Assembly (NCBI RefSeq): GCF_900112765.1
Contig: NZ_FOMZ01000014.1
Location: 62,001-126,000, forward strand
Origin: Actinopolyspora alba
GTDB lineage: Bacteria; Actinomycetota; Actinomycetes; Mycobacteriales; Pseudonocardiaceae
Length of the DNA: 64,000 bases
Direction of reading: 5' to 3'
Positions within the stretch are counted from its first letter, which is position 1. Every line of letters starts with the position of its first letter. Positions 1 to 64,000 of this stretch are shown in pieces. The position numbers and the translations under genes are program-made. The notes under the pieces were generated by a model. It was not told where the DNA came from. It searched no databases and saw nothing but the letters and a program-made list of their open reading frames with translations.

Positions 1-1
1 G

Positions 2-250
2 AACATCAACGTCTGGGGCCGCAACAGGCTGGCCTACGAGATCGACAAGCGCTCCGAGGGTATCTACGTCGTAGTGGATCTGAACTCCGAGTCGGCTTCG
101 GTCAACGAGCTCGATCGCCAGCTCAACCTGAGCGAGAACGTGCTGCGCACCAAGATGCTGCGCAAGATCGTGCAGCCACGCAAGGAGGCCCGCCTGGCCC
201 GCGCCAGCGCCAGGGCGGCGAGCCGCGGCAAGGCCGAGACCTCTGCCTGA
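2..250 (+). CDS. rpsF: 30S ribosomal protein S6, 3' part only
   Basis: The window opens inside this gene, so the N-terminal part is missing. The visible 82 residues carry the S6 core ([17 protein letters not shown]) and the usual Ala/Arg-rich basic tail, here ending KAETSA before a TGA stop. S6 binds 16S rRNA together with S18 in the platform of the small subunit. It heads the conserved order rpsF-ssb-rpsR-rplI, and S18 is encoded two genes downstream. The true start lies upstream of the window. Confidence 0.95.
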
Positions 251-310
251 TCGCCGTGCCACGAGCTGCACAGCCATCCGACCTCAGCACAGAGACGGAG
301 TCCACAGGCG

Positions 311-775
311 ATGGCCGGTGAAACCGTAACCACAGTGGTCGGCAACCTGACAGCCGATCCGGAACTGCGCTTCACTCCCTCCGGTGCGGCGGTGGCGAAC
401 TTCACCGTCGCCTCCACCCCGCGGTTCTACGACCGCCAAGCGGGTGAGTGGAAGGACGGCGAGGCCCTCTTCCTGCGTTGCAACATCTGGCGGCAGGCCG
501 CGGAGAACGTCGCCGAAACGCTCACCCGGGGCATGCGCGTGGTGGTGCAGGGACGGTTGCGCCAACGCTCCTTCGAGACGAAGGAAGGCGAGAAGCGCAC
601 CGTGGTCGAGATGGAGGTCGACGAGGTCGGCCCCTCGCTGCGCTATGCCACGGCGAAGGTCAACAAGATCAGCCGCGGCAGTGGCTCCGGTGGCGGCTCC
701 GGTGGAGAGGATCCCTGGAGTTCGGCACCCCCGGCCGGTTCCGGCGGCGGTTTCAGCGACGAGCCACCTTTCTGA
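311..775 (+). CDS. ssb: Single-stranded DNA-binding protein
   Basis: Encodes 154 residues: an OB fold of about 110 residues ([17 protein letters not shown], then [17 protein letters not shown]), a short Gly/Ser-rich linker and the acidic tip FSDEPPF. That tip is the known docking site for replication and repair partners. The protein coats ssDNA during replication, recombination and repair. The linker is short compared with the roughly 165-200 residue SSBs usually found at this locus, but the functional tip is intact. It starts 60 bp after rpsF and is probably co-transcribed with it. Confidence 0.96.
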
Positions 776-792
776 TCCGGGCGGGACGAGCA

Positions 793-876
793 CGGTCACC
801 CGGTGACCGGGCGAACCGTCCCGCCGTGGCCGCGGCGTTTTCGCGAACGCCCGGGAATCGACCGGCCGTGGCCGGT
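793..876. repeat. Three successive palindromes between ssb and rpsR
   Basis: The 181-bp gap holds CGGTCACC-C-GGTGACCG (793-809), GGCGTT-TTCGCG-AACGCC (834-851) and ACCGGCC-GT-GGCCGGT (861-876). All stems are perfect. The middle one could form an RNA hairpin. The outer two have almost no loop and may be DNA-level sites. None is followed by a T-run. They may set relative expression of ssb and the ribosomal genes, but no function can be read directly. Confidence 0.5.
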
Positions 877-956
877 GCGCCCCGGAGTCGTGCCCGCCGC
901 GCGGCCGAACCAAAAGTCCATTACGGAGTTCTCGCTCGCTTCGAAGGAGCAAGCAC

Positions 957-1196
957 ATGGCCAAGGCGCCCGTGCGCAAGCCGAAGAAGAAGGTCTGTGC
1001 CTTCTGTGACGACCAGAACGCACTGAGTATCGATTACAAGGACACCGGGCTGCTGCGCAAGTACATCTCGGATCGCGGCAAGATCCGGGCACGGCGTGTG
1101 ACCGGCAACTGCAGTCAGCACCAGCGGGACGTCGCCATCGCGGTCAAGAACGCCCGCGAGATGGCGCTGCTGCCGTACACCTCGACCGCCCGGTAA
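957..1196 (+). CDS. rpsR: 30S ribosomal protein S18
   Basis: Encodes 79 residues of a complete S18 with the core [23 protein letters not shown]. It keeps CAFC near the N-terminus and a later Cys and His (NCSQHQ), the zinc-binding C+ arrangement. Actinobacteria often carry an additional zinc-free paralogue used under zinc starvation; this copy looks like the zinc form. The start follows a GAAGGAG Shine-Dalgarno with good spacing. It pairs with S6 in the 30S platform. Confidence 0.97.
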
Positions 1197-1398
1197 AACC
1201 GGGATTCTCGCCACCGCCCCGCGCTCCCACGTGTGCACGATTCACGACGGAGGCCCGGACCGTCAGGGCGCGAGCTCGCTGCCCGGATTCGGGAACTCTG
1301 CCGCACGCTCGGTCACACACCGGGACCGACCGGCTCGTCGGTGCCGGTCGGCGACGGGGCCGGGGTGACCTCGGTTCGGCTTTGAAAGGAGACACGCC

Positions 1399-1851
1399 GT
1401 GAAGATCATTCTGACCTCGGACGTGAGCGGTCTCGGCGCCTCGGGTGACGTTGTCGAGGTACGTGACGGCTACGCCCGTAACTACCTGCTGCCGCAGAAC
1501 ATGGCCATCCTGGCCACCAAGGGTGCGCAGAAGCAGGTCGAGACCATCCGCCGCTCGCAGGAGAACCGCAGGGTCCGCAACCTGGAGCACGCCCGGGAGC
1601 TGCAGGAACAGCTGCAGAACATGGGCATGGTGCGGCTTTCCAAGAAGGTTTCCAAGAAGGGCAAGCTGTTCGGTTCGATCACCGAGTCCGACGTGGTCTC
1701 GGCCGTGCGCCAGGCGGGTGGCCCCAGCCTGGACAAGCGTTCGGTGGAACTGAAGGGCAACGTCAAGTCGCTGGGCAAGATGGCCGTCGGCGTGCGGTTG
1801 CACCCCGACGTCTACGCCTCGATGCACGTCGAGGTCACCCCGGGCGGCTGA
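1399..1851 (+). CDS. rplI: 50S ribosomal protein L9
   Basis: Encodes 150 residues, the usual length. The N-terminal rRNA-binding domain has the signature GDVVEVRDGYARNYLLPQ, followed by the long connecting helix (about residues 45-75) and the C-terminal domain ending in HVEVTPGG. L9 binds 23S rRNA near the L1 stalk. A GAAAGGAG Shine-Dalgarno precedes the GTG start. It closes the ribosomal block, and a strong hairpin lies just downstream. Confidence 0.97.
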   Translation: MKIILTSDVSGLGASGDVVEVRDGYARNYLLPQNMAILATKGAQKQVETIRRSQENRRVRNLEHARELQEQLQNMGMVRLSKKVSKKGKLFGSITESDVVSAVRQAGGPSLDKRSVELKGNVKSLGKMAVGVRLHPDVYASMHVEVTPGG

Positions 1852-1862
1852 ATCATTCACCG

Positions 1863-1905
1863 CGGTTCCGCGCGGTGGTGGCGAACGCCAGGCCGCGCGG
1901 AACCG
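1863..1905 (+). terminator. Hairpin terminator after rplI
   Basis: A perfect 13-bp inverted repeat (CGGTTCCGCGCGG and its complement) with a 17-nt loop starts 12 bp after the rplI stop. There is no T-run, which is common for actinobacterial terminators. It would separate the ribosomal block from dnaB. Confidence 0.7.
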
Positions 1906-1990
1906 GTTCGGTTCCGTTCCTACACCGTGCTCCCGCACCGGTAGCACACCGGTTGGGGACGGAGTTTCGCATCCGTCACGGAACGGCAAG

Positions 1991-2144
1991 CTGTCCACAA
2001 CCCGTCCACAGGGTTTTCGCCGCGAAGTGCGCTGCGAAAACAACTGCCACGACAGAGTTGTCCCCAGTTTGTCCACAACGCGCGTCGTCGGGTGGACACG
2101 TGTGTCTCATTCCGCTCGGCCAGTTGTCCCCCGACTTTTCCACA
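1991..2144 (+). promoter_or_regulatory. Cluster of six DnaA-box-like 9-mers upstream of dnaB
   Basis: Within 154 bp and all on the same strand lie CTGTCCACA (1991), CCGTCCACA (2002), TTGTCCCCA (2058), TTGTCCACA (2069), TTGTCCCCC (2124) and TTTTCCACA (2136). The 2069 copy is identical to the actinobacterial DnaA box TTGTCCACA and the others differ by one or two bases. The rest of the 543-bp gap contains no gene. The position suggests DnaA-dependent control of dnaB or a DnaA-titrating site. Confidence 0.55.
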
Positions 2145-2394
2145 GCCCCTTCGAATCGACTCGGTGCGGAACCGGGTCACGTAAGATGTGGGCACCTTCG
2201 AGATCACGGACATGACAGCACGCACTCGCGACACGCCGGGACGCGATCAACCGGGCGCTGTCGATGTCTCCGCGATTATTTGCCGCGACGACTCGTGACC
2301 CGGCGACCTCAGCGGGTCGGCACGGTGACGCGTATGTCGGAACTCGGCCCGTGCCTCGGGGCCGGACTCTGCGTCCAGGAGGTGGCAGTAAGCC

Positions 2395-5300
2395 GTGGCG
2401 TTGGCTGACGAGCGCGGAGCGGAACCGCCTCCCGACGAGAACGATGGTGACCACGGAGCGGGCTTCGAACGGCAACCGCCGCAGGACGTGGCCGCCGAGC
2501 AGTCGGTGCTCGGCGGGATGATGTTGAGCAAGGACGCCATCGCCAACGTCGTCGAGGTACTCCAGCCACAGGACTTCTACCGTCCCGCACACCACGTGAT
2601 CTACGAGTGCGTTCTCGATCTGTACGGGCGGGGTGAACCCGCCGACGCGGTCACGGTCTCGGCCGCGCTGGAACGGCGCAACGAGCTCGGCAAGGTCGGC
2701 GGTGGCGCCTACATCCACACGCTGCTCCGGACGGTCCCCACCGCGGCCAACGCCAACTACTACGCCGAGATCGTCTCGGAGAAGGCGGTACTGCGCAGGC
2801 TGGTCGAGGCGGGTACCAGGATCGTCCAGTACGGCTACAACGGTGCCGAGGGTGCCGCGATCGAGGAGGTCGTGGACCGCGCGCAGGCCGCTGTCTACGA
2901 CGTGACCGAACGGCGCACCAGCGAGGACTACGTCGCGCTCGAGGAGCTGCTGCAGCCGACGATGGACGAGATCGACGCCATCGCCTCGCGCGGCGGCGAG
3001 TCGGAGGGGATCCCGACCGGTTTCGTGGATCTGGACGGCGTGACCAACGGGCTGCACCCGGGGCAGATGATCATCGTCGCGGCGCGCCCCGGTGTGGGCA
3101 AGGCGCTGGCGCTGCACACACCGCTGCCCACGCCGGAGGGCTGGACCACCATGGGCGCGGTTTCCGTGGGGGACCCGCTGCTCGGCGCGGACGGCAGACC
3201 GGTCCGGGTGACCGCGGCCACCGAGGTGATGCACGGCCGCGACTGCTACGAGATCGAGTTCTCGGACGGCACGCTGGTGGTCGCCGACGAGCAGCACCAG
3301 TGGAGCCTGCGGGACGGCACCGTGTGCACCACGGCCGGACTCCGCGACAGACTCGGTAACCGGATGGACGTCGAGCTGCCCGATCACGGGCCGTTCTCGC
3401 TGGCACAGCGGGACCTGCCGATCGCGCCCTACCTGCTGGGAGTGTGGCTGGCGGCGGGTGACAAGGCGGGCGAGCTGTCCGGTGTGGCCGAGGACGTACT
3501 GGCCAACTTGGAACCGGACGGCCTGGTACGCGTGAACGACGGGGTCGTGCTCGACGAGGAAACCGCCGCCGAGCTGGCCGAGCTGGGAATTTGGCACGAG
3601 GCCGAGGTACCCGCCGAATACCTGCGCGGTAGTCAGCAGCAACGGCGCTCGCTGCTGGCGGGGCTCGCGGACGCGGCGGGCAGCGTGGGTGAGGACGGCC
3701 GCGTGCTGCTGCGAGTGCGTGAATCCCTTTCGGTGCGGGTTCGCGAGCTCGTCCTCACCCTGGGATACCCGTGCACCGCCACCGTGGACCCGGACTCGGG
3801 CGACGAGATCACCACGCTCGTCGTCTTCGACAGCGGCGAGGACCAGATCTTCCGACGCACCGAACTCGACGACCAGCACAAGCGGAAGCGGAGCGGCGAG
3901 CGTCGCGCACGGGGAATCAGGGCAGTGCGGCGCACCGCGAGCGTCCCGGTGCGCTGCGTGGAGGTCGACTCGCCCGACCGGCTCTACCTCGCGAGCCGGT
4001 CGATGATCCCGACCCACAACTCCACGCTCGGGCTGGACTTCGCCCGCGCCGCCTCGATCAGGAACGGGCTCGGCAGCGTCATCTTCTCGCTGGAGATGGG
4101 CCGCACCGAGATCGTGATGCGCATGCTCTCCGCCGAGGCGCGGATCCGGCTCGGCGACATGCGCGGTGGCCGGATGACCGACGAGGACTGGACCCGCCTC
4201 GCGCGCCGGATGAGCGAGATCAACGAAGCGCCGCTGTTCATCGACGACTCGCCCAACCTGACGATGATGGAGATCCGTGCGAAGGCGCGGCGCCTGAAGC
4301 AGCGCAACGACATCGGCCTGATCGTGGTCGACTACATGCAGCTGATGACCTCGGGCAAGCGGGTCGAGTCCCGACAGCAGGAGGTCTCGGAGTTCTCCCG
4401 GAGCCTCAAGCTGCTGGCCAAGGAGTTGGAGATCCCGGTGGTGGCGATCTCGCAGCTCAACCGTGGTCCGGAACAGCGCAACGATCGCAAGCCGCAGCTG
4501 TCCGACCTGCGTGAGTCGGGCTGTCTGACCGGGGGGACGCGACTGCTGCGGGCCGACGACGGTTCGGAGATCACCTTCGACGAGCTGATGGCAGGGGAGC
4601 AGCGTCCGCTGGTGTGGTCGGTGGACGACCGGCGGCGGATGGTCGCGCGACCGATCACGAACGTGTTCAGCAGCGGCGTCAAGGAGGCGTTCCGCGTCGT
4701 GCTGGCGTCCGGTCGCGAGATCGAGGCCACCGCCAACCACCCGATGTTGACCCCCTGGGGCTGGGCCCCGCTCGGCGAGCTGGCCGAGGGAGCCCACGTC
4801 GGGGTGCCGGGGCGGATTCCGGAACCGCTCGACGCGGAACCGGTGTCGGAGTCCGAAGTGATCTCGCTGGCACGGTCGGCGCTCGACAGCGGCGACGTGC
4901 CGCGCCGGGTGTTCGCACTGCCGCGGGAGCGGCTGGCCGTCTTCCTGCGGCACATCTGGGGGATCACCGGTCCGGAGACACCGGACGCCGACGACGTCCC
5001 GGTCGGGCAGGGGGGATGCGTGGTCACCGGCCGCGCGCTGGCCGACGGGCTCCAACTGCTGCTGTCGCGGTTCACGGTCCACTCCCGCCTACGTCGTCCC
5101 TCCCCGGAGGCGGAACCGGACCGCTGGGAGGTGCTGCTGGACGGGCTCGACAGTCGGCTGCGCTTCACGCGTGAGAGCGCCGGACCGGGTCTCGCGAGTC
5201 GGGTCGTCACGAGTCAGGGGGTAGCGGGCACGGCTCCCGAGCACGCGGTCGCCCGTACCGGCGCGTCCCTCGGTGCGTGCGCGGCCGCAGCAGGAGGCAG

Positions 5301-5688
5301 CCGGCTCACGGCCGCTCCTGAGGAACGAGCGGCCACCACCCGTGACGAGGTGCCCTTCGACGACGTGCTTTCGGACGAAACGCCCCGGGACGACGTTTTC
5401 TGGGACGAGATCGTCGAGATCACCTCGCTCGGTGAGCAGCCGGTCTACGACGCGACGGTGGCCGACACGCACAACTTCGTGGCGAACTCGGTGATCATGC
5501 ACAACAGCCTGGAGCAGGACGCCGACATGGTGATCCTGATCCACCGGCCCGACGCGTTCGAGCGGGACGACCCCCGGATGGGCGAGGCGGACCTGATCCT
5601 CGCCAAGCACCGTGCCGGTCCCACCGAGACGGTGACCGTGGCGCACCAGCTGCACTACAGCCGGTTCGTGGACATGGCCCAGGAGTAG
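2395..5688 (+). CDS. dnaB: Replicative DNA helicase DnaB with two inteins
   Basis: The 1097-residue precursor contains a helicase of about 463 residues once two inteins (residues 237-542 and 710-1037) are removed, a normal DnaB length. The N-terminal primase-interaction domain (about 30-130) precedes the RecA-like domain. The Walker A loop reads RPGVGK before intein 1 and resumes with ST after it; Walker B is LIVVDYMQL. The helicase unwinds DNA ahead of the replisome. The GTG start follows AGGAGG (2378-2383) with an 11-nt gap. Both inteins interrupt essential motifs, so no active helicase exists without splicing. The gene follows rplI as in other actinobacteria and is preceded by DnaA-box-like sites. 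Confidence 0.97.
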   Translation: MALADERGAEPPPDENDGDHGAGFERQPPQDVAAEQSVLGGMMLSKDAIANVVEVLQPQDFYRPAHHVIYECVLDLYGRGEPADAVTVSAALERRNELGKVGGGAYIHTLLRTVPTAANANYYAEIVSEKAVLRRLVEAGTRIVQYGYNGAEGAAIEEVVDRAQAAVYDVTERRTSEDYVALEELLQPTMDEIDAIASRGGESEGIPTGFVDLDGVTNGLHPGQMIIVAARPGVGKALALHTPLPTPEGWTTMGAVSVGDPLLGADGRPVRVTAATEVMHGRDCYEIEFSDGTLVVADEQHQWSLRDGTVCTTAGLRDRLGNRMDVELPDHGPFSLAQRDLPIAPYLLGVWLAAGDKAGELSGVAEDVLANLEPDGLVRVNDGVVLDEETAAELAELGIWHEAEVPAEYLRGSQQQRRSLLAGLADAAGSVGEDGRVLLRVRESLSVRVRELVLTLGYPCTATVDPDSGDEITTLVVFDSGEDQIFRRTELDDQHKRKRSGERRARGIRAVRRTASVPVRCVEVDSPDRLYLASRSMIPTHNSTLGLDFARAASIRNGLGSVIFSLEMGRTEIVMRMLSAEARIRLGDMRGGRMTDEDWTRLARRMSEINEAPLFIDDSPNLTMMEIRAKARRLKQRNDIGLIVVDYMQLMTSGKRVESRQQEVSEFSRSLKLLAKELEIPVVAISQLNRGPEQRNDRKPQLSDLRESGCLTGGTRLLRADDGSEITFDELMAGEQRPLVWSVDDRRRMVARPITNVFSSGVKEAFRVVLASGREIEATANHPMLTPWGWAPLGELAEGAHVGVPGRIPEPLDAEPVSESEVISLARSALDSGDVPRRVFALPRERLAVFLRHIWGITGPETPDADDVPVGQGGCVVTGRALADGLQLLLSRFTVHSRLRRPSPEAEPDRWEVLLDGLDSRLRFTRESAGPGLASRVVTSQGVAGTAPEHAVARTGASLGACAAAAGGSRLTAAPEERAATTRDEVPFDDVLSDETPRDDVFWDEIVEITSLGEQPVYDATVADTHNFVANSVIMHNSLEQDADMVILIHRPDAFERDDPRMGEADLILAKHRAGPTETVTVAHQLHYSRFVDMAQE
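3103..4020 (+). other. DnaB intein 1, class 3 type, in the Walker A loop
   Basis: This 306-residue intein is inserted between GVGK and ST. It begins with Ala instead of Cys/Ser and ends THN with Ser at +1. Trp67 (EQHQW, block B), Cys285 (VRCVEVD, block F) and Thr304 (PTHN, block G) form the WCT set that defines class 3 inteins. In these, the block F Cys makes the first branched intermediate. A central LAGLIDADG-type region is visible (LLGVWLAAGD and LLAGLADAAGS), but the Asp expected in each motif is replaced by Ala, so homing activity is probably lost while splicing residues remain. Confidence 0.85.
4522..5505 (+). other. DnaB intein 2, class 1 type, at DLRESG/SLEQ
   Basis: This 328-residue intein begins with Cys1 (CLTGGTRLL), has the block B motif ATANHPM and ends VIMHN with Ser at +1. 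These are standard class 1 splicing residues. The junction ESG/SLEQDAD is the conserved insertion point also used by the Synechocystis DnaB intein. The middle (FLRHIWGITG and the region after it) resembles a degraded endonuclease, and a low-complexity acidic stretch precedes block F (FDDVLSDETPRDDVFWDE). No catalytic Asp pair of a LAGLIDADG enzyme can be identified. Confidence 0.88.
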
Positions 5689-5716
5689 GCGCCCCCGCCG
5701 TTCATCGGTCTCCCCG

Positions 5717-6682
5717 TCACGCGTCGGCATAGTCGGCGAGTCGACCGGCCAGTGCTCGCACCAGGTCGCGAAGCTCCTCGGGTTGTTCGACGACGAACGG
5801 CCGATCGAGCGCGGCGAGCAGGGGTGGTATCCATTCGAGCCGTTGTGCCCGTATCCGAGCCCGCAGCCAGGAAGTCCCGGGGTCGATCCGCTCAAGTTTG
5901 ACTACGGACGGTGGGAGGACGGCGTAGATCTGTTCGGGCGTCGATCGGATCCGTACGGATACCTCGTGCTGGTACGGCGTCTCGGCGATAGTGGTCAGTA
6001 CTCGCTGGGCAGGGTCGAATCCGACCGGCACTTCGAACGTTCCGGCGCGCATCCCGACGGTCGTGATCCGGTCGACGCGGAACGTGCGCAGCTGCCCGCT
6101 GGCGGAGTCGAAGCCGGTGAGGTACCACCGCCCGGAGTGGGCCACGACACCGTACGGATGGACGACGCGTTCACTGGCACCGCCGTGGCCCGCGACGTAG
6201 CGGAGATCTACAGGGCGACGATCCCGCGCCGCCTCCGCGACGGTGAGCAGGACCTCGGCTTCCGCCGTGAGCGCCGACCGTGCGGGCGTGGTGAAGTCGG
6301 CGATCTCCAGCAGCGCGTCGAGCCTGCGGCCGAGAGCTTCGGGCAGCACTCGGCGGACTTTCGCCACCGCGCTCTCGGCGGCCACGACCGAGGTGCTGAG
6401 TAACCCGGCGTGCCTGCCCGCGACCAGACCGAGCAGCACAGCGAGCGCCTCCTCGTCGGTGAGCATCAGCGGAGGCATCCGGTAACCCGGGGAGAGGCGG
6501 TATCCGCCGTGCCGCCCGCGCACCGAGCGGACCGGGATGTCCAGGTCGAGAAGGTGGTCGACGTAGCGGCGGACGGTTCGCTCGTCCACGTCGAGTCGCT
6601 CGGAGAGCTCAGCGACGGTCCGGGTACCTCCGCGCTGGAGGATCTCCAGCAATGCCAGTACACGGGCGATCGGCCGAGTCAC
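5717..6682 (-). CDS. WYL-domain transcriptional regulator (YafY family)
   Basis: Encodes 321 residues. An N-terminal winged HTH (about 1-60, TVAELSERLDVDERTVRRYVDHL) is followed by a WYL domain (about 130-210, RVVHPYGVVAHSGRWYLTGFD) and a WCX C-terminal domain. WYL domains sense small ligands or nucleic acid. The GTG start is chosen for GGAGG nine bases upstream; TTG at 6688 is possible. It is divergent from a glyoxalase-fold gene 114 bp away, a frequent pairing for this family, so it probably regulates that gene and itself. Confidence 0.88.
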   Translation of the reverse strand: MTRPIARVLALLEILQRGGTRTVAELSERLDVDERTVRRYVDHLLDLDIPVRSVRGRHGGYRLSPGYRMPPLMLTDEEALAVLLGLVAGRHAGLLSTSVVAAESAVAKVRRVLPEALGRRLDALLEIADFTTPARSALTAEAEVLLTVAEAARDRRPVDLRYVAGHGGASERVVHPYGVVAHSGRWYLTGFDSASGQLRTFRVDRITTVGMRAGTFEVPVGFDPAQRVLTTIAETPYQHEVSVRIRSTPEQIYAVLPPSVVKLERIDPGTSWLRARIRAQRLEWIPPLLAALDRPFVVEQPEELRDLVRALAGRLADYADA

Positions 6683-6796
6683 GCACAAGATCCTCCCAAT
6701 ACCGGGCGGATTCTGTCCACTATTGCCTCTAGCGTGTCCGGTGTCCCCGCAGGAGGGCGGGATCAGAACCGTCCTCCAGCACAGGAAGGATCCACC

Positions 6797-7201
6797 ATGC
6801 GGCTTGTCTCCGTCCGCGTCATCACCAACGACGTCGCCCGCCTCGTCGAGTTCTACGAACAGGTGACCGGCCTCGAAGCGCGGCGGCCCGCCGAGCAGTT
6901 CGCCGAACTCGTGGCCCCGTCGTGCAAGTTGGCCATCGGCAGTGCCGAAACGATGGCGCTGTTCAGCGCCGGAGCGGCCGTACCCGAGTCGAACCGGACC
7001 GCGATCCTCGAGTTCCTCGTCGAGGACGTCGACGGGGAGTACGAACGACTGCGGAGTCTGGCTGTCTCCCCCGAGATCGTGCAGCAGCCGACCACGATGC
7101 CGTGGGGAAACCGCTCCCTGCTGTTCCGCGACCCCGACGGCAATCTGGTCAACTTGTTCACCCCGCACACCGACGAGGCCCGCGCGAGGCTCGCCCGCTG
7201 A
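6797..7201 (+). CDS. Glyoxalase/bleomycin-resistance/dioxygenase (VOC) family protein
   Basis: Encodes 134 residues of a single VOC module: VRVITNDVARLVEFYEQVTGL at the start and NRSLLFRDPDGNLVNLF near the end, the usual metal-site neighbourhood. Such proteins act as lyases, dioxygenases or drug-binding proteins; the substrate cannot be deduced. GGAAGGA precedes the ATG. It sits back to back with the WYL regulator and ends 9 bp before the convergent sigma factor gene. Confidence 0.85.
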   Translation: MRLVSVRVITNDVARLVEFYEQVTGLEARRPAEQFAELVAPSCKLAIGSAETMALFSAGAAVPESNRTAILEFLVEDVDGEYERLRSLAVSPEIVQQPTTMPWGNRSLLFRDPDGNLVNLFTPHTDEARARLAR

Positions 7202-7210
7202 CCGGCCCGG

Positions 7211-8359
7211 TCACGAGGTCCGCGCCCGGTGCCGCACGCGTGCCGCTTCACGGGTGAGGTGGTCGCGCTCGGCCGGGTTGGTGGCGGTGCGGGCGGCTTC
7301 GGCGTACAGCTCGGCGGCGTGGCCGAGAGCGCCCGCCTTTTCGTGGAGGTGTGCCGCCACGGCGGTGTACCGGGGAAGGGTGGGGTCGATGTCGGCGAGC
7401 GCGGCGAGACCGGCCTGCGGCCCGTCGGCTTCGCCGACCGCCACGGCACGATTGAGCCGTACGATCGGGCTGCCGGTGAGGCGCAGCAGTTCGTCGTACC
7501 ACTCCACGATCTGCGCCCAGTCCGTCTCGGAGGCGGCGCGGGCGTCGGCGTGCAGGGCGGCGATCGCGGCCTGGGCCTGGTACTCGCCGAGCCGGTCGCG
7601 GGCCAGCGCGCTCCGCAGGATCGTCACTCCTTCGGCGATCATCTCGGAGTCCCAGCGCGAGCGGTCCTGCTCGGCCAGCGGCACCAGGCGACCGCCGGTT
7701 CCGGTGCGAGACGCCCGGCGGGCGTGGTGCAGCAGCATGAGCGCGAGCAATCCGGCCGCTTCGGGCTCCTCGGAGAGGGCGACGAGTTGGCGGGCGAGCC
7801 GGATCGCCTCGGCGGCCAGGTCGACATCCCCGCTGTATCCCTCGTTGAACACGAGGTAGAGCACTCGCAGCACGGTCGCCGCATCGCCGGGCACCTCGAA
7901 TCCGACCCCGGCGATGCGGCGTTTGGCCCGGCTGATCCGCTGGGCCATCGTCGCTTCCGGAACCAGGTACGCCGTCGCGATCTGCCTGGTGGTCAGGCCG
8001 CCGACCGCGCGCAGGGTCAGCGCGACGGCCGAGCTCGGGGACAGAGCGGGATGCGCGCACAGGAAGTACAGGCGCAGCGTGTCGTCCGTCGCGGGCACGG
8101 AGCCGTCGGCTGGTTCGGCCGCTACCGCCAGTTCACGCCCGCGCCGGGTACTCTCGGCCCGGGCGGAGTCGAGGAACTTGCGCCAGGCGACCGAGATCAG
8201 CCACGCTTTCGGGTCGCGTGGCCGCTCCTGCGGCCCGGCTTCGAGTGCCCGGACCAGGGCCTCCTGCACGGCGTCCTCGGCCGAGGCGAAGTCGGCTCCG
8301 CGACGGACGAGAACGCCGATCACGGCGGGGACGAGTTCCCGCAGCGGTGTTCCGTTCAC
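7211..8359 (-). CDS. ECF42-type RNA polymerase sigma factor
   Basis: Encodes 382 residues. Region 2 (ASAEDAVQEALVRALEAGP) and region 4 (LTTRQIATAYLVPEATMAQRISRAKRRI) occupy the first half. The second half is the helical, TPR-like extension typical of group ECF42 (LLHHARRASRT, then YDELLRLTGSPIVRLNRAVAVGEADG). In this group the extension is thought to control activity in place of an anti-sigma factor. The GTG start overlaps the stop of the upstream DGPF gene (GTGA), so the two are translationally coupled. Confidence 0.92.
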   Translation of the reverse strand: MNGTPLRELVPAVIGVLVRRGADFASAEDAVQEALVRALEAGPQERPRDPKAWLISVAWRKFLDSARAESTRRGRELAVAAEPADGSVPATDDTLRLYFLCAHPALSPSSAVALTLRAVGGLTTRQIATAYLVPEATMAQRISRAKRRIAGVGFEVPGDAATVLRVLYLVFNEGYSGDVDLAAEAIRLARQLVALSEEPEAAGLLALMLLHHARRASRTGTGGRLVPLAEQDRSRWDSEMIAEGVTILRSALARDRLGEYQAQAAIAALHADARAASETDWAQIVEWYDELLRLTGSPIVRLNRAVAVGEADGPQAGLAALADIDPTLPRYTAVAAHLHEKAGALGHAAELYAEAARTATNPAERDHLTREAARVRHRARTS

Positions 8360-8763
8360 TCGGTCACCGTGGGCGGTTCGGTGAGGAACGGCCGCACTTC
8401 GAGCCACTCGTGGATCGGCTCGCCGCCGACCCCGGGAGCCGCCGACAGCTCGCCGGCCAGCTCGACCGCGCGATCCCAGGACTCCACGTCGATGACCATC
8501 CACCCCGCGATGAGGTCCTTCGTCTCGGCGAACGGACCGTCGGTCACCGGCGGTCGTCCCGCACCGTCGTATCGCACGAAGGTTCCCCCGGGCGTCAGGG
8601 CCTGCGAGTCCACGAACTCGCCGTTCTCCTCCAGGCGGGTCGCGAAGTCCTTCATGTACTGGATGTGCGCGTCGACCTCCTCCGGATTCCACTGATCCAT
8701 CGGTGGGTGGTCCGTAACCGATTCCGGGCCACCTCGGTAGTGCTTGAGCAGCAGATACTTCAC
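8356..8763 (-). CDS. DGPF (YCII-related) domain protein, ECF42 partner
   Basis: Encodes 135 residues. MKYLLLKHYRGG at the start and the motif VTDGPFAETKDLIAGWMVID identify the YCII-related DGPF family. These small ferredoxin-like proteins are the conserved genomic partners and usual targets of ECF42 sigma factors. Their biochemical role is not established. The GTG start is preceded by GAAGGAG seven bases away, and the gene overlaps the sigma factor by four bases. Confidence 0.9.
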   Translation of the reverse strand: MKYLLLKHYRGGPESVTDHPPMDQWNPEEVDAHIQYMKDFATRLEENGEFVDSQALTPGGTFVRYDGAGRPPVTDGPFAETKDLIAGWMVIDVESWDRAVELAGELSAAPGVGGEPIHEWLEVRPFLTEPPTVTE

Positions 8764-8851
8764 GATGAGCTCCTTCTCCGTCGGACGACCGGTTGCTCCG
8801 ATCGTGCCCCGGGGACGGAGCCGACGCGCCGTTCTCGACACCGTCGCGCGT

Positions 8852-8869
8852 CGATTTCTCGCGAAATCG
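8852..8869. repeat. 18-bp hairpin repeat, copy 1
   Basis: Reads CGATTTCTCGCGAAATCG, the reverse complement of the form seen elsewhere. Seven-base arms flank a four-base centre. It lies 88 bp upstream of the DGPF gene start and 29 bp past the end of the GNAT gene, both read leftward. Confidence 0.8.
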
Positions 8870-8898
8870 TCGCCCAGGGGAACCGAACCGGAGACCCG

Positions 8899-9387
8899 TT
8901 AAAGCGCGCGGTGCATGATGTGGAGCCCGACGAAGCCCTTCTCGGGGTGCTCGAAGGCCTCCGGCACCGTTGCCAGGATCTCGAATCCCAGGGAACGCCA
9001 CAGCGCCACCGCGCCGGTGTTGGTCTCCACCACCGCGTTGAACTGCATCGCCGAGTAGCCGTCGGCGCGGGCCTGCTCGACCACGTGCTCGCCCAGCGCG
9101 CGGCCGTAACCGCGTCCGGCGTGCGCCGGGTCGACCATGAATCCCGCGTTGGCCACGTGCGCGCCCGGCCCGGCGTGGTTGGGATGGGTCTCGGCGGTTC
9201 CGACCACGGAGCCCTCGTGGTCGATGGCCACCACGGTCCGCCCCGGCGGCAGTCGCATCCACCCCGCGCGAGCGCTCGGTTCGTTGGTGTCCCGCTCCCA
9301 GCAGAAGGTCTCGCCCGCCGAGACTATGTCACGCATGAACCGCCAGATCGCGGGCCAGTCGTCGGCCGTCGCCTCCCTGATACGCAC
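8899..9387 (-). CDS. GNAT family N-acetyltransferase
   Basis: Encodes 162 residues with a full GNAT fold. IREATADDWPAIWRFM opens the domain, GFMVDPAHAGRGYGRALGEHVVEQA is the acetyl-CoA binding motif A, and NTGAVALWRSLGFEILATVPEAF is the C-terminal motif. It resembles phosphinothricin or L-amino-acid acetyltransferase-like proteins, but the substrate is unknown. No clear Shine-Dalgarno decides between GTG at 9387 and an in-frame GTG five codons upstream. Confidence 0.85.
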   Translation of the reverse strand: MRIREATADDWPAIWRFMRDIVSAGETFCWERDTNEPSARAGWMRLPPGRTVVAIDHEGSVVGTAETHPNHAGPGAHVANAGFMVDPAHAGRGYGRALGEHVVEQARADGYSAMQFNAVVETNTGAVALWRSLGFEILATVPEAFEHPEKGFVGLHIMHRAL

Positions 9388-9471
9388 GTCACCAGCATCC
9401 ACGACCGATCGGCCGGGAAGCAATCGAGGGGACCTCCGATCGAGCGGCACCGCCGGATCCCGAGCGACCTC

Positions 9472-10143
9472 TCACGCGGACAGCTCGGTGAGCACCCCGG
9501 GCAGCTCGTCGATGCGTTCCAGTCGCCGTTCGGCCAGTCGCAACGCGTCCCCGGCGGGCGGGAAGTGCGGATTCGGCACGGCGACCACGGTGGCACCGGA
9601 AGCCGCGGCCGAGCGCAGCCCGTTGGAGGAATCCTCCACCGCCACGCAACGGCGCGCGTCCACCCCCAGCTCGTCGGCCGCGCGCAGGTAGACGTCCGGG
9701 GCGGGCTTGCCCGCTCCCACCTGCTCGCTGGAGACGGTGCGGCGCACCACGTCCGTGAGTCCACCGGTTTCCAGGAACGCACCGATGATGCGCGGCGGGG
9801 CGGAACTGGCGATGGCGACCGGATACCGCTCGGCCACGGTCCGAACCGTCTCGACGGCTCCCGGCAGCGTCGGTGGCTCCGTGGCGTAGTGCTCGGCCAT
9901 CCGGTCGATGACCGTCTCGGCCGCCTCTTCGGGCGACAGCCGAACCCCCAGTCCGGTGACGAGGTACTCGGCCCATTCCGGAGTGCTCATCCCCATCATG
10001 CGTTCACTCGCACCATCGGCCCACCGGCCGCCGTGCCGCTCGGTGACCTCGCGCCGTATGCGGTCCCAGAGGTGCTCGGAATCGACCAGCACACCGTCGA
10101 GATCGAACAACACCGCGGCCACGCCATCGCTACCGTCGCACAC
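9472..10143 (-). CDS. HAD-superfamily hydrolase, beta-phosphoglucomutase-like
   Basis: Encodes 223 residues. The motif I nucleophile is FDLDGVLVDSE, motif II is IASSAPP, motif III Lys is in VGAGKPAPDVYL, and motif IV is CVAVEDSSNG. The helical cap between motifs I and II is the subfamily I type found in beta-phosphoglucomutase and phosphoglycolate/2-deoxyglucose-6-phosphate phosphatases. The likely reaction is phosphate hydrolysis or transfer on a small sugar phosphate. The start is either GTG 10143 or the in-frame GTG at 10122; no strong ribosome site is seen. Confidence 0.87.
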   Translation of the reverse strand: MCDGSDGVAAVLFDLDGVLVDSEHLWDRIRREVTERHGGRWADGASERMMGMSTPEWAEYLVTGLGVRLSPEEAAETVIDRMAEHYATEPPTLPGAVETVRTVAERYPVAIASSAPPRIIGAFLETGGLTDVVRRTVSSEQVGAGKPAPDVYLRAADELGVDARRCVAVEDSSNGLRSAAASGATVVAVPNPHFPPAGDALRLAERRLERIDELPGVLTELSA

Positions 10144-10224
10144 GCCGTCGATGGTATGGCCCGGACCGAGTTCCCGGCTCGCGCGGTGAGCTTGCTCATG
10201 TCGGGTGGGCAGCCCACGAGGAAA

Positions 10225-10244
10225 AAGTTAGCATTTCTAACGAA
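10225..10244. promoter_or_regulatory. AT-rich palindromic operator upstream of the MFS gene
   Basis: An isolated AT-rich patch in GC-rich DNA contains GTTAG-CATTT-CTAAC (10228-10242). It lies about 30 bp before the MFS start and just upstream of AAGAGGAG. It is also about 85 bp upstream of the divergent HAD gene. The layout fits a repressor site of MarR or TetR kind, but no regulator gene is adjacent. Confidence 0.45.
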
Positions 10245-10274
10245 ATACTTCGTCCACAAGAGGAGCGCGCGTCC

Positions 10275-11498
10275 ATGAGCGGGTCCGAAGCCACCCGATT
10301 GCGCGAGGTGTTCAAGGGACAGCCCAAGGCCGTCTGGATCACCGCGTTCGCGGCCGTGATCGCCTTCATGGGAATCGGCCTCGTCGATCCGATCCTGCGT
10401 TCCATAGCCGAAGCACTCGACGCGGGCCCGGAGCAGGTGACCCTGCTGTTCTCGTCCTACCTGGGGGTCCAGGTGGTGGCCATGCTGATCACCGGCGCGT
10501 TCAGCGCGCGGTTCGGCGCCAAGCGCACAGTGGTCACCGGGCTGGTGCTGATCGTGCTGGCCACCCTGGCCTGCGCGCTGGCCGGTACGGTCGTACAACT
10601 GGTGGCGCTGCGGGCGGTCTGGGGCCTGGGCAACGCCCTGTTCATCGCCACGGCGCTCTCGGTGATCGTCGGCGCGGCCAGCGGCGGGCAGCGGGCCGCG
10701 ATCCTGCTCTACGAGGCCGCGCTCGGCATCGGCCTGTCCACCGGTCCACTGCTCGGCGCGCTGCTCGGGAACATCTCCTGGCGGGGACCGTTCGCCGGAA
10801 CCGCCGTGCTGATGACCATCGCGCTGATCCTGGCCGTGGGCTTCCTGCCCTCCGACACCGGTAAGCGCGGTGCGCCGGTCAGGGTGCTCGACCCGCTTCG
10901 TGCCCTGCGGCACGGCGCGCTGCTGCGCACCTCGGTGGGCTCCGCGCTGTACACCGCGGCCTTCTTCACCGTGCTGGCGTGGTCCCCGTTCGTGCTGGAG
11001 TACGGCGCGATCGCCGTGGGGACGGTGTTCTTCGGCTGGGGTGTGTGCGTGGCGTTCGCCGGTGTCACGCTGGCCCCGAAACTCGCCGACAGGTTCGGCG
11101 AACTGGGCGGCACGGTACTGGCCGTGCTGCTGTACGCGGTACTGCTGCTGATCATGACCATCGACAGCAAGGCCGTGCTGATCGCGGGCATCGTGGTCAG
11201 CGGTCTGGTGTCGGGACTGCTCAACACGCTGTTCACGGGCAGCGCCATGAGCGTCAGCGAGGCTCCCCGCCCGGTGGCCAGCGCGGGGTACAACTTCTGC
11301 CGCTGGCTCGGCGGGGCGCTGGCCGCGACGCTGGTCAGTCACATCGCCACCTGGCTGGACTGGCCGAGGGCGCCGTTCGCGGCGGGGGCGGTGGCCTGTC
11401 TGATCGCGGCCGGGCTGCTCGCGGTGGGGCTGCGCTCGCGCGGTACCGATCCGCACCGGCTGCCGGAGGAGGCAGCGGTGGTCGGTGAGGAGTTCTGA
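10275..11498 (+). CDS. Major facilitator superfamily efflux transporter
   Basis: Encodes 407 residues with about 12 hydrophobic segments. The loop 2-3 signature is GAFSARFGAKRTVVTG, and the second half starts with LRTSVGSALYTAAFFTVLAWSPF. It resembles the ACDE/multidrug group of MFS exporters that includes Bacillus YmfD-like carriers. The substrate is unknown. ATG follows AGAGGAG. A palindromic site lies in the promoter region, so inducible expression is likely. Confidence 0.88.
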   Translation: MSGSEATRLREVFKGQPKAVWITAFAAVIAFMGIGLVDPILRSIAEALDAGPEQVTLLFSSYLGVQVVAMLITGAFSARFGAKRTVVTGLVLIVLATLACALAGTVVQLVALRAVWGLGNALFIATALSVIVGAASGGQRAAILLYEAALGIGLSTGPLLGALLGNISWRGPFAGTAVLMTIALILAVGFLPSDTGKRGAPVRVLDPLRALRHGALLRTSVGSALYTAAFFTVLAWSPFVLEYGAIAVGTVFFGWGVCVAFAGVTLAPKLADRFGELGGTVLAVLLYAVLLLIMTIDSKAVLIAGIVVSGLVSGLLNTLFTGSAMSVSEAPRPVASAGYNFCRWLGGALAATLVSHIATWLDWPRAPFAAGAVACLIAAGLLAVGLRSRGTDPHRLPEEAAVVGEEF

Positions 11499-11859
11499 TC
11501 ACACCCGAGCAGTGGTGACCGGACGGCCCGACAACTCCCTCGGAGTCCACAACGGAGTTCGGCAGCGCATCCGACTCCGTCCTTTCGGCACTCCGGGACT
11601 ACCGACACTCCGGGACTATCGGCGGATCGGGGGTGTCGTAGCACACACCGAACGGGAACAGCGGCGAAAGTGGAAACGCTCGGTCGTCATCGTGCTGTCC
11701 GGCATCCGATCGTGGGATAACGATTTCACCGTTGCGCAGCAGCCGGATTCGACTCACCGTCACGAATTTCCCTGCCGTTCACGTTCAGTCAGCTGAGACA
11801 TCGCCTGCCGCGCATAGTGTCGGCACGTCCCACTGACAAAAGCTGTGGAAAGGCAGGAA

Positions 11860-13968
11860 ATGTCCGCCAACTCAGCCGAACCACGCGTGCTCTCGCTACC
11901 GCTGCTGGACCACCACTCCGCCAGCCGCTCCGCGGTGACCTGCGAATACCGCTGCGGTAACGCCTGCGCGCACGACGCGCCGAACGAATCGGACAACAGC
12001 TACTTCGGCGACCTGGTACGACGGGTCGTGAACAGACGAGGCGCGCTGCGCGCCGGCGCGGTGCTGTCCGTGGCGGCGGGGGCGACCGCCACGGCCGTGG
12101 GCACGGCAGCGGCGAATCCCGGCCGGGGGAACGGCCGCGGGAACGGTCACGGTCACGGGAACGACTCGGGTGGCGCGGCCGTCGGAACCGACTTCGATCC
12201 GGTACCGCCGAACACCCAGGACAGGGTGGTCATACCCGAGGGCTACGAGCAGCAGGTGGTCATCCGGTGGGGAGACCCGGTACTGCACTCGGCCCCCGAA
12301 TTCGACTTCTGGAACCAGACGCCCGAGGCCCAGCAGGCCCAGTTCGGCTACAACAACGACTTCGCCGGGCTGATTCCGCTGGACCGGGCGGGAATTCACA
12401 ACCTGCTGGTGGTCAACCACGAGTACACCACCGAAACCCACATGTTCGCCGACTACGACCCGGACAACCCCACCGAGCAGCAGGTGCGGACCGCCTGGGC
12501 CGCGCACGGGATGTCCGTCCTGCTGGTCCGGCGCGACCCGGCGCGCGGCGGTCTCAGCCCGCTGCCGAGCTGGTACAGCAGGCGGATCACGCTGCGGACC
12601 GAGTTCGAGCTGCGTGGCCCCGCCGCCGGGAGCGAGCTGCTCAAGACCTCCGAGGACCCGAGCGGCACCCGGGTGCTGGGCACCCAGAACAACTGCGCCG
12701 GGGGCGTCACCCCGTGGGGGACGGTGCTCTCCGGTGAGGAGAACTTCCACCAGTACTTCGCGCACGCCGATCAGGTGAGCGACCCGGAGACCAGGGAGCG
12801 GATGCGCCGCTACGGGCTGGGTACCGGCAGCAGCACCCGCAAGTGGGAGCGCTTCGAGAAGCGCTGGGACGCGAGCAGGGAGCCGAACGAGTCCAACCGG
12901 TTCGGCTGGGTGGTCGAAGTGGATCCGCACGACCCGAACTCGACACCGGTGAAGCACACCGCGCTGGGACGCTTCAAGCACGAGGGCGCCACGATCCGCA
13001 CCACGGACGACGGCCGGGTAGTCGCCTACATGGGTGACGACGAGCGGTTCGACTACATCTACAAGTTCGTCTCCAGCGGCAGGATGAAGAACGGCCGCAG
13101 CGCCCACGCCCGCAGGCACAACATGTCGCTGCTGGACCACGGCACCCTGTACGTGGCGCGGTTCTCCGGCGACAGTCCCGCCTCGGAGATCGACGGCAGC
13201 GGCGAGCTGCCCTCCGACGGCGAGTTCGACGGCTCCGGTGAGTGGCTGCCGCTGGCCACGGGCGACACCTCGCACGTTCCCGGCTTCACGGCCGAGGAGG
13301 TCTACGTGTTCACCCGCCTCGCGGCCGACAAGGTGGGGGCGACCAAGATGGACCGCCCCGAGGACATCGAGCCGAATCCCTCCAACGGGCGGGTCTACTG
13401 CGCGCTGACCAACAACTCCAACCGAGGCGCGGCGGGGCACGCACCGGTCGACGAGATCAACCCTCGGATCGGCAACAAGCACGGTCACGTGCTGGAGATC
13501 CGCGAGAACCACGACGATCCGACGTCGACCGGCATGTCCTGGGGTCTGCTGCTGGTCTGCGGCAACCCCGAGGACTCGGACACCTACTTCGGCGGTTTCG
13601 ACAAGGATCAGGTGAGTCCGATCTCCTGCCCCGACAACGTGGCGTTCGACCGGCACGGCAACCTCTGGGTCTCCACGGACGGCAACGAGCTCGGCTCGCA
13701 CGACGGGCTGTTCGCCGTGCCGGTCACGGGACCGGAGCGGGGTCACGTCAAGCAGTTCCTGACGGTGCCCAACGGCGCCGAGACCTGCGGTCCGATCATC
13801 ACCGACGACATCGTGACCGTGTGCGTCCAGCACCCGGGCGACAACGGGTCCGGCCCGTCCGACCCCGGTTCGCACTGGCCGGACGGCGGTGACTCCCAGC
13901 CCCGTCCGTCGCTGGTCGCCGTGTGGCGCGACCACGGCCACCGCGTGGGCGAGATCGGACGCCGCTGA
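11860..13968 (+). CDS. PhoX-family (DUF839) secreted phosphatase
   Basis: Encodes 702 residues. After an unusual 45-residue leader containing three Cys, a twin-arginine signal (VNRRGALRAG followed by an Ala-rich stretch ending AAA) directs Tat export. The body is the DUF839/PhoX beta-propeller, with the conserved NNCAGGVTPWGTVLSGEENF, GRFKHEGATI and PEDIEPNP blocks. PhoX enzymes are calcium- and iron-dependent alkaline phosphatases releasing phosphate from organic esters. ATG at 11860 is preferred over GTG 11845 because AAGGCAGGAA lies directly before it. A perfect 15-bp hairpin follows the gene. Confidence 0.9.
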   Translation: MSANSAEPRVLSLPLLDHHSASRSAVTCEYRCGNACAHDAPNESDNSYFGDLVRRVVNRRGALRAGAVLSVAAGATATAVGTAAANPGRGNGRGNGHGHGNDSGGAAVGTDFDPVPPNTQDRVVIPEGYEQQVVIRWGDPVLHSAPEFDFWNQTPEAQQAQFGYNNDFAGLIPLDRAGIHNLLVVNHEYTTETHMFADYDPDNPTEQQVRTAWAAHGMSVLLVRRDPARGGLSPLPSWYSRRITLRTEFELRGPAAGSELLKTSEDPSGTRVLGTQNNCAGGVTPWGTVLSGEENFHQYFAHADQVSDPETRERMRRYGLGTGSSTRKWERFEKRWDASREPNESNRFGWVVEVDPHDPNSTPVKHTALGRFKHEGATIRTTDDGRVVAYMGDDERFDYIYKFVSSGRMKNGRSAHARRHNMSLLDHGTLYVARFSGDSPASEIDGSGELPSDGEFDGSGEWLPLATGDTSHVPGFTAEEVYVFTRLAADKVGATKMDRPEDIEPNPSNGRVYCALTNNSNRGAAGHAPVDEINPRIGNKHGHVLEIRENHDDPTSTGMSWGLLLVCGNPEDSDTYFGGFDKDQVSPISCPDNVAFDRHGNLWVSTDGNELGSHDGLFAVPVTGPERGHVKQFLTVPNGAETCGPIITDDIVTVCVQHPGDNGSGPSDPGSHWPDGGDSQPRPSLVAVWRDHGHRVGEIGRR

Positions 13969-14058
13969 GCCACCGCGGTGACCACGCCGACGCTTTTCGG
14001 CTCGCGCCGCCGCACTCCCCCGGAAGGCGCGAGTCAGGGAGCGGGAATGTGACAACCG

Positions 14059-14099
14059 CCCGGTCGTGTCGGGCCGAGAATTCCCCCGACACGACCGGG
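14059..14099 (+). terminator. Hairpin terminator after phoX-like gene
   Basis: A perfect 15-bp stem, CCCGGTCGTGTCGGG with its complement, has an 11-nt loop. It begins 91 bp after the stop codon. Confidence 0.75.
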
Positions 14100-14141
14100 G
14101 CGTACGGCGTCCACCGTGGTGGCGGCGCTACCGTAATCGAG

Positions 14142-14828
14142 ATGACTTCACGACCGACCGCACTGATCACGGGCGCTTCACGAGGTGTGGGAGCCGCGGT
14201 GGCACACCGGCTCTCCGAAACACACGACGTCCTGCTCGGTGGCCGCGACGAGGAAACCCTGCGAAAGCTCGCCGCGGAGCTGCCCGGCGCCAGCCCCTGG
14301 CCCGCCGAACTCACCGACTACGAGGGGATAGCGGCCGCGGCGGCCGGGATCGGGGAACTCGACGTGCTGGTGCACAGTGCGGGCATGATCGAGCTCGGTT
14401 CGGTCTCCGACACCGGGGTCGACTCGTGGCGACGCACCTTCGAGCTCAACCTGTTCGCCGTAACCGAGCTGACCAGGACACTGCTGCCGGCGCTGCGGGC
14501 TTCCGCCGGACACGTGGTGCTGATCAACTCCGGCGCGGGCATGGCCGCCAAACCGAACTGGGGCTCCTACGCCGCCAGCAAGTTCGCGCTGCGCGCCTAC
14601 GCGGACGTGCTGCGCGGCGAAGAGGCCACCAACGGAATCCGGGTGACCTCGGTGTTCCCCGGACGTGTCGCCACCGACATGCAGCGCGAGGTGCGCGAGT
14701 CCGAGGGCGGGGACTTCGAACCGGAGCGCTATCTGCGGCCGGAGTCGGTCGCCGACACGGTGGTCTCCAGCGTTCGGGCCGGATCGGACGCGCACATGAC
14801 GGAGATAGTGCTGCGGCCGGACGGCTGA
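14142..14828 (+). CDS. Short-chain dehydrogenase/reductase
   Basis: Encodes 228 residues. The nucleotide-binding motif is ITGASRGVGAA, the NAG equivalent is HSAGMIE, and the catalytic set is Ser (INSGAG), Tyr (SYAASKFAL) and Lys. This is a classical SDR using NAD(P)(H), although the short form lacks a long substrate-binding tail. The substrate is not predictable. The start is placed at the ATG before TSRPTALITGAS; the ribosome site is weak. It is convergent with the amidohydrolase gene. Confidence 0.88.
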   Translation: MTSRPTALITGASRGVGAAVAHRLSETHDVLLGGRDEETLRKLAAELPGASPWPAELTDYEGIAAAAAGIGELDVLVHSAGMIELGSVSDTGVDSWRRTFELNLFAVTELTRTLLPALRASAGHVVLINSGAGMAAKPNWGSYAASKFALRAYADVLRGEEATNGIRVTSVFPGRVATDMQREVRESEGGDFEPERYLRPESVADTVVSSVRAGSDAHMTEIVLRPDG

Positions 14829-14935
14829 CCGGCCCGAGTGCCCGGCGGATTCGGCCGGTGGCGAGTACCGGCACGACGGAACCGAAGATCAGCGCTGTGA
14901 AGCGCCGCATCCGGGCGGGAGTCAACCGGGTGTGC

Positions 14936-16267
14936 TCAGCTCTCGATTCGACGTGCCGCCGCACGTGCGGACTGCAACACCGAGTCCCGTTCCACCCGAG
15001 TGGGTTCCCCAGCACGCAGCACGTGCTCACCGGCCACCCAGACATCGCGCACGCGGTCGGCTCCCGCCGCCCACACCAGATTGGACAGGATGCGTTCGTC
15101 CGTGGTGTCGGCACCGCGCACGAAAGCCGGGGTGTCCAGGTCCAGCTGGACGACATCGGCCCAACGGCCGCGTTCCAGCACCCCGATGTCGGTACGGTGC
15201 AGGGCCTGGGCACCGCCCCTGGTGGCGGCGAGCAGCAGGTCCGCCGCACCGACCGCGTTGGCATCGCCCTCCCGCAGCCGGGCGAGCATACCGGCGAGCT
15301 GGACCTCCTCCCGGAGATCGACGTCGTCGTTGCTGGACGGGCCGTCGGTGCCGAGCCCGACCGGGACCCCGGCCCGCAGCAGATCGACGAACCGGGCCGT
15401 GCCGGAGGCGAGTTTCGCGTTGGAACCGGGGCAGTGGGCCACGCCCGCGCCGTGCTCGGCGAGGGTGGCGATGTCGGTGTCGTCGAGATGCACCCCGTGG
15501 GCGGCCAGGAAACGCCCATCCAGCACCCCGAGCTCGGCGAGCATGCGCGGCACGGAACCGTGGGCACGTCGCTGTTCGACGTCCTCGTCTGCGGCTTCGG
15601 CCACGTGGGTGTGCACCAGCGCGCCGCGTTCGCGTGCCTGTTCGCCGATCAGCCGCAGGGCCTCCGGTGGGAGGGTGTAGGCGGAGTGCGGACCGTAGGC
15701 GAGCTCCACGCGCTCGCCCGGACCGAAGCGCAGCCCGTCACTGTCGATCCAGCGGCTGACCCCGTCCATCATGCCCTGCCAACCACCCAGGTCACCGAGA
15801 TCAGGAGTGTCGATCACGGCGGAGGCGATCACCGCGCGCGACCCCACTTCGAGCACCGCCTCGGCGACGGCTTCCGGCGCGAAGTACATCTCCGCGCTGG
15901 TGGTCACTCCCGCGCTGAGCATCTCCAGGCTGCCGAGCCGCATGCCGTCCCTGATGTCCGAGGCCCGCAGTCGGGACTCGGCCGGCCAGACCGCTTCCCG
16001 CAACCAGCGGAGCAGCGGCAGCTCACCTCCGATGCCCCGCAACAGGGTCATGGGCGTGTGCGCGTGGGAGTTGACCATTCCCGGCAGCAACAGCCCGGGA
16101 CAGTCCTGCACCACGGTGTTCGGGTCCGGTTCGGGAGCCGAGACACGCGGACCGCAATAGCCCAGCCTGCCCTGCTCGTCGATATCCACGACAGCGTCGC
16201 GCGAGACCGAACAGGTCTCGTCGCAGGGAAGCATCAGCGGGGCGCGCAGGCGTCGAGCGATCGGCAT
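14936..16267 (-). CDS. Amidohydrolase of the MTA/SAH deaminase - chlorohydrolase group
   Basis: Encodes 443 residues. Metal-binding motifs are PGMVNSHAHTPMTLLRG (HxH), VHTHVAEA, AAHGVHLDDTDI and LGTDGPSSNDDVDL, all intact. The spacing and NSHAHTPMTLLRG resemble 5-methylthioadenosine/S-adenosylhomocysteine deaminase and related cytosine/guanine deaminases. The product is a cytoplasmic metal-dependent deaminase, probably on a purine nucleoside or modified base. The ATG at 16267 (MPIARRLRAPLML) gives the right N-terminal beta-sandwich length; upstream codons lack family similarity. Confidence 0.87.
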   Translation of the reverse strand: MPIARRLRAPLMLPCDETCSVSRDAVVDIDEQGRLGYCGPRVSAPEPDPNTVVQDCPGLLLPGMVNSHAHTPMTLLRGIGGELPLLRWLREAVWPAESRLRASDIRDGMRLGSLEMLSAGVTTSAEMYFAPEAVAEAVLEVGSRAVIASAVIDTPDLGDLGGWQGMMDGVSRWIDSDGLRFGPGERVELAYGPHSAYTLPPEALRLIGEQARERGALVHTHVAEAADEDVEQRRAHGSVPRMLAELGVLDGRFLAAHGVHLDDTDIATLAEHGAGVAHCPGSNAKLASGTARFVDLLRAGVPVGLGTDGPSSNDDVDLREEVQLAGMLARLREGDANAVGAADLLLAATRGGAQALHRTDIGVLERGRWADVVQLDLDTPAFVRGADTTDERILSNLVWAAGADRVRDVWVAGEHVLRAGEPTRVERDSVLQSARAAARRIES

Positions 16268-16387
16268 GACCGCATTGTCCAACCGGCGAACTACGGGCCG
16301 GAAGCTGCCCGGCACGCAGGCCGATCGAGTTGACGGCCCCGGCTCCGGATCGCACACCACCTTCGTCACGAACGTTGTCCCACGCGG

Positions 16388-17071
16388 TCAAAAAGCCATC
16401 CAACTGTTGAACAGCGCGAAGGCGACGAGAAATCCACCGATAACGGTGTTTCCGAGCACCGTAGCGAGCACGGGACGACCGAGCGAGGTTCGGTCGTCAC
16501 CGCCGGGATCGATGATCGGACCGGATCGAGGCAGCCCCAGCAGAAATACAACCATACTGCCCACAATGAGTACCAATCCCACCGAAGCGGCCACAGGAAA
16601 CGGAACCGCGAATCCCGTGCCCCAGGAGTAATGCGGCTGCAGTATCGTGGCTACAGCCAACAGTGCGGGAAAGATCAACGGCGCACCGCGAGGGTCTCGA
16701 CGATACGCAAGAGCCAGCAGCGATGCGCTGATCACACAAGCCCCCACCGGAAGAAGAAAGGCCCAGCCGAGCTGGAGAACACTTCCGCCAACGGCACGAT
16801 GGAGCGCTCCCAACACGAGGAAAACACCCAGCAGAAAGCCGAGAAAAGAGCCGAAACAGCGCCCATAGGAAGGCAGTGGAATCAGGCGTTCATCGGAAGA
16901 GCACATTACAGCATACTTCCGCGGATCCCCGAATGTTTCACGTGGATCCTCAGCCGTGTCCTCGATATGGGTCTCGATCTCGGCAACCAACTCTCCGATT
17001 CTCTTCCCCTTGACACGTAGCTCGCGAGCAGCGGATGAGAATTCCCGGAGATAGCTGTCCGGTTCGATCAT
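16388..17071 (-). CDS. Membrane protein with N-terminal HAAS-like domain
   Basis: Encodes 227 residues. The first 55 resemble the HAAS/DUF1700 helical module (GELVAEIETHIEDTAEDPRETFGDP), followed by about five or six hydrophobic segments. Such proteins usually follow a PadR-type repressor gene and act as its membrane sensor. Here the ATG overlaps the end of an upstream reading frame (ATGA), yet only about 17 codons of that frame remain before the TnpB element begins. A PadR partner is therefore absent or destroyed. GC content is lower than in flanking core genes. The function is inferred from the domain only. Confidence 0.6.
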   Translation of the reverse strand: MIEPDSYLREFSSAARELRVKGKRIGELVAEIETHIEDTAEDPRETFGDPRKYAVMCSSDERLIPLPSYGRCFGSFLGFLLGVFLVLGALHRAVGGSVLQLGWAFLLPVGACVISASLLALAYRRDPRGAPLIFPALLAVATILQPHYSWGTGFAVPFPVAASVGLVLIVGSMVVFLLGLPRSGPIIDPGGDDRTSLGRPVLATVLGNTVIGGFLVAFALFNSWMAF

Positions 17072-17119
17072 TCCCCGCTCTCCGCCGTAGCTTCGTCGAG
17101 AAGTACTGTGGTGCGATTC

Positions 17120-17260
17120 TTGACTTCCTCCCTGCCCTGGGGGGCGGGGATTCCCATCGGGCTCGCGCCCGATAGTTCCTGCTTCACAGCCGACTGCCGA
17201 AGGGAGGAGACCCTTGCGGACTCACACCGGCTCCACAGGCTTCGCCGGACTATGGCCCGG
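17120..17260 (-). ncRNA. Predicted omega-RNA (reRNA) of TnpB
   Basis: On the tnpB strand, just after the stop codon, are ATCGGGC-GCGA-GCCCGAT (stem with GNRA tetraloop) and a second imperfect GC-rich hairpin ending GGGAGGAAGTCAA. TnpB omega-RNAs run through the right end of the element, and the guide is the flanking DNA. Here the guide would correspond to 17119 down to about 17100. The 5' end of the RNA cannot be fixed. Confidence 0.55.
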
Positions 17261-18413
17261 CTACCGCTCGACCAGCGGCAAGGATGTTCTTCGCGGCGTT
17301 GTGGTCCCGGTCGTGCCGGGTGCCGCAGTCGGGGCACGTCCATGCCCGCGTGGAGAGTGTCAAGCTCGGCAGCAGGTGTCCGCACGCGGAGCACGTCTTG
17401 GACGACGGGTACCACCGGTCCACGACGGCCAGGGTCTTGCCCGCGCGGGTGGTCTTGTATTCCAGCTGGCGCCGGAACTCGCCCAGCGCGGCGTCCATGA
17501 CGGCGCGGTTGAGCCCGGCTTTCGCGCGGACGTTGCGGCCCGGCCGCTCGGTGGTGCCCTTCGCGCTGCTGGTCATGCCGGACACGTTGAGGTCTTCGAT
17601 CGCGATGACATCGGCACGTCGCACGAGGTTCGTGGTGGTGCGGTGCAGGAAATCGGCGCGGGCGTGACGGACCTTCCGGTGCGCCCGCGCCACCTTGCGC
17701 TTGGCTTTGCGCCGGTTCGCGGAACCTTTCTGTGTGCGGGCCATCTGTCGTTGGTAGCGGGCGAGGGTGCGTTCCTTGCGGTCCAGATACTTCGGGTTGG
17801 CGACGGTCTCGCCAGTGGACAGCGTCGCGAAGTCCTTCACGCCCAGGTCGACGCCGAGGGCCTCGCCCGTGCGCGCGGCAGGTTCGGGATCGTCGGTGTC
17901 GACGGCGAACGTCACGTACCAGCGCCCGTCCTGCTCGCGAGAGACCACCACCATCGTCGGGTTGAGGTTCGCGAGGGTGTCGTCATCCCAGGACCACACG
18001 AAGTTCAGCGGCGCCGACTGCTTGGCCAGCGTCAGGTGCCCGTCGCGGAGTGCGAACGCGGAGCGGGTGTAGTGCGCCGACTGTTTGCCGTTGCGGTTTT
18101 TGAACCTCGGGTACTTGGCGCGTCCGGCGAAGAAGTTCGCGAATGCGGTGTGCTGATGCCGCAGGGTCTGTTGCAGCGGCACGCTGGAGACCTCGGACAG
18201 GAACCCCAGGTCCTCAGTCTTCTTCCACCGCGACAGGGCGGCGTCGGTCTCGGTGTAGGACGTTTTCGTGCCCTCGGTGTGGTAGGCGCGGTGCCGCTGG
18301 TCGAGGGTCTTGTTCCACACGAGGCGTACGCACCCGAACGTGCGACCCAACTGGGCCGCCTGGTCCGAGTCCGGGTAGGCCCGGCACTTGTACGCCGTCC
18401 GCATACCGATCAT
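17250..18413 (-). CDS. tnpB: TnpB RNA-guided endonuclease
   Basis: Encodes about 387 residues from the ATG at 18413 (MIGMRTAYKCRAYPD); an ATG three codons later is also possible. RuvC-I Asp is in GVDLGVKDFAT, RuvC-II Glu in IAIEDLNVSGM, and RuvC-III Asp in HDRDHNAAKNIL. The four-Cys zinc finger is CSACGH...CPDCG. All catalytic residues are intact, so the nuclease is probably active. TnpB uses an RNA from the element's right end to cut the donor site and favour retention of the element. Confidence 0.93.
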   Translation of the reverse strand: MIGMRTAYKCRAYPDSDQAAQLGRTFGCVRLVWNKTLDQRHRAYHTEGTKTSYTETDAALSRWKKTEDLGFLSEVSSVPLQQTLRHQHTAFANFFAGRAKYPRFKNRNGKQSAHYTRSAFALRDGHLTLAKQSAPLNFVWSWDDDTLANLNPTMVVVSREQDGRWYVTFAVDTDDPEPAARTGEALGVDLGVKDFATLSTGETVANPKYLDRKERTLARYQRQMARTQKGSANRRKAKRKVARAHRKVRHARADFLHRTTTNLVRRADVIAIEDLNVSGMTSSAKGTTERPGRNVRAKAGLNRAVMDAALGEFRRQLEYKTTRAGKTLAVVDRWYPSSKTCSACGHLLPSLTLSTRAWTCPDCGTRHDRDHNAAKNILAAGRAVAGP

Positions 18414-18429
18414 TTTACACAACTAGCGA

Positions 18430-18795
18430 TCATGAGTAAGCATGTGGGTGCGTGGTCACCCAACAGCACTCGGGATCGCTTTCCTCTCCGGCCTGAAGGC
18501 CGGAGCTTCCAGCGATTGGAGCCTGGTGAAACATCACCAGCCCAGCGGCGAGCATGCCGCACGACAGTGCCGCACAGATCAGTCCCTCACGGAGTCTTCG
18601 CGCGGCGACCGAGAACTCACGGACCCGCGCTCCGGAGGTGGGCTCCTTCCCGGCGGAACGTCGCGGCAGCGGTGGGCTCCCGCCTTCGCGGGACTGGTCT
18701 CGCGGTCGCGACGGGACCAGTGATCGCAGCGGAGCCAGCGGACGCAGCAGGGCTCGGGATCGCAGCAGGGCTCGGGGTTGCACGTGTCGCGTCAT
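18430..18795 (-). CDS. Unrecognised ORF with one membrane segment, 3' part inside the TnpB element
   Basis: A possible 121-residue frame from ATG 18795. It has a basic, Leu/Arg-rich N-terminal half (RSRALLRPLAPLRSL), one hydrophobic segment (LICAALSCGMLAAGLVMF) and then about 30 residues encoded by the element's left end before a stop. The composition before position 18525 looks coding but no family is recognised. If real, it is a gene truncated by the insertion. The ribosome site is poor. Treat as tentative. Confidence 0.3.
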   Translation of the reverse strand: MTRHVQPRALLRSRALLRPLAPLRSLVPSRPRDQSREGGSPPLPRRSAGKEPTSGARVREFSVAARRLREGLICAALSCGMLAAGLVMFHQAPIAGSSGLQAGEESDPECCWVTTHPHAYS

Positions 18796-18991
18796 GACTC
18801 CAGCATGCGCGCCGTTCGGGGCGTTCACCTCGGCAGTTCGGCCAGAAACGGTCCGCCGAACGGCCGGTGCTCGCACACTTCCCGTACGATCCCCGCCGCC
18901 ACTCCCATGGCGGACCGGGAACACCGTGACGAGCCGGATTCGGCCCCACTCCCCGCCCCACTCCCCGGCCGTGGCCGGAACGCGAGCCCGG

Positions 18992-19651
18992 TCAGCCGTT
19001 CATCAGCCCAGTGCGCCACGCCCAGGCCGCGATCTCCACCCGGTTGCGCGCTCCGATCTTGCCCTGCACCGAGGCAAGGTGGGACTTCACGGTGGACAGC
19101 GACATGTAGAGCTCGGCACTCACCTCGGTGTTGGTCAGTCCGCGGGCCACCGCGCGGACCACGTCGTGTTCCCTGCCGGTCAGCTCCTCCCGGGGCCTGT
19201 CCTCCGCGCGGTCACGGTGCGAGCCGGACTCGTGGAAGTGCCTGAGCAACCGCACGGTGATCTGCGGCGAGACCAGGGCGTCACCGCGTGCGGCGGCGTG
19301 CACCGCCTCCACCAGCAGTGCCGGCCCGGCGTCCTTGAGCAGGAAACCGCTGGCACCGTTGTTGAGCGCGGTGGCGACGTACTCGTCGAGGTCGAAGGTC
19401 GTCACCACGACGACCCTGATGGGGTCGTCGGTCGCCTCGCCCGCGAGCAGGCCGGTGGCCTCCAGACCGTCGATGCCCGGCATCCGGATGTCCATCAGGC
19501 AGACGTCCGGGCGCAGTTCACGTGCGAGCCGAACGGCTTCGTGACCGTTGCCCGCGTCACCGACCACCCGGATGTCGTCCTCGCTGTCCAGGATCATCCG
19601 GAATCCGGCTCGGACCATTTCCTGGTCGTCGGCGATCAGTACCCGGATCAT
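18992..19651 (-). CDS. NarL/LuxR-type response regulator
   Basis: Encodes 219 residues. The receiver domain has the acidic pocket (IADDQ), phosphoacceptor Asp in CLMDIRMPG and Lys in FLLKDAG. A C-terminal LuxR HTH follows (LTGREHDVVRAVARGLTNTEVSAELYMSLSTVKSHL). The ATG overlaps the stop of the histidine kinase gene (ATGA), so the pair is translationally coupled. The regulon is unknown. No efflux pump is directly adjacent. Confidence 0.94.
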   Translation of the reverse strand: MIRVLIADDQEMVRAGFRMILDSEDDIRVVGDAGNGHEAVRLARELRPDVCLMDIRMPGIDGLEATGLLAGEATDDPIRVVVVTTFDLDEYVATALNNGASGFLLKDAGPALLVEAVHAAARGDALVSPQITVRLLRHFHESGSHRDRAEDRPREELTGREHDVVRAVARGLTNTEVSAELYMSLSTVKSHLASVQGKIGARNRVEIAAWAWRTGLMNG

Positions 19652-21471
19652 GCCCGCTTTTCCTCCGTATCCGTCAACGGCAGCCGAGCCTCGACTCGCC
19701 AGCCGCGACCCCGACCCGGTCCCGCGCTCAACCGACCACCGAGCAGTTCGATTCGCTCCCGCATACCGACCAAACCGTATCCACCGGAACCGCCCGGCGG
19801 CTGCCCGCTGGGAACTGTTCCGTCATCGGTGATCTCGACCAGCAGCTGCTCGTTCGCGGTGTTGACCGAAATCGTGACGAGGTCGGCGTCGAGAGCGTGC
19901 TTCTCGGCGTTGGTGATCGCCTCCTGGACGAGTCGCAGCGCCGAACGTCCCACCTCCTGCGGCACGTCCCTCGTCAACCGCACGTCCAGCTCGATTCGCT
20001 TCCCCGAAGCGTCGCGCGTGCTGTGCTCGACCAGCTTCCGCAGGTCGGCTTCCAGATCGGCGGTGGGCTCCGTCTCCAGCGCGGAGAACGAGTCGTTCTC
20101 GGTGTCGCGCATGCTGCCGACGAGCCGTCGCATGGCCGTGAGGGCCTCGGTACCGCTGGACGAGATCCGCTCCAACGCCTCGCCCGCGGCTCTCGGGTTC
20201 TTCTCGGCGACCTTGAGAGCGGCCTGTGCCTGCACCACTATCCCGGTGACGTGATGCGCGACCACGTCGTGCAGTTCACGGGCCAAGGCCATCCGCTCGT
20301 CCTGCTGCGCCCCCTTCACCGCCGCACGAACCGCGCGGGCCCGATCCTCGTCGCGGGCGCGGAAGTACATCCCGATGCCGACCGCCAGCACCAGCAGAAC
20401 GGCCCCCAGGAACAGCAGGCCCAGTAATTGGGAAAGCGGCTCACTGTACTCCGTCCAGGGGGTGAGAACCGCACCGAACACGCCCGAGACCGTGAGGGCA
20501 CCGGTGGCCACGGTGGCCTCCCGTGAGGAGGCCAACCGGACCGCGAAGGCCACGAGCAGCATCCCGGCGGCGACGACCGACGCCGGGAGCGCACCCACGC
20601 CGGGGAATCCGGTTATGACGATCTGCAGACCCACCACGTCGAACAGCCAGCCCAGCACCGTGGTGAGCACGACGGTCAACGCCCCGAACAGCGCTGCCTG
20701 CACCGGACGGAGCGGGGCGAACACCGCGAGCACCGACATGAGCACGGAGCTGACCGTCAGCATCACGGAACCGGAGGTCATGAAGGCGAAGTTGGTCCCG
20801 GCCACCTGCATGAACAGCAGAACGGAGAGCACGGCGATGATCGGCCACTGCTCACGCAACAGTTCGACGATCGGGGTCCGGGCGACCCGGTGTTCGCCGC
20901 TGTCCCGCAGATACACGCCGGTGCCCACCGCGAGCGCCAGCTGCAGGAATCCGAGCTCCAGACTCCTGCTCATCGGGACGATCATCGACGAACCGTCCCG
21001 CAGGAACAAGGCTGCCAGGCAGGATCCCACCAGAGCGGCGGTCACCAGGGCCGCCCTGTCCCGGGGCAGGGCGCGGAACGCGTAGACCACGAGCAGCAGG
21101 CCCGCGACGTTCTCGGTGATCGAGACGTGCGCGAGCAGTCCGGGGCCCGGTTCGAACCCCGGGGCCCAGGAGAGCACCACCCCGAGCAACAACGTGCACG
21201 CGCCGAGCAGACCGCACCTGACCGGATACCACCGCGCGGCCAGCGCGAGCAGCATCATCACCGTGATCAGCGGGATGCGTCCCAGCTCCGGAAAACCCGC
21301 ATCCAACGTGTGGGCCAGCTCGCCGAGCCAGGTCAGCAGCAACAGGGCCGCGAAGATCCACTGCTCCCGAAGCGCACCCACCGTGCGCCGCGACAGGATT
21401 CGGACCGACCACCGTCCCGGCTGCTCGGGACTGGGCCGAGTGGTGGATGAGCGACCGGACCAAGGCAGCAC
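19648..21471 (-). CDS. Two-component sensor histidine kinase (HPK7 type) with large membrane domain
   Basis: Encodes 607 residues. About ten hydrophobic segments fill residues 35-380. The HisKA_3 dimerisation helix has ALARELHDVVAHHV with the phospho-acceptor His near residue 400. The HATPase domain (about 500-605) has VQEAITNAEKH, DDGT and the G-box GGYGLVGMRERIELLGG. The long membrane region without an extracellular domain suggests sensing within the membrane. The start is GTG 21471, weakly supported. It shares an operon with the response regulator. Confidence 0.92.
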   Translation of the reverse strand: MLPWSGRSSTTRPSPEQPGRWSVRILSRRTVGALREQWIFAALLLLTWLGELAHTLDAGFPELGRIPLITVMMLLALAARWYPVRCGLLGACTLLLGVVLSWAPGFEPGPGLLAHVSITENVAGLLLVVYAFRALPRDRAALVTAALVGSCLAALFLRDGSSMIVPMSRSLELGFLQLALAVGTGVYLRDSGEHRVARTPIVELLREQWPIIAVLSVLLFMQVAGTNFAFMTSGSVMLTVSSVLMSVLAVFAPLRPVQAALFGALTVVLTTVLGWLFDVVGLQIVITGFPGVGALPASVVAAGMLLVAFAVRLASSREATVATGALTVSGVFGAVLTPWTEYSEPLSQLLGLLFLGAVLLVLAVGIGMYFRARDEDRARAVRAAVKGAQQDERMALARELHDVVAHHVTGIVVQAQAALKVAEKNPRAAGEALERISSSGTEALTAMRRLVGSMRDTENDSFSALETEPTADLEADLRKLVEHSTRDASGKRIELDVRLTRDVPQEVGRSALRLVQEAITNAEKHALDADLVTISVNTANEQLLVEITDDGTVPSGQPPGGSGGYGLVGMRERIELLGGRLSAGPGRGRGWRVEARLPLTDTEEKRA

Positions 21472-21707
21472 ACCCGAACCCTAACCGGCACGAGCGCCCG
21501 TGCCCCTTGGCCGATCGGTCGGCGGGAAATAACCACATGGCCGATACAACACGTGACGAACGACAGTCACGCTCGGTGACGCAAGGCAGTAATCGGCGGT
21601 CGTCCCCAACGGCTCGCGTGACGGCTCACCTGCCGTCACCGACCCACCCCCACTACCGGAACGGGTTCGGTGCGGGGCACGACCGGCGACACGAAAGGAG
21701 CGACACA

Positions 21708-21821
21708 GTGATCACCACGTTATCCGTCATCGGGACGGTGCTGGCACTGGCTGTACTGGTGCTGATGGCGCTCAGCGCGACGTTGCCCGACATCTGGGAG
21801 GTGTTCCACCACGGACGCTGA
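21708..21821 (+). CDS. 37-residue single-pass membrane protein
   Basis: GTG start with AAAGGAG eight bases upstream. The product is one hydrophobic helix (VIGTVLALAVLVLMALSA) with the polar tail TLPDIWEVFHHGR. The overall plan, a helix followed by an LPD motif and a basic tail, is like the small actinobacterial DUF6893-type proteins. It stands alone 236 bp from the divergent kinase gene. The function is unknown, but the ribosome site and composition make it likely to be translated. Confidence 0.6.
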   Translation: MITTLSVIGTVLALAVLVLMALSATLPDIWEVFHHGR

Positions 21822-22154
21822 CCGGTGATCGGTTGTGACCGCCGAACGACAGGTCGATTTCACATCCGGCGCGGTCGAAGACGACCAAGAGTACAGGTGT
21901 GCGAGGTACGCATTCGGGCTCACACGCCCGGTTCGGTGAACCGCCTACCGTCGCCACGACTGTCGAAACGGGATCGCGCCGGTCAACCTCGAGCGAGGTG
22001 CCGAGGTTACCCCCTCACCGTCACTTTCCTGCCGTGTTGCCCAAAGACCCTGCTGTGCCGCCGAACGACCCTGCCGTACTGCCGATCGACGTAGCCCGTT
22101 GCCGCCCTGGTTCCGCTGAACGAGCGACCCACCAACCCGGCGGGAAAACTTCGA

Positions 22155-22868
22155 TCAGACACGCTCGAAGATCAGATCGTGCACTTCACGCCCCTCGGAA
22201 TGAGCGCGGTTCTCGAACTTGGTCACCGGTCGCCACTCCGGCCGAGGCGCCCATCCACCCGGAAAGTCCGCCCAGCGGTTCCGCAGGCTCGGTTCCGCCG
22301 TGCAGACCTCCATCATCTGCTCGGCGTAGCTCTCCCAGTCGGTAGCCAGGTGCAGCACGCCACCGGGACGTAACCGCGAGGCGACCAGCGCCACGAAACC
22401 GGGTTGGACCAGCCGTCGCTTGTGATGGCGTTTCTTGGGCCACGGGTCCGGGAAGAAGACGCGCACCTCGCTCAACGTGTCCGCCGAGAAGTGTTCCCGC
22501 AGCAGTACCGTCGCGTCACCACGCAGCAACCGGAGATTGTCGATGCCGAGGTTCTCGGCACGTGCCAGCAACTGGGCCAGCCCGGGCTTGTAGACCTCGA
22601 CGGCCAGGTGGTCGTGCTCCGGCTGGGCCGCGGCCAGCTGTGCCGTCGTCTCCCCCATGCCGGAACCGACCTCCAGCACCAGCGGCGCGGCTCGACCGAA
22701 CCAATCGGTGGTGTCGAGCGGTCCCTCGGGCAGTTCGGAGATGTCGTGGCCGAACTCGTCCCAGTACCGATCCCACGCACGCTGCTGCCCGGTCGTCATC
22801 CGCTCGCCGCGCTGCACGTAACTGACGACCGTGCGGCGGTGTGGAATCTGCTGGTCGGAAGCACTCAC
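22155..22868 (-). CDS. trmB: tRNA (guanine-N7-)-methyltransferase
   Basis: Encodes 237 residues. SAM-binding motif I is LVLEVGSGMGE, and the TrmB signature VRVFFPDPWPKKRHHKRRLVQP is complete. The C-terminal TDWESYAEQMM and FENRAHSEGREVHDLIFERV blocks match the family. It places m7G at position 46 of tRNA variable loops. A GTG start at 22868 gives an N-terminal extension usual for actinobacteria. The 333 bp between this gene's end and the small membrane protein contain no recognisable feature. Confidence 0.95.
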   Translation of the reverse strand: MSASDQQIPHRRTVVSYVQRGERMTTGQQRAWDRYWDEFGHDISELPEGPLDTTDWFGRAAPLVLEVGSGMGETTAQLAAAQPEHDHLAVEVYKPGLAQLLARAENLGIDNLRLLRGDATVLLREHFSADTLSEVRVFFPDPWPKKRHHKRRLVQPGFVALVASRLRPGGVLHLATDWESYAEQMMEVCTAEPSLRNRWADFPGGWAPRPEWRPVTKFENRAHSEGREVHDLIFERV

Positions 22869-23106
22869 GTCGAGTCAGTATCGCAAATCGGGTCGCGGAG
22901 CCGGGAGAGGCCACCACAGCGGGGCTCGGCCCCGGTTCGTCAGAGCCTCGACACCGTCGGGGTACCCACGAGGTGCCCCTCTCGGGGGTGCGATCACGTG
23001 GGGGTCGTTCGGTACTCACGGGTGGTCGTTCGGCGCCGGAGAGTCATCTCCGACAACCGAACCGAGCCACGCTGCGAAGTACTACCGACAGATCACCACG
23101 ACCACA

Positions 23107-23760
23107 TCACCACGACTCGATTCGAGGCAGAATCGCGGCCAGCTCGCTGACCCCCGGTGCGGGCACCCGTGGTGTGGCCGACCCGTCCGTCTGGGCGGGC
23201 ACGATGTTGATCCATCCCGGATGCTGATCGGTCAGCGTGACCGTGGTCGGTACCGACATCGGCGGACGATCGGAAGGACCGTACTCCCAGTAACCGATCT
23301 CACCCGCCGTGGACCAGGGCACGAACACCCAGCCGGGACGAGCGATCAACAGCGCGTGGAGGTCGTCCTCGAACCGGAACGCCTCGGCGCGGGTGCCGAT
23401 CTCGCCCCGGTGCAACGCGTGCAGCCACCAGGGCGCCGGAAGGCGCCCCTCGGGTCCACCGAGTCTGCGGAACAGATCCAGCACCTGGTCCTGCGGAGCG
23501 GTGTGCACCCATCCGGTACGAACCGACTCAGGGGACCCCGCCTCGCCCTCGGGCTGGTTCGACTCGGTTGCCAGCGACCACTCCAACCTGGGAATGGGAA
23601 TCAGTCGTACGTCCTCGTTCTCTCCGGCTGCTTCGGCGTCCCCTGTGACTCCGGTGTCCCCTGCGACTCCGGTGTTGCCTGCGACTTCGGTGTTCCAGGC
23701 ATCCTCCGCGACCTCGGCGGATTTTTGATTGAGCGACGAAAACTCACTCGACAGAACCAC
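23107..23760 (-). CDS. Hypothetical protein with short N-terminal repeat
   Basis: Encodes 217 residues with no family recognised. Residues about 24-45 are a low-complexity repeat (AGNTGVAGDTGVTGDAE) made from an 18-bp DNA unit repeated about three times. The rest looks folded and is rich in Trp and Pro (RTGWVHTAPQDQVLDLFRRL, then RPGWVFVPWSTAGEIGYWEY). No signal peptide or membrane segment is seen. The GTG start is the only one that includes the repeat; a later start is possible. The codon pattern supports a real gene. Confidence 0.6.
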   Translation of the reverse strand: MVLSSEFSSLNQKSAEVAEDAWNTEVAGNTGVAGDTGVTGDAEAAGENEDVRLIPIPRLEWSLATESNQPEGEAGSPESVRTGWVHTAPQDQVLDLFRRLGGPEGRLPAPWWLHALHRGEIGTRAEAFRFEDDLHALLIARPGWVFVPWSTAGEIGYWEYGPSDRPPMSVPTTVTLTDQHPGWINIVPAQTDGSATPRVPAPGVSELAAILPRIESW

Positions 23761-24081
23761 TGCTTCACCCTCCTCCGCGTAAGCCGCGAGCGGATTCGGG
23801 TAGGCGACTCGCGGCCTTACCCCCAGGGATGCGCTCCGGAAGCATTGGGATCCGGAGCTACACCTCTTACCTTACGGGTTACCACAGACACGGTGGGTTT
23901 ATGCAACATTCCGGAGAATGTGCGACCCCTCACACCGTCCAGCGAGAACGCATACCCCGCAGCGCAATCAGCCGTTCGACCGAACTGAACGACACAGACG
24001 GATCATGTGATCACAATCACCGCGACGGCCACTGTGGGCCGTCATCGACCGGCTCCGTCGCGATGGGACACCGCGCCGATC

Positions 24082-24196
24082 ACGCGGGTTCTCCCGTGTC
24101 GCGCTCTCGCGAGGAGCCCCCCGACGTTGTGCGTTACCTACCCGATGTCGGGCCGCCCGGAGCGAGAGCCGGCGGAAGTTTCCACCGAGTGAGCGG
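24082..24196 (+). repeat. Structured intergenic element, copy A
   Basis: Outer stem GCTCTCGC (24103) / GCGAGAGC (24162) and inner stem CCCGAC (24120) / GTCGGG (24147). Flanking conserved text includes CGCGGGTTCTCC before and CCACCGAGTGAGCGG after. Same orientation as copy C. It lies in a 755-bp gene-free stretch between two leftward genes. See copies B (35335) and C (63807). Confidence 0.75.
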
Positions 24197-24240
24197 CTCG
24201 ACAAGCCGACCGGAAAACATCGATGAGGCCCGAAAAATAC

Positions 24241-24278
24241 AGGGCCAGGGCCATCCCCCGAATGACAGCCCTGGCCCT
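24241..24278. terminator. Perfect 11-bp stem hairpin
   Basis: AGGGCCAGGGC pairs with GCCCTGGCCCT across a 16-nt loop. It lies 238 bp beyond the end of the leftward ABC permease gene and shortly after repeat copy A, so it can end leftward transcription. The rest of 23761-24515 contains no gene. Confidence 0.55.
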
Positions 24279-24515
24279 CCCCCGTCCCGACCACAGGCAC
24301 CCCCGAGCGCCCGTTCAGTCGGTTTCCGGTTGTGCGTGACCACCCGGGAGCGCACAACGAGGCACCCGGCGGTCCGCTCGATCTCACAACCAGCGGTAAG
24401 TTCGATTTCTCTTGATCTTATCGGTAGAGGTGAGCAGTATCTCCCCCGGGCTCGATAACGACGTGCGGCACCGCACAGCCGCTACCGAACCGGATTCGGT
24501 TACCGGCCGACGACC

Positions 24516-25265
24516 TCAGGCGTCGCGCTTGCGGACCGTGATCAGCGCGACGACCAGCAGCGCCACCCCGACGGCGAGGAAGTAGACCAACGAGGCCCAC
24601 GGTCCGATCGGCGCTTCGGGCATCTGGGAAGTCATCGGCGTCTGCGGACCACCGCCCTGCAGGAACCGGTTGGCCGCGGCGAAGGGCATCCAGTCGAAGA
24701 TGTCGTCGCCCACCCTCGGCAGCAGCCCGACCAACGACTCGACCAGCAGTGCCCACACGATCACCAGCGAGATCGCCCCGGCGCTCTGCCGCACCAGCAT
24801 GCCCACCGCGAGGGCGTACAGCGCGGCACCGGCGTAGACCAGGCCGAGTCCGGCCACGTTGCGCCACTCGTGGCCCGCGTCCAGCACGAGCGCCTCGCCG
24901 CCCGTGATCAGGTAGCTGACGCCCCAGGCCAGGAAAGCCGCGATCTCACCGATCACGAAGGCCAGCGCCGCCACCACGGTGCTCTTGGCCAGCATGACCG
25001 CCGTCCGGTTCGGCACGGCCTGGAAGGTGGCCCGGATGGTGCCGAAGCGGTACTCGGTGGTCACGGCCAGCGCGGCCAGCACCATGAACACCATCATGCC
25101 CAGTTGGCCGCCCGACTGGGTGGCGCCGACGACAGTGAACTCCGCGGGCGCCGTGGCCGCGTACAGCACACCGAGCCCTACGGTCAGCAGCAGGGCTGCG
25201 AACATGCACCACCACGGGGAACGGGTGGTGAACAGCTTCATGCGTTCGATTGCCAGCAATGTCAT
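24516..25265 (-). CDS. ABC transporter permease (ABC-2 type)
   Basis: Encodes 249 residues from ATG 25265 (MTLLAIERMKLFTTRSPWW). About six hydrophobic segments are visible, with TTEYRFGTIRATFQAVPNRT in the cytoplasmic loop, the motif typical of bacitracin/BcrB-like ABC-2 permeases. It works with the ATPase encoded just upstream to export a lipid-like or peptide compound. A 300-bp gap separates the two genes, larger than expected for a simple operon, and contains a tandem 14-bp repeat. Confidence 0.88.
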   Translation of the reverse strand: MTLLAIERMKLFTTRSPWWCMFAALLLTVGLGVLYAATAPAEFTVVGATQSGGQLGMMVFMVLAALAVTTEYRFGTIRATFQAVPNRTAVMLAKSTVVAALAFVIGEIAAFLAWGVSYLITGGEALVLDAGHEWRNVAGLGLVYAGAALYALAVGMLVRQSAGAISLVIVWALLVESLVGLLPRVGDDIFDWMPFAAANRFLQGGGPQTPMTSQMPEAPIGPWASLVYFLAVGVALLVVALITVRKRDA

Positions 25266-25525
25266 TTCGAATATCCCGATGCTCGTGACCGGCGAAGCCG
25301 CTCCGCGCGGCGTCGCCGAATGCTCGTGGCTGTCTGTCGTTTCGAACGGGGGTGTGCGAACACGACTCCGCCGGGTGTCCGGGAGATTCGGGCGGCCCGA
25401 GAAGTCGGGGCCGGGTCGATGTCCCACGCGGCGGGACCGCGTGCTCCCCCAGTACCGGGACAACCACGGGCAGCGTCCTCGACACCCGCTGCGGGGCTAC
25501 CGCGAAGGACTGCCGTGTCTCCCCC

Positions 25526-25553
25526 GTTCGATATCTACTGTTCGATACCTACT
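25526..25553. promoter_or_regulatory. Tandem 14-bp repeat upstream of the ABC permease
   Basis: GTTCGATATCTACT is followed at once by GTTCGATACCTACT in an otherwise GC-rich gap between the ATPase stop and the permease start. An AT-rich direct repeat in this place could be a regulator site or part of a promoter for the permease. No -35/-10 pair is convincing. Confidence 0.35.
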
Positions 25554-25565
25554 GGTCGTGCGGGG

Positions 25566-26534
25566 TCACTTCTCCGCCGCGACCGGCGCCTCGCCCGGGG
25601 AGCCGGAAGCCTCCTCACCGGACTTCCCGGTGCTGAACTCCACTTCCTGCCCGGTGATCTGCATGAACGCCTCCTCGAGCGAAGCACGCTGCGCGGTGAG
25701 TTCGTGCAGTACGCAGTCGTACTTGGCGGCCAGCTCACCGACCTGCTCGATCGCGCCGTCGGGCACCAGCAGGGTGTCCCGCTCCTGCTGGTTCTCGCGG
25801 GTGACGGAGAACCCGTTCGAGGTGAGGACCTCGCCGAGCTGATCGGCCTGCGGGCTGCGGACCTTCACCGAGGTGCTGCTGGAGCTCTCCACGAACTCCT
25901 GGGTGCTGCACTGCGCGATGAGCTTGCCGCGTCCCACGACGACCAGTTCCTCGGCCGTCTGGGCCATCTCGGAAAGCAGGTGGCTGGAGACCAGCACGGT
26001 GCGCCCCTCGGCCGCCAGGCGCTGCATGAACCGCCTGATCCAGTGGATGCCCTCCGGATCGAGCCCGTTGACCGGCTCGTCGAACATCAGGATCTTGGGG
26101 TCGCCGAGCAGCGCGGTGGCGATACCGAGCCGCTGGGACATTCCGAGCGAGAAGCCGCCCGCCCGACGTCGAGCCACCTCCGAGAGCCCGACGATGTCGA
26201 GCACCTCGTCCACCCGCTTGGTGGGGATGCCGTTGGACCTGGCCATCCACTTGAGGTGCGCGTAGGCGGACCGGTTCGGGTGAACCCACTTGGCGTCGAC
26301 CAACGCCCCCAGTGTGCGCAGCGGGTTCTTGAGCTCGGTGTAGTGCTTGCCGTCGATGAGGACCTTGCCCGCCGTGGGTCGGTCCAGACCGAGCATCATG
26401 CGCATCGTGGTGGACTTGCCCGCCCCGTTCGGCCCGAGAAACCCGGTGACCTTGCCGGGCTTGACGGTGAACGAGAGATCGTCGACCGCCAGCTTGGAGC
26501 CGTAGCGTTTGGTGAGGCCCACAGCCTCGATCAT
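25566..26534 (-). CDS. ABC transporter ATP-binding protein (BcrA type)
   Basis: Encodes 322 residues. Walker A is GPNGAGKST, the signature is GGFSLGMSQRL, Walker B is PKILMFDEP, and the switch His is in VLVSSHL. The C-terminal 100 residues form the DUF4162-like extension found in drug and bacitracin exporters. ATG 26534 is chosen because AGGAG lies six bases upstream. It energises the permease encoded downstream. The substrate is unknown. Confidence 0.93.
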   Translation of the reverse strand: MIEAVGLTKRYGSKLAVDDLSFTVKPGKVTGFLGPNGAGKSTTMRMMLGLDRPTAGKVLIDGKHYTELKNPLRTLGALVDAKWVHPNRSAYAHLKWMARSNGIPTKRVDEVLDIVGLSEVARRRAGGFSLGMSQRLGIATALLGDPKILMFDEPVNGLDPEGIHWIRRFMQRLAAEGRTVLVSSHLLSEMAQTAEELVVVGRGKLIAQCSTQEFVESSSSTSVKVRSPQADQLGEVLTSNGFSVTRENQQERDTLLVPDGAIEQVGELAAKYDCVLHELTAQRASLEEAFMQITGQEVEFSTGKSGEEASGSPGEAPVAAEK

Positions 26535-26780
26535 CGTCACTCCTGTGGATTCCGGTGACAGGCCGGAAATGTGATCCGACCTCATGTCACCTACCAGCCT
26601 GCCCGACGAGCGGTCGTCATCGCGTCCACCCGGGGTATAGAACCGAATCCACTTCAGGTCGTAGTGTCCCCGGATTCCCCTGAACCACCTTCCCGGAGAT
26701 CGTTCTCAGGGGTGAAATCGCTCACCCGAGCAGGCAGAACGCTGGTACGAACCCGCCACGGAAGTAAGCACGGGACACGC

Positions 26781-27590
26781 TCAGTAGGAGTTGAACCAGC
26801 GTTCGAGAGCGGGCACCAGTCCGTCGTCGGTCACCGGACTCGTCACCTCGGCGGCAGTGAGCCGCACGGTCGCGGGCGCCTGCCCCATCGCCACCGAGTG
26901 GTGTGCCCATTCCAGCATCTGGAGGTCGTTGTCACCGTCCCCGGCCGCGAAGGTGCCGTCCGGGGACACCCCGAGCTCCAGCCGGAGTTTCTCCAGGGCC
27001 GCCGCCTTGCTCACCCCCGCGGGGACGACGGTCACCCACGGGTCGTAGTGGTCGATCGTGTAGGTGCACCCGGGCAGTTCGACACCTTCGAGACGCCCCC
27101 ACACCTCAGCCGGATCACGGTTCGCCCAGTTCACGATGAAGCGGGGCACCGGATGCCCGAGCAGCTCGGCAGGCCCGACGTGCCACTGCGGCCCGTGCAG
27201 CTCCTCCGGCGTGAACGGGGCGGTCACCATGCTGCCGACACCGACCCGTTCGGCGGCGAACAGCGAACCGGGCAGCAGCGGGGAGAGCCGGGTGTGCACG
27301 GGCCGCGGATCGAAGGTCTCCACCGAGACGGCTTCCCGCGCGGCCACATCGACCCGGACGGCCCCGTTGGAGCACAGCGCCACCCCGTCGGTGACGCCGA
27401 GCTCGTCGAGCACCGGCAACGTACCGAGCATGCTGCGACCGGTGGCGATGACCAGGTGGCTCCCCGAGGAAGCGACCCGCCGCACCGCCCGACGCACCGG
27501 GTCGGACAGCAGCTGCGTCTCGGGATCCACCATCGTGCCGTCCACGTCGAGGGCGACAAGACTCGGTTTCCAGCTGGATCTCGTGGTCAC
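26781..27590 (-). CDS. HAD-superfamily hydrolase, Cof/IIB type
   Basis: Encodes 269 residues. Motif I is VALDVDGTMVD, motif II is VIATGRS, motif III Lys is in VSKAAALEKL, and motif IV is FAAGDGDNDLQML. The large alpha/beta cap between motifs II and III defines the Cof (IIB) subfamily of sugar-phosphate or pyridoxal-phosphate phosphatases. The exact substrate is unknown. GTG 27590 is the start (VTTRSSWKPSLVALDVDG). Confidence 0.92.
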   Translation of the reverse strand: MTTRSSWKPSLVALDVDGTMVDPETQLLSDPVRRAVRRVASSGSHLVIATGRSMLGTLPVLDELGVTDGVALCSNGAVRVDVAAREAVSVETFDPRPVHTRLSPLLPGSLFAAERVGVGSMVTAPFTPEELHGPQWHVGPAELLGHPVPRFIVNWANRDPAEVWGRLEGVELPGCTYTIDHYDPWVTVVPAGVSKAAALEKLRLELGVSPDGTFAAGDGDNDLQMLEWAHHSVAMGQAPATVRLTAAEVTSPVTDDGLVPALERWFNSY

Positions 27591-27715
27591 AACAGCAGCC
27601 TATCCGTTCGGCCCGGTGGCGGGGGGCGGTCGCGAGTCGAATAACACTACGCGAGCGCTGCTCGGGGCGAAACCCGTGGCACGCGCCGCACCCGTGTCAC
27701 GCGTTGCCGAGGCTG

Positions 27716-28966
27716 TCACGCACTACCGACAGGGCGTTTTCGCAGCGCGTCGACGTCGTGCAACGGGTAGGTGGTGTCGGCCAGTCGCTCGGGCACCACC
27801 GAGGCACCGGAGTGGATCAGCTCGCGGATCGATTCGGCCATCCCGAAGACGTTGACGTTCATGGCGGCGAGCACCCGTTCCGCGCTGTCGAGCCAGCAGG
27901 CGACGAACCGCCGGTCGGCCAGTGAGCCACGCACCACCACCCGCTCCTCGACGTCACCGGGCACGAAACCGTGGTACTCCATACCCAGGTCGTACTGGTC
28001 GGTGAAGAAGTAGGGCAGCTCGGTGTAGGAGGCCGAGTGCCCCAACATGGTCGCCGCCGCCACGGCGGGTTGTTTCAGCGCGTTGGCCCAGTGCTCCACC
28101 CGGAGCCCGCCGAACGCCGGATGCCGCACCTCGGCGATGTCACCCACCGCGAGAATGTCCGGATCGCTGGTGGTCAGGCCGGTGTCGACCAGCACCCCGT
28201 TGTCGATGTCCAGCCCGGCGGTCTCGGCCAGGGTGAGTTCCGGTCGGGCCCCCACCGCGAGCAGCACGGCATCGGCGGGCAGCTCGGATCCGTCGGTGAG
28301 CCGCACTCCGGTGACGCCGGACGGAGCCATGATCTCGGAGACGTGGGAGGAAAGGTGCAGCGTGACGCCGTGCTCGCGGTGCAGGTCGGCGAAGAACTCA
28401 CCCATCCGCGGCCCGAGCGCGGCCAGCAGGGGCTGGCGTGCCGCTTCGACGACGTGAACCTCCACCCCGTAACCCCGGGCCACGGCGGCCACCTCCAGAC
28501 CGATCCACCCCGCACCCACGATCACCAGCCGCCCCACACGCCGTAGCGCGGTGGCGAGCCGATCGGCGTCGCCCAGTCTGCGCAGGCAGTGCACACCGCG
28601 GGAATCAGCCCCGGGCAGCGGCAACCTGCGCGGACGGGAACCGGTGGCGAGCACGAGCTTGTCGTAGCCCAACCGGGTGGAATCGGCCAGCTCGACCTCG
28701 TGACTGCCGGGGTGCAGCCCGGTCGCCCGGGTGCCCAGCCGCAGCTCGACGTCGTTCCGGACGTACCACTCCCTGGGGTGAACGGTGAAGTCGGCCACCT
28801 CGGTCCTGCCCGCCAGGTAGTCCTTGGAGAGCGGCGGACGCTCGTAGGGCGGTGCCTCCTCTTCACAGATCAACTCGATACGGCCGGGGAACTCCCGCTC
28901 CCGCAGCGCCTCCACGGTTTTCGCGCCTGCCAGGCCACCACCGACCACGACGAATGTCTCGGACAT
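27716..28966 (-). CDS. FAD-dependent ferredoxin/rubredoxin reductase-like oxidoreductase
   Basis: Encodes 416 residues. The FAD motif is VVVGGGLAGAK, the NAD(P)H motif is RLVIVGAGWIGLEVAA, and the second FAD motif is ILAVGDIAEVRHP. YERPPLSKDYLAGR and the C-terminal reductase domain match the BphA4-like/rhodocoxin reductase family. These pass electrons from NAD(P)H to a ferredoxin or rubredoxin, often for a P450. No ferredoxin or P450 gene is nearby, so the partner is encoded elsewhere. The ATG follows GGAGGGAG. Confidence 0.93.
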   Translation of the reverse strand: MSETFVVVGGGLAGAKTVEALREREFPGRIELICEEEAPPYERPPLSKDYLAGRTEVADFTVHPREWYVRNDVELRLGTRATGLHPGSHEVELADSTRLGYDKLVLATGSRPRRLPLPGADSRGVHCLRRLGDADRLATALRRVGRLVIVGAGWIGLEVAAVARGYGVEVHVVEAARQPLLAALGPRMGEFFADLHREHGVTLHLSSHVSEIMAPSGVTGVRLTDGSELPADAVLLAVGARPELTLAETAGLDIDNGVLVDTGLTTSDPDILAVGDIAEVRHPAFGGLRVEHWANALKQPAVAAATMLGHSASYTELPYFFTDQYDLGMEYHGFVPGDVEERVVVRGSLADRRFVACWLDSAERVLAAMNVNVFGMAESIRELIHSGASVVPERLADTTYPLHDVDALRKRPVGSA

Positions 28967-29108
28967 GAGAACTCCCTCCCACCAGGGCGGTTAGGGGGAA
29001 GGGTAGGCACTGGAAGTCGAGCTCGCTCACCGAACGGCACGCCGTGCACGGATGGTGAACACCGAGCGGTGCCACCCCCGGGCATCGTCGGTGGGGAAGC
29101 GCCGGGAA

Positions 29109-29765
29109 TCACTCCGTGCCGGGGCGGATGAGTCCCGTCTCGTAGGCGAGCACCACGGCCTGCACCCGGTCGCGCAGCTCGAGTTTGGCCAGGATACGAC
29201 CGATGTGGGTCTTGACGGTGGCCTCGGAGAGGTAGAGGCGTTCGGCGATCTCGCCGTTGGACAGTCCACGCGCCATGTTGATCAGCACTTCGCGCTCGCG
29301 CCCGGTCAGCGACTCCAGTACGGAATCGTCGCGCAGCTTCGCCTCGCCCGTGCCGATGAAACGGTCGAGCAGCCTGCGCGTCACGCTCGGCGAGACGACC
29401 GCGTCGCCCTCGTCGACCGAACGCACCGCCGAGACCAGATCCGCCGGAGGCGTGTCCTTGAGCAGGAACCCGCTCGCCCCGGCACGCAGCGCGGACAGCG
29501 CGTAGTCGTCCAGGTCGAAGGTGGTCATCACGAGCACCTTGGCGAGCTCCTCGCCCACGATCAGCTCGGTGGCGCGCACCCCGTCCATACCGGGCATGCG
29601 GACGTCCATGAGCACCACGTCGGGAGCGAGCTCCCGGGATCGTTCGACCGCCGCGGCACCGTCGTCGGCCTCGGCCACCACCTCCACGTCGTCCTGGGCG
29701 TCCAGCACCATGCGCAGCCCCACCCGCATGAGTTCCTGGTCGTCGACGAGCACCACCCGAACCAT
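29109..29765 (-). CDS. NarL/LuxR-type response regulator
   Basis: Encodes 218 residues. The receiver domain has VDDQE, phosphoacceptor Asp in VLMDVRMPGMDG and Lys in FLLKDTP. The DNA-binding domain reads LTGREREVLINMARGLSNGEIAERLYLSEATVKTHI. It lies downstream of its kinase with a 172-bp gap that contains one 18-bp hairpin repeat, so it may have its own promoter or altered coupling. The closest functional idea is a cell-envelope stress regulator (see the adjacent dynamin operon). Confidence 0.93.
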   Translation of the reverse strand: MVRVVLVDDQELMRVGLRMVLDAQDDVEVVAEADDGAAAVERSRELAPDVVLMDVRMPGMDGVRATELIVGEELAKVLVMTTFDLDDYALSALRAGASGFLLKDTPPADLVSAVRSVDEGDAVVSPSVTRRLLDRFIGTGEAKLRDDSVLESLTGREREVLINMARGLSNGEIAERLYLSEATVKTHIGRILAKLELRDRVQAVVLAYETGLIRPGTE

Positions 29766-29890
29766 GCGGATCAGCCTATAGCAGAATTCTCCGGCTCGGT
29801 TTCCGTCGTGCTCGGTCGGCGGCACCTCCCGCCGGCCACGTAGCCGACCGCGGCAGTGCTCGTTCGGCGCTCCTCGCGTCGGAGGGGCGG

Positions 29891-29908
29891 CGATTTCGCG
29901 AGAAATCG
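29891..29908. repeat. 18-bp hairpin repeat, copy 2
   Basis: CGATTTCGCGAGAAATCG, perfect seven-base arms, inside a longer GGCGG...CCGCC setting. Located between the kinase and response regulator genes of the same two-component system. Confidence 0.85.
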
Positions 29909-29937
29909 ACGCCGCCAACGCGGAAGCCGAACCCGAG

Positions 29938-31137
29938 TCAGCTCGCGGTCGCGGACTCCCCAGCCAGCAAGAGCTCCGCGCGCACCCGCCAGCCGCCCTC
30001 CTCCGCCGGTCCCGCCTCCAGGCTCCCGCCGTAGATGGCCGCACGTTCGCGCATCCCGATGACACCGTTGCCGCCCGGCACCGCCTCCGGCGCGAGCACT
30101 CCCCTGGCCCCGTTGTCGGTGACTTCGATCCGCACCCGCTCGCCGTCGTTGCGCAGCAGCACGGCGGCCGTGGCGTGCCATCCCGCGTGCTTGAGCACGT
30201 TGGTCAGCGACTCCTGCACTATGCGATAGATCCCCAGCCCCTGTCCGGTGGGGATCCGGTCGAGATCACCCTCGACCCGGAACGTCACCGGCAGCCCCAG
30301 ACCACGCACCCGTTCCACCAGTTCGTACACCCCGCCGACACCGGGCTGCGGGTCGCGTCGGGCGCTGTCGTCGGCCTCGGTCCGGTTCCGCAGCACGTGC
30401 AGCAGGCTGCGCAACTCGACGAGTGCCTCCCTGCCGGTGTCCCCGATCGTGTGCAGCGCCCGGACGGCGTTGTCCGGGGCGTCGCGGACGATGTACGCCG
30501 CGCCGTCGGCATGGGTGACCATCACGTTCACCGAGTGGGCCAGCACGTCGTGCAGCTCCCTGGCGATGCGGTTGCGTTCCTCGGCCACCGCGATCCTGGC
30601 CTGCTGGTCGCGCTCGAACTCCAGACCGCGCAGCCGGCTCTCCATCGCCTCCTGGTAGGCCCGGCGGGCCCCGAAGTACTCGCCGAGCACCCAGCAGAAT
30701 CCGAGCACGAGCACCAGTTGCACGGCGAACAGCGCCCACGGGGGTGTGACACCGGGCGTCGGATAGGTCGACAGCAGCCAGACCGCGAGTACCGCGCCCA
30801 CGTAACCGCCCCCCGCCCTCCTGCCGACATAGGCGACGAGGGTGTAGACCATGATCAGCACTGCCAGGAAACCCGGCCGCAAGAGGGGTGGGTGCGGACC
30901 GAACAGCTGGAAGAGCAGACCGAGTAGCACGGCACAGGCCGTCACGCCGGGCAGGTTCCGCCGGAACGCGAGTGGGAGCACCAGCAGCGCGCCCGCCAGG
31001 ACGCTCCAGAACCCGATCAGATGCTCGGCACCCCGGGTTATCACCACACCGGCGACCTCGGCCAACAGCAGCAATACCATGATCGAGACATCGCCCACGC
31101 TCGGATGCGCACGCATCCACAGACTGAGTCGCCGCAC
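29938..31137 (-). CDS. Two-component sensor histidine kinase (HPK7/DesK-like)
   Basis: Encodes 399 residues. Four or five hydrophobic segments cover residues 15-150. The HisKA_3 motif is NRIARELHDVLAHSVNVM with the phospho-acceptor His near residue 194. The HATPase domain has VQESLTNVLKHA, VTDNGA and GGNGVIGMRERAAIYGG. The GTG start at 31137 lies 110 bp from the divergent dynamin-like operon, so the two transcription units probably share a control region. Confidence 0.92.
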   Translation of the reverse strand: MRRLSLWMRAHPSVGDVSIMVLLLLAEVAGVVITRGAEHLIGFWSVLAGALLVLPLAFRRNLPGVTACAVLLGLLFQLFGPHPPLLRPGFLAVLIMVYTLVAYVGRRAGGGYVGAVLAVWLLSTYPTPGVTPPWALFAVQLVLVLGFCWVLGEYFGARRAYQEAMESRLRGLEFERDQQARIAVAEERNRIARELHDVLAHSVNVMVTHADGAAYIVRDAPDNAVRALHTIGDTGREALVELRSLLHVLRNRTEADDSARRDPQPGVGGVYELVERVRGLGLPVTFRVEGDLDRIPTGQGLGIYRIVQESLTNVLKHAGWHATAAVLLRNDGERVRIEVTDNGARGVLAPEAVPGGNGVIGMRERAAIYGGSLEAGPAEEGGWRVRAELLLAGESATAS

Positions 31138-31247
31138 GTCCGCCGATGCTATGCCAGGTGAGTCGGCGATCGCCTCATTCCGGGGTCGAAATCGAGGTCA
31201 TACTTGAGAGGCAGAGGGTCGACAGCGCCTCGCCCGGAAGGAGCCCG

Positions 31248-32813
31248 TTGACTACGCAGCGAACCCGCGGGCCGTTGTCGGACGCGGTGGCGCGACTGTG
31301 CGCCGACCTGCGCGGCAGGGTCGGCACGGACACCGCGAACGGATTGCACGAGGTGCTGCTCCGGCTCGGGGAACCGTTGCAGCTGGCGGTGGTGGGCAGG
31401 ATCAAGTCAGGCAAGTCCACGCTGGTCAACGCCCTGATCGGACGCAACGTGGCGCCCACCGACGTCGGCGAGTGCACGCGGGTGGTGACCCGCTTCCGGT
31501 ACGGCACGGTGGACCGGGTCGAGGTGATCCTGCGCGACGGTGGCAAGCGGTCCCTGCCGTTCAGCCCCGACGGGGCGATCCCGGCCGATCTGGGGGTGGA
31601 GCGGGAACACGTCTCGCACCTGGAGGCCTACCTGACCAACGAGGTGCTGCGCGATCTGACGGTGATCGACACTCCGGGACTGGGGTCGACCGACGACTCC
31701 TCCGTCGCACGCACCGAGGCGGTGCTGGGCGAATCCGGAACAACGGGGACAGGGGCGGCGGAGCCGGACGGACGTGCCGAGGTACTGGACCCGGTGTCGC
31801 GGAGCGCGGTGGCCGGGGCGGAGGCCGTGCTCTACGTCGTCACGCAGTCGGTGCGGGCAGACGACCAGCGGGCGTTGAGCTCGTTCGGCGCCGCGACCGG
31901 CAACCGCCCGGCGGGTCCGGCGAACGCGTTGGCCGTGCTGAACAAGGCGGACACGGTGGAGCCGGAATCGGTGCGCGACAGCGACGGCAGCGTGTGGCAC
32001 GCGGCGAGCCTGCTGGCGGAGAGGCAGGCCCGGCAGCTCGGACCGCGGGTGACCGACGTGCTCCCGGTGGTCGGGTTGCTCGCGGAGACCGCCGAAACGG
32101 GGATGTTCACCGCTTCCGACGCCGAGGCACTGCACCGGCTGGCCGGGCTGGACGAGGCGACCAGGGAAACCCTGTTGATCTCCGCGGATCTGTTCACCGG
32201 GTGGGAGTGCGAGGTGCCGACGGGTACCCGGGCCCGCCTGCTGGAGCTGCTCGATCTGTACGGCATCGGACGTGCCCTGGATGCCATAGCCGCCGACCCC
32301 GCCATCACGGCGGGCGGACTGCGCCGGGTGCTGCACGAGTCCTCCGGCCTGTACGAGGTCTCACGCAGGTTGAACGCGGTCTTCCGCGCCCGGGCCGACG
32401 GCATCAAGGCGGCGGCGGGGCTGGCATCGATGACGGCGGTGGCGCAGCGGAGTCGGGACCCGGCGGAACGCGGGCGGATACAGGACGGGATCGAAGCCCT
32501 GCTGGCACGGCCCGACGCGCACCAGCTGCGGCTGCTGGAGGCGTTGACGTTGGTCTCCTCGGGTGAGGTCACGCTGCCGAGCGATCTGCTCGACGAGGTG
32601 CTGCGGCTGGGGGCCTCGAACAACCCGTCCGAGCGACTGGGGATGCTCGGGGGAACCCCGGACCGGATGATCGAGTACGCGATGGAGCGCGCCAACTGGT
32701 GGCGCTCGTTCGCGTCGCTGGGCTCCACCCCGGCGCAGAGCCGGGTGGCTCACGTGGTGCACCGTGCCTACTTCCTGCTGTGGCAGCGACTGCGCGGCGG
32801 GACACGCGGGTGA
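31248..32813 (+). CDS. Dynamin-like GTPase (IniC/DynB-like)
   Basis: Encodes 521 residues from a TTG start with GGAAGGAG six bases upstream; an ATG at 31146 would overlap the divergent kinase promoter and is less likely. GTPase motifs: G1 VGRIKSGKST (about residue 50), G3 VIDTPGLGS, G4 LNKAD. The helical second half lacks clear transmembrane segments. It resembles the shorter partner of mycobacterial IniA/IniC and Streptomyces DynA/DynB, which act on membranes during septation or under envelope stress. First gene of a three-gene operon. Confidence 0.88.
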   Translation: MTTQRTRGPLSDAVARLCADLRGRVGTDTANGLHEVLLRLGEPLQLAVVGRIKSGKSTLVNALIGRNVAPTDVGECTRVVTRFRYGTVDRVEVILRDGGKRSLPFSPDGAIPADLGVEREHVSHLEAYLTNEVLRDLTVIDTPGLGSTDDSSVARTEAVLGESGTTGTGAAEPDGRAEVLDPVSRSAVAGAEAVLYVVTQSVRADDQRALSSFGAATGNRPAGPANALAVLNKADTVEPESVRDSDGSVWHAASLLAERQARQLGPRVTDVLPVVGLLAETAETGMFTASDAEALHRLAGLDEATRETLLISADLFTGWECEVPTGTRARLLELLDLYGIGRALDAIAADPAITAGGLRRVLHESSGLYEVSRRLNAVFRARADGIKAAAGLASMTAVAQRSRDPAERGRIQDGIEALLARPDAHQLRLLEALTLVSSGEVTLPSDLLDEVLRLGASNNPSERLGMLGGTPDRMIEYAMERANWWRSFASLGSTPAQSRVAHVVHRAYFLLWQRLRGGTRG

Positions 32814-33041
32814 CCGGACTCTTCGGACGTGCTGAGCAGTGCTCGGCTGTTCGCCGAGCTCTCCCGCCCGTGCCGCGAGGTCGACACGCCCTTACCCGCC
32901 AACGGAGCGTGAGAATTCCTCGCGCGAGTGGAACCGAACGCCTGGCCGCCGCGTCCAATGCGGCGGCAGCAGGGGCTCGGTATCGCGTCCCTCGGCCGAG
33001 ACCTGGGGTTGGGCAAGCCGCGACAGAGTTCGGAAACGCTG

Positions 33042-33425
33042 ATGGCCACTTTGAGCAACGAATCGCTCGTCGACCCGCTGGACCAGGCGCTGGCGGAACG
33101 GGAAAAGCTGATCGAACTGTGCATGTACGCCTTCGATCGGACGCGCAGCGCGGGCGTCACCGAACGGCTGACGGAGGGCATGAGCACTGTCGGCGTAACC
33201 GCGTTACGTCCCGACGGAGAGCGGTTCGATCCGACCAGGCACGAGGCCGGGGGCACGGCCGCCACCGGCGATCGATCGCTGGACGGTGTCATCGCGGAGA
33301 CCGAGGTTCTCGGGTTCTCCGACCGGGGACGGATGCTGCGGGCACCCGTCGTGGTGGTCTACCGGTCGCACACCGCGAGCTCCGGTGCGGAGCCGACGTC
33401 CTCCGGTGAGTCCAGCGCGTCATGA
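33042..33425 (+). CDS. GrpE-like protein between two dynamin-like genes
   Basis: Encodes 127 residues. The C-terminal half matches the GrpE beta domain: TVGVTALRPDGERFDPTRHE, a GVIAETEVLGFSDRGRMLR stretch and a final VVVVYR. The long GrpE coiled coil is mostly missing; only one N-terminal helix remains. It could be a nucleotide-exchange-like factor for a GTPase or an Hsp70. The stop overlaps the start of the next gene (ATGA). No hsp70 gene is in this operon. The start could be upstream at 32961, but the sequence there does not look coding. Confidence 0.7.
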   Translation: MATLSNESLVDPLDQALAEREKLIELCMYAFDRTRSAGVTERLTEGMSTVGVTALRPDGERFDPTRHEAGGTAATGDRSLDGVIAETEVLGFSDRGRMLRAPVVVVYRSHTASSGAEPTSSGESSAS

Positions 33426-35302
33426 GCACGAACTCTCCGCTCTCGAACCTGCCTGGTGCCGACGCGGCGGCGGCCTCGCAGCTGCCCACACAGGTGAAGC
33501 AGACCCGGGAGAACCTGACCGCGCTGGTGCGGGAGGTCGACACCGAGGCCGCCGAGTGGATCGAGCGCATCAGGAACTCGCGCACCGCCGTTCCCGGTGT
33601 GGTGGTGGTCGGCGAGACGAATCGGGGAAAGAGTTCACTGGTAAACGCCCTGCTGGACAGCCAGGATCTGTCCCCTGTGGATGCCGATGTGGCCACGTCC
33701 ACCTATCTGTGGTTCCAGCACGGCACCGAGTGGGCCGGTTACGCGTGCTACCCCGGCGAGCAGGAACCGGCACGTTTCGACATCGACGAGCTGGGCGCCT
33801 GGTCCTCGGGAGCGGGCGAACTCCCGGCGGGTGAGCTGCCACCGAGATACATCAGGGTCGACGCTCCGCTGGAACCGCTGCGAGAACTCACGCTGGTTGA
33901 CACACCGGGAGTGGGCGGGCTGCAGGCAGTGCACGGCGAGCTGGCGGCCGAAGCCGCCGCTTCCGCGACCGCGCTGCTGTTCGTGGCGGACGCCTCGGCT
34001 CCGTTCGGTCGCGGCGAGCTGGACTTCCTGCACAGCGTGAGCAATCGTGTGGAAACCGTGCTGTTCGTGCTGACCAAGACGGATCGGCACCGGGGCTGGC
34101 GCAGGGTGCTGGAGGAGAACCGGCAGCTGCTGGCCACGCACGCCCCGCGATTCGCCGAGGTGCCGATATATCCGGTCTCGGCCCGGATGGCCGAACTCGC
34201 CGCACGTGCTTCCGAGCCGGAGAGCGCGGCGATGCTGCGGGAACGCTCCGGTGTGGACGAGCTGCGTTCCGCACTGCGGCAACTGGTCGCCGGTCACTCC
34301 GCGATGCTCGGCGAAGCCAACACCATGCGCGGGATGTCCACGGTGCTCACCGAGATCATCTCCGGCCTGGAGGGTGAGAAACGGGCGCTCACCGCCGGGG
34401 AGAAGGAGGTGGAGTCGCTGCGCACCAGGCGGGAGGAGCTCGCGACGGCACGTCGCTCATCCACCCGGGGTTGGCAGGTCAAGCTGCGCGGGCGGATCCA
34501 GCGCACCCGCGTGGAGACCAGTCACGAGGTCACCGACCGGGTACGTGAGGTGCAGAACTGGTTCCGCCGCGAGATCGAGACCGCCGACCGGGACAAGCTG
34601 GCCCTGCTGCCCGGACAGGTGGACTCGGCGCTGCAGCTGGTCTCGACGCGGGTGGCCACCCTGCTGTCGGGCCGCCTGGACGAGGTGGCCCGTGATTCGC
34701 TGGCAGAACTGTTCGGCGAGGCGGAGCTGAAGGTGATCCGTGCCCAGTTCGCGCGCGGCAACCGCTCCCCGGTGGCGCTGCGTCCGCCGGAGAGCAGGCC
34801 ACCCACCGCCGAGGACAAACTGCTGGTCTTCATGGGCGTTTCCGGCGGGCTGGGAATCGGCCGCGCCGCGGCGATGCCACTGGCCGGTCTCGGGGTCGGA
34901 GCGCTGAATCCGGTGGTGCTGCCGGTGACGATCGTGCTGGGACTCGGGGCAGGCTGGTGGATGGCCCGCACCCGCAAGCACGCGGCCGACAAGCAGCACA
35001 TGAAGCAGTGGCTCAGCGACGCGATCTCCGAAGCGCGCTCGGCACTGGACCAACTGGTCTCCGAGCAGCTCATCGAGGCGGAACAGCAGTTGTCGCTCGC
35101 GCTCGACGAGGCGCTGAGCAAGCGGATGGAATCGATCGAGAGCGAACTCCGCGAGATCGACCAGGCGCTGAAGCTGGACTCGGCGGAGCGCAACCGGCAG
35201 TTGCAGCTGGTCAACCGCAGGTTGGAGGAGGCGGTTTCCGGCAGGGACAACGTGGAGCGGTTGCTGGAACGGATACGCGGACTTCGCGACCGCTCCGGGT
35301 GA
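33422..35302 (+). CDS. Dynamin-like GTPase with membrane hairpin (IniA/DynA-like)
   Basis: Encodes 626 residues. G1 is VVVGETNRGKSSLVNAL (about 61-75), G3 is LVDTPGVGG and G4 is LTKTD. Two adjacent hydrophobic segments (about 470-525, GGLGIGRAAAMPLAGLGVGA and VLPVTIVLGLGAGWWMA) can form the membrane paddle. Coiled-coil helices flank them, and the C-terminal 100 residues are strongly helical. This is the larger partner of the pair. Expected role: GTP-driven membrane remodelling or protection at the septum or during membrane stress. Confidence 0.9.
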   Translation: MSTNSPLSNLPGADAAAASQLPTQVKQTRENLTALVREVDTEAAEWIERIRNSRTAVPGVVVVGETNRGKSSLVNALLDSQDLSPVDADVATSTYLWFQHGTEWAGYACYPGEQEPARFDIDELGAWSSGAGELPAGELPPRYIRVDAPLEPLRELTLVDTPGVGGLQAVHGELAAEAAASATALLFVADASAPFGRGELDFLHSVSNRVETVLFVLTKTDRHRGWRRVLEENRQLLATHAPRFAEVPIYPVSARMAELAARASEPESAAMLRERSGVDELRSALRQLVAGHSAMLGEANTMRGMSTVLTEIISGLEGEKRALTAGEKEVESLRTRREELATARRSSTRGWQVKLRGRIQRTRVETSHEVTDRVREVQNWFRREIETADRDKLALLPGQVDSALQLVSTRVATLLSGRLDEVARDSLAELFGEAELKVIRAQFARGNRSPVALRPPESRPPTAEDKLLVFMGVSGGLGIGRAAAMPLAGLGVGALNPVVLPVTIVLGLGAGWWMARTRKHAADKQHMKQWLSDAISEARSALDQLVSEQLIEAEQQLSLALDEALSKRMESIESELREIDQALKLDSAERNRQLQLVNRRLEEAVSGRDNVERLLERIRGLRDRSG

Positions 35303-35334
35303 ATTCGGGAGTACCCGTCCGGGGTGCCGAAGGG

Positions 35335-35512
35335 GCTCACTCAGCGGAACCTCTGGCACGGCTCTCGCCGCGGGCGCCCCGACATCGAGTAGTTACTACG
35401 CCACGTCGGGGCCGTCCTCGCGAGAGCCGCACCGGAGACCCCGCGGCGGTGCGAGCCGCGGGGGTGGTCGGGGTTCGGCCTGTGTAGGTGGTGGGAGTGC
35501 GGCTTGCGTGGT
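35335..35512 (-). repeat. Structured intergenic element, copy B, with tandem 24-bp units
   Basis: Outer stem GGCTCTCG (35360) / CGAGAGCC (35421), inner stem CCCCGAC (35377) / GTCGGGG (35405), and inside that GTAG-TTA-CTAC. It is oriented opposite to copies A and C. After it come two 24-bp units starting GTGGTCGGGGTTCGG and GTGGTGGGAGTGCGG (35465-35512), which copy C also carries. Confidence 0.8.
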
Positions 35513-35610
35513 GGGAGCCCCTGGAACACACCCGGGGAATCGACGCCCACACCGGTGACACCGGCGCCGTGTCGCTCGTGGTCACTTCCCGACAGCGGTC
35601 CCGAGCCCGG

Positions 35611-35628
35611 CGATTTCGCGAGAAATCG
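35611..35628. repeat. 18-bp hairpin repeat, copy 3
   Basis: CGATTTCGCGAGAAATCG, perfect arms. First of a pair; the second starts 51 bp later. Confidence 0.85.
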
Positions 35629-35661
35629 ACAGACACGGGGCACCCCGCAGCACCGGCCCGG

Positions 35662-35679
35662 CGATTTCGCGAGAAATCG
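35662..35679. repeat. 18-bp hairpin repeat, copy 4
   Basis: CGATTTCGCGAGAAATCG, same orientation as copy 3. Both lie in the 776-bp gene-free stretch between the dynamin operon and desA, which also holds element B and the iron boxes. Confidence 0.85.
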
Positions 35680-35911
35680 ACGCCGCAGTCACGGCGGTTC
35701 GAGCACGGCTGAGCGGCTACAGGGGACCCGACGCGCGACTCCTCTTCCCACTTCCGCTTCCCACTCTCCGGGAGAGCGACCGGCCGCGTCGGGTATTCAC
35801 TTCCGGGTAATCGCCGGTGAACCGCGCCGCGACAACGACACCGCCACTCGACGACACCGCCACTCGACCGATCGTCCGACGTGAACGGACTCACGCCACA
35901 GCGAGCGCGAT

Positions 35912-35951
35912 ATAGGTTAGCCTAAGTTCACAGAAAATTAGGCTAACCTAA
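35912..35951. promoter_or_regulatory. Two tandem iron boxes before desA
   Basis: Two 19-bp sites centred on GGTTAGCCTAA (35912-35930) and TTAGGCTAACCTAA (35933-35951) each match about 15 of 19 bases of the DmdR/IdeR consensus TTAGGTTAGSCTAACCTAA. They lie about 130 bp before the desA start. Iron-loaded repressor should shut the operon off when iron is plentiful. Confidence 0.88.
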
Positions 35952-36078
35952 TTCCACACGGTCGCGACGCGCCGGACACGGTGGCTGACCTCGCAACGAG
36001 GAACTCGAAGCCGCGATGCGGCGCACGACCCCGACAGACCATCCGGCATCGCACACCCCGCACCGAGGAGGACGGTTC

Positions 36079-37644
36079 GTGAGTTTCCTCGTACCACCGG
36101 CCGAGCAGACCGCTGCGACATCGGCACAGTCCGTCGACCCCAAGTCGTACCTGCTGGACGAACACAACACCGAGCAGTACCGCGATTCGGTGACCGAAGG
36201 GGTACAGCGGGTGATCGGCGAACTCCTGGACCCGGGCCACCAGCCCACCACCGGAGTCACCCCCGATCAGCTCGGACCGGTCATCGGCGGAATCGACCTG
36301 GACGAACCGTTGCCGGACACCAAGAGCGCGCTCGACGAGCTGGAACGGGTCTACCTGCACGATGCCGTCTACTTCCAGCACCCGCGCTACCTGGCCCACC
36401 TCAACTGCCCGATCGTCATTCCCGCCCTGCTCGGCGAAGCGATCGGCTCGGCGATCAACTCCTCACTGGACACCTGGGACCAGAGCGCGGGCGGCACGCT
36501 CATCGAGCGGCGGCTGATCGACTGGACCACGGCCCGCATCGGCTTCGGTTCGACCGCGGACGGGATATTCACCAGCGGCGGCACCCAGTCCAACCTGCAG
36601 GGACTGTTCGTCGCCCGGGAGCAGGCACTGCAACGACACGCGGCGGAGAGCGGAACCGGGGATCCGGAGACCGACCGCGCCGAACAGCTGTCGCGACTGC
36701 GCGTCCTCGCCTCGGCCGACAGTCACTTCAGCGTCGTCAAAGCGGCGAAACTGCTGGGCATGGGTGCTGATTCGGTGCTGACCGTGCCCACCGACGAGCA
36801 CCGGCGCATGCGGACCGACGAGCTGCACGAGCGGCTGCGGAGCTGCCACGAGGCGGGACTGACCACGATGGCCGTGGTGGCCACGGCGGGCACCACCGAC
36901 TTCGGCAGCATCGACCCGCTCTCCGAGATCGCGGCGCTGTGCGAGCGGTTCGGGGTGTGGCTGCACGTGGACGCGGCATACGGCTGCGGTCTGCTGGTCT
37001 CGCGGGAGAGCGCCCGGTTGGACGGGATCGAGCGCGCCGACTCGGTGATCGTGGACTACCACAAGTCGTTCTTCCAGCCGGTGAGTTCCAGCGCGGTACT
37101 CGTGCGGGACGGCTCCGTGCTGCGGCACGCCACCTACCACGCGGACTACCTGAACCCGGAGCGCCACGTGGCCGAGCGGGTTCCGAACCAGGTGGACAAG
37201 AGCATCCAGACCACCAGGCGGTTCGACGCGCTCAAACTGTGGCTGACCCTGCGGATCATGGGGCCGGACGCGCTCGGACGGCTCTTCGACGACGTGCTGG
37301 ACCTGGCCGAGCGCACCTGGGAGATGCTGCGGGCCGATCCGCGCTTCGAAGTGGTCAACCGTCCCGAGCTGAGCGCCCTGGTGTTCCGCTACGTACCCGC
37401 CGCGGACGCGGACGGACAGCTCTGCGACCGGGTCAACCTGCACGCGCGCGACGCGCTGTACCGCTCGGGTGCCGCGATGGTGGCCGAGACGGTCGTCGAC
37501 GGGAACACCTACCTGAAGTTCACCCTGCTCAACCCGCGCACCACGCTGCGGGACATCGCCGAGGTGTGCGAGCTCATCGTCGAACACGGCAACCGGTACC
37601 TGACCGGCACGCCCGAGGCGGAGTCCGAACGCCGTGCGAGCTGA
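36079..37644 (+). CDS. desA: PLP-dependent lysine decarboxylase for desferrioxamine synthesis
   Basis: Encodes 521 residues from GTG with GAGGAGGAC upstream. The group II decarboxylase fold has TSGGTQSNLQGLF, HVDAAYGCG and the PLP-binding Lys329 in VDYHKSFFQP. In des clusters this enzyme converts L-lysine to cadaverine, the first step of desferrioxamine. A diaminobutyrate decarboxylase role is the alternative from sequence alone, but the desBCD order supports lysine. Iron boxes upstream predict repression by iron. Confidence 0.93.
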   Translation: MSFLVPPAEQTAATSAQSVDPKSYLLDEHNTEQYRDSVTEGVQRVIGELLDPGHQPTTGVTPDQLGPVIGGIDLDEPLPDTKSALDELERVYLHDAVYFQHPRYLAHLNCPIVIPALLGEAIGSAINSSLDTWDQSAGGTLIERRLIDWTTARIGFGSTADGIFTSGGTQSNLQGLFVAREQALQRHAAESGTGDPETDRAEQLSRLRVLASADSHFSVVKAAKLLGMGADSVLTVPTDEHRRMRTDELHERLRSCHEAGLTTMAVVATAGTTDFGSIDPLSEIAALCERFGVWLHVDAAYGCGLLVSRESARLDGIERADSVIVDYHKSFFQPVSSSAVLVRDGSVLRHATYHADYLNPERHVAERVPNQVDKSIQTTRRFDALKLWLTLRIMGPDALGRLFDDVLDLAERTWEMLRADPRFEVVNRPELSALVFRYVPAADADGQLCDRVNLHARDALYRSGAAMVAETVVDGNTYLKFTLLNPRTTLRDIAEVCELIVEHGNRYLTGTPEAESERRAS

Positions 37645-37695
37645 CCGACCACGCAAGACCACCGTCATCGATTCCGTGCCCCCGAAAGGAAGACT

Positions 37696-39033
37696 GTGTC
37701 CCCCACTTACGACTTCGTAGCCGTCGGGGTCGGTCCGTTCAACCTCGGCCTGGCCTGCCTGACCGAGCCCATCGCGGAACTCGACGGGCTCTTCCTGGAC
37801 GAGAAACCGGACTTCGAATGGCACGGCGGGATGATGCTGCAGGACACCACCCTGCAGACGCCGTTCCTCGCCGACCTGGTGAGCCTGGCCGATCCGACCT
37901 CACCGCTGTCCTTCCTGAACTACCTCAAGGAGGTCGGCAGGCTCTACTCGTTCTACATCCGGGCGGACTGGTTCCCGCCCCGCGTGGAGTACAACGAGTA
38001 CTGCCGCTGGGCCGCGCGCAAGCTCGACAGCGTCCGGTTCGGCCACCGGGTCGACCGCATCGACCACGAGCCGAGCGAGGACGTCTACCTGGTGCACGCC
38101 ACCGAGGTCGCGACCGGGCGGACCGAGACGCACCGGGCGCGCAGGCTGGTGCTGGGCACCGGAACCCCGCCCCACGTCCCCGAACCGTGCCGCGACCTGG
38201 GCGGCGACGCGATTCACGCGTCGCGGTACCTGCACAACCGCGACTCGCTGGTCCGCAAGCAGAGCATCACGATCGTCGGAAGCGGACAGAGCGCCGCGGA
38301 GATATACCGGGATCTGCTCGGTGAGATCGACCAACACGGCTACACCCTCAACTGGGTGACCCGTTCGGCCAGGTTCTTCCCGCTGGAGTACACCAAGCTG
38401 ACCCTGGAGATGACCTCGCCGGAGTACGTCGACTACTTCCACTCGCTGCCGGAGCGGACGCGGGAATCGCTACTCGCGCAGCAGCACGGCCTCTACAAGG
38501 GCATCAGCGCGGAACTGGTCGACGAGATCTTCGACCTGCTCTACCTGAAGCGGGTGGCCGGGCCGTGCCCGACCAGGCTGCTGACCAACACCGAGGTGAC
38601 CTCGGCCGAACACCACCCGACGGACGGCGGCTACACGCTGGGACTGCGGCAGTGGGAACAGCAGGAGGACTTCACCCTGCACACCGACGGGCTCGTGCTC
38701 GCCACCGGATACCGGTACCGCACACCCGATTTCCTGCGGCCGATCACCCACCGGATCAGCTGGGACGAGTCGGGCAGGTTCGACGTCGGCCGCGGCTACG
38801 GCGTGGACCCGACCGGCGAGGAGATCTACGTGCAGAACGCCGAGCTGCACACGCACGGCTTCGTCACCCCCGACCTCGGGATGGCCGCGTACCGGAACTC
38901 GCGCATCATCCAGGGGATGCTCGGCGAGGAGTACTACCCGGTCGAGCGTTCCATCGCCTTCCAGGACTTCGCCGCTCCCGGCGACATCGGACCGGCCCGG
39001 ACCGAAGCGGAACGAGAGGAGTCGGCGGCATGA
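37696..39033 (+). CDS. desB: FAD-dependent amine N-hydroxylase (cadaverine monooxygenase)
   Basis: Encodes 445 residues. FAD motif [18 protein letters not shown] motif [15 protein letters not shown] and the C-terminal [12 protein letters not shown] signature define the IucD/SidA/PvdA group. In this pathway it hydroxylates cadaverine to N-hydroxycadaverine using NADPH and oxygen. GTG start after GAAAGGAAG. The next gene overlaps it by four bases. Confidence 0.94.
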
Positions 39034-39620
39034 CCGAGATCGTGTTCGAACGCACGGACGAGCGACTGGGCGAGTTCGCCGTGCGCCCCGTGTCGGCCGA
39101 CGAGGACACCCAGCTGTTGCACGGCTGGCTCACCCACCCGAAGTCGGCCTTCTGGCTGATGCTCGACGCCGAGCCGGCCGATGTGCTGCAGCAGTTCCGC
39201 ACCATCGAGGCGGCCCCGGGCAACGACGCGTTCGTCGGCCTGCACAACGGGATCCCCTCCTTCCTGATCGAGCGGTACGACCCGGCCCGTTCGGAGCTGG
39301 CGGAGCTGTATCCCGTGCGGCCGGGCGACGTGGGGATGCACTTCCTGGCCGCGCCCACCGGCATGCCGGTGCACGGCTTCACCCGGGCCGTGCTGACCAC
39401 GGTGATGGACATGCTGTTCACCGACCCCGCGACCGGCCGAGTGGTCGTGGAACCCGACGTGAACAACACCTCGGTGCACGCGCTGAACGCGGAGGTCGGT
39501 TTCGAAGTGGTCGACACCGTCTCGCTGCCCGAGAAGAAGGCACTGCTCAGCATCTGCACCCGCGCCGACTACCTGGCGAGCAGGACCGCGGGTTCGACCG
39601 AGGGGGAGGTATCACGATGA
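39030..39620 (+). CDS. desC: N-hydroxycadaverine acyltransferase (IucB-like GNAT)
   Basis: Encodes 196 residues. The IucB-type GNAT domain shows [29 protein letters not shown] and [21 protein letters not shown]. It transfers an acetyl or succinyl group from CoA to N-hydroxycadaverine. The start and stop overlap neighbours by ATGA on both sides, tightly coupling desB, desC and desD. Confidence 0.92.
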
Positions 39621-41416
39621 GTTCCGGCAACCCCGGCACGCACGAGCCCGCGGGCCATCTGACTCCGGAGCACTGGCGGCTGGTGAACCGGCGCCTGGTG
39701 CGCAAGGCGCTGGCCGAGCTCTCACACGAACGGCTGCTCAACCCCACCCCGACGGGCGAGGGGCGCTACGTGGTCGGCAGCGACGACGGCAGAGTGCGCT
39801 ACCACTTCCGGGCCAGGATCGGCAGCCTGCGGCACTGGTCGATCGACACCGACAGCATCACCCGGCACCGCGACGGCGCGGAGTTGCCGCTCGACGCGAT
39901 GGAGCTCTTCCTGGAGCTGCGCGACACGCTGGGGCTGCACGACGGGCTGCTGCCGGTGTACCTGGAGGAGATCAGCAGCACGCTGGAAAGCGACGCGTTC
40001 AAACTGGCCAAGCCCCGGGCGAGCTCGGGAGAGCTGCTGGACGCCGGGTTCCAGGCGATCGAGTCCGGCATGACCGAGGGACATCCGTGCTTCCTGGCCA
40101 ACAGCGGCCGGATCGGCTTCGACCTCGCCGAGTCCGCGAAGTACGCGCCGGAGGCGGGAGTGCCGCTCAGGCTGGTGTGGCTGGCCGCGCACCGGGACCG
40201 GGTCGGCTTCAGCGCTTCGGCGGGGCTGGACTACGAAGAACTCGTGCGGTCCGAACTGGACGAATCGACCCGCGAGCGGTTCGAGAAGCGGATCCGCGAG
40301 TTCGGCCTGGACCCGAAGGACTACCTGTTCGTGCCGGTGCACCCCTGGCAGTGGGACAACAAGCTGCCGGTGACGTTCGCGGCGGAGTTCGCCACCCGCA
40401 ACCTGATCCACCTCGGTGACGGGGACGACGATTACCTGCCGCAGCAGTCCATCCGCACGTTCTTCAACGCCGACTCGCAGGAGCGGCACTACGTCAAGAC
40501 GGCGATCTCGGTGCTGAACATGGGCTTCCTCCGGGGGCTCTCACCCGAGTACATGCGCGCCACCCCGGCCATCAACGACTGGGTGGGTGAGCTGGTCGCC
40601 GGTGACGAGCTGCTGCGCGACTCCGGCTTCGACATCCTGCGCGAGCTCGCCGCGGTGGGCTACCACAACGAGTACTACACGGCCGCCGCGAAGGACTCGC
40701 CGTACCGCAAGATGCTGGCCGCGCTCTGGCGCGAGAGCCCGGTTCCGAAGCTGCGGGACGGGCAGCGCCTGGCCACCATGGCCGCGCTGCTGCACGTGGA
40801 CGAGTCCGGCGAGCCCCTGGTCGGCACGCTGATCAACCGTTCGGGGCTGGCACCGGCCGACTGGCTGCGGCGCTACCTGGACGCCTATCTGCGTCCGCTG
40901 CTGCACTGCTTCTACGCCTACGGCGTGGTGTTCATGCCGCACGGCGAGAACATCATCCTGGTACTGGAGGACGGGGTGCCGAAGCGGGCGCTGCTCAAGG
41001 ACATCGGCGAAGAGGTCGCCGTGATCGAGCCGGAGACCGAACTCCCGGCCGAGATCGAGCGGATCCGCTCCGAGGTGCCGCAGAACCTGCGGGCGCTCTC
41101 GCTGTTCACCGACATCTTCGACTGCTTCTTCCGCTTCCTGTGCTCGATCACGCACGAGCACGGACTGCTGGACGAGCGGGACTTCTGGCGGACGGTGGCC
41201 GAGTGCGTGACCGACTACGAGGCTGCCGCCCCGGAACTGCGGGACCGGTTCCGCGAGTACGACCTGTTCGCCGAGCGGTACGAGCTGTCCTGCCTCAACC
41301 GGCTGCAGCTGGGCAACAACCAGCAGATGGTGAACTTGCAGGACCCGGCGAGCGCGCTGAAGATCGCGGGAACGCTGGACAACCCCATCGCGCCCCACGC
41401 TCCCGATCGGGGCTGA
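39617..41416 (+). CDS. desD: NRPS-independent siderophore synthetase (IucA/IucC family)
   Basis: Encodes 599 residues. The family core includes EGHPCFLANSGRIGF, PVHPWQWDNKLP, SIRTFFNADSQERHYVKTAIS and PHGENIILVLEDG. It uses ATP to adenylate and join N-hydroxy-N-acylcadaverine units, oligomerising and often macrocyclising them to desferrioxamine. It is the last gene of the des operon. A 40-nt hairpin follows. Confidence 0.94.
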   Translation: MSSGNPGTHEPAGHLTPEHWRLVNRRLVRKALAELSHERLLNPTPTGEGRYVVGSDDGRVRYHFRARIGSLRHWSIDTDSITRHRDGAELPLDAMELFLELRDTLGLHDGLLPVYLEEISSTLESDAFKLAKPRASSGELLDAGFQAIESGMTEGHPCFLANSGRIGFDLAESAKYAPEAGVPLRLVWLAAHRDRVGFSASAGLDYEELVRSELDESTRERFEKRIREFGLDPKDYLFVPVHPWQWDNKLPVTFAAEFATRNLIHLGDGDDDYLPQQSIRTFFNADSQERHYVKTAISVLNMGFLRGLSPEYMRATPAINDWVGELVAGDELLRDSGFDILRELAAVGYHNEYYTAAAKDSPYRKMLAALWRESPVPKLRDGQRLATMAALLHVDESGEPLVGTLINRSGLAPADWLRRYLDAYLRPLLHCFYAYGVVFMPHGENIILVLEDGVPKRALLKDIGEEVAVIEPETELPAEIERIRSEVPQNLRALSLFTDIFDCFFRFLCSITHEHGLLDERDFWRTVAECVTDYEAAAPELRDRFREYDLFAERYELSCLNRLQLGNNQQMVNLQDPASALKIAGTLDNPIAPHAPDRG

Positions 41417-41479
41417 GGAGCCATGGCGGAGCTCGCGTCGGTGGTCGGTTAGCCGCCCGCGTGGTTAGCAACTCAAGGT

Positions 41480-41519
41480 CGCGGGGCGCGTGGCGTGGTG
41501 GCACGCGATGTGCCCCGCG
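41480..41519 (+). terminator. Hairpin terminator after desD
   Basis: CGCGGGGC (41480) pairs with GCCCCGCG (41512), with a further CGTG/CACG pairing inside. It starts 63 bp after the desD stop. Confidence 0.6.
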
Positions 41520-41601
41520 ATCTCGCGAAACTCCCGATGCGCACCCCACCGGTACGGTTTCCGATAATCAACGAAAAATCCCGACCGGAAAAACACCTGG
41601 A

Positions 41602-41844
41602 ATGAACGAACAAGATCCCCAAGCAACAGGATCACTTCACGTCGAGTGGTCCTGGGACAAACGTGCCAACGCCGCGGTTTTCAAGTTCGGCGGGAAACTT
41701 TCGGGCAACCCTGCCGAGACGCTGGAGGTGCGCGGCAAAAACGATGAAACGGTCGCGCTTCTCGATTTCTCGAACGACGGCGAACTGTTGAACCTGGAGC
41801 TGCTGGACGCGGAAAAGCACATGCCGCGTTCATGTCGGGATTGA
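41602..41844 (+). CDS. Small DUF2283-like protein
   Basis: Encodes 80 residues. WDKRANAAVFKFGGKLSG near the start and VALLDFSNDGELLNLELLDA later resemble DUF2283 domains, short beta-rich proteins with no known reaction that are often near toxin-antitoxin-like genes. AT-rich upstream DNA and the codon pattern differ a little from neighbours. The ATG has only a weak ribosome site (CCTGGA). Probably a separate unit from the des operon because a hairpin intervenes. Confidence 0.55.
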   Translation: MNEQDPQATGSLHVEWSWDKRANAAVFKFGGKLSGNPAETLEVRGKNDETVALLDFSNDGELLNLELLDAEKHMPRSCRD

Positions 41845-42003
41845 GATCCGGTCCTGCTCGGTAACGACTCGTCGAGCCTGTGCGCAGCGTCGAGCGGGAT
41901 CGAGTCGTGGCGGACACGCGGCGAACCCGGCCTGTTCCGAAGCCGGGGTCACCCGTGATCATCCGAAGGAGTACCGCGACCGGCCGGAGGGCAGGTCCAC
42001 CGG

Positions 42004-43044
42004 TCAGTTGTCGATCGGGAAACGCAGCAGCGCTCCGACGCCCTCGGCCAGGCCGGTGCCGGACTCCACCAGATCGGCGCGGGCGCCGGTCTCGGCACAC
42101 GCCTTGAGCAGGAACGCCTCGCGCTCGGTTCCGGTGCCGTACTCCAGCAGCAGGGTGTCCACCGCGCCCATCTCGGCGGCGCGGGCCACCGGGTGGTCAC
42201 CGTGCACTGCCTGCCCGTGCGCCAGTCCCGAGTTGAGCTGCTCGGCGCGTTCCCGCGCGTTGCGGGCGCTCTCCTTCTCGGCGATCTCGCGCAGCTGTTC
42301 TGCCAGTGCCTGCTCCGCGGCCTCGTCCTGGTTACCGCCACGATCGGCGTCCACGCGCAGCTCGGCCAGCCGCTCGGTCAGCTTCTCGCGCACCATGCTG
42401 CGGGCCTGCGTCTCGCCTGCCAGCACCAGCAACCGCGGCCGGAACTCGGCCTCGATGGTGCGCAGTCGCGAGACGATCTCCTCGACGTTGTGCTCGACGG
42501 CCTGCTCGGCACGGCGCTGCAGCCGTTTGTGCGACAGGGCCTGGCCACGGGGTTTGTGCGTGTCGGTCTCGGCGCCGCCCTCGACGGTCTCGCTACCCAG
42601 CTCCCGGGGGTGGTGCTGCTGGGCCAGGACCTCCTGCCGCACCACCGCCCCCTGCTCGTCGGCGATGACCACCAGCATCCGCACCGAGCGGCACTCCTCG
42701 CGCACGTACGCGCCCAGTTCCGGCAGCCGCGTCCAGTACTGCGCGTCACCGGCCCCCAGGGCGGCGTCCCACGGCTCGGCGAGCAGCACCCCGGCGTTCT
42801 CGGTCGCCACCAGCACACGCCCGTTGGCCTGCTCCTCGCCGTACTCGACATTCAGCACGCTCGCTTCGAGCGCGTCCAGCACCGCGTCACCGGCTCCGGC
42901 GCCTGCCAGCCGTTCCCTGAGGTCACGCCACCGCAGTCGCAGCTGCTCGCTCGACTCCTCGCTCGGCGAGCGTCCCTCCAGGTACACCGTGGCGAACGGT
43001 CCCTCGCTCTCGTAGACCGACCGCAGCCGCGTCAAGTCCATCAT
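42004..43044 (-). CDS. Rv2629/baeRF2-like release-factor-related protein (possible Balon-type hibernation factor)
   Basis: Encodes 346 residues. The N-terminal domain (VYESEGPFATVYLEGRSP) and middle domain (VLVATENAGVLL, EECRSVRMLVVIADEQGAVVR) are followed by an eRF1/Vms1-like domain (LGSETVEGG, QRRAEQAVEHNVEEIVSRL) and a C-terminal eL30-like part (MGAVDTLLLEY). This is the Rv2629 family, related to archaeo-eukaryotic release factors. A homologue, Balon, binds the ribosomal A site in stationary or cold-stressed cells. The catalytic GGQ loop is absent, as expected for that role. GAGGGGAACG precedes tandem ATGs at 43044 and 43041. Confidence 0.8.
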   Translation of the reverse strand: MMDLTRLRSVYESEGPFATVYLEGRSPSEESSEQLRLRWRDLRERLAGAGAGDAVLDALEASVLNVEYGEEQANGRVLVATENAGVLLAEPWDAALGAGDAQYWTRLPELGAYVREECRSVRMLVVIADEQGAVVRQEVLAQQHHPRELGSETVEGGAETDTHKPRGQALSHKRLQRRAEQAVEHNVEEIVSRLRTIEAEFRPRLLVLAGETQARSMVREKLTERLAELRVDADRGGNQDEAAEQALAEQLREIAEKESARNARERAEQLNSGLAHGQAVHGDHPVARAAEMGAVDTLLLEYGTGTEREAFLLKACAETGARADLVESGTGLAEGVGALLRFPIDN

Positions 43045-43298
43045 CGTTCCCCTCTCGCAACGCCGAGGACCGTCCTGCCGGACCGACGTCGAACACTCGT
43101 GAGAAGTGCTCACACGTCGATCACAGCCACTGGCCTGTGCATGCCCCGCACACAGCGCGGCAAACCCACACGGTGCCACAGAGTGACCCAGATCACGTTT
43201 ATCGACCACGGCGGCGTGGGCACTGCGATGAGAGCCGCACCGAAAAGACCCCTCCGGCTTCGAGGGGGCGAGGCAGAACGATGCGATGAAGGAGTTCG

Positions 43299-43694
43299 AT
43301 GGCAGAGATCTGGCAGAGCGAACCCATGCGCGACTTCGCCGAGCAGGTACGGCAGAGCGCGGGCATGTCCTCGGCGGACGAGGCGTCCCGCGTCGCTCGC
43401 GCCACCCTGACCACACTGGCCGAGGCCGTCAGTGCCGGTCAGGTCGACGAGCTGGCCGAGGGACTGCCGGAGGAGCTACGGAACGAACTCTCGCAGCGCA
43501 GTGGGCGGGCGCGTTCGCTGAACAAGCTCGAGTTCCTGGACCGCATCAGCGGCGAGATCGCCACCACCGATCTGGAGACCACCGAGGAACAGGTCAGGGC
43601 GGTGCTGACCACGCTGCGCCGGTGGGCCCCCTCTGACGAGACCGCCGACACCGTGGAGCAGCTGCCGGGCTCCATCGCCGGACTCTTCGAGTAG
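43299..43694 (+). CDS. DUF2267 family protein
   Basis: Encodes 131 residues, mostly helical. DEASRVARATLTTLAEAVSAG, LAEGLPEELRNEL and LEFLDRISGEIA are typical of DUF2267. The role is unknown; relatives occur near stress genes. GAAGGAG lies upstream of the ATG. It is divergent from the Balon-like gene with a 254-bp shared control region, so joint stress regulation is plausible. Confidence 0.8.
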   Translation: MAEIWQSEPMRDFAEQVRQSAGMSSADEASRVARATLTTLAEAVSAGQVDELAEGLPEELRNELSQRSGRARSLNKLEFLDRISGEIATTDLETTEEQVRAVLTTLRRWAPSDETADTVEQLPGSIAGLFE

Positions 43695-43811
43695 CACCCC
43701 GCGAGGCTCCCGGGGCTCCCCGGCGAATCTCGGGGGTTCCCAGTGATCGCACTCGGCAGCCAGTGACCGCACGCGGTGCCCGAGCGAAGCCGCACCGGTA
43801 CCGCCGCGCGG

Positions 43812-43885
43812 CGATTTCGCGAGAAATTGACACGGGGTTCGGCGGTGGTGCCGTCGGTGCCGTTCGTACATTTCGCGAGAGATCG
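43812..43885. repeat. 18-bp hairpin repeats, copies 5 and 6 (pair)
   Basis: CGATTTCGCGAGAAATTG (43812-43829) and the variant ACATTTCGCGAGAGATCG (43868-43885) lie 56 bp apart in the same orientation, between the ends of two convergent genes. Confidence 0.75.
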
Positions 43886-43892
43886 GCGCGGT

Positions 43893-44483
43893 TCAGAGGG
43901 CTCCCAGCTGCTGCCTGAGCCGGTCGAGTTCCGCTTGGGCGAGCACGAACTCCACGCGGGACTTGTCCGGCCAGCGCAGTTTCTCCTTGGCGAACTCCGG
44001 CTCGGGGCGCTGTGATTCGGAGACCCAGAGCAGTTCGGGAGGTTGCTCACCGCTCGTTCCCAGCAGCGCAATCAAGGAGCGCGACCACGCCAACCACATC
44101 TCCCGCTCGGACTCCTTGGCGGCGTCAGCGAAGGAGAGGGCGGCGCAGGACCTCTTGCCGTGAATAGTGAGCTTCCCTACCGGCCCACGGCCGGAAGGAC
44201 CGGCATCGTTGAAGATCTCGTCCAGCCCACCGAGGACCGCGGTGATCGGAAGCGACAGAATCACCACCGAGATCCACATCGTGCCACGAAGTATCCGCAT
44301 CGTCCTGCTGGATCCGTGTGGCGTACCGTTCTTTCGCCGCTCGGGCACGGCGTACTCCACGGAACGAACGTGGAATCGGATCACCGAAGTGCGCTCAAAT
44401 CCGAGCTGGTCGGCGACGAGACGCACCTCCTCGCGCCGCCGCTCGGAAATCGGAGTTTCGTCGAACTCCGTTGCCTCGACCAT
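43893..44483 (-). CDS. Hypothetical protein with one membrane segment
   Basis: Encodes 196 residues from ATG 44483 (GAGGG upstream); a longer frame extends to 44585 without a better start. There is a basic region, one hydrophobic helix (MWISVVILSLPITAVLGGL) at about residues 65-85, and a hydrophilic C-terminal half of about 110 residues rich in Glu and Trp (EREMWLAWSRSLIALLG). No family is recognised. Codon bias supports a gene. Confidence 0.55.
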   Translation of the reverse strand: MVEATEFDETPISERRREEVRLVADQLGFERTSVIRFHVRSVEYAVPERRKNGTPHGSSRTMRILRGTMWISVVILSLPITAVLGGLDEIFNDAGPSGRGPVGKLTIHGKRSCAALSFADAAKESEREMWLAWSRSLIALLGTSGEQPPELLWVSESQRPEPEFAKEKLRWPDKSRVEFVLAQAELDRLRQQLGAL

Positions 44484-44657
44484 TCGAGCCCTCAGGAAAT
44501 TGACAGTGACAAGCGTGGCATGGCTGACACGCCAGGTCACGGCATCAGCCGGGCACTGTACGTGCTGACCGATGCTCATGATCACATCGTCGCCGCTGGC
44601 CGGTACGGCTCGGCCGCAGCGCGGCCACTGACCGTTACGGAGATCTCGCCCGACGAA

Positions 44658-45230
44658 TCACGTGGGACTGCGTTCGTCGGAGTAGCGGCTCCTCGGGGAC
44701 TCCGATGTGGACCTCCACTTCCGCCAACCTCGCGCGGCCCACGCCCCGAGCAGCGCGCCCGCCGTGTTGAGGATGACGTCATCGGTGCTGCTCACTCTCC
44801 CCACCGCCAGGAAGTACTGGGCGAACTCCACGGCGAGTGAAGCCATCAGGGCCACCAAGCCGATCCGCGCGACCGAGCGTGCCCACCGGAACCGCAGCGG
44901 CAGGACCACTCCGAGCGGCAGCAGTAGCACCGTGTTCGCCACCAGCTGCACCACCGCGGCGGTCTCCCCTCGCCGCACACCGTCGAAAGGGGATGCCAGT
45001 TCCGCTCCGGGCAACAAACTCACCTGACTCGGCGCGCCGTAGGTCGGGCTGAACACCAGATAAGCCACTGGTAAGCACGAGAGGACAACGGCCACGTCCC
45101 CGGCGGCTTGCCACCGATCACCCCGAAGTTTGGCCCACCCCCACCAGAGCAACACCGCTACCGGTATTCCGATCAGTGCCACCACGAGAAGATCGCCGAA
45201 GGAACGAAGCAGCTGCGTCACAAGCTTCAT
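44658..45230 (-). CDS. VanZ family protein
   Basis: Encodes 190 residues from ATG 45230. Four to five hydrophobic segments and the family signature VEFAQYFLAVGRVSSTDDVILNTAGALLG are present. VanZ-like proteins are small membrane proteins, some giving low-level glycopeptide resistance; most have no assigned role. It stands alone without other van genes, so no resistance claim is made. Confidence 0.85.
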   Translation of the reverse strand: MKLVTQLLRSFGDLLVVALIGIPVAVLLWWGWAKLRGDRWQAAGDVAVVLSCLPVAYLVFSPTYGAPSQVSLLPGAELASPFDGVRRGETAAVVQLVANTVLLLPLGVVLPLRFRWARSVARIGLVALMASLAVEFAQYFLAVGRVSSTDDVILNTAGALLGAWAARGWRKWRSTSESPRSRYSDERSPT

Positions 45231-45312
45231 GCTCTCGTGGGGTCCCCGCCCGGCCGGGTGGGAGCGGGGAGGGAGGCCCGGCCGGGCGGGGTTTTCGGTG
45301 GTGGCGGTGCGT

Positions 45313-45371
45313 ACATTTCGCGGGAAATCGTCGCTGCATGGGGGCGTGCGCGGCGATTTCGCGAGAAATTG
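45313..45371. repeat. 18-bp hairpin repeats, copies 7 and 8 (pair)
   Basis: The variant ACATTTCGCGGGAAATCG (45313-45330) and CGATTTCGCGAGAAATTG (45354-45371) lie 41 bp apart in the same orientation, just upstream of vanZ. Confidence 0.75.
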
Positions 45372-45496
45372 TCGCCCCGCCACCGGAGGCCCGGAGTGTG
45401 TCTCGGCGGTTGTCGGGGGTGTGCCGAGTGCACGGTTCCGGGCCGGTCTGGATGAAAAGTGATCGTGGGGGACGCGCTGGTCTGTAGCGGTGGTGG

Positions 45497-45910
45497 TTAG
45501 AGACGGTGGAGCCCGTCGAGGACGCGGCGCATGAGTGCCAGCTCGGGATGCTCTGTCCCGCCCGGATCGGTCACGGGCTCAGGTGCCGTAGGGCTGGTTG
45601 TGACAGCGGGGCTTGGTGCTGCTGGTTGCGCCGGAATCGGATTCGGGAGCACCGGGGCCGGTGGGTCGAGCCGAAACAGGTGCGGATGCTCGTCCGGGTC
45701 GCACAGCGGCCAGCCGATCAACTCCGTGGTAGGGCGTTCGTCCCTGAAATACGACTCCAGCCGCAGTGCCGCCAGGCGCCTGGCGGCCGGGCCGCTGCCG
45801 CCGGCGTGGCGGGGCCGGTAGCCGGCCCGGTTTCCCCAACCGCCCAGCACGATCGCGGTTGTGGCCAGCAGGACGGCGGTGGTCAGCAGCATCGCCGGGT
45901 GGGTGCTCAC
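45497..45910 (-). CDS. Hypothetical membrane-anchored Pro-rich protein
   Basis: Encodes 137 residues. An N-terminal hydrophobic helix (MLLTTAVLLATTAIVLGGW) precedes a basic region and a Pro/Ala-rich tail (LPNPIPAQPAAPSPAV) ending ALMRRVLDGLHRL. The start overlaps the previous gene's stop by four bases. Last gene of a three-gene leftward operon divergent from an XRE regulator. No family recognised. Confidence 0.6.
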   Translation of the reverse strand: MSTHPAMLLTTAVLLATTAIVLGGWGNRAGYRPRHAGGSGPAARRLAALRLESYFRDERPTTELIGWPLCDPDEHPHLFRLDPPAPVLPNPIPAQPAAPSPAVTTSPTAPEPVTDPGGTEHPELALMRRVLDGLHRL

Positions 45911-46155
45911 TCCGCATCACCCCGCTTACGGAACTCGTCCGGGTCGATCGACCCCGATTCCGGCGGATGGCCGCCGCCGAAAGCGAGTCCGGCGGCGTAG
46001 TCGCGGAGCTCGTCGGAGAGCCGTTGCAGTACCCCGGCGAGTTCGGCGCACTGTTTGGGGGTGGCCTGCCGGGCCGGGATGCCGTAGGAGGCCTGTTCGA
46101 GCTTCCACTGCTCGTGGGCCAGCCACATGCCCAACCTGCCCGCATAACTGGTCAT
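45907..46155 (-). CDS. Hypothetical 82-residue protein
   Basis: A hydrophilic, mainly helical protein (WLAHEQWKLEQASYGIP, CAELAGVLQRLSDELRDYAAG) with an acidic end. It is translationally coupled to both neighbours by ATGA overlaps. No family is recognised. Small coupled genes of this kind are frequent beside XRE/DUF397 pairs in actinomycetes. Confidence 0.6.
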   Translation of the reverse strand: MTSYAGRLGMWLAHEQWKLEQASYGIPARQATPKQCAELAGVLQRLSDELRDYAAGLAFGGGHPPESGSIDPDEFRKRGDAE

Positions 46156-46376
46156 CGAACATCACCCCCAGTCCGCACCGCCGCGTGCAGCACATTCCGC
46201 AGCTGAGCAGCTTGGTCTACTGTCCACACCGTCCGGTTGAACACCGTCGGCGTCTCAATCCGAATCACCTCCGGCGTCCACCGCGAGATCCACACCAGCA
46301 ACGACGACGACCACCCCGACTCGTTGCCACACCACACCCGAACACCCGGATGACGGACCTCATAACTGGTTGGCAT
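46152..46376 (-). CDS. Hypothetical 74-residue protein, first gene of operon
   Basis: AGGAGG lies six bases before the ATG, which decides the start against the longer frame to 46457. A compact protein with VWCGNESGWSSSLLVWISRW and VWTVDQAAQLRNVLHAAV. No family recognised. It is read divergently from the XRE regulator with a palindromic site between them. Confidence 0.6.
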   Translation of the reverse strand: MPTSYEVRHPGVRVWCGNESGWSSSLLVWISRWTPEVIRIETPTVFNRTVWTVDQAAQLRNVLHAAVRTGGDVR

Positions 46377-46405
46377 CACTGACCTCCTGCGGTTCTCAAC
46401 TCCTA

Positions 46406-46440
46406 TTTGGTTGCGCAACCAGTCTTGCGGTAGCGAAACC
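46406..46440. promoter_or_regulatory. Palindromic operator between the XRE gene and the small operon
   Basis: GGTTGCGCAACC (46409-46420) is a perfect 12-bp palindrome inside TTTGGTTGCGCAACCAG. A weaker related half, TTGCGGTAGCGAAACC, follows at 46425. The position in a divergent promoter makes it a probable binding site for the adjacent XRE protein. Confidence 0.5.
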
Positions 46441-46499
46441 AACACACAATGACTCAATCAGGTGACGTTTTGTGCTCGGCTTCTTTGTAGGGTTGGTTC

Positions 46500-47357
46500 A
46501 TGGCTGCAACCAGCGGGACGCCACGTGGACGAGCATTGGCAGCGGCACTTCGAGAAGCACGAGTTTCCCGGAATATCGGCCTACGTGACCTGGCAAGGAG
46601 CGTCAGAATCTCGCACACGCTCGTATCGCAATGGGAGCACGGCCATCGCCTGCCAAAAACCGAAGACGTGGCGACCGTGTTGACGGGGCTCGGTGTGGAT
46701 GCCGCTGAACGTGAACGCATCGTCGAGCTCGCCCGCAACGCGGGAGAGAGTGATTGGCTCACCTCCGGCATTCCCGGCATGTCTCAGCAGATGGCCGGGA
46801 TGCTCGAATGCGAACGCGCCGCTTCGGAGATCGTCGATTGGTCGCCGTTACTTGTTCCCGGGCTGCTTCAGACATCCGATTACGCACGAGCCATTCTCGG
46901 TGCTGGGAGCATTCCCCGTGACCAGGTCGAACCGAGAGTCGTGTTTCGTTCCGGGCGACGCGACATCTTCGACCGCGAGCCGCCCACCCGGTTGCACGCG
47001 GTGATCGGCGAACCGGCCCTCCGGCTTCGCGTCGGAGGACCCAGTGTGCTGGCGAGTCAACTCCGTTACCTGGTGCAAGCGATCGAGCGGCGAGACAGCA
47101 TCACCATTCAGGTGGTGCCTCACGAGGTGCGGTGGCATCCGGGGACCGCCGGACCGTTCGTGCTTTACGAGTTCGACGAAAGCCCACCGATCGTCCTGCT
47201 GGAGCATCACAGGTCTTCGGCGTTCTTGTACAACGAGGAAGACCTGGATGAATACCGTTCGGCTGCGGATACCCTTCGCAAGGATACGGCGATGAGTCCC
47301 GAGGACTCCGCGAAAGTCATCGCCGAGGTCGCCAACGAAGTGGAGACAGCACTGTGA
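46500..47357 (+). CDS. XRE-family regulator with DUF5753 domain
   Basis: Encodes 285 residues. The HTH is at about 10-65 (RVSRNIGLRDLARSVRISHTLVSQWEHGHRLP). The DUF5753 part (about 95-275) includes LLVPGLLQTSDYARAIL and VVFRSGRRDIFDR. This is the WhiJ-like class of actinomycete regulators linked to development and secondary metabolism. It overlaps the downstream DUF397 gene (GTGA). It probably regulates the divergent operon. Confidence 0.92.
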   Translation: MAATSGTPRGRALAAALREARVSRNIGLRDLARSVRISHTLVSQWEHGHRLPKTEDVATVLTGLGVDAAERERIVELARNAGESDWLTSGIPGMSQQMAGMLECERAASEIVDWSPLLVPGLLQTSDYARAILGAGSIPRDQVEPRVVFRSGRRDIFDREPPTRLHAVIGEPALRLRVGGPSVLASQLRYLVQAIERRDSITIQVVPHEVRWHPGTAGPFVLYEFDESPPIVLLEHHRSSAFLYNEEDLDEYRSAADTLRKDTAMSPEDSAKVIAEVANEVETAL

Positions 47358-47551
47358 CAGGACTGCACACACCGACCAACTGGTGCAAATCCAGCTACAG
47401 CGGGCAAGACACCAACTGCGTCGAAATAGGCCGCGTCCGCGACGGTGCCGCCGTCCGCGACACCAAGGACCGCTCGACCGGGTACTTCACCATCACCGGC
47501 CAGCAATGGGTCACATTCCTCAACGCGGTGAAAACCAACCGGTTCGACTGA
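47354..47551 (+). CDS. DUF397 (BldB-associated) small protein
   Basis: Encodes 65 residues. WCKSSYSGQDTNCVEIGRV, VRDTKDRSTGYFTITGQQWVTFLNAV is a full DUF397 domain. These proteins work with the adjacent XRE regulator, sometimes in a toxin-antitoxin-like balance. GTG start overlaps the regulator's stop. Confidence 0.92.
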   Translation: MTGLHTPTNWCKSSYSGQDTNCVEIGRVRDGAAVRDTKDRSTGYFTITGQQWVTFLNAVKTNRFD

Positions 47552-47568
47552 GCCCCAGCACACAACAC

Positions 47569-47602
47569 AGCGCCTCCGGGACAGCACTCCGGAGGCGCTT
47601 TT
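47569..47602 (+). terminator. Rho-independent terminator after the DUF397 gene
   Basis: AGCGCCTCCGG and its exact complement enclose a 9-nt loop and end in TTTT. It begins 18 bp after the stop codon. Confidence 0.88.
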
Positions 47603-47739
47603 GCTATCCAAGTCCCCGCGTGCGCGGGGCCTACACTCACTGCGCTGGGATTCTAGCGCGACGTAGGCGCTGTGAACACCACTCCGTCACACCTCATTGG
47701 ACAGGCCACCGAAACCAACGACCGTGAACGGTGCCAAGC

Positions 47740-47878
47740 TTATCTACCGGTCGGGTCGACCCGGTCGCAGCGACACGGCAGGGTTCGAGCGACGCCGGGT
47801 CAGTAACCGGGTGGGCAGGGCACTCGTGGTACCCGGTCGACCGTGGGCTGTCGGACCCGGCGTCAATTTCCCGAGCAA
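47740..47878 (+). repeat. Diverged direct repeat, left of the toxin-antitoxin module
   Basis: Shares about 120 bp of patchy similarity with 48888-49019. Common pieces include CAGGGTTCGAGC, ACGCCGG, GTAACCGGG and GGCGTCAATTTC, in the same order. It ends in a decayed hairpin repeat (AATTTCCCGAG). The remaining gap 47603-47739 shows nothing. Confidence 0.5.
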
Positions 47879-47941
47879 CTTAATCTGCTCGTGAAACTAC
47901 TCAGAGTGAGATAATCTGACAGCCAGAGGAGGGCGGTGCTG

Positions 47942-48418
47942 ATGAGTAGCAAGAAGTCAACGGGACGTGGAAAAAGCGAGCCCGAGTCGACAGCTCGCTC
48001 AAACCGGGCCGAGGACGAAGAGCCGGATACCTCACTACCGGGGATTACGAGCGCAACTGCCGAGCAGAGTCCAGTCACGTCGGACGCGGAGCCCTCGAAC
48101 GCCGATCACGCGGAACCTGTCGAACGCGTACGCGCCTCGGTACGAGGACGCCGCCAGGTGACGTTACCGGAGAGCGTAGCCAAGGTTCTGGGAGTGGCCG
48201 AGGGTGATGATCTCGAATTTACGATCGACGAGAGCGGAACGATCACAGTGCGCGGCTGGACCAGCATCCCCACGGATCAACGATGGTTCTGGACTTCGGA
48301 ATGGCAGGCCGGGGAAGCCGAAGCGGATCAACAGATCGCCAACGGGGAGGTCTCCAGGGGATTCACCAGCGCCGCCGAGATGTTCGTCGACATCGACAAC
48401 GACGACGAGGATGTGTGA
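47942..48418 (+). CDS. AbrB/MazE-like antitoxin
   Basis: Encodes 158 residues. A long acidic, low-complexity N-terminal region (about 1-60) precedes a SpoVT-AbrB DNA-binding domain (about 60-105, RGRRQVTLPESVAKVLGVAEGDDLEF). The acidic C-terminal tail (EMFVDIDNDDEDV) is a likely toxin-neutralising segment. ATG at 47942 is preferred over GTG 47936, because AGAGGAGGG ends only two bases before the GTG. Overlaps the toxin gene by GTGA. Confidence 0.8.
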   Translation: MSSKKSTGRGKSEPESTARSNRAEDEEPDTSLPGITSATAEQSPVTSDAEPSNADHAEPVERVRASVRGRRQVTLPESVAKVLGVAEGDDLEFTIDESGTITVRGWTSIPTDQRWFWTSEWQAGEAEADQQIANGEVSRGFTSAAEMFVDIDNDDEDV

Positions 48419-48723
48419 CCCCCTTGGCCGAAGTCAAGCGGACGTCTCGATTCGAGAAGGACTTCAAGAAACTCACTCGTGAACAGCGCCGCACCTTTCA
48501 ACACGTGCTCGATACGAAGTTTCTCCCTGCCCTTGCTCAGTCGCCACCGAGCTTCCCGCCGTCGCTACGAGTGAAGCGTGTTCATGGCACCAACCGCGTA
48601 TTTGAAATGACTTGGGACGGAGACGGGCGAATGACCTGGCAGTACGAGCTCGAACAAGCACCAGGCATGACCACAGTGATCCTGCGTCGAGTCGGCACCC
48701 ACGACATTTTCGGCGCCCCGTAA
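48415..48723 (+). CDS. RelE/HigB-like toxin
   Basis: Encodes 102 residues. RFEKDFKKLTREQRRTFQHVL is the usual first helix pair, followed by RVKRVHGTNRVFEMTWDGDGR and the C-terminal VILRRVGTHDIF, typical of RelE/YafQ-type ribosome-dependent mRNA interferases. It is translationally coupled to the AbrB-type antitoxin. The AbrB/RelE combination is less common than RelB/RelE. Confidence 0.8.
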   Translation: MTPLAEVKRTSRFEKDFKKLTREQRRTFQHVLDTKFLPALAQSPPSFPPSLRVKRVHGTNRVFEMTWDGDGRMTWQYELEQAPGMTTVILRRVGTHDIFGAP

Positions 48724-48887
48724 ACCAGGCGAGTCACTTGAGCAGCTGAAGGGTTCCGTTCGTCAACGAACATGCCACATCGGCATATCGAGGCTCGCGC
48801 CGCTGAGCTCTCTACGTAACCACAATCGTGGCCGTGCCCTGCCGGAAGGGCCCGACCGGAAACAAGAGCGGTGAGGGAACCCCGACT

Positions 48888-49116
48888 GGGCGGAGCGCCC
48901 CGGTCGCCGCGGTACCACAGGGTTCGAGCAACGCCGGAGCGGTAACCGGGGGTCGGGGAATCCGGGGTGCGGGGTCGAGTGTGGACTGACCGGCCGGGCG
49001 TCAATTTCTCGCGAAATCGCCGCGCCGCAGCGCGGAAGACCGGGCGCGAGGCCGAGCGTGGGGCACTCGGCCGGGGTATGGGGTGTCCGGCCGGGCGTAA
49101 ATTTCCCAAGAAATCG
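48888..49116 (+). repeat. Diverged direct repeat with 18-bp hairpins, copies 9 and 10
   Basis: The right-hand counterpart of 47740-47878, followed by CAATTTCTCGCGAAATCG (49002-49019). A third related stretch ends in the decayed AAATTTCCCAAGAAATCG (49098). GGCCGGGCGT precedes both hairpins. Together with the left copy it brackets the toxin-antitoxin module. Confidence 0.55.
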
Positions 49117-49171
49117 CGGAGCGGTGGGCAACGGCGCGGCAACCGCAGAGCAGCGGCGCTTCAGCGGCGGG

Positions 49172-50197
49172 TCAGCAGCGGCCCTGGCGCCAGTAGCCCA
49201 TGAACGCCACGGAACCGCGCGGTACGCCGTAGCCCTGCACGGTCATCCGGCGCAGCCGCTTGATGACACCGGCCTCACCGGCGAGCCAGCCGTAGAGCTC
49301 ACCGTTCGCGATGTCGAGGCTCTCGTCGTAGGCCGGATCCTGGTGCTGACTACCCGGGATCTCCCAGAGCAGGTAGTTGTCGACGTCCACGTCCTCCAGC
49401 GCGGCGATCGCCTCGCTCGCGGCGGGGCAACCGTCCACCTTCGGCCCGGCGCACAGCTCCCCCAGCGCGGTTTCGAGCGCCTGCTCCAGCAGCTCACCGT
49501 GCTCGCTGCCGGCGATGTCGCGCGGCAGCCACCGGATCTCGACCCCCCTCGGAACGTGCTCCCATGCCTGGATATCGGCTTCGCTGGGCACCTCCAGGCA
49601 GGCTATCCCCCGCGAATCGGCGGGCAGTGACTCCAGGATGGCCGCCACCGCCGGGATGGCGGTCTCGTCCCCCGCCAGCAGCAACCGCCGCGCGGTCGCG
49701 GGCGGGCACCACTCGCAGCCCCACATCCTGCCGGAACCGGGACGGTCGGGACCGAGGATCGCCACCCGGTCTCCGATGCGGGCGCCGCTCGCCCAGGCGG
49801 AGGCCGGTCCGCTGGCTTCCTCGCCGGAACCGTGCAGCACGAAGTCGATGTCCATCTCCGCGCGCTCGGGGCGGAACGACCGAACGGTGTAGGTCCGCAT
49901 GGTCGGCCGGATCTCCTCCGGCATGGCCTGCCAGGTCGGGTACCAGTCGTGGCCGTCCGGCACGTCCGCCACCGTCCGGCCCGGACGGGGCAGCATCAGC
50001 TTGATGCGCTGGTCGACGCCACCGGCCCCGAAGGAGCGCAGTCCCTCACCCGAGAAGGTGAGCCGCACGAAATTGGGGCTCAGCCGCTGCCTACCGGCCA
50101 CCTCGACGGTGTAGACCCGGGACTCGGGCCTGGCGGTCGCTTCGGATCGTGTGCTCGCGGGCGCCGCGGCACTTACCGTCCCGGTAGCAGTGGCCAT
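49172..50197 (-). CDS. Siderophore-interacting protein (FAD-dependent ferric-siderophore reductase)
   Basis: Encodes 341 residues from ATG 50197 (GGGAGGAACGGT upstream). The FAD-binding region has LSPNFVRLTFSGEGL, TMRTYTVRSFRPE and LHGSGEEASGPASAWA. The NAD(P)H region has LLLAGDETAIPAVAAILESLP and a C-terminal NGELYGWLAGEAGVIKRLRR. It releases iron from imported ferric siderophores by reduction. A paired iron box lies directly upstream. It fits functionally with desABCD. Confidence 0.93.
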   Translation of the reverse strand: MATATGTVSAAAPASTRSEATARPESRVYTVEVAGRQRLSPNFVRLTFSGEGLRSFGAGGVDQRIKLMLPRPGRTVADVPDGHDWYPTWQAMPEEIRPTMRTYTVRSFRPERAEMDIDFVLHGSGEEASGPASAWASGARIGDRVAILGPDRPGSGRMWGCEWCPPATARRLLLAGDETAIPAVAAILESLPADSRGIACLEVPSEADIQAWEHVPRGVEIRWLPRDIAGSEHGELLEQALETALGELCAGPKVDGCPAASEAIAALEDVDVDNYLLWEIPGSQHQDPAYDESLDIANGELYGWLAGEAGVIKRLRRMTVQGYGVPRGSVAFMGYWRQGRC

Positions 50198-50232
50198 ACC
50201 GTTCCTCCCAATCACGAGATACGGTGCTTCGG

Positions 50233-50275
50233 TGAGGTTAGCCTACGCTTCTGCGGTAAGGTTAGCCTACACTCA
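50233..50275. promoter_or_regulatory. Two tandem iron boxes before the siderophore-interacting protein gene
   Basis: GAGGTTAGCCTACGC (centre of 50233-50251) and TAAGGTTAGCCTACACTCA (50257-50275) match the DmdR/IdeR consensus in about 14-15 of 19 bases, 24 bp apart. Because they lie between divergent genes, they may also affect the acidic repeat protein gene to the right. Confidence 0.85.
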
Positions 50276-50462
50276 GCCAGTTGACGACAGGTGATCGAGC
50301 GTGTCGCACGACACATCTCGAAAGCACCACCCCGGCAGCGGAACGAGCCGCACCACGTTCGCCCCTGAAACGGGGACGGGCACCCCGGAACCGAGACGGC
50401 CCCGGCCGCGTCCCAACCGTCGAGGCCCCACCGACGAGAACCAACCGCACGGGAGCGCCCTG

Positions 50463-51161
50463 ATGTACGTGGAGGACACCGGTTCGGGAGACGGCGACAT
50501 CCGGATCGACATCGCCGATACCGAGTACACCGCCGAGGCCAACTACGACCTGAACGACGACGGCGTGGACGAGACCGTGGCCGTGCTGACCGACGACGGC
50601 TTCCTCGCCTACACCGACTCGGACGCCGACGGCGAGGCCGACGTGATGCGCGCCATCGACGAGCGGGGCAACGTGGTCGAGCAGGCACGCTACGACGAGG
50701 CGACGGGCGAGTGGACCCGTGAGAGCCCCGACGACTCGCCGGTCCGCGAGCGGAACGGCGGGAGCGAGGGCCGATCGATGGTCGTGGACACCCCGCAGGG
50801 GGACCGCGAGGTCGGACCTCCCACCGAGGACACCAACAACGACGGCAGGGCGGACACCGCGATCGTCGACACCGAGCACGGCCAGATGATGGTCACCGAC
50901 GCCGACGGGGACGGCTCCGCCGACCAGATGGTCGAGATCAGCGACTCCGGCGAGGTGACCGTCGCCAAGCACACCGGCGACGGGGAGTGGACCGTGGTCG
51001 AGCAGGGCCGGGTCGACGGCCAGGGGCAGCAGGCGGGGCAGCAGCGCTCCTTCGAGGTCAGCGACACCGAGGACTGGCTGTGGAACGGCGAGGAACGGGA
51101 GGACACCGGCCGCGGCGAGGCCTCGGGCACCGACCCGGCCGACGACTCGTTCTGGACCTGA
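50463..51161 (+). CDS. Acidic DxDxDG-repeat protein (DUF6802-like)
   Basis: Encodes 232 residues from ATG 50463; a longer frame starts at GTG 50301 but its first 54 residues are low-complexity and basic. At least four calcium-loop-like motifs are visible: DLNDDGVDETVAV, DSDADGEADVM, DTNNDGRADTAIV and DADGDGSADQMV. The protein is strongly acidic, without a signal peptide or membrane segment. It probably binds calcium or folds as a beta-rich repeat. The function is unknown. It shares a promoter region containing iron boxes with the divergent siderophore reductase gene. Confidence 0.65.
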   Translation: MYVEDTGSGDGDIRIDIADTEYTAEANYDLNDDGVDETVAVLTDDGFLAYTDSDADGEADVMRAIDERGNVVEQARYDEATGEWTRESPDDSPVRERNGGSEGRSMVVDTPQGDREVGPPTEDTNNDGRADTAIVDTEHGQMMVTDADGDGSADQMVEISDSGEVTVAKHTGDGEWTVVEQGRVDGQGQQAGQQRSFEVSDTEDWLWNGEEREDTGRGEASGTDPADDSFWT

Positions 51162-51268
51162 CCCCCCGCGCTGAATGCGCCACGGATTCCCGAAACGAAA
51201 CCCGAGGCCATTAACACGAATGGCGGCAATTCGGATCAAAATGTGCCCCGGAACACATCCGATTTCCG

Positions 51269-51308
51269 CGGACTCGCTCGTGAATAATCATCCGAACGAG
51301 CGAGTCCG
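51269..51308 (+). terminator. Hairpin terminator after the acidic repeat protein gene
   Basis: CGGACTCGCTCGT and its exact complement flank a 14-nt AT-rich loop, 107 bp after the stop codon. The rest of 51162-51589 holds no gene. Confidence 0.7.
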
Positions 51309-51589
51309 TGAGGCTCGACGACGGAAAACATCGATCCAGCTCCCCTCGGAACAGTCGGATTTCCGCGACACCCCGTCATCTGAATCGATTCCCTTATCGT
51401 TCTTGTGAGGGAAGTGACAGGACTGATCTCCGCCAACCCCGGCACCTCCGGTTAGCCTCGGTACATCCCCAAATGCAGCTCCGTCCGGATTTCCGGGCGG
51501 AGCGAAGCATTTTTGAAAGCTCCGCCGGCCCAAGCGTCGGCGAGAGGAGAGAATCCGGGCTGTGGCGCCCAGTCAGGAGACACGACGCG

Positions 51590-53419
51590 ATGACCGCTTT
51601 GACCATCCCCGGTCTCGACCAGGCACCCGTGAATCACGAACGCCTGCTGTCCTGGGTACGTGAGGTAGCGGAGCTCACCACGCCCGAGCAAGTCGTATGG
51701 TGCGACGGATCGCAGCAGGAATGGGAACGCCTGACCAACCGACTGGTCGAGGCCGGTACCTTCAAGCGTCTGGACGAGTCGAAGAAGCCCGAGTCGTTCT
51801 GGACGGCCTCAGATCCCACCGACGTCGCCCGGGTCGAGGAGCGGACTTTCATCTGCTCCCGCGAGAAGAAGGACGCCGGGGTCACCAACAACTGGATGGA
51901 CCCCGACCAGATGAAGGCCACCATGACCGAGCTCTACCGGGGCTGCATGCGTGGTCGCACGATGTACGTGGTGCCCTTCTGCATGGGGCCGGTGGAGGCC
52001 GAGCCGCCCAGGCTCGGCGTGGAGATCACCGACTCCGAGTACGTCGTGGTGTCCATGCACATCATGACCCGCATGGGTGACCGCGTGCTGGAGCGGTTCT
52101 CCGAGAGCGAGGACGTGGAGTTCGTGCCCGCACTGCACTCGGTGGGTGCGCCGCTCGAACCCGGCCAGGAGGACTCCGCCTGGCCGTGCAACGAGATCAA
52201 GTACATCACGCACTTCCCCGAGGAGCGGCTGATCTGGAGCTTCGGCTCCGGCTACGGGGGCAACGCGCTGCTGGGCAAGAAGTGCTACTCGCTGCGCATC
52301 GCCTCCGCGATGGCGCGTGACGAGGGCTGGCTCGCCGAGCACATGCTGATCCTGAAGCTGATCTCGCCCGAGAACAAGGTCTACTACGTGGCAGCGGCCT
52401 TCCCCTCGGCGTGCGGCAAGACCAACCTGGCGATGCTGGAGCCGACCATCCCGGGCTGGCGCGTGGAGACCCTCGGCGACGACATCGCCTGGATGCGGTT
52501 CGGCGAGGACGGCAGGCTCTACGCGGTCAACCCGGAGGCGGGCTTCTTCGGTGTCGCGCCGGGCACCAACTGGAAGACCAACCCGAACGCGATGCGCACC
52601 ATCGAGCGGGGCAACTCCATCTTCACCAACGTCGCGCTGACCGACGACGACGACGTGTGGTGGGAGGAGATGGAGGGGCAGCCGCAGCACCTGACCGACT
52701 GGAAGCGGCAGGACTGGACGCCCGACTCGGACGAGAAGGCCGCCCACCCGAACTCCCGCTACTGCACGCCGATGTCGCAGTGCCCGATCCTGGCTCCCGA
52801 GTGGGACGACCCGCAGGGCGTGCCGATCTCGGCGATCCTGTTCGGCGGCAGGCGCAAGACCACGATCCCGCTGGTCAACGAGGCTTTCGACTGGCAGCAC
52901 GGGGTCTTCATGGGGGCCACGCTGTCCTCGGAGAAGACGGCCGCCGCGGCGGGCAAGGTCGGCGAGGTGCGCCGCGACCCGATGGCGATGCTGCCGTTCA
53001 TCGGCTACAACGTCGGCGACTACTTCCAGCACTGGGTGAACATGGGCAAGGAGGCCGACGCCTCCAAGATGCCCAGCATCTACTACGTCAACTGGTTCCG
53101 CAGGGACCCCTCGGGCAAGAAGATCGTCTGGCCCGGGTTCGGCGAGAACTGCCGGGTGCTGAAGTGGATCGTGGACCGGCTGGAGGGCAACGTCGCCGCC
53201 GACGAGACCGCCATCGGCCGGGTTCCCACCGCGGACCAGCTCGACCTCAGCGGGCTCGACGCCACTCGTGAGGAGATCGACCAGTCCCTCGAGGTGAGCC
53301 TGCCGGAGTGGCGCGAGGAGCTGCCGCTGATCGAGGAGTGGTTCGACACGATCGGCGACGATCTGCCCACCTCGATGCGCGACGAGCTGGAGGCGCTCAA
53401 GCAGCGCATCGGTGAGTGA
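51590..53419 (+). CDS. pckG: Phosphoenolpyruvate carboxykinase (GTP)
   Basis: Encodes 609 residues, the standard size. Kinase-1a loop [13 protein letters not shown], kinase-2 site [12 protein letters not shown], the R-loop region [14 protein letters not shown] and the catalytic Cys in the P-loop are intact. It converts oxaloacetate and GTP to PEP, CO2 and GDP in gluconeogenesis. The ATG 51590 start follows AGGAGACACGACGCG with a long spacing, but the protein N-terminus matches the family. A strong terminator follows. A single-gene unit. Confidence 0.97.
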
Positions 53420-53446
53420 CGCTCCGACGACGTCTCGCGAATCCGA

Positions 53447-53485
53447 GGGGTGTCGAGATTCCGTTCTCCGGAATGTCGACACCCC
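53447..53485 (+). terminator. Strong hairpin terminator after pckG
   Basis: GGGGTGTCGA pairs with TCGACACCCC, and inside it ATTCCG pairs with CGGAAT, with one mismatch between the two stems. It starts 28 bp after the stop. The rest of 53486-53811 shows nothing clear. Confidence 0.8.
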
Positions 53486-53811
53486 TTGGGTTACTCAGCG
53501 CATTGCGCGAATCGAATTCATTCGAAAAACACCCCCGAAAGCGTGATTCGACACGCGCCGGTAAATGCATCGAAAACCCTCGATCGTGTTCAATCGTGGA
53601 TATTTTCGCGAACTCACGGTCGAACGGAACGCACCGAAGCGGCCACGAGCGGCACAAACTCCGGCGCGCGATCCCTCGATCCGTTCGCACTGCGTAGGAA
53701 CACTCAGGGTCACTTGCGTAGGAATTGATTGGCCGGAACCGGACGAACCGGTGCACACTCGGACACGTCCGAGGAAAAACCGGAAAGCCTGCACACCCCG
53801 GGAGGTGTGTC

Positions 53812-54096
53812 ATGGTAGATCTGGCGATGATCGCGCTGGTCCTGGTCGCGCTGCTGGCCGTGTGGCTTTTCCTGCGGGGAGCCGACAACGCGGGCAGGCG
53901 TCGGAGCGCCGGGTTCGCCCGTTACCGCGGCCACGTCGGACCCCCACCACCGAACCACCCGACCACCACCGACGGGGAACGCTCCGAGGACTCGTACGGC
54001 ACGGTCGCGCGCGGCGGCGTCACGCACGGACCGGGCGCGTATCGCACGATGCTGTCACTGCGCAGGAAGCGGGCCGAGAACCCCGACGGCGACTGA
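53812..54096 (+). CDS. Small single-pass membrane protein
   Basis: Encodes 94 residues. GGGAGG lies eight bases before the ATG. A single N-terminal helix (MIALVLVALLAVWLFL) is followed by a polar, Pro-rich and basic cytoplasmic-type tail (RGADNAGRRR, HVGPPPPNHPTTT). No family recognised. It is convergent with the ABC transporter genes. Confidence 0.6.
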   Translation: MVDLAMIALVLVALLAVWLFLRGADNAGRRRSAGFARYRGHVGPPPPNHPTTTDGERSEDSYGTVARGGVTHGPGAYRTMLSLRRKRAENPDGD

Positions 54097-54138
54097 CCGA
54101 GAAAGCCGAGCACACCGTGCTGTCCGCCCCGGGCCGTG

Positions 54139-54924
54139 CTATCCGTCCTGGGACTCCCCCGGTTCGACGGCCGAGGCCGCGTGCGTCGGGTTGAGCACCC
54201 GCGCCAGGAAGTTGCGGGTGCGTTCCCGCTGCGGGTTTCCGATCACGTCGGCGGGTCTGCCCTGCTCGACGATGGCGCCGCCGTCCATGAACAGCACCCG
54301 GTCGGCGACCTCGCGGGCGAACTGCATCTCGTGGGTGACCACCAGCATGGTCATGCCCTCGTTCGCCAGCCCGCGCATCACGTCCAGCACGTCGCCGACC
54401 AGCTCCGGGTCCAGCGCCGAGGTCGGTTCGTCGAACAGCATCACGTCCGGGTCCATCGACAGCGAGCGCGCGATGCCGACCCGCTGCTGCTGGCCGCCGG
54501 ACAGCTGGGCGGGGGTGGCGTTCTCCTTGTCGGCCAGCCCGACCCTGCGCAGGTTCTCGCGGGCGGTCTCCTCGGCCTTGGCCCGATCGCGGCCGAGCAC
54601 CTTGCGCTGCGCGACGGTGAGGTTGCGCAGCACCGACAGGTGCGAGAACAGGTTGAACTGCTGGAAGACCATGCCGATGCGGGTGCGCGCCGCGTCGATG
54701 TCGGCGTCCGGGTCGGTGAGCTCGACCCCGTCGACCACGATCCTGCCCGAGGTGGGTTGCTCGAGCAGGTTCACGCAGCGCAGCAAGGTGGACTTGCCGG
54801 ACCCGGAGGGCCCGATGACGCAGACCACCTCGCCCGCCTCGATCCGCTGGTCCACCCCGCTGAGGACCTCCAGCTCGCCGAAGGACTTGCGCAGTTCGGA
54901 GATCTCGATCTTTACGTCGCTCAT
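54139..54924 (-). CDS. Polar amino acid ABC transporter ATP-binding protein
   Basis: Encodes 261 residues. Walker A is GPSGSGKST, the Q-loop is [15 protein letters not shown], the signature is LSGGQQQR, Walker B is VMLFDEP and the switch is VTHEM. This is the GlnQ/ArtP group. It forms an importer with the permease and lipoprotein encoded upstream. ATG start, 21 bp after the permease stop. Substrate likely a polar amino acid such as glutamine or glutamate. Confidence 0.95.
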
Positions 54925-54945
54925 GTGAAACTCCCTCGGCTGCCG

Positions 54946-55764
54946 TTACCGACCGTCGGGTCCGAACCTGCGTTCCAACCGCTGCTGCAGCACCGACAGC
55001 GGGATGGTGATCACCAGATAGCACAGCCCGACCACCAGGATCGGGGTCATGCCCGGGTAGGTGGTCATCGCGGCACGGCCGAACTGGGTGAGTTCCTGCT
55101 GGGCGAGCGTGGTGGCGAGCACGAACACCAGGGAGGAGTCCTTGGTCAGCAGGATCAGCTCGTTGGTCAGCGGCGGCAGGATGATGCGGAACGCCTGCGG
55201 GATGACGACGGTGACCGTCGCCCTGCCGTGCGACATCCCCAGCGAGCGGGCCGCTTCCAGCTGGCCGTTGGGCACCGCCTTGATCCCCGCGCGGATGGTC
55301 TCGGCCATGTAGGCCGAACCGACGATCCCCAGCGCGAGCATGACGGTGACGTTGCGGCTGAAGCTGACGTCGTTGAACGCGGTCGGGATGCCGATCCCGA
55401 CCGAGAGGAACACCAGCAGCGCGGGCAGGCCGCGGAAGAACTCGATGTAGGCGCCGGAGATCCAGCGGTAGGGCGCCACCGAGGACATCCGCATCAGCGC
55501 GAGCACCAGCGCCAGCCCCAGGCCGAACGCGAAACCCAGCGCGGTGTAGAGGACGGTGTTGAGCAGCGCGGTTGTCAACACGGTGGGGAACAGCGCCCGG
55601 GCGACTTCGAGGTTGAAGAGCTGCTCCTGGAGACGCCCCCAGTCGGCGAGCAGCGCGGCCACGATGACGACCGCGAGCAGCACCGTGTACTGCACACCGC
55701 GCCCGATCTTGGCGCGTTGGCGTTTACTCATCCCGCTGGTAGCGGGGCGGGTTTGCACTGCCAT
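54946..55764 (-). CDS. Polar amino acid ABC transporter permease
   Basis: Encodes 272 residues with five or more hydrophobic segments. FPTVLTTALLNTVLYTALGFAFG opens the core and the EAA-type loop is GQLEAARSLGMSHGRATVTVVIPQAFRI. HisM/GlnP family. Only one permease gene is present, so it presumably works as a homodimer. Second of three co-directional genes. Confidence 0.93.
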   Translation of the reverse strand: MAVQTRPATSGMSKRQRAKIGRGVQYTVLLAVVIVAALLADWGRLQEQLFNLEVARALFPTVLTTALLNTVLYTALGFAFGLGLALVLALMRMSSVAPYRWISGAYIEFFRGLPALLVFLSVGIGIPTAFNDVSFSRNVTVMLALGIVGSAYMAETIRAGIKAVPNGQLEAARSLGMSHGRATVTVVIPQAFRIILPPLTNELILLTKDSSLVFVLATTLAQQELTQFGRAAMTTYPGMTPILVVGLCYLVITIPLSVLQQRLERRFGPDGR

Positions 55765-55870
55765 CGAGGCTCCAGGGCAGTCGGAACGGGACGGACGCGG
55801 TCGGCGCCCGTCCCGCCACGTGCGAGATCATCGGGAGGACCGGTGGGCTCGGTTCACCCGTCGGTACTAG

Positions 55871-56677
55871 TCACTTCTCGGACGGCGCGTGGCCGAACCA
55901 CTTCTCGTACAGCCGGTCGTAGGTGCCGTCCTGCTTGGCCTCGGCCAGCACCTCGTTGATCTTGCTCTGCAGCTCGCTGTTGCCGGTCTTGACGCCGAAG
56001 CCGTAGCTCTCGTCGGTTTCGAGCTTCTTGGTGACCTCGAACTTCTGGTTCTGGTCCGCGAAGTCGATCAGCGCGAAGTCGTCGTTGATGGCCGCGTCGA
56101 CCTTCCCGATCCGCATGTTCTGCAGCAGCAGCCCGAGATCGGCGAACTGCTTGAGCGTGACGCCGTGCTGCTCAGCGCGCTCCTTGGCGTACTTCGCGCC
56201 GGTGGTGCCCTTCTGGTACCCCAGCGTCTTGCCCCGCAGCTTCTCGAAGCTGTCGAGACCGGAGCCCTTGGGGGCGAGCAGCGCCTGCGTGGCGTCGAAG
56301 TAGGGATCGGAGAAGTCGAAGTTCTTCTTCCGGACGTCGGTGATCGTGATCGCGGCGGCGGCCACGTCGCAGTTGCCGACGTTGAGGGCCTGGCCGGACT
56401 GGAGGGTGGTGAACGGTATGTTGGTGACCTGCTGTTCGACGCCGAGGTCCTTGGCGACCAGATCGATCAGGTCGATGTCGAAACCGACGACCTCACCGTC
56501 CTTGCGCGATTCGAACGGTTCGTAGGGCAGGTTGGTGCAGGTGGTCAGCTGTCCCTCGTTCACCAGCGGGACGCCCTTGGCCTCGCCGCCACCACCACCG
56601 CCGCAGCCCGCTACTGCCGCGACCAGGGCGAACGCGGGTAACAGGGCCGCGGCCCGCAACGTTGTTCGAAGCGCCAC
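55871..56677 (-). CDS. Polar amino acid ABC transporter substrate-binding lipoprotein
   Basis: Encodes 268 residues from GTG 56677 (GAGGAG eight bases upstream). The lipobox is LVAAVAGC, followed by a Gly-rich spacer. The SBP_bac_3 domain has LTTCTNLPYEPFE, GFDIDLIDLVAKDLG, NFDFSDPYFDATQALL and the end DGTYDRLYEKWFG. Tethered outside the membrane, it captures the amino acid for the permease and ATPase encoded downstream. First gene of the operon. Confidence 0.95.
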   Translation of the reverse strand: MALRTTLRAAALLPAFALVAAVAGCGGGGGGEAKGVPLVNEGQLTTCTNLPYEPFESRKDGEVVGFDIDLIDLVAKDLGVEQQVTNIPFTTLQSGQALNVGNCDVAAAAITITDVRKKNFDFSDPYFDATQALLAPKGSGLDSFEKLRGKTLGYQKGTTGAKYAKERAEQHGVTLKQFADLGLLLQNMRIGKVDAAINDDFALIDFADQNQKFEVTKKLETDESYGFGVKTGNSELQSKINEVLAEAKQDGTYDRLYEKWFGHAPSEK

Positions 56678-57046
56678 AGTGTCACTCCTCCTCGACGGGG
56701 AATCCGGATGCTGGGATCCTGCCATCCTCCGGGGCCGTTACAAACAACTTCCCGTGTTTCGATCACGTCAACCTCACCCGGAAGCGGGGTAGCTGCGCAG
56801 CGATCGATCACGCAACGCACACCCACCGTGGCCCCAACCGAGCCGGAAACCGGACGAGATCGAGCGCAACGGCCGCGTAAGCGGAACACACGATACCGTT
56901 ACGCTGATCGGGTGAAGCATCGCGGGTCGGCGAGCATCACCAAGAGTGACCGGAAGAATTTCCCGTCGAACCGGTCGAGCAGCCGATCACCGACCCGCCG
57001 GGGGCGACGCGGCAACGGCCCGACGGGCGAAATCCTCGGCGAACGA

Positions 57047-58462
57047 TCAGCGCCGGGCGTGCGCGTCCAGCACGTAGGCGACGGCGCTGGTGACCTTGGC
57101 GGCGTAGTCCAGGTGCAGCGACTCGTCCGGGACGTGCGCGTTGCTGCCCGGCCCCAGCGCCCCGGTCACCACGAACTGGGCGTCGGGATAGTTGTCGTGC
57201 AGCAGTCCCATGAACGGGATCGAACCGCCCAGACCCATGGTCCGCCAGTCGTTGCCGAACACCTCGGTGCCAGCCGCGTCCAGGGCGTCGTTCAACCACT
57301 CGGCGGTCTCGGGCGCGTTGAACCCCTGCCCGGCCTCGGCGTGTCCGAACTCGACGCTCGCACCGTAGGGGACGTCGCTCTCCAGCGCGGTCCGCACCGC
57401 GTCCAGCGCCCGCTGCGGATCGGCGGTGGGCGGCAGCCGGAAGCTGAGATCCAACGTGGTGTAGGGGCGCAGCACGTTGCCCGCTTCCGAGGGGTGCGGC
57501 AACCCGTCGGCACCGATCACCGAGAGGGTGGGCCGCCACCAGTTGTTCAGCGCCAGCTCGGCCTCGTCGTCGCTGATCATCCGCATGCCCTCGGGCAGCT
57601 CGACGGACTCGCGCACCAGCCCCGGCGCGGCCTCGACACCCGCCCGGGCCTCGGCCACCCGGTTCTCCGGGATGCGCACGTTCAGCTCCGGTAGCCGGAT
57701 CTCACCGGTGGCGGAGTCCTCCAACCGGTCCAGCAGCCGCCGGGCGATCCGGAACGAGTCGGGCACCAGCCCGCTGGCCGCACCGGAGTGCTGCCCCGCG
57801 TCCAGCACCCGAACCGTGACGTTGAGCTGCACCATCCCCCGCAGTGAGGTGGTCAGCCACAGCCGGTCGTAGTCCCCGCCGCCGGAGTCCAGGCACACCA
57901 CCAGGCCGACGCGGCCCAGCCGCTCGCCGAGGTGCTCCAGGTAGGCGGGCAGATCGGGGCTGCCGGACTCCTCGCCGGTCTCCAGCAGCAGCACGCAGCG
58001 CGGGTGCGCACCGCCGTGCGAACGCAGCGCCTCGATGGCGGTGATCGCGGCGTAGCCGGAGTAGCCGTCGTCCACGGCACCGCGGCCGTACAACCTGCCG
58101 TCGCGCACCACCGGCGTCCAGGGCCCCAGCCCCTCGGACCAGCCCCCGACCGGCGGCTGCTTGTCCAGGTGGCCGTAGAGCAGCGCGGTCTCCTCGGAGG
58201 CGCCGTCGGTCGCGGGCACGTCGACCAGCAGCAGCGGGCTCCGCCCGGGCAGCCGGACCACCTCGATCCCGGCACCCGTGATCCCGCGGGCGTCGATCCA
58301 GCCGCGCACGTGCTCGACGACCGCGTCCAGATGGCCGTTGGCCTCCCAGTCGGCGTCGAAGGCCGGGGAGACGGCCGGGATGCCGACCAGCTCGGAGAGG
58401 CTGGGAAGTACCGAGGACTCCCATTGCCGCTGTACGAAGGTGTTCACTGCTGTGCGGTCCAC
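57047..58462 (-). CDS. M20 family metallopeptidase (dipeptidase-like)
   Basis: Encodes 471 residues. Zn ligands and catalytic residues are seen in LLYGHLDKQPP, GRGAVDDGYSGYAAI, LLETGEESGSPDL, VVCLDSGGGDYDRLW and the late PGSNAHVPDESL. The PepV/CNDP-type arrangement suggests a cytosolic dipeptidase releasing amino acids from dipeptides. The lid domain is about 190-330. It follows an amino acid importer but 369 bp separate them (gap without features), so it is not clearly in that operon. Confidence 0.9.
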   Translation of the reverse strand: MDRTAVNTFVQRQWESSVLPSLSELVGIPAVSPAFDADWEANGHLDAVVEHVRGWIDARGITGAGIEVVRLPGRSPLLLVDVPATDGASEETALLYGHLDKQPPVGGWSEGLGPWTPVVRDGRLYGRGAVDDGYSGYAAITAIEALRSHGGAHPRCVLLLETGEESGSPDLPAYLEHLGERLGRVGLVVCLDSGGGDYDRLWLTTSLRGMVQLNVTVRVLDAGQHSGAASGLVPDSFRIARRLLDRLEDSATGEIRLPELNVRIPENRVAEARAGVEAAPGLVRESVELPEGMRMISDDEAELALNNWWRPTLSVIGADGLPHPSEAGNVLRPYTTLDLSFRLPPTADPQRALDAVRTALESDVPYGASVEFGHAEAGQGFNAPETAEWLNDALDAAGTEVFGNDWRTMGLGGSIPFMGLLHDNYPDAQFVVTGALGPGSNAHVPDESLHLDYAAKVTSAVAYVLDAHARR

Positions 58463-58529
58463 ACCCGCGATCGTATTCCCACTCCTCGGGAAAGCTCACC
58501 CGGCCTGGTGAAGACCGAGGTTGTGAGGC

Positions 58530-59231
58530 TCAGCCGCCTCCGCCGCCGTCACCACCACCGCCACCGTCGCCACCCCCGCCGCCGACCGTGCCCGCGATAG
58601 CGGCACCGGTCGCGGCCACGGCGGCCGAAACCGCCCCTTCCAGGTGCTGGCCCTTGGCGATGTGCTTGAGCCTGCGCCCCTGCGACCGGTCGAAGCCGAG
58701 CAGCCTGCGATGCAGGCCGGAGGGATAAACGATCGCGACCAACAGGGCCAGCCGGTCGTCCGGTGAGCGCTCGCCACGAGCGAGTTGTCCCAGCTCACCG
58801 ATCAACTCTTGCTGGACGGACCCGTGCGGCCGGTAGCGATCGCGCGGGATGAAGCCGAGCAGCTTTTCCGGTTCGTACTCCAGATAACCCCGCTGCCGCA
58901 GCGCCCAGCGCTGTTCCCGGAACGCACCGCGACGATCCGCCAGCCAGGTCTGAAACGGGATCGGTTTGCCCTTCCCCGCGATTCGGCCCGCCAGCACCGA
59001 CAGCGGGCGTTCCAACGGCTCGAAGCCCACCGGGGTCGAGTCGAGCAGACCGATCTTGACACTCCCGAGGGCGGAGCGGCTCAGCTCGGCACGACCGTGC
59101 ATCACGAGCTCGGCGATCTCGGCCGCGGGAGTGAGGACTTGGTGATTGACCCCGTGGTGTTGCTTGCCGTCCGGCCCGTGCAGCAACAGCACGATCTGGT
59201 CCGGCAGCGACAACGACAGATGCGCTTCCAC
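58530..59231 (-). CDS. GOLPH3/Vps74 (GPP34) family protein
   Basis: Encodes 233 residues. LSLPDQIVLLLHGPDGKQ, LTPAAEIAELVMHGRAELS, RGAFREQRWALRQRGYLEYE and PDDRLALLVAIVYPSGLHRRL match the actinobacterial GPP34 domain. Eukaryotic relatives bind phosphatidylinositol-4-phosphate; in actinomycetes the role is unknown. The C-terminus is an unusual Gly/Asp repeat (GGGGGDGGGGGDGGGGG), about 20 residues. GTG start at 59231. Confidence 0.87.
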   Translation of the reverse strand: MEAHLSLSLPDQIVLLLHGPDGKQHHGVNHQVLTPAAEIAELVMHGRAELSRSALGSVKIGLLDSTPVGFEPLERPLSVLAGRIAGKGKPIPFQTWLADRRGAFREQRWALRQRGYLEYEPEKLLGFIPRDRYRPHGSVQQELIGELGQLARGERSPDDRLALLVAIVYPSGLHRRLLGFDRSQGRRLKHIAKGQHLEGAVSAAVAATGAAIAGTVGGGGGDGGGGGDGGGGG

Positions 59232-59753
59232 GGCGGCGATGCTAGATCACACGAAACGCGCCGGGGCCCGTTTCGCACGAATCCGGGCCCTCGATCCCCC
59301 GACCGGAGGCATCCGCCCCCGAGAGCGTTCCCCGGTGTAAGCCGATCGAGCAGGGCGCCACCCCCGGAACCCAAGAGTGACCGCTCCCGCACCGAACGTA
59401 CTCACCATCGATTCAGCCCGGCCCGCGACGACGCTGACCAGTATCGGAATCGGCCGGGAAAAAATCGGTTATACAACTGTCACAACACCATCCATCGGAG
59501 ATCCACCCCTATGATGACCTGCGAATTCGCCTGATCCAACCGCGAGCTACGGTGCGCCGGACAAGGTTTGCAGGCGGCATCGATCTCTGTGGCAGGGCTC
59601 ACGGAAGTGGCCGTTGTCATGCCAGGATGGCGAGGAGCGATCCAACGACCCCGATCGGATGACCCGAGACCCACCTGGTCGACGGCGCCGTCAGGGGTAA
59701 CCGGTCACAACCGCCACAAGCGGTAACGACCGGGGTGAGACTAGGAGATCCAC

Positions 59754-61010
59754 ATGTCCCCCGAACACTGGACGCGACCGAGCCGACCCGACGATCGCGA
59801 TCGACTCGCGGACACCGCGGTGCCTGCCGCAACCTCAGCAACACCAACGAGGGAGCAGGTGATCGCCGGTTTGCGTGCGACCAGCGAAGGCGGAGCTGAT
59901 CTGGTTCAGCTCCTGACGCCGGAGGGTCAGCGGGTATCGCACCCGGACTTCGACATCGACATCACCGACGAGCAGCTACGCGGCATGTACCGCGACATGG
60001 TGCTGGTGCGGCGTGCCGACCGCGAGGGCAACGCGCTGCAACGCCAGGGCCAGCTCGGAATCTGGGTTCCGCTGCTGGGTCAGGAAGCCGCGCAGATAGG
60101 CGCGGGCCGCGCCATGCGACCGCAGGACATGGCCTTCCCGAGCTACCGCGAGCACGGAGTCGCCTGGTGCCGGGGCATCGACCCCACCGAGCTGCTGGGC
60201 ATCTTCCGCGGCACGGACCACGGCAGCTGGGACCCGAACGAAACCGGCATGAGCCTGTACACCATCGTCATCGGCAACCAGTGCGTGAACGCCACCGGCT
60301 ACGCGATGGGGCAGAAGTTCGAGGGCAAGGTCGGCAACTCGGGGGATGACCCCGCCTCGAACGAGGCCACCATGGTCTTCTTCGGCGACGGCGCCACCAG
60401 CCAGGGTGACGTGCACGAGGGCATGGTCTGGGCCTCGGTCTACGACGCGCCGGTGGTCTTCTTCTGCCAGAACAACCAGTGGGCGATCTCCGAGCCGACC
60501 GAACGGCAGAGCCGGGTACCGCTCTACGAACGCGCCAAGGGATACGGCTTCCCCGGCATCCGGGTCGACGGCAACGACGTGCTCGCCACCCTCGCCGTCT
60601 CCCAGTGGGCCATGAACGAGGCCAGGCAGGGCAACGGACCGCTGCTCATCGAGGCGTTCACCTACCGCATGGACGCGCACACCACCTCGGACGACGCCAC
60701 GCGCTACCGGCTGGACGACGAGCTGGAGGCGTGGAAGCTCAAGGACCCGATCGAACGGTTGCGGGCGCACCTGCTCCGGGAGGAGCTCGCCGACCAGGAG
60801 TTCTTCGACAGGGTGGATTCCGAGGCCGACGAGCTGGCTGCCAGGTTCCGCGAGTTCTGCGTGAACATGCCGGAACCGCCGCCCGAACGGATGTTCTCCG
60901 CCGTCTACGCGGAGGAGAGCCCCGTGGTGGCGGCACAGCGGGAGGACTACCTGAACTACCTCGCAGGCTTCGCCGACTCCGGCCACGACACCGAGGGGAG
61001 TGTTCGCTGA
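59754..61010 (+). CDS. bkdA: 2-oxoacid dehydrogenase E1 alpha subunit
   Basis: Encodes 418 residues. The TPP-binding motif is FFGDGATSQGDVHEGMVWASV with NNQWAISEP. The phosphorylation-loop region is MDAHTTSDDATRYR. LGIWVPLLGQEAAQIG and the overall pattern resemble actinobacterial branched-chain alpha-keto acid dehydrogenases, often labelled pyruvate dehydrogenase. It decarboxylates the oxoacid with thiamine diphosphate. TAGGAG lies before the ATG. The first gene of a tight three-gene operon. The preceding 522 bp hold no gene. Confidence 0.9.
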   Translation: MSPEHWTRPSRPDDRDRLADTAVPAATSATPTREQVIAGLRATSEGGADLVQLLTPEGQRVSHPDFDIDITDEQLRGMYRDMVLVRRADREGNALQRQGQLGIWVPLLGQEAAQIGAGRAMRPQDMAFPSYREHGVAWCRGIDPTELLGIFRGTDHGSWDPNETGMSLYTIVIGNQCVNATGYAMGQKFEGKVGNSGDDPASNEATMVFFGDGATSQGDVHEGMVWASVYDAPVVFFCQNNQWAISEPTERQSRVPLYERAKGYGFPGIRVDGNDVLATLAVSQWAMNEARQGNGPLLIEAFTYRMDAHTTSDDATRYRLDDELEAWKLKDPIERLRAHLLREELADQEFFDRVDSEADELAARFREFCVNMPEPPPERMFSAVYAEESPVVAAQREDYLNYLAGFADSGHDTEGSVR

Positions 61011-62029
61011 TGGCCGCGCCCACGATGGAATCGACCGGTTCCAGCACCACACCGACCCAGACGATCACGATCGCCAAGGGGCTGAACAACGCGCTGCGCA
61101 ACGCCATGGAGCGCGACCCGAAGGTCCTGGTCATGGGCGAGGACGTCGGCAAGCTCGGCGGTGTTTTCCGCGTCACCGACGGACTGCAGAAGGACTTCGG
61201 CGAACACCGGGTGCTCGACACGCCGCTGGCCGAGTCCGGAATCATCGGCACGGCCATCGGCCTGGCGATGCGCGGGTTCCGCCCGGTCTGCGAGATCCAG
61301 TTCGACGGGTTCATCTTCCCCGGCTTCGACCAGATCGTCTCGCAGCTGTCCAAGATGCACTACCGCAGCCAGGGCAAGGTGAAGGTTCCGCTGGTCATCC
61401 GGGTTCCCTTCGGCGGCGGTATCGGGGCGGTGGAGCACCACTCCGAGTCACCGGAGTCGCTGTTCGCCCACGTGGCGGGCCTGAAGGTGGTCTCCTGCTC
61501 CAACCCGGTGGACGCCTACTGGATGCTGCAGCAGGCCATCGACTCCGACGACCCGGTGCTGTTCTTCGAGCCGAAGCGGCGGTACTGGGAGAAGGCCGAG
61601 CTCGACCCGACGGCCGAGCACCTGCCGCTGGTCAGCTCCGCCGTGCTGCGCACCGGATCCGACGTCACCGTCGCCACCTACGGGCCGATGGTCAAGACCT
61701 GCATGGACGCCGCGACCGCGGCCGAGGAGGACGGCAACGACGTCGAGGTCGTGGACCTGCGTTCGCTCTCACCGCTGGACCTGGGCCCGGTGGCCGAGTC
61801 GGTCCGGCGCACCGGACGGCTGGTCGTGGTCAGCGAGTCGCCGCCGGAGTCCTCGGTCACCTCCGAGGTGGCCACCCGGATACAGCAGGAGTGCTTCTAC
61901 TCGCTGGAGGCCCCCGTGCTGCGGGTGAACGGATTCGACACGCCGTACCCACCGAGCAAGCTGGAGGAGGGCTACCTGCCCGACCTCGACCGGGTACTCG
62001 ATGCCGTCGACCGTTCACTGGCCTACTGA
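61010..62029 (+). CDS. bkdB: 2-oxoacid dehydrogenase E1 beta subunit
   Basis: Encodes 339 residues. VLVMGEDVGKLGGVFRVTDGL, DTPLAESGIIGTAIGLA, IQFDGFIFPGFDQIVSQ and PFGGGIGAVEHHSESPE are intact. It forms an alpha2-beta2 E1 with the preceding subunit. The ATG shares one base with the E1 alpha stop (TGATG), and a further ATG five codons later is possible. GAGGGGAG serves as ribosome site. Confidence 0.93.
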   Translation: MAAPTMESTGSSTTPTQTITIAKGLNNALRNAMERDPKVLVMGEDVGKLGGVFRVTDGLQKDFGEHRVLDTPLAESGIIGTAIGLAMRGFRPVCEIQFDGFIFPGFDQIVSQLSKMHYRSQGKVKVPLVIRVPFGGGIGAVEHHSESPESLFAHVAGLKVVSCSNPVDAYWMLQQAIDSDDPVLFFEPKRRYWEKAELDPTAEHLPLVSSAVLRTGSDVTVATYGPMVKTCMDAATAAEEDGNDVEVVDLRSLSPLDLGPVAESVRRTGRLVVVSESPPESSVTSEVATRIQQECFYSLEAPVLRVNGFDTPYPPSKLEEGYLPDLDRVLDAVDRSLAY

Positions 62030-62039
62030 GGGAGCAGGC

Positions 62040-63563
62040 ATGGCACAACTCAAGAACTTCCCGCTTCCGGACGTCGGTGAAGGGCTGACCGAGGCGGAGA
62101 TTCTGAACTGGCGGATCGGGCCCGGTGACGCGGTCGAGCTGAACCAGATCATCGTGGAGATCGAGACCGCGAAGGCATCGGTCGAGCTGCCGTGCCCCTA
62201 CGCGGGGACTATCAGCGAGCTGCTCGCCGAACCCGGCCAGACCGTGGAGGTCGGAACCCCGATCCTCACGATCGAGCCGGCCGGTGCGGAGAGCGACGAG
62301 TCGGAACCGGACAAGCCCGCGGAGCGGGGCGAGCGGTCCGAGCAGGGCGGCAAGATCGGCGAGGAAGGTGCCGACGGCCGGATCGCCACCCTGGTGGGGT
62401 ACGGCCCGCGCTCGACCAGCGCGAAACGCCGCCCCCGCAAGAAGGACGCCACCGCCGGGCAGCGCGGCGGCTCCGACAGCGGTGGATCCAACGGCTCGGC
62501 CGGGCAACGGCCCGCCTCCAACGGCACTCCGGTGCCGACCGGCGCGGGCACCGACGGCGCGGGCACCAACGGCACCGCGGTGAACGGCTCCGCCCCCGCC
62601 ACGAGCACGCCGTCCGCTTCCCGGCAGGCCGAGTCGGCCGCGGGCGGCACCGGCGTCGCAGCGGGCGGCGGAGTGCCGCTCGCGAAACCGCCGGTGCGCA
62701 AACTGGCCAAGGACCTCGGCGTGGAGCTGCGTTCGCTGCACGGCTCCGGCTCGGGTGGCGTGATCACCAGGCAGGACGTGGAACGCGCGGCGGCGGGCGG
62801 CGTCACGGCCGCGGCCTCCGAGGGCCCCGCTGCCGGATCCCTGGCGGCTCGGGACAGCGCCGAGCGGGAGCACCGGGTTCCGATCAAGGGGGTCCGGAAG
62901 GCGACGGCGCAGGCCATGGTGGACAGCGCGTTCACCGCCCCGCACGTGACCGAGTTCCTGACGATCGACGTCACTCCGATGATGGAGTTCCGGGAGCGGC
63001 TCAAGAAGCACCCCGACTTCCGGGACGTCAAGGTCACACCGCTGGCGATCGCGTCCAAGGCGATGTGCCTGGCCGCGAAGCGGACACCGGACGTCAACGC
63101 CGCCTGGGACGGTGAGGCGGGCGAGATCGTCTACAAGGACTACGTGCACCTGGGTGTGGCCGCGGCCACCGACCGCGGCCTGGTCGTGCCCAAGGTCCGC
63201 GACGCGGACGGGATGTCACTGCGGGAACTGGCCGTGGCGCTGGAGGAGCTGACCAGCACCGCCCGTGAGGGCAGGACCTCGCCGGAGGCGATGACCAACG
63301 GCACGATCACGATCACGAACGTGGGCGTGTTCGGGGTGGACACCGGGACGCCGATCCTCAACCCGGGCGAGTCGGCGATCCTGGCGTTCGGCGCCATCCG
63401 CGAGATGCCCTGGGTGGTCGACGGCCAGGTGGTGCCGCGTCAGGTCTGCCAGCTGGCGCTGAGCTTCGACCACCGGGTGGTGGACGGCCAGCAGGGCTCG
63501 CGGTTCCTCGCCGACGTCGGATCGATACTGTCCGATCCGGGGATGGCCCTGACGTTCGGGTAG
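62040..63563 (+). CDS. bkdC: 2-oxoacid dehydrogenase E2 acyltransferase
   Basis: Encodes 507 residues. One lipoyl domain (1-78) with lipoyl Lys45 in EIETAKASVELP. A long Gly/Ser/Ala/Thr linker (about 80-215) leads to the peripheral subunit-binding domain (KPPVRKLAKDLGVELRSLHG) and the catalytic domain (about 280-507) with LSFDHRVVDGQQGSRFL. It passes the acyl group to CoA. E3 is not encoded here. GAGGGAG precedes the ATG. A perfect hairpin follows. Confidence 0.94.
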   Translation: MAQLKNFPLPDVGEGLTEAEILNWRIGPGDAVELNQIIVEIETAKASVELPCPYAGTISELLAEPGQTVEVGTPILTIEPAGAESDESEPDKPAERGERSEQGGKIGEEGADGRIATLVGYGPRSTSAKRRPRKKDATAGQRGGSDSGGSNGSAGQRPASNGTPVPTGAGTDGAGTNGTAVNGSAPATSTPSASRQAESAAGGTGVAAGGGVPLAKPPVRKLAKDLGVELRSLHGSGSGGVITRQDVERAAAGGVTAAASEGPAAGSLAARDSAEREHRVPIKGVRKATAQAMVDSAFTAPHVTEFLTIDVTPMMEFRERLKKHPDFRDVKVTPLAIASKAMCLAAKRTPDVNAAWDGEAGEIVYKDYVHLGVAAATDRGLVVPKVRDADGMSLRELAVALEELTSTAREGRTSPEAMTNGTITITNVGVFGVDTGTPILNPGESAILAFGAIREMPWVVDGQVVPRQVCQLALSFDHRVVDGQQGSRFLADVGSILSDPGMALTFG

Positions 63564-63603
63564 AACTCGGGCAGCCCGGTTTCCGTAACCGGTTGCGCGG
63601 CGG

Positions 63604-63639
63604 GACTCACGTGCCGGGTCGGCTACCGGCACGTGAGTC
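63604..63639 (+). terminator. Hairpin terminator after bkdC
   Basis: GACTCACGTGCCGG and its exact complement enclose an 8-nt loop, starting 40 bp after the stop. Confidence 0.85.
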
Positions 63640-63656
63640 GGCCTCCACCGGGGCGT

Positions 63657-63728
63657 CGATTTCGCGAGAAATTGACGCCCCCCCGCACGGGGGTGTGACC
63701 CCAGCTCCGTCGATTTCTCGCGAAATCG
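63657..63728. repeat. 18-bp hairpin repeats, copies 11 and 12 (pair)
   Basis: CGATTTCGCGAGAAATTG (63657-63674) and CGATTTCTCGCGAAATCG (63711-63728) lie 54 bp apart in opposite orientation, just after the bkd terminator. A decayed half (CGCGAAATC) is seen near 63940. Confidence 0.8.
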
Positions 63729-63747
63729 ACGGGCCAGCAGTGCCGAC

Positions 63748-63918
63748 GAACAGCCGCACTCCCACCACTCCCGTAAGCCGCACTCCGACCACTCTCGCAG
63801 TCGGCACCGCCGCGGGTTCTCCGGTGCGGCTCTCGCGAGGACGGCCCCGACGTCGTGTAGGTCGCTACCCGATGTCGGGGCACCCGCAGCGAGAGCCGTG
63901 CGGGAGGTTCCGCCACCC
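63748..63918 (+). repeat. Structured intergenic element, copy C, with tandem 24-bp units
   Basis: Outer stem GGCTCTCG (63828) / CGAGAGCC (63890), inner stem CCCCGAC (63845) / GTCGGGG (63874), and inside GTAG-GTCG-CTAC. The tandem 24-bp units seen beside copy B lie on its left side here (63748-63797), consistent with its opposite orientation. No gene is visible from 63564 to the end of the window. Confidence 0.8.
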
Positions 63919-64000
63919 GCACCGCCACGCGAACCGAGCCGCGAAATCAGCGACTCAGGAGCGGTGGTGGTCGGTGATCCCTGCTCCGGGCCGCCAGGTG

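Follow-up and report, generated by a model that had tools for sequence, protein, structure and literature searches.

Structured hairpin elements dispersed closely behind stop codons in Actinopolyspora and other Pseudonocardiaceae

The window, the whole 64,000-nucleotide stretch of Actinopolyspora alba DNA that was analysed, carries three copies (A, B and C) of a dispersed structured repeat (Table 1). Copy B follows a gene for a dynamin-like GTPase, orthologues of which are present in all 10 of the 10 Actinopolyspora genomes compared. It is an imperfect palindrome of about 110 nt with GTAG-loop-CTAC at its tip and two 24-bp units 3' of the core. A preliminary description, made from the sequence of this stretch, had taken B and C to be inverted copies of one element, and the alignment bears this out: they are identical at 137 of 162 positions (85%) in opposite orientation. 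B and A are identical at 89 of 113 positions (79%), and A, like C, lies on the strand opposite to B. Both orientations occur because each of A, B and C follows a gene on its own strand, at distances of 328, 39 and 39 nt, respectively. The two tandem 24-bp units said to be common to B and C could be located in both, those of B being identical to each other at 18 of 24 positions. The inner stem also keeps its GTAG and CTAC around a varying loop, as had been described; the loop is TTA in B and is longer and different in C.

Table 1. Positions of element copies, remnants and neighboring features in the 64-kb window
Feature	Position	Strand	Basis or remark
Remnant of family I left end (unit + CAGCGGAACC)	22109-22144	-	10 nt after stop of gene 22155-22817
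Copy A core	24187-24075	-	71.4 bits; 328 nt from same-strand gene 24516-25265
Gene upstream of copy B, dynamin-like GTPase, 626 aa	33422-35302	+	Open reading frame; stop TGA 35300-35302; Pfam Dynamin_N, E = 9.8e-15
Left flank of B, degenerate 24-bp-like unit, family consensus CGGCTCGGTTTGCGTGGGTGGTCGCG	35316-35341	+	Weak conservation in 83 stop-proximal copies
Copy B core: 4-bp clamp, 3x3 internal loop, long stem, GTAG-loop-CTAC tip	35342-35453	+	R1 125.9 bits on +, 58.7 on -; folding
Hairpin tip of B, GTAG-TTA-CTAC (GTAG 35389-35392, CTAC 35396-35399)	35389-35399	+	Sequence
Two tandem 24-bp units of B (35464-35487 and 35488-35511)	35464-35511	+	Sequence; B/C alignment
Second short palindrome GGCGATTTCGCGAGAAATCGAC, two copies (35605-35630 and 35656-35681)	35605-35681	+	
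Left end of truncated family II hairpin	63624-63642	+	60 nt after stop of gene 62040-63563
24-bp units of copy C	63745-63792	-	Alignment with B
Copy C core	63915-63803	-	126.8 bits; 39 nt after called same-strand gene past window end

For the plus strand of B the folding energy is -73.2 kcal/mol, compared with a shuffle mean of -53.7 (z = -4.9; none of 200 shuffles was as good), and its minus strand gives z = -5.2. The folds of C and A on their own strands are less striking (z = -2.8 and -2.0). No Rfam match to the element was found in the window, or at three element-bearing loci at E <= 1; two weak matches lie elsewhere. Two other features of the window were observed. A match to RF02743 (Sernc389, 'Saccharopolyspora sRNA 389', antisense; 235.8 bits) lies at 17623-18211 on the plus strand, and an inverted repeat at 35913-35950 (TAGGTTAGCCTAAGTT/AAATTAGGCTAACCTA), which resembles an iron box, precedes a decarboxylase gene and an IucA/IucC siderophore gene.

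The element is present in many copies in the genome (5.24 Mb, 42 contigs). In a first DNA search 40 of 236 candidates were scored, and a covariance model (R1) was built from 30 copies of this genome. R1 gave at least 130 matches at E <= 0.01; 150 of 8605 candidates were scored, and the copy number is therefore a lower bound. Removal of 3 opposite-strand duplicates and the 7 weakest matches left a working set of 120 copies, at least 110 of which score above 80 bits. The ends do not vary at random among copies. The left side is fixed, the structure is conserved, and the right side varies in its number of 24-bp units. Among the individual copies, two are hybrids of two subtypes (C32:227358 and C32:364370), and one (C30:263192-263305, positions 3494-3614 of locus L148) is an almost perfect palindrome, as if template switching had copied one arm onto the other. 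Loci L098 and L109 (C19:234648 and C25:36338) hold near-identical gene-plus-element units, with upstream proteins 94% identical and both elements 27 nt after the stop; this pair is a recent duplication. Loci L137 and L146 (C30:7544 and C30:217706) have in common a foreign left end (CCGGTTCGAACCAGT...); it is similar to the T-arm of tRNA genes and is fused to the hairpin behind an element of a second family (family II, described below).

Genes were called with a simple codon-bias script in 93 stretches around the copies outside the window. None of the 120 copies lies inside a called gene, and 99 of them lie behind a gene on the same strand; copy C, at 39 nt, makes a hundredth. The start of the element falls 26-49 nt after the stop codon in 83 of the 99 same-strand copies (median, 36 nt; s.d., 3.9), compared with 8.6 copies predicted by uniform placing in the same gaps and a maximum of 21 in 20000 simulations. 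On the downstream side, none of the 99 copies falls in the 26-49 nt range. Some 10 nt separate the stop from the conserved left flank. With a matrix of this flank, scores above 9 were obtained for 68 of 91 element-bearing flanks, in every case at 0-19 nt after the stop, compared with 23 of 263 flanks without an element and 18 of 263 reversed controls. The downstream neighbor of the 99 same-strand copies is a convergent gene in 55 cases and a same-strand gene in 44. Of the 100 divergent gaps measuring 100 nt or more in the stretches retrieved, 7 contain the element.

The copies that depart from this spacing fall into several groups. Sixteen same-strand copies lie more than 60 nt out, and 11 of these follow a family II hairpin that is itself 27-34 nt after the stop. 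Another 21 of the 120 copies (20 once the out-of-window neighbor of C is counted) have no called same-strand gene upstream. For nine of these 21, the distance to the called start of a divergent gene is 38-59 nt; several of these genes have a visible ribosome-binding site, and the simple 3'-UTR reading does not account for the nine copies. A tRNA scan of 21 loci, comprising loci without a same-strand gene and a few others, found a tRNA in 4, none within 1 kb of the element. A common function of the flanking genes was also considered, and 8 proteins of the window gave no common theme.

A second short hairpin accompanies the element, with the sequence GATTTCGCGAGAAATC in Actinopolyspora and AAGCGGC...GCCGCTT in other genera. 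The window holds 12 such palindromes (for example at 8854, 29893, 45356, 49004 and 63659), a rate that corresponds to about a thousand per genome, and 176 were found in 824 kb, none of them inside a called gene. Measured from the core, they lie at distances that increase in steps of about 24 nt. On a larger scale the copies are spread unevenly in some relatives. In the Actinopolyspora genome G009, a chromosome arc of 1.29 Mb (14030-1304232) holds none of at least 129 matches (150 of 8265 candidates scored), and among the matches listed G006 and G003 each have a long copy-free stretch, too.

A second hairpin family shares the plan of the first. Family II, with the sequence AGCCGGCACGTGAGTCGGC ... 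TTGAGTAG-loop-CTACGC ... CCGACTCACGCACCGG, likewise has a 4-bp clamp, a 3x3 loop, a stem, a GAGTAG/CTAC tip and a similar left flank. It starts 24-42 nt after a same-strand stop at 19 of 28 places in the stretches searched, several of them truncated. One family replaces the other at the same place in different species. At a convergent gene pair (window 41417-42003), family I lies behind the right-hand gene in G009, G005 and G008. Behind the left-hand gene, G003 has family I, G008 has family II, G009 has the left part of family II, and G005 has the left half of family I fused to family II; the own species and G004 have traces only. This mix at one gene pair indicates that hairpins were exchanged and lost while the distance from the stop was kept. 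A gene with a bacterial archaeo-eukaryotic release factor domain (baeRF family 2; 42004-43044, minus strand) lies beside the IucA/IucC gene at this convergent site.

Turnover is also seen behind the gene that precedes copy B, where the element is found in the own species, G005, G009, G004 and G003, and half of it in G008. The hairpin subtypes differ between species whose flanking protein is 96-97% identical. The element is absent in 4 of the 10 genomes (G001, G006, G002 and G007), where the region differs altogether. One "empty" site was checked closely and is a deletion remnant. At the site of the family I remnant at 22109-22144, a full, degenerate element is present in G003 and G008.

Outside this genome, a pattern scan returned at least 117 stretches, 80 of them with titles, from many species of Saccharopolyspora and from Actinopolyspora, Amycolatopsis, Sciscionella and Halopolyspora. 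Five unrelated taxa among the matches were taken for chance matches, three of them lying inside called genes. A phage origin was considered and set aside; 18 matches lie in viral contigs, and a pattern of 18 fixed bases and 19 gap lengths allows chance matches. With a model built from 50 sequences, at least 31 of 120 Pseudonocardiaceae genomes and at least 12 of 46 genera were positive (33 candidates scored per genome, with stricter filters). A start 24-49 nt after a same-strand stop was found for 14 of the 17 Actinopolyspora matches listed, for 34 of the 63 listed in the four other genera, and for 18 of 37 further matches. A few copies in other genomes overlap called genes. In S. hirsuta, 9 of 12 copies fall outside the 24-49 nt range. 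The left flank of these nine is long and nearly identical from copy to copy, a pattern like that left by a recent burst of movement. The genes in front of the element differ among genera: none of 47 upstream proteins across genera matches any of the 83 own ones above 54% identity, and in other Actinopolyspora species 10 of 27 match one of these 83 at 76% identity or more.

Base pairing is conserved across genera. For this analysis 50 sequences were aligned, comprising 40 named loci from the pattern search (at most 2 per species) and ten R1 loci, and covering the five named genera and further genomes. The search pattern fixes the 18 outermost letters, and those columns therefore prove nothing about pairing. 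Standard pairs occupy 94.2% of the pair cells, 1390 of 1550 cells being Watson-Crick with few wobbles, and when the partner is slid by 1-3 columns only 39-51% are paired. Compensatory double changes occur at 21 of 31 base pairs. The double-changed cells number 237, compared with a shuffle mean of 70, and none of 500 shuffles reaches 237. At the three positions of the 3x3 loop, Watson-Crick pairs are rare: they occur in 2, 0 and 4, respectively, of 114 own copies (6 sequences unparsed) and in 0 of 37 copies in other genomes. The loop bases are conserved in the own copies.

The best case for selection on pairing is provided by copies behind gatB in one genus (g50), in which four species have a single detectable copy apiece (150 candidates scored per species). 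In three of the four, the copy lies behind gatB, at 13 nt from the called stop instead of 36. The 104-nt cores of G091 and G118 differ at four positions, which together make up two compensated pairs; the copy of G138 has many more differences, at paired and unpaired positions. Since there is only one detectable copy per genome, exchange between copies is unlikely to explain the compensated changes. Correction of the palindrome by template switching could explain them but should also have removed the 3x3 loop. We regard the evidence for selection on pairing as strong.

Our leading interpretation, which we hold with moderate confidence, is that these sequences form a family of structured gene-end (3'-UTR) elements that act as a non-canonical 3'-end element. 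The element is a hairpin of about 110 nt with conserved internal loops, with 24-bp units on its flanks and a short second hairpin behind it, and it lies most often about 36 nt after a stop codon, in the sense orientation. It would be transcribed as part of the 3' UTR and fold there, and it may have a role in 3'-end formation or mRNA stability. Its copies would have multiplied and been homogenized by exchange between copies, and been lost by deletion. The preliminary description had offered an RNA gene or a MITE-like element. Its duplicated structured unit stands, and the compensatory changes across genera and the sense placement just after stops favor RNA. The observed spacing is broken by the S. 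hirsuta burst copies and by the gatB copy at 13 nt, and these count against a gene-end reading. So do the more stable fold of the minus strand, the lack of a U tract at B, the copies that have no called same-strand gene upstream, the few overlaps with called genes in other genomes and the different upstream genes in different genera.

Comparison with known elements shows similarities to several of them. ERIC, NEMIS/Correia and MIRU-type elements are intergenic repeats of roughly 50-150 nt, several of which form imperfect palindromes in transcribed regions. In contrast to these, judged by their descriptions, our element shows stop-codon spacing and cross-genus covariation, belongs to another lineage, and yielded no target-site duplication. 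Integron attC sites are also long imperfect hairpins behind stop codons. The present element, unlike them, is dispersed and does not lie in cassette arrays, and no integron integrase (TIGR02249) scored over the cut-off in the 10 Actinopolyspora genomes, the weaker matches to other tyrosine recombinases being found in all 10 and in 14 of 14 controls. Reverse transcriptase (PF00078) was detected in 1 of the 10 genomes of the genus (G002) and was absent from the own genome. Both the attC and the reverse-transcriptase routes were rejected, as their partner genes are missing.

The REP and terminator comparisons are closer. REPs are hairpins of 20-40 nt with GTAG or CGTC at one end (PMC3733652), and in E. 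coli 446 of 4072 REPs lie within 15 nt of a stop codon (PMC12306157). Our element resembles REP/BIME sequences as a high-copy extragenic palindrome with a GTAG motif and an imperfect GC-rich stem, some copies of which lie close behind stops; it differs in its length of about 110 nt, in carrying GTAG at the hairpin tip instead of the end, in its narrow stop spacing and in lacking a consistent Y1 partner. Streptomyces transcripts end at medians of 66-76 nt past the coding sequence and have the longest and most stable hairpins and the least U enrichment of the species studied (PMC12207403), and terminator stems of B. cereus evolve by compensation (PMC5381666). The element is similar to intrinsic terminators of GC-rich actinomycetes in that it is a GC-rich hairpin tens of nucleotides past the stop of the gene that closes a unit (as judged from the order of the genes), shows compensatory evolution and has little U tract, as in Streptomyces. 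It differs from them in the conservation of sequence in both arms and internal loops, in its dispersed repeat families, in the 24-bp units on both sides and in the lack of a U tract at B, where no U tract or terminator was called at any site in 35250-36100. The element is REP-like in habit and terminator-like in place, and by test is a member of neither group. No description of it was found in the literature searched, including the accessible portions of PMC12306157, PMC3733652, PMC3610266, PMC12207403 and PMC5381666, with subscription papers outside the scope of the search.

A further possibility, on which we are doubtful, is that the elements are interchangeable gene-end cassettes. Recombination would exchange hairpins of at least two families, which have a left unit and a tip in common, from gene to gene, in most cases at a constant distance of about 36 nt from the stop. 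These bacteria would then have a modular, replaceable 3'-UTR RNA whose function depends on its distance from the terminating ribosome. The gatB copy at 13 nt from the stop lowers the probability of this reading.

Equally tentative is an origin as a non-autonomous mobile element of a MITE-, REP- or satellite-like kind that is mobilized in trans, in which the surviving copies are those that landed just outside genes and the hairpin is the recognition site of the mobilizing protein. The high copy number, the groups of near-equal scores within single species and the presence of the element behind the same gene in six of ten species and its absence in four are consistent with it, as are the long flanks common to nine S. 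hirsuta copies, none of which lies at the stop-codon position, and the GTAG tip motif found in the REP GTAG families (PMC3733652). However, the check for target-site duplications that had been proposed with the MITE-like reading found none that stand out at any constant boundary pair of the 120 copies. Over 37800 length/boundary combinations the strongest excess was 6 compared with 0.8 expected, and the next was 9 compared with 2.4; the variable right end could hide some. A MITE with target-site duplications is thus unsupported at constant boundaries, and the MITE-like reading is not supported in its original form: the closely checked "empty" site is a deletion remnant and not a clean empty site, and orientation mostly tracks the upstream gene. 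A REP/RAYT system was rejected, too. The Y1 transposase (PF01797, RAYT type not distinguished) occurs in 8 of 10 Actinopolyspora genomes and is absent from G002 and G008, both of which have many copies, and it is therefore not required. In addition, a spacing of 36 nt with an s.d. of 3.9 seems tighter than insertion plus selection would give, and a copy kept with compensatory changes only is unexpected of a dead insertion. In our judgment a structured gene-end RNA is more probable than a simple jumping element, with the reservation that the recently multiplied subset in S. hirsuta may reflect mobility of some kind.

It is improbable, in our view, that the element is primarily a DNA site, that is, a cruciform or single-strand hairpin bound by a recombination, nucleoid or chromosome-organization protein. 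Pairing kept with so few wobbles would suit such a site, as would the conserved loop bases and the uneven spread exemplified by the copy-free arc of G009, and the near-perfect palindromization of one copy together with the hybrid copies suggests template switching at the DNA level. But nothing in such a role calls for a sense orientation or a position some 36 nt past a stop codon, and inspection of the matches listed, with no formal test, revealed no obvious strand rule along the chromosome.

The choice of strand bears on the remaining alternative. In 115 of 120 own copies by RNA parameters, and in 98 of 120 by DNA parameters, the minus strand has the more stable fold, because A/C internal loops of the plus strand become G.U on the minus strand. 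In a wobble test of the own copies (stem positions 3-6 and 10-15), the plus strand has G.T 65 times and A.C 3 times; 51 of the 65 are at one pair, and without position 13 the counts are 14 and 3. The cross-genus test is weak or contrary, with 15 G.T and 9 A.C in chosen helices, and 19 G.T and 41 A.C at all pairs but the conserved G.U one, many of these A.C being register differences. The plus strand is, in our view, the likelier structured strand. A dispersed small-RNA gene or antisense RNA read from the minus strand, for which stability speaks, is very improbable, since the A/C loops explain that stability, the spacing is tied to the stop of the upstream gene, the own-copy wobbles favor the plus strand, no Rfam family matches, and no promoter-like site was found around B with the sigma-70 consensus.

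If the element is a structured gene-end RNA, a mode of action can be proposed. As RNA polymerase passes the stop codon, the left unit and the hairpin would emerge, at about 36 nt clear of the terminating ribosome. The hairpin, aided by the short second hairpin, would then make or protect the 3' end; it might stop or slow RNA polymerase without a U tract, shield the mRNA from 3'-5' decay, or both, and it may also keep out convergent transcripts.

Were this reading true, some genes in a family of antibiotic-producing actinomycetes would end in a large conserved RNA structure, missing from Rfam 15, at a near-fixed distance from the stop. This would bear on two questions: how GC-rich bacteria that have few U tracts end their transcripts, and what causes palindromic repeats to accumulate behind stop codons. 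With the gatB-linked copy, the element becomes testable by a single deletion.
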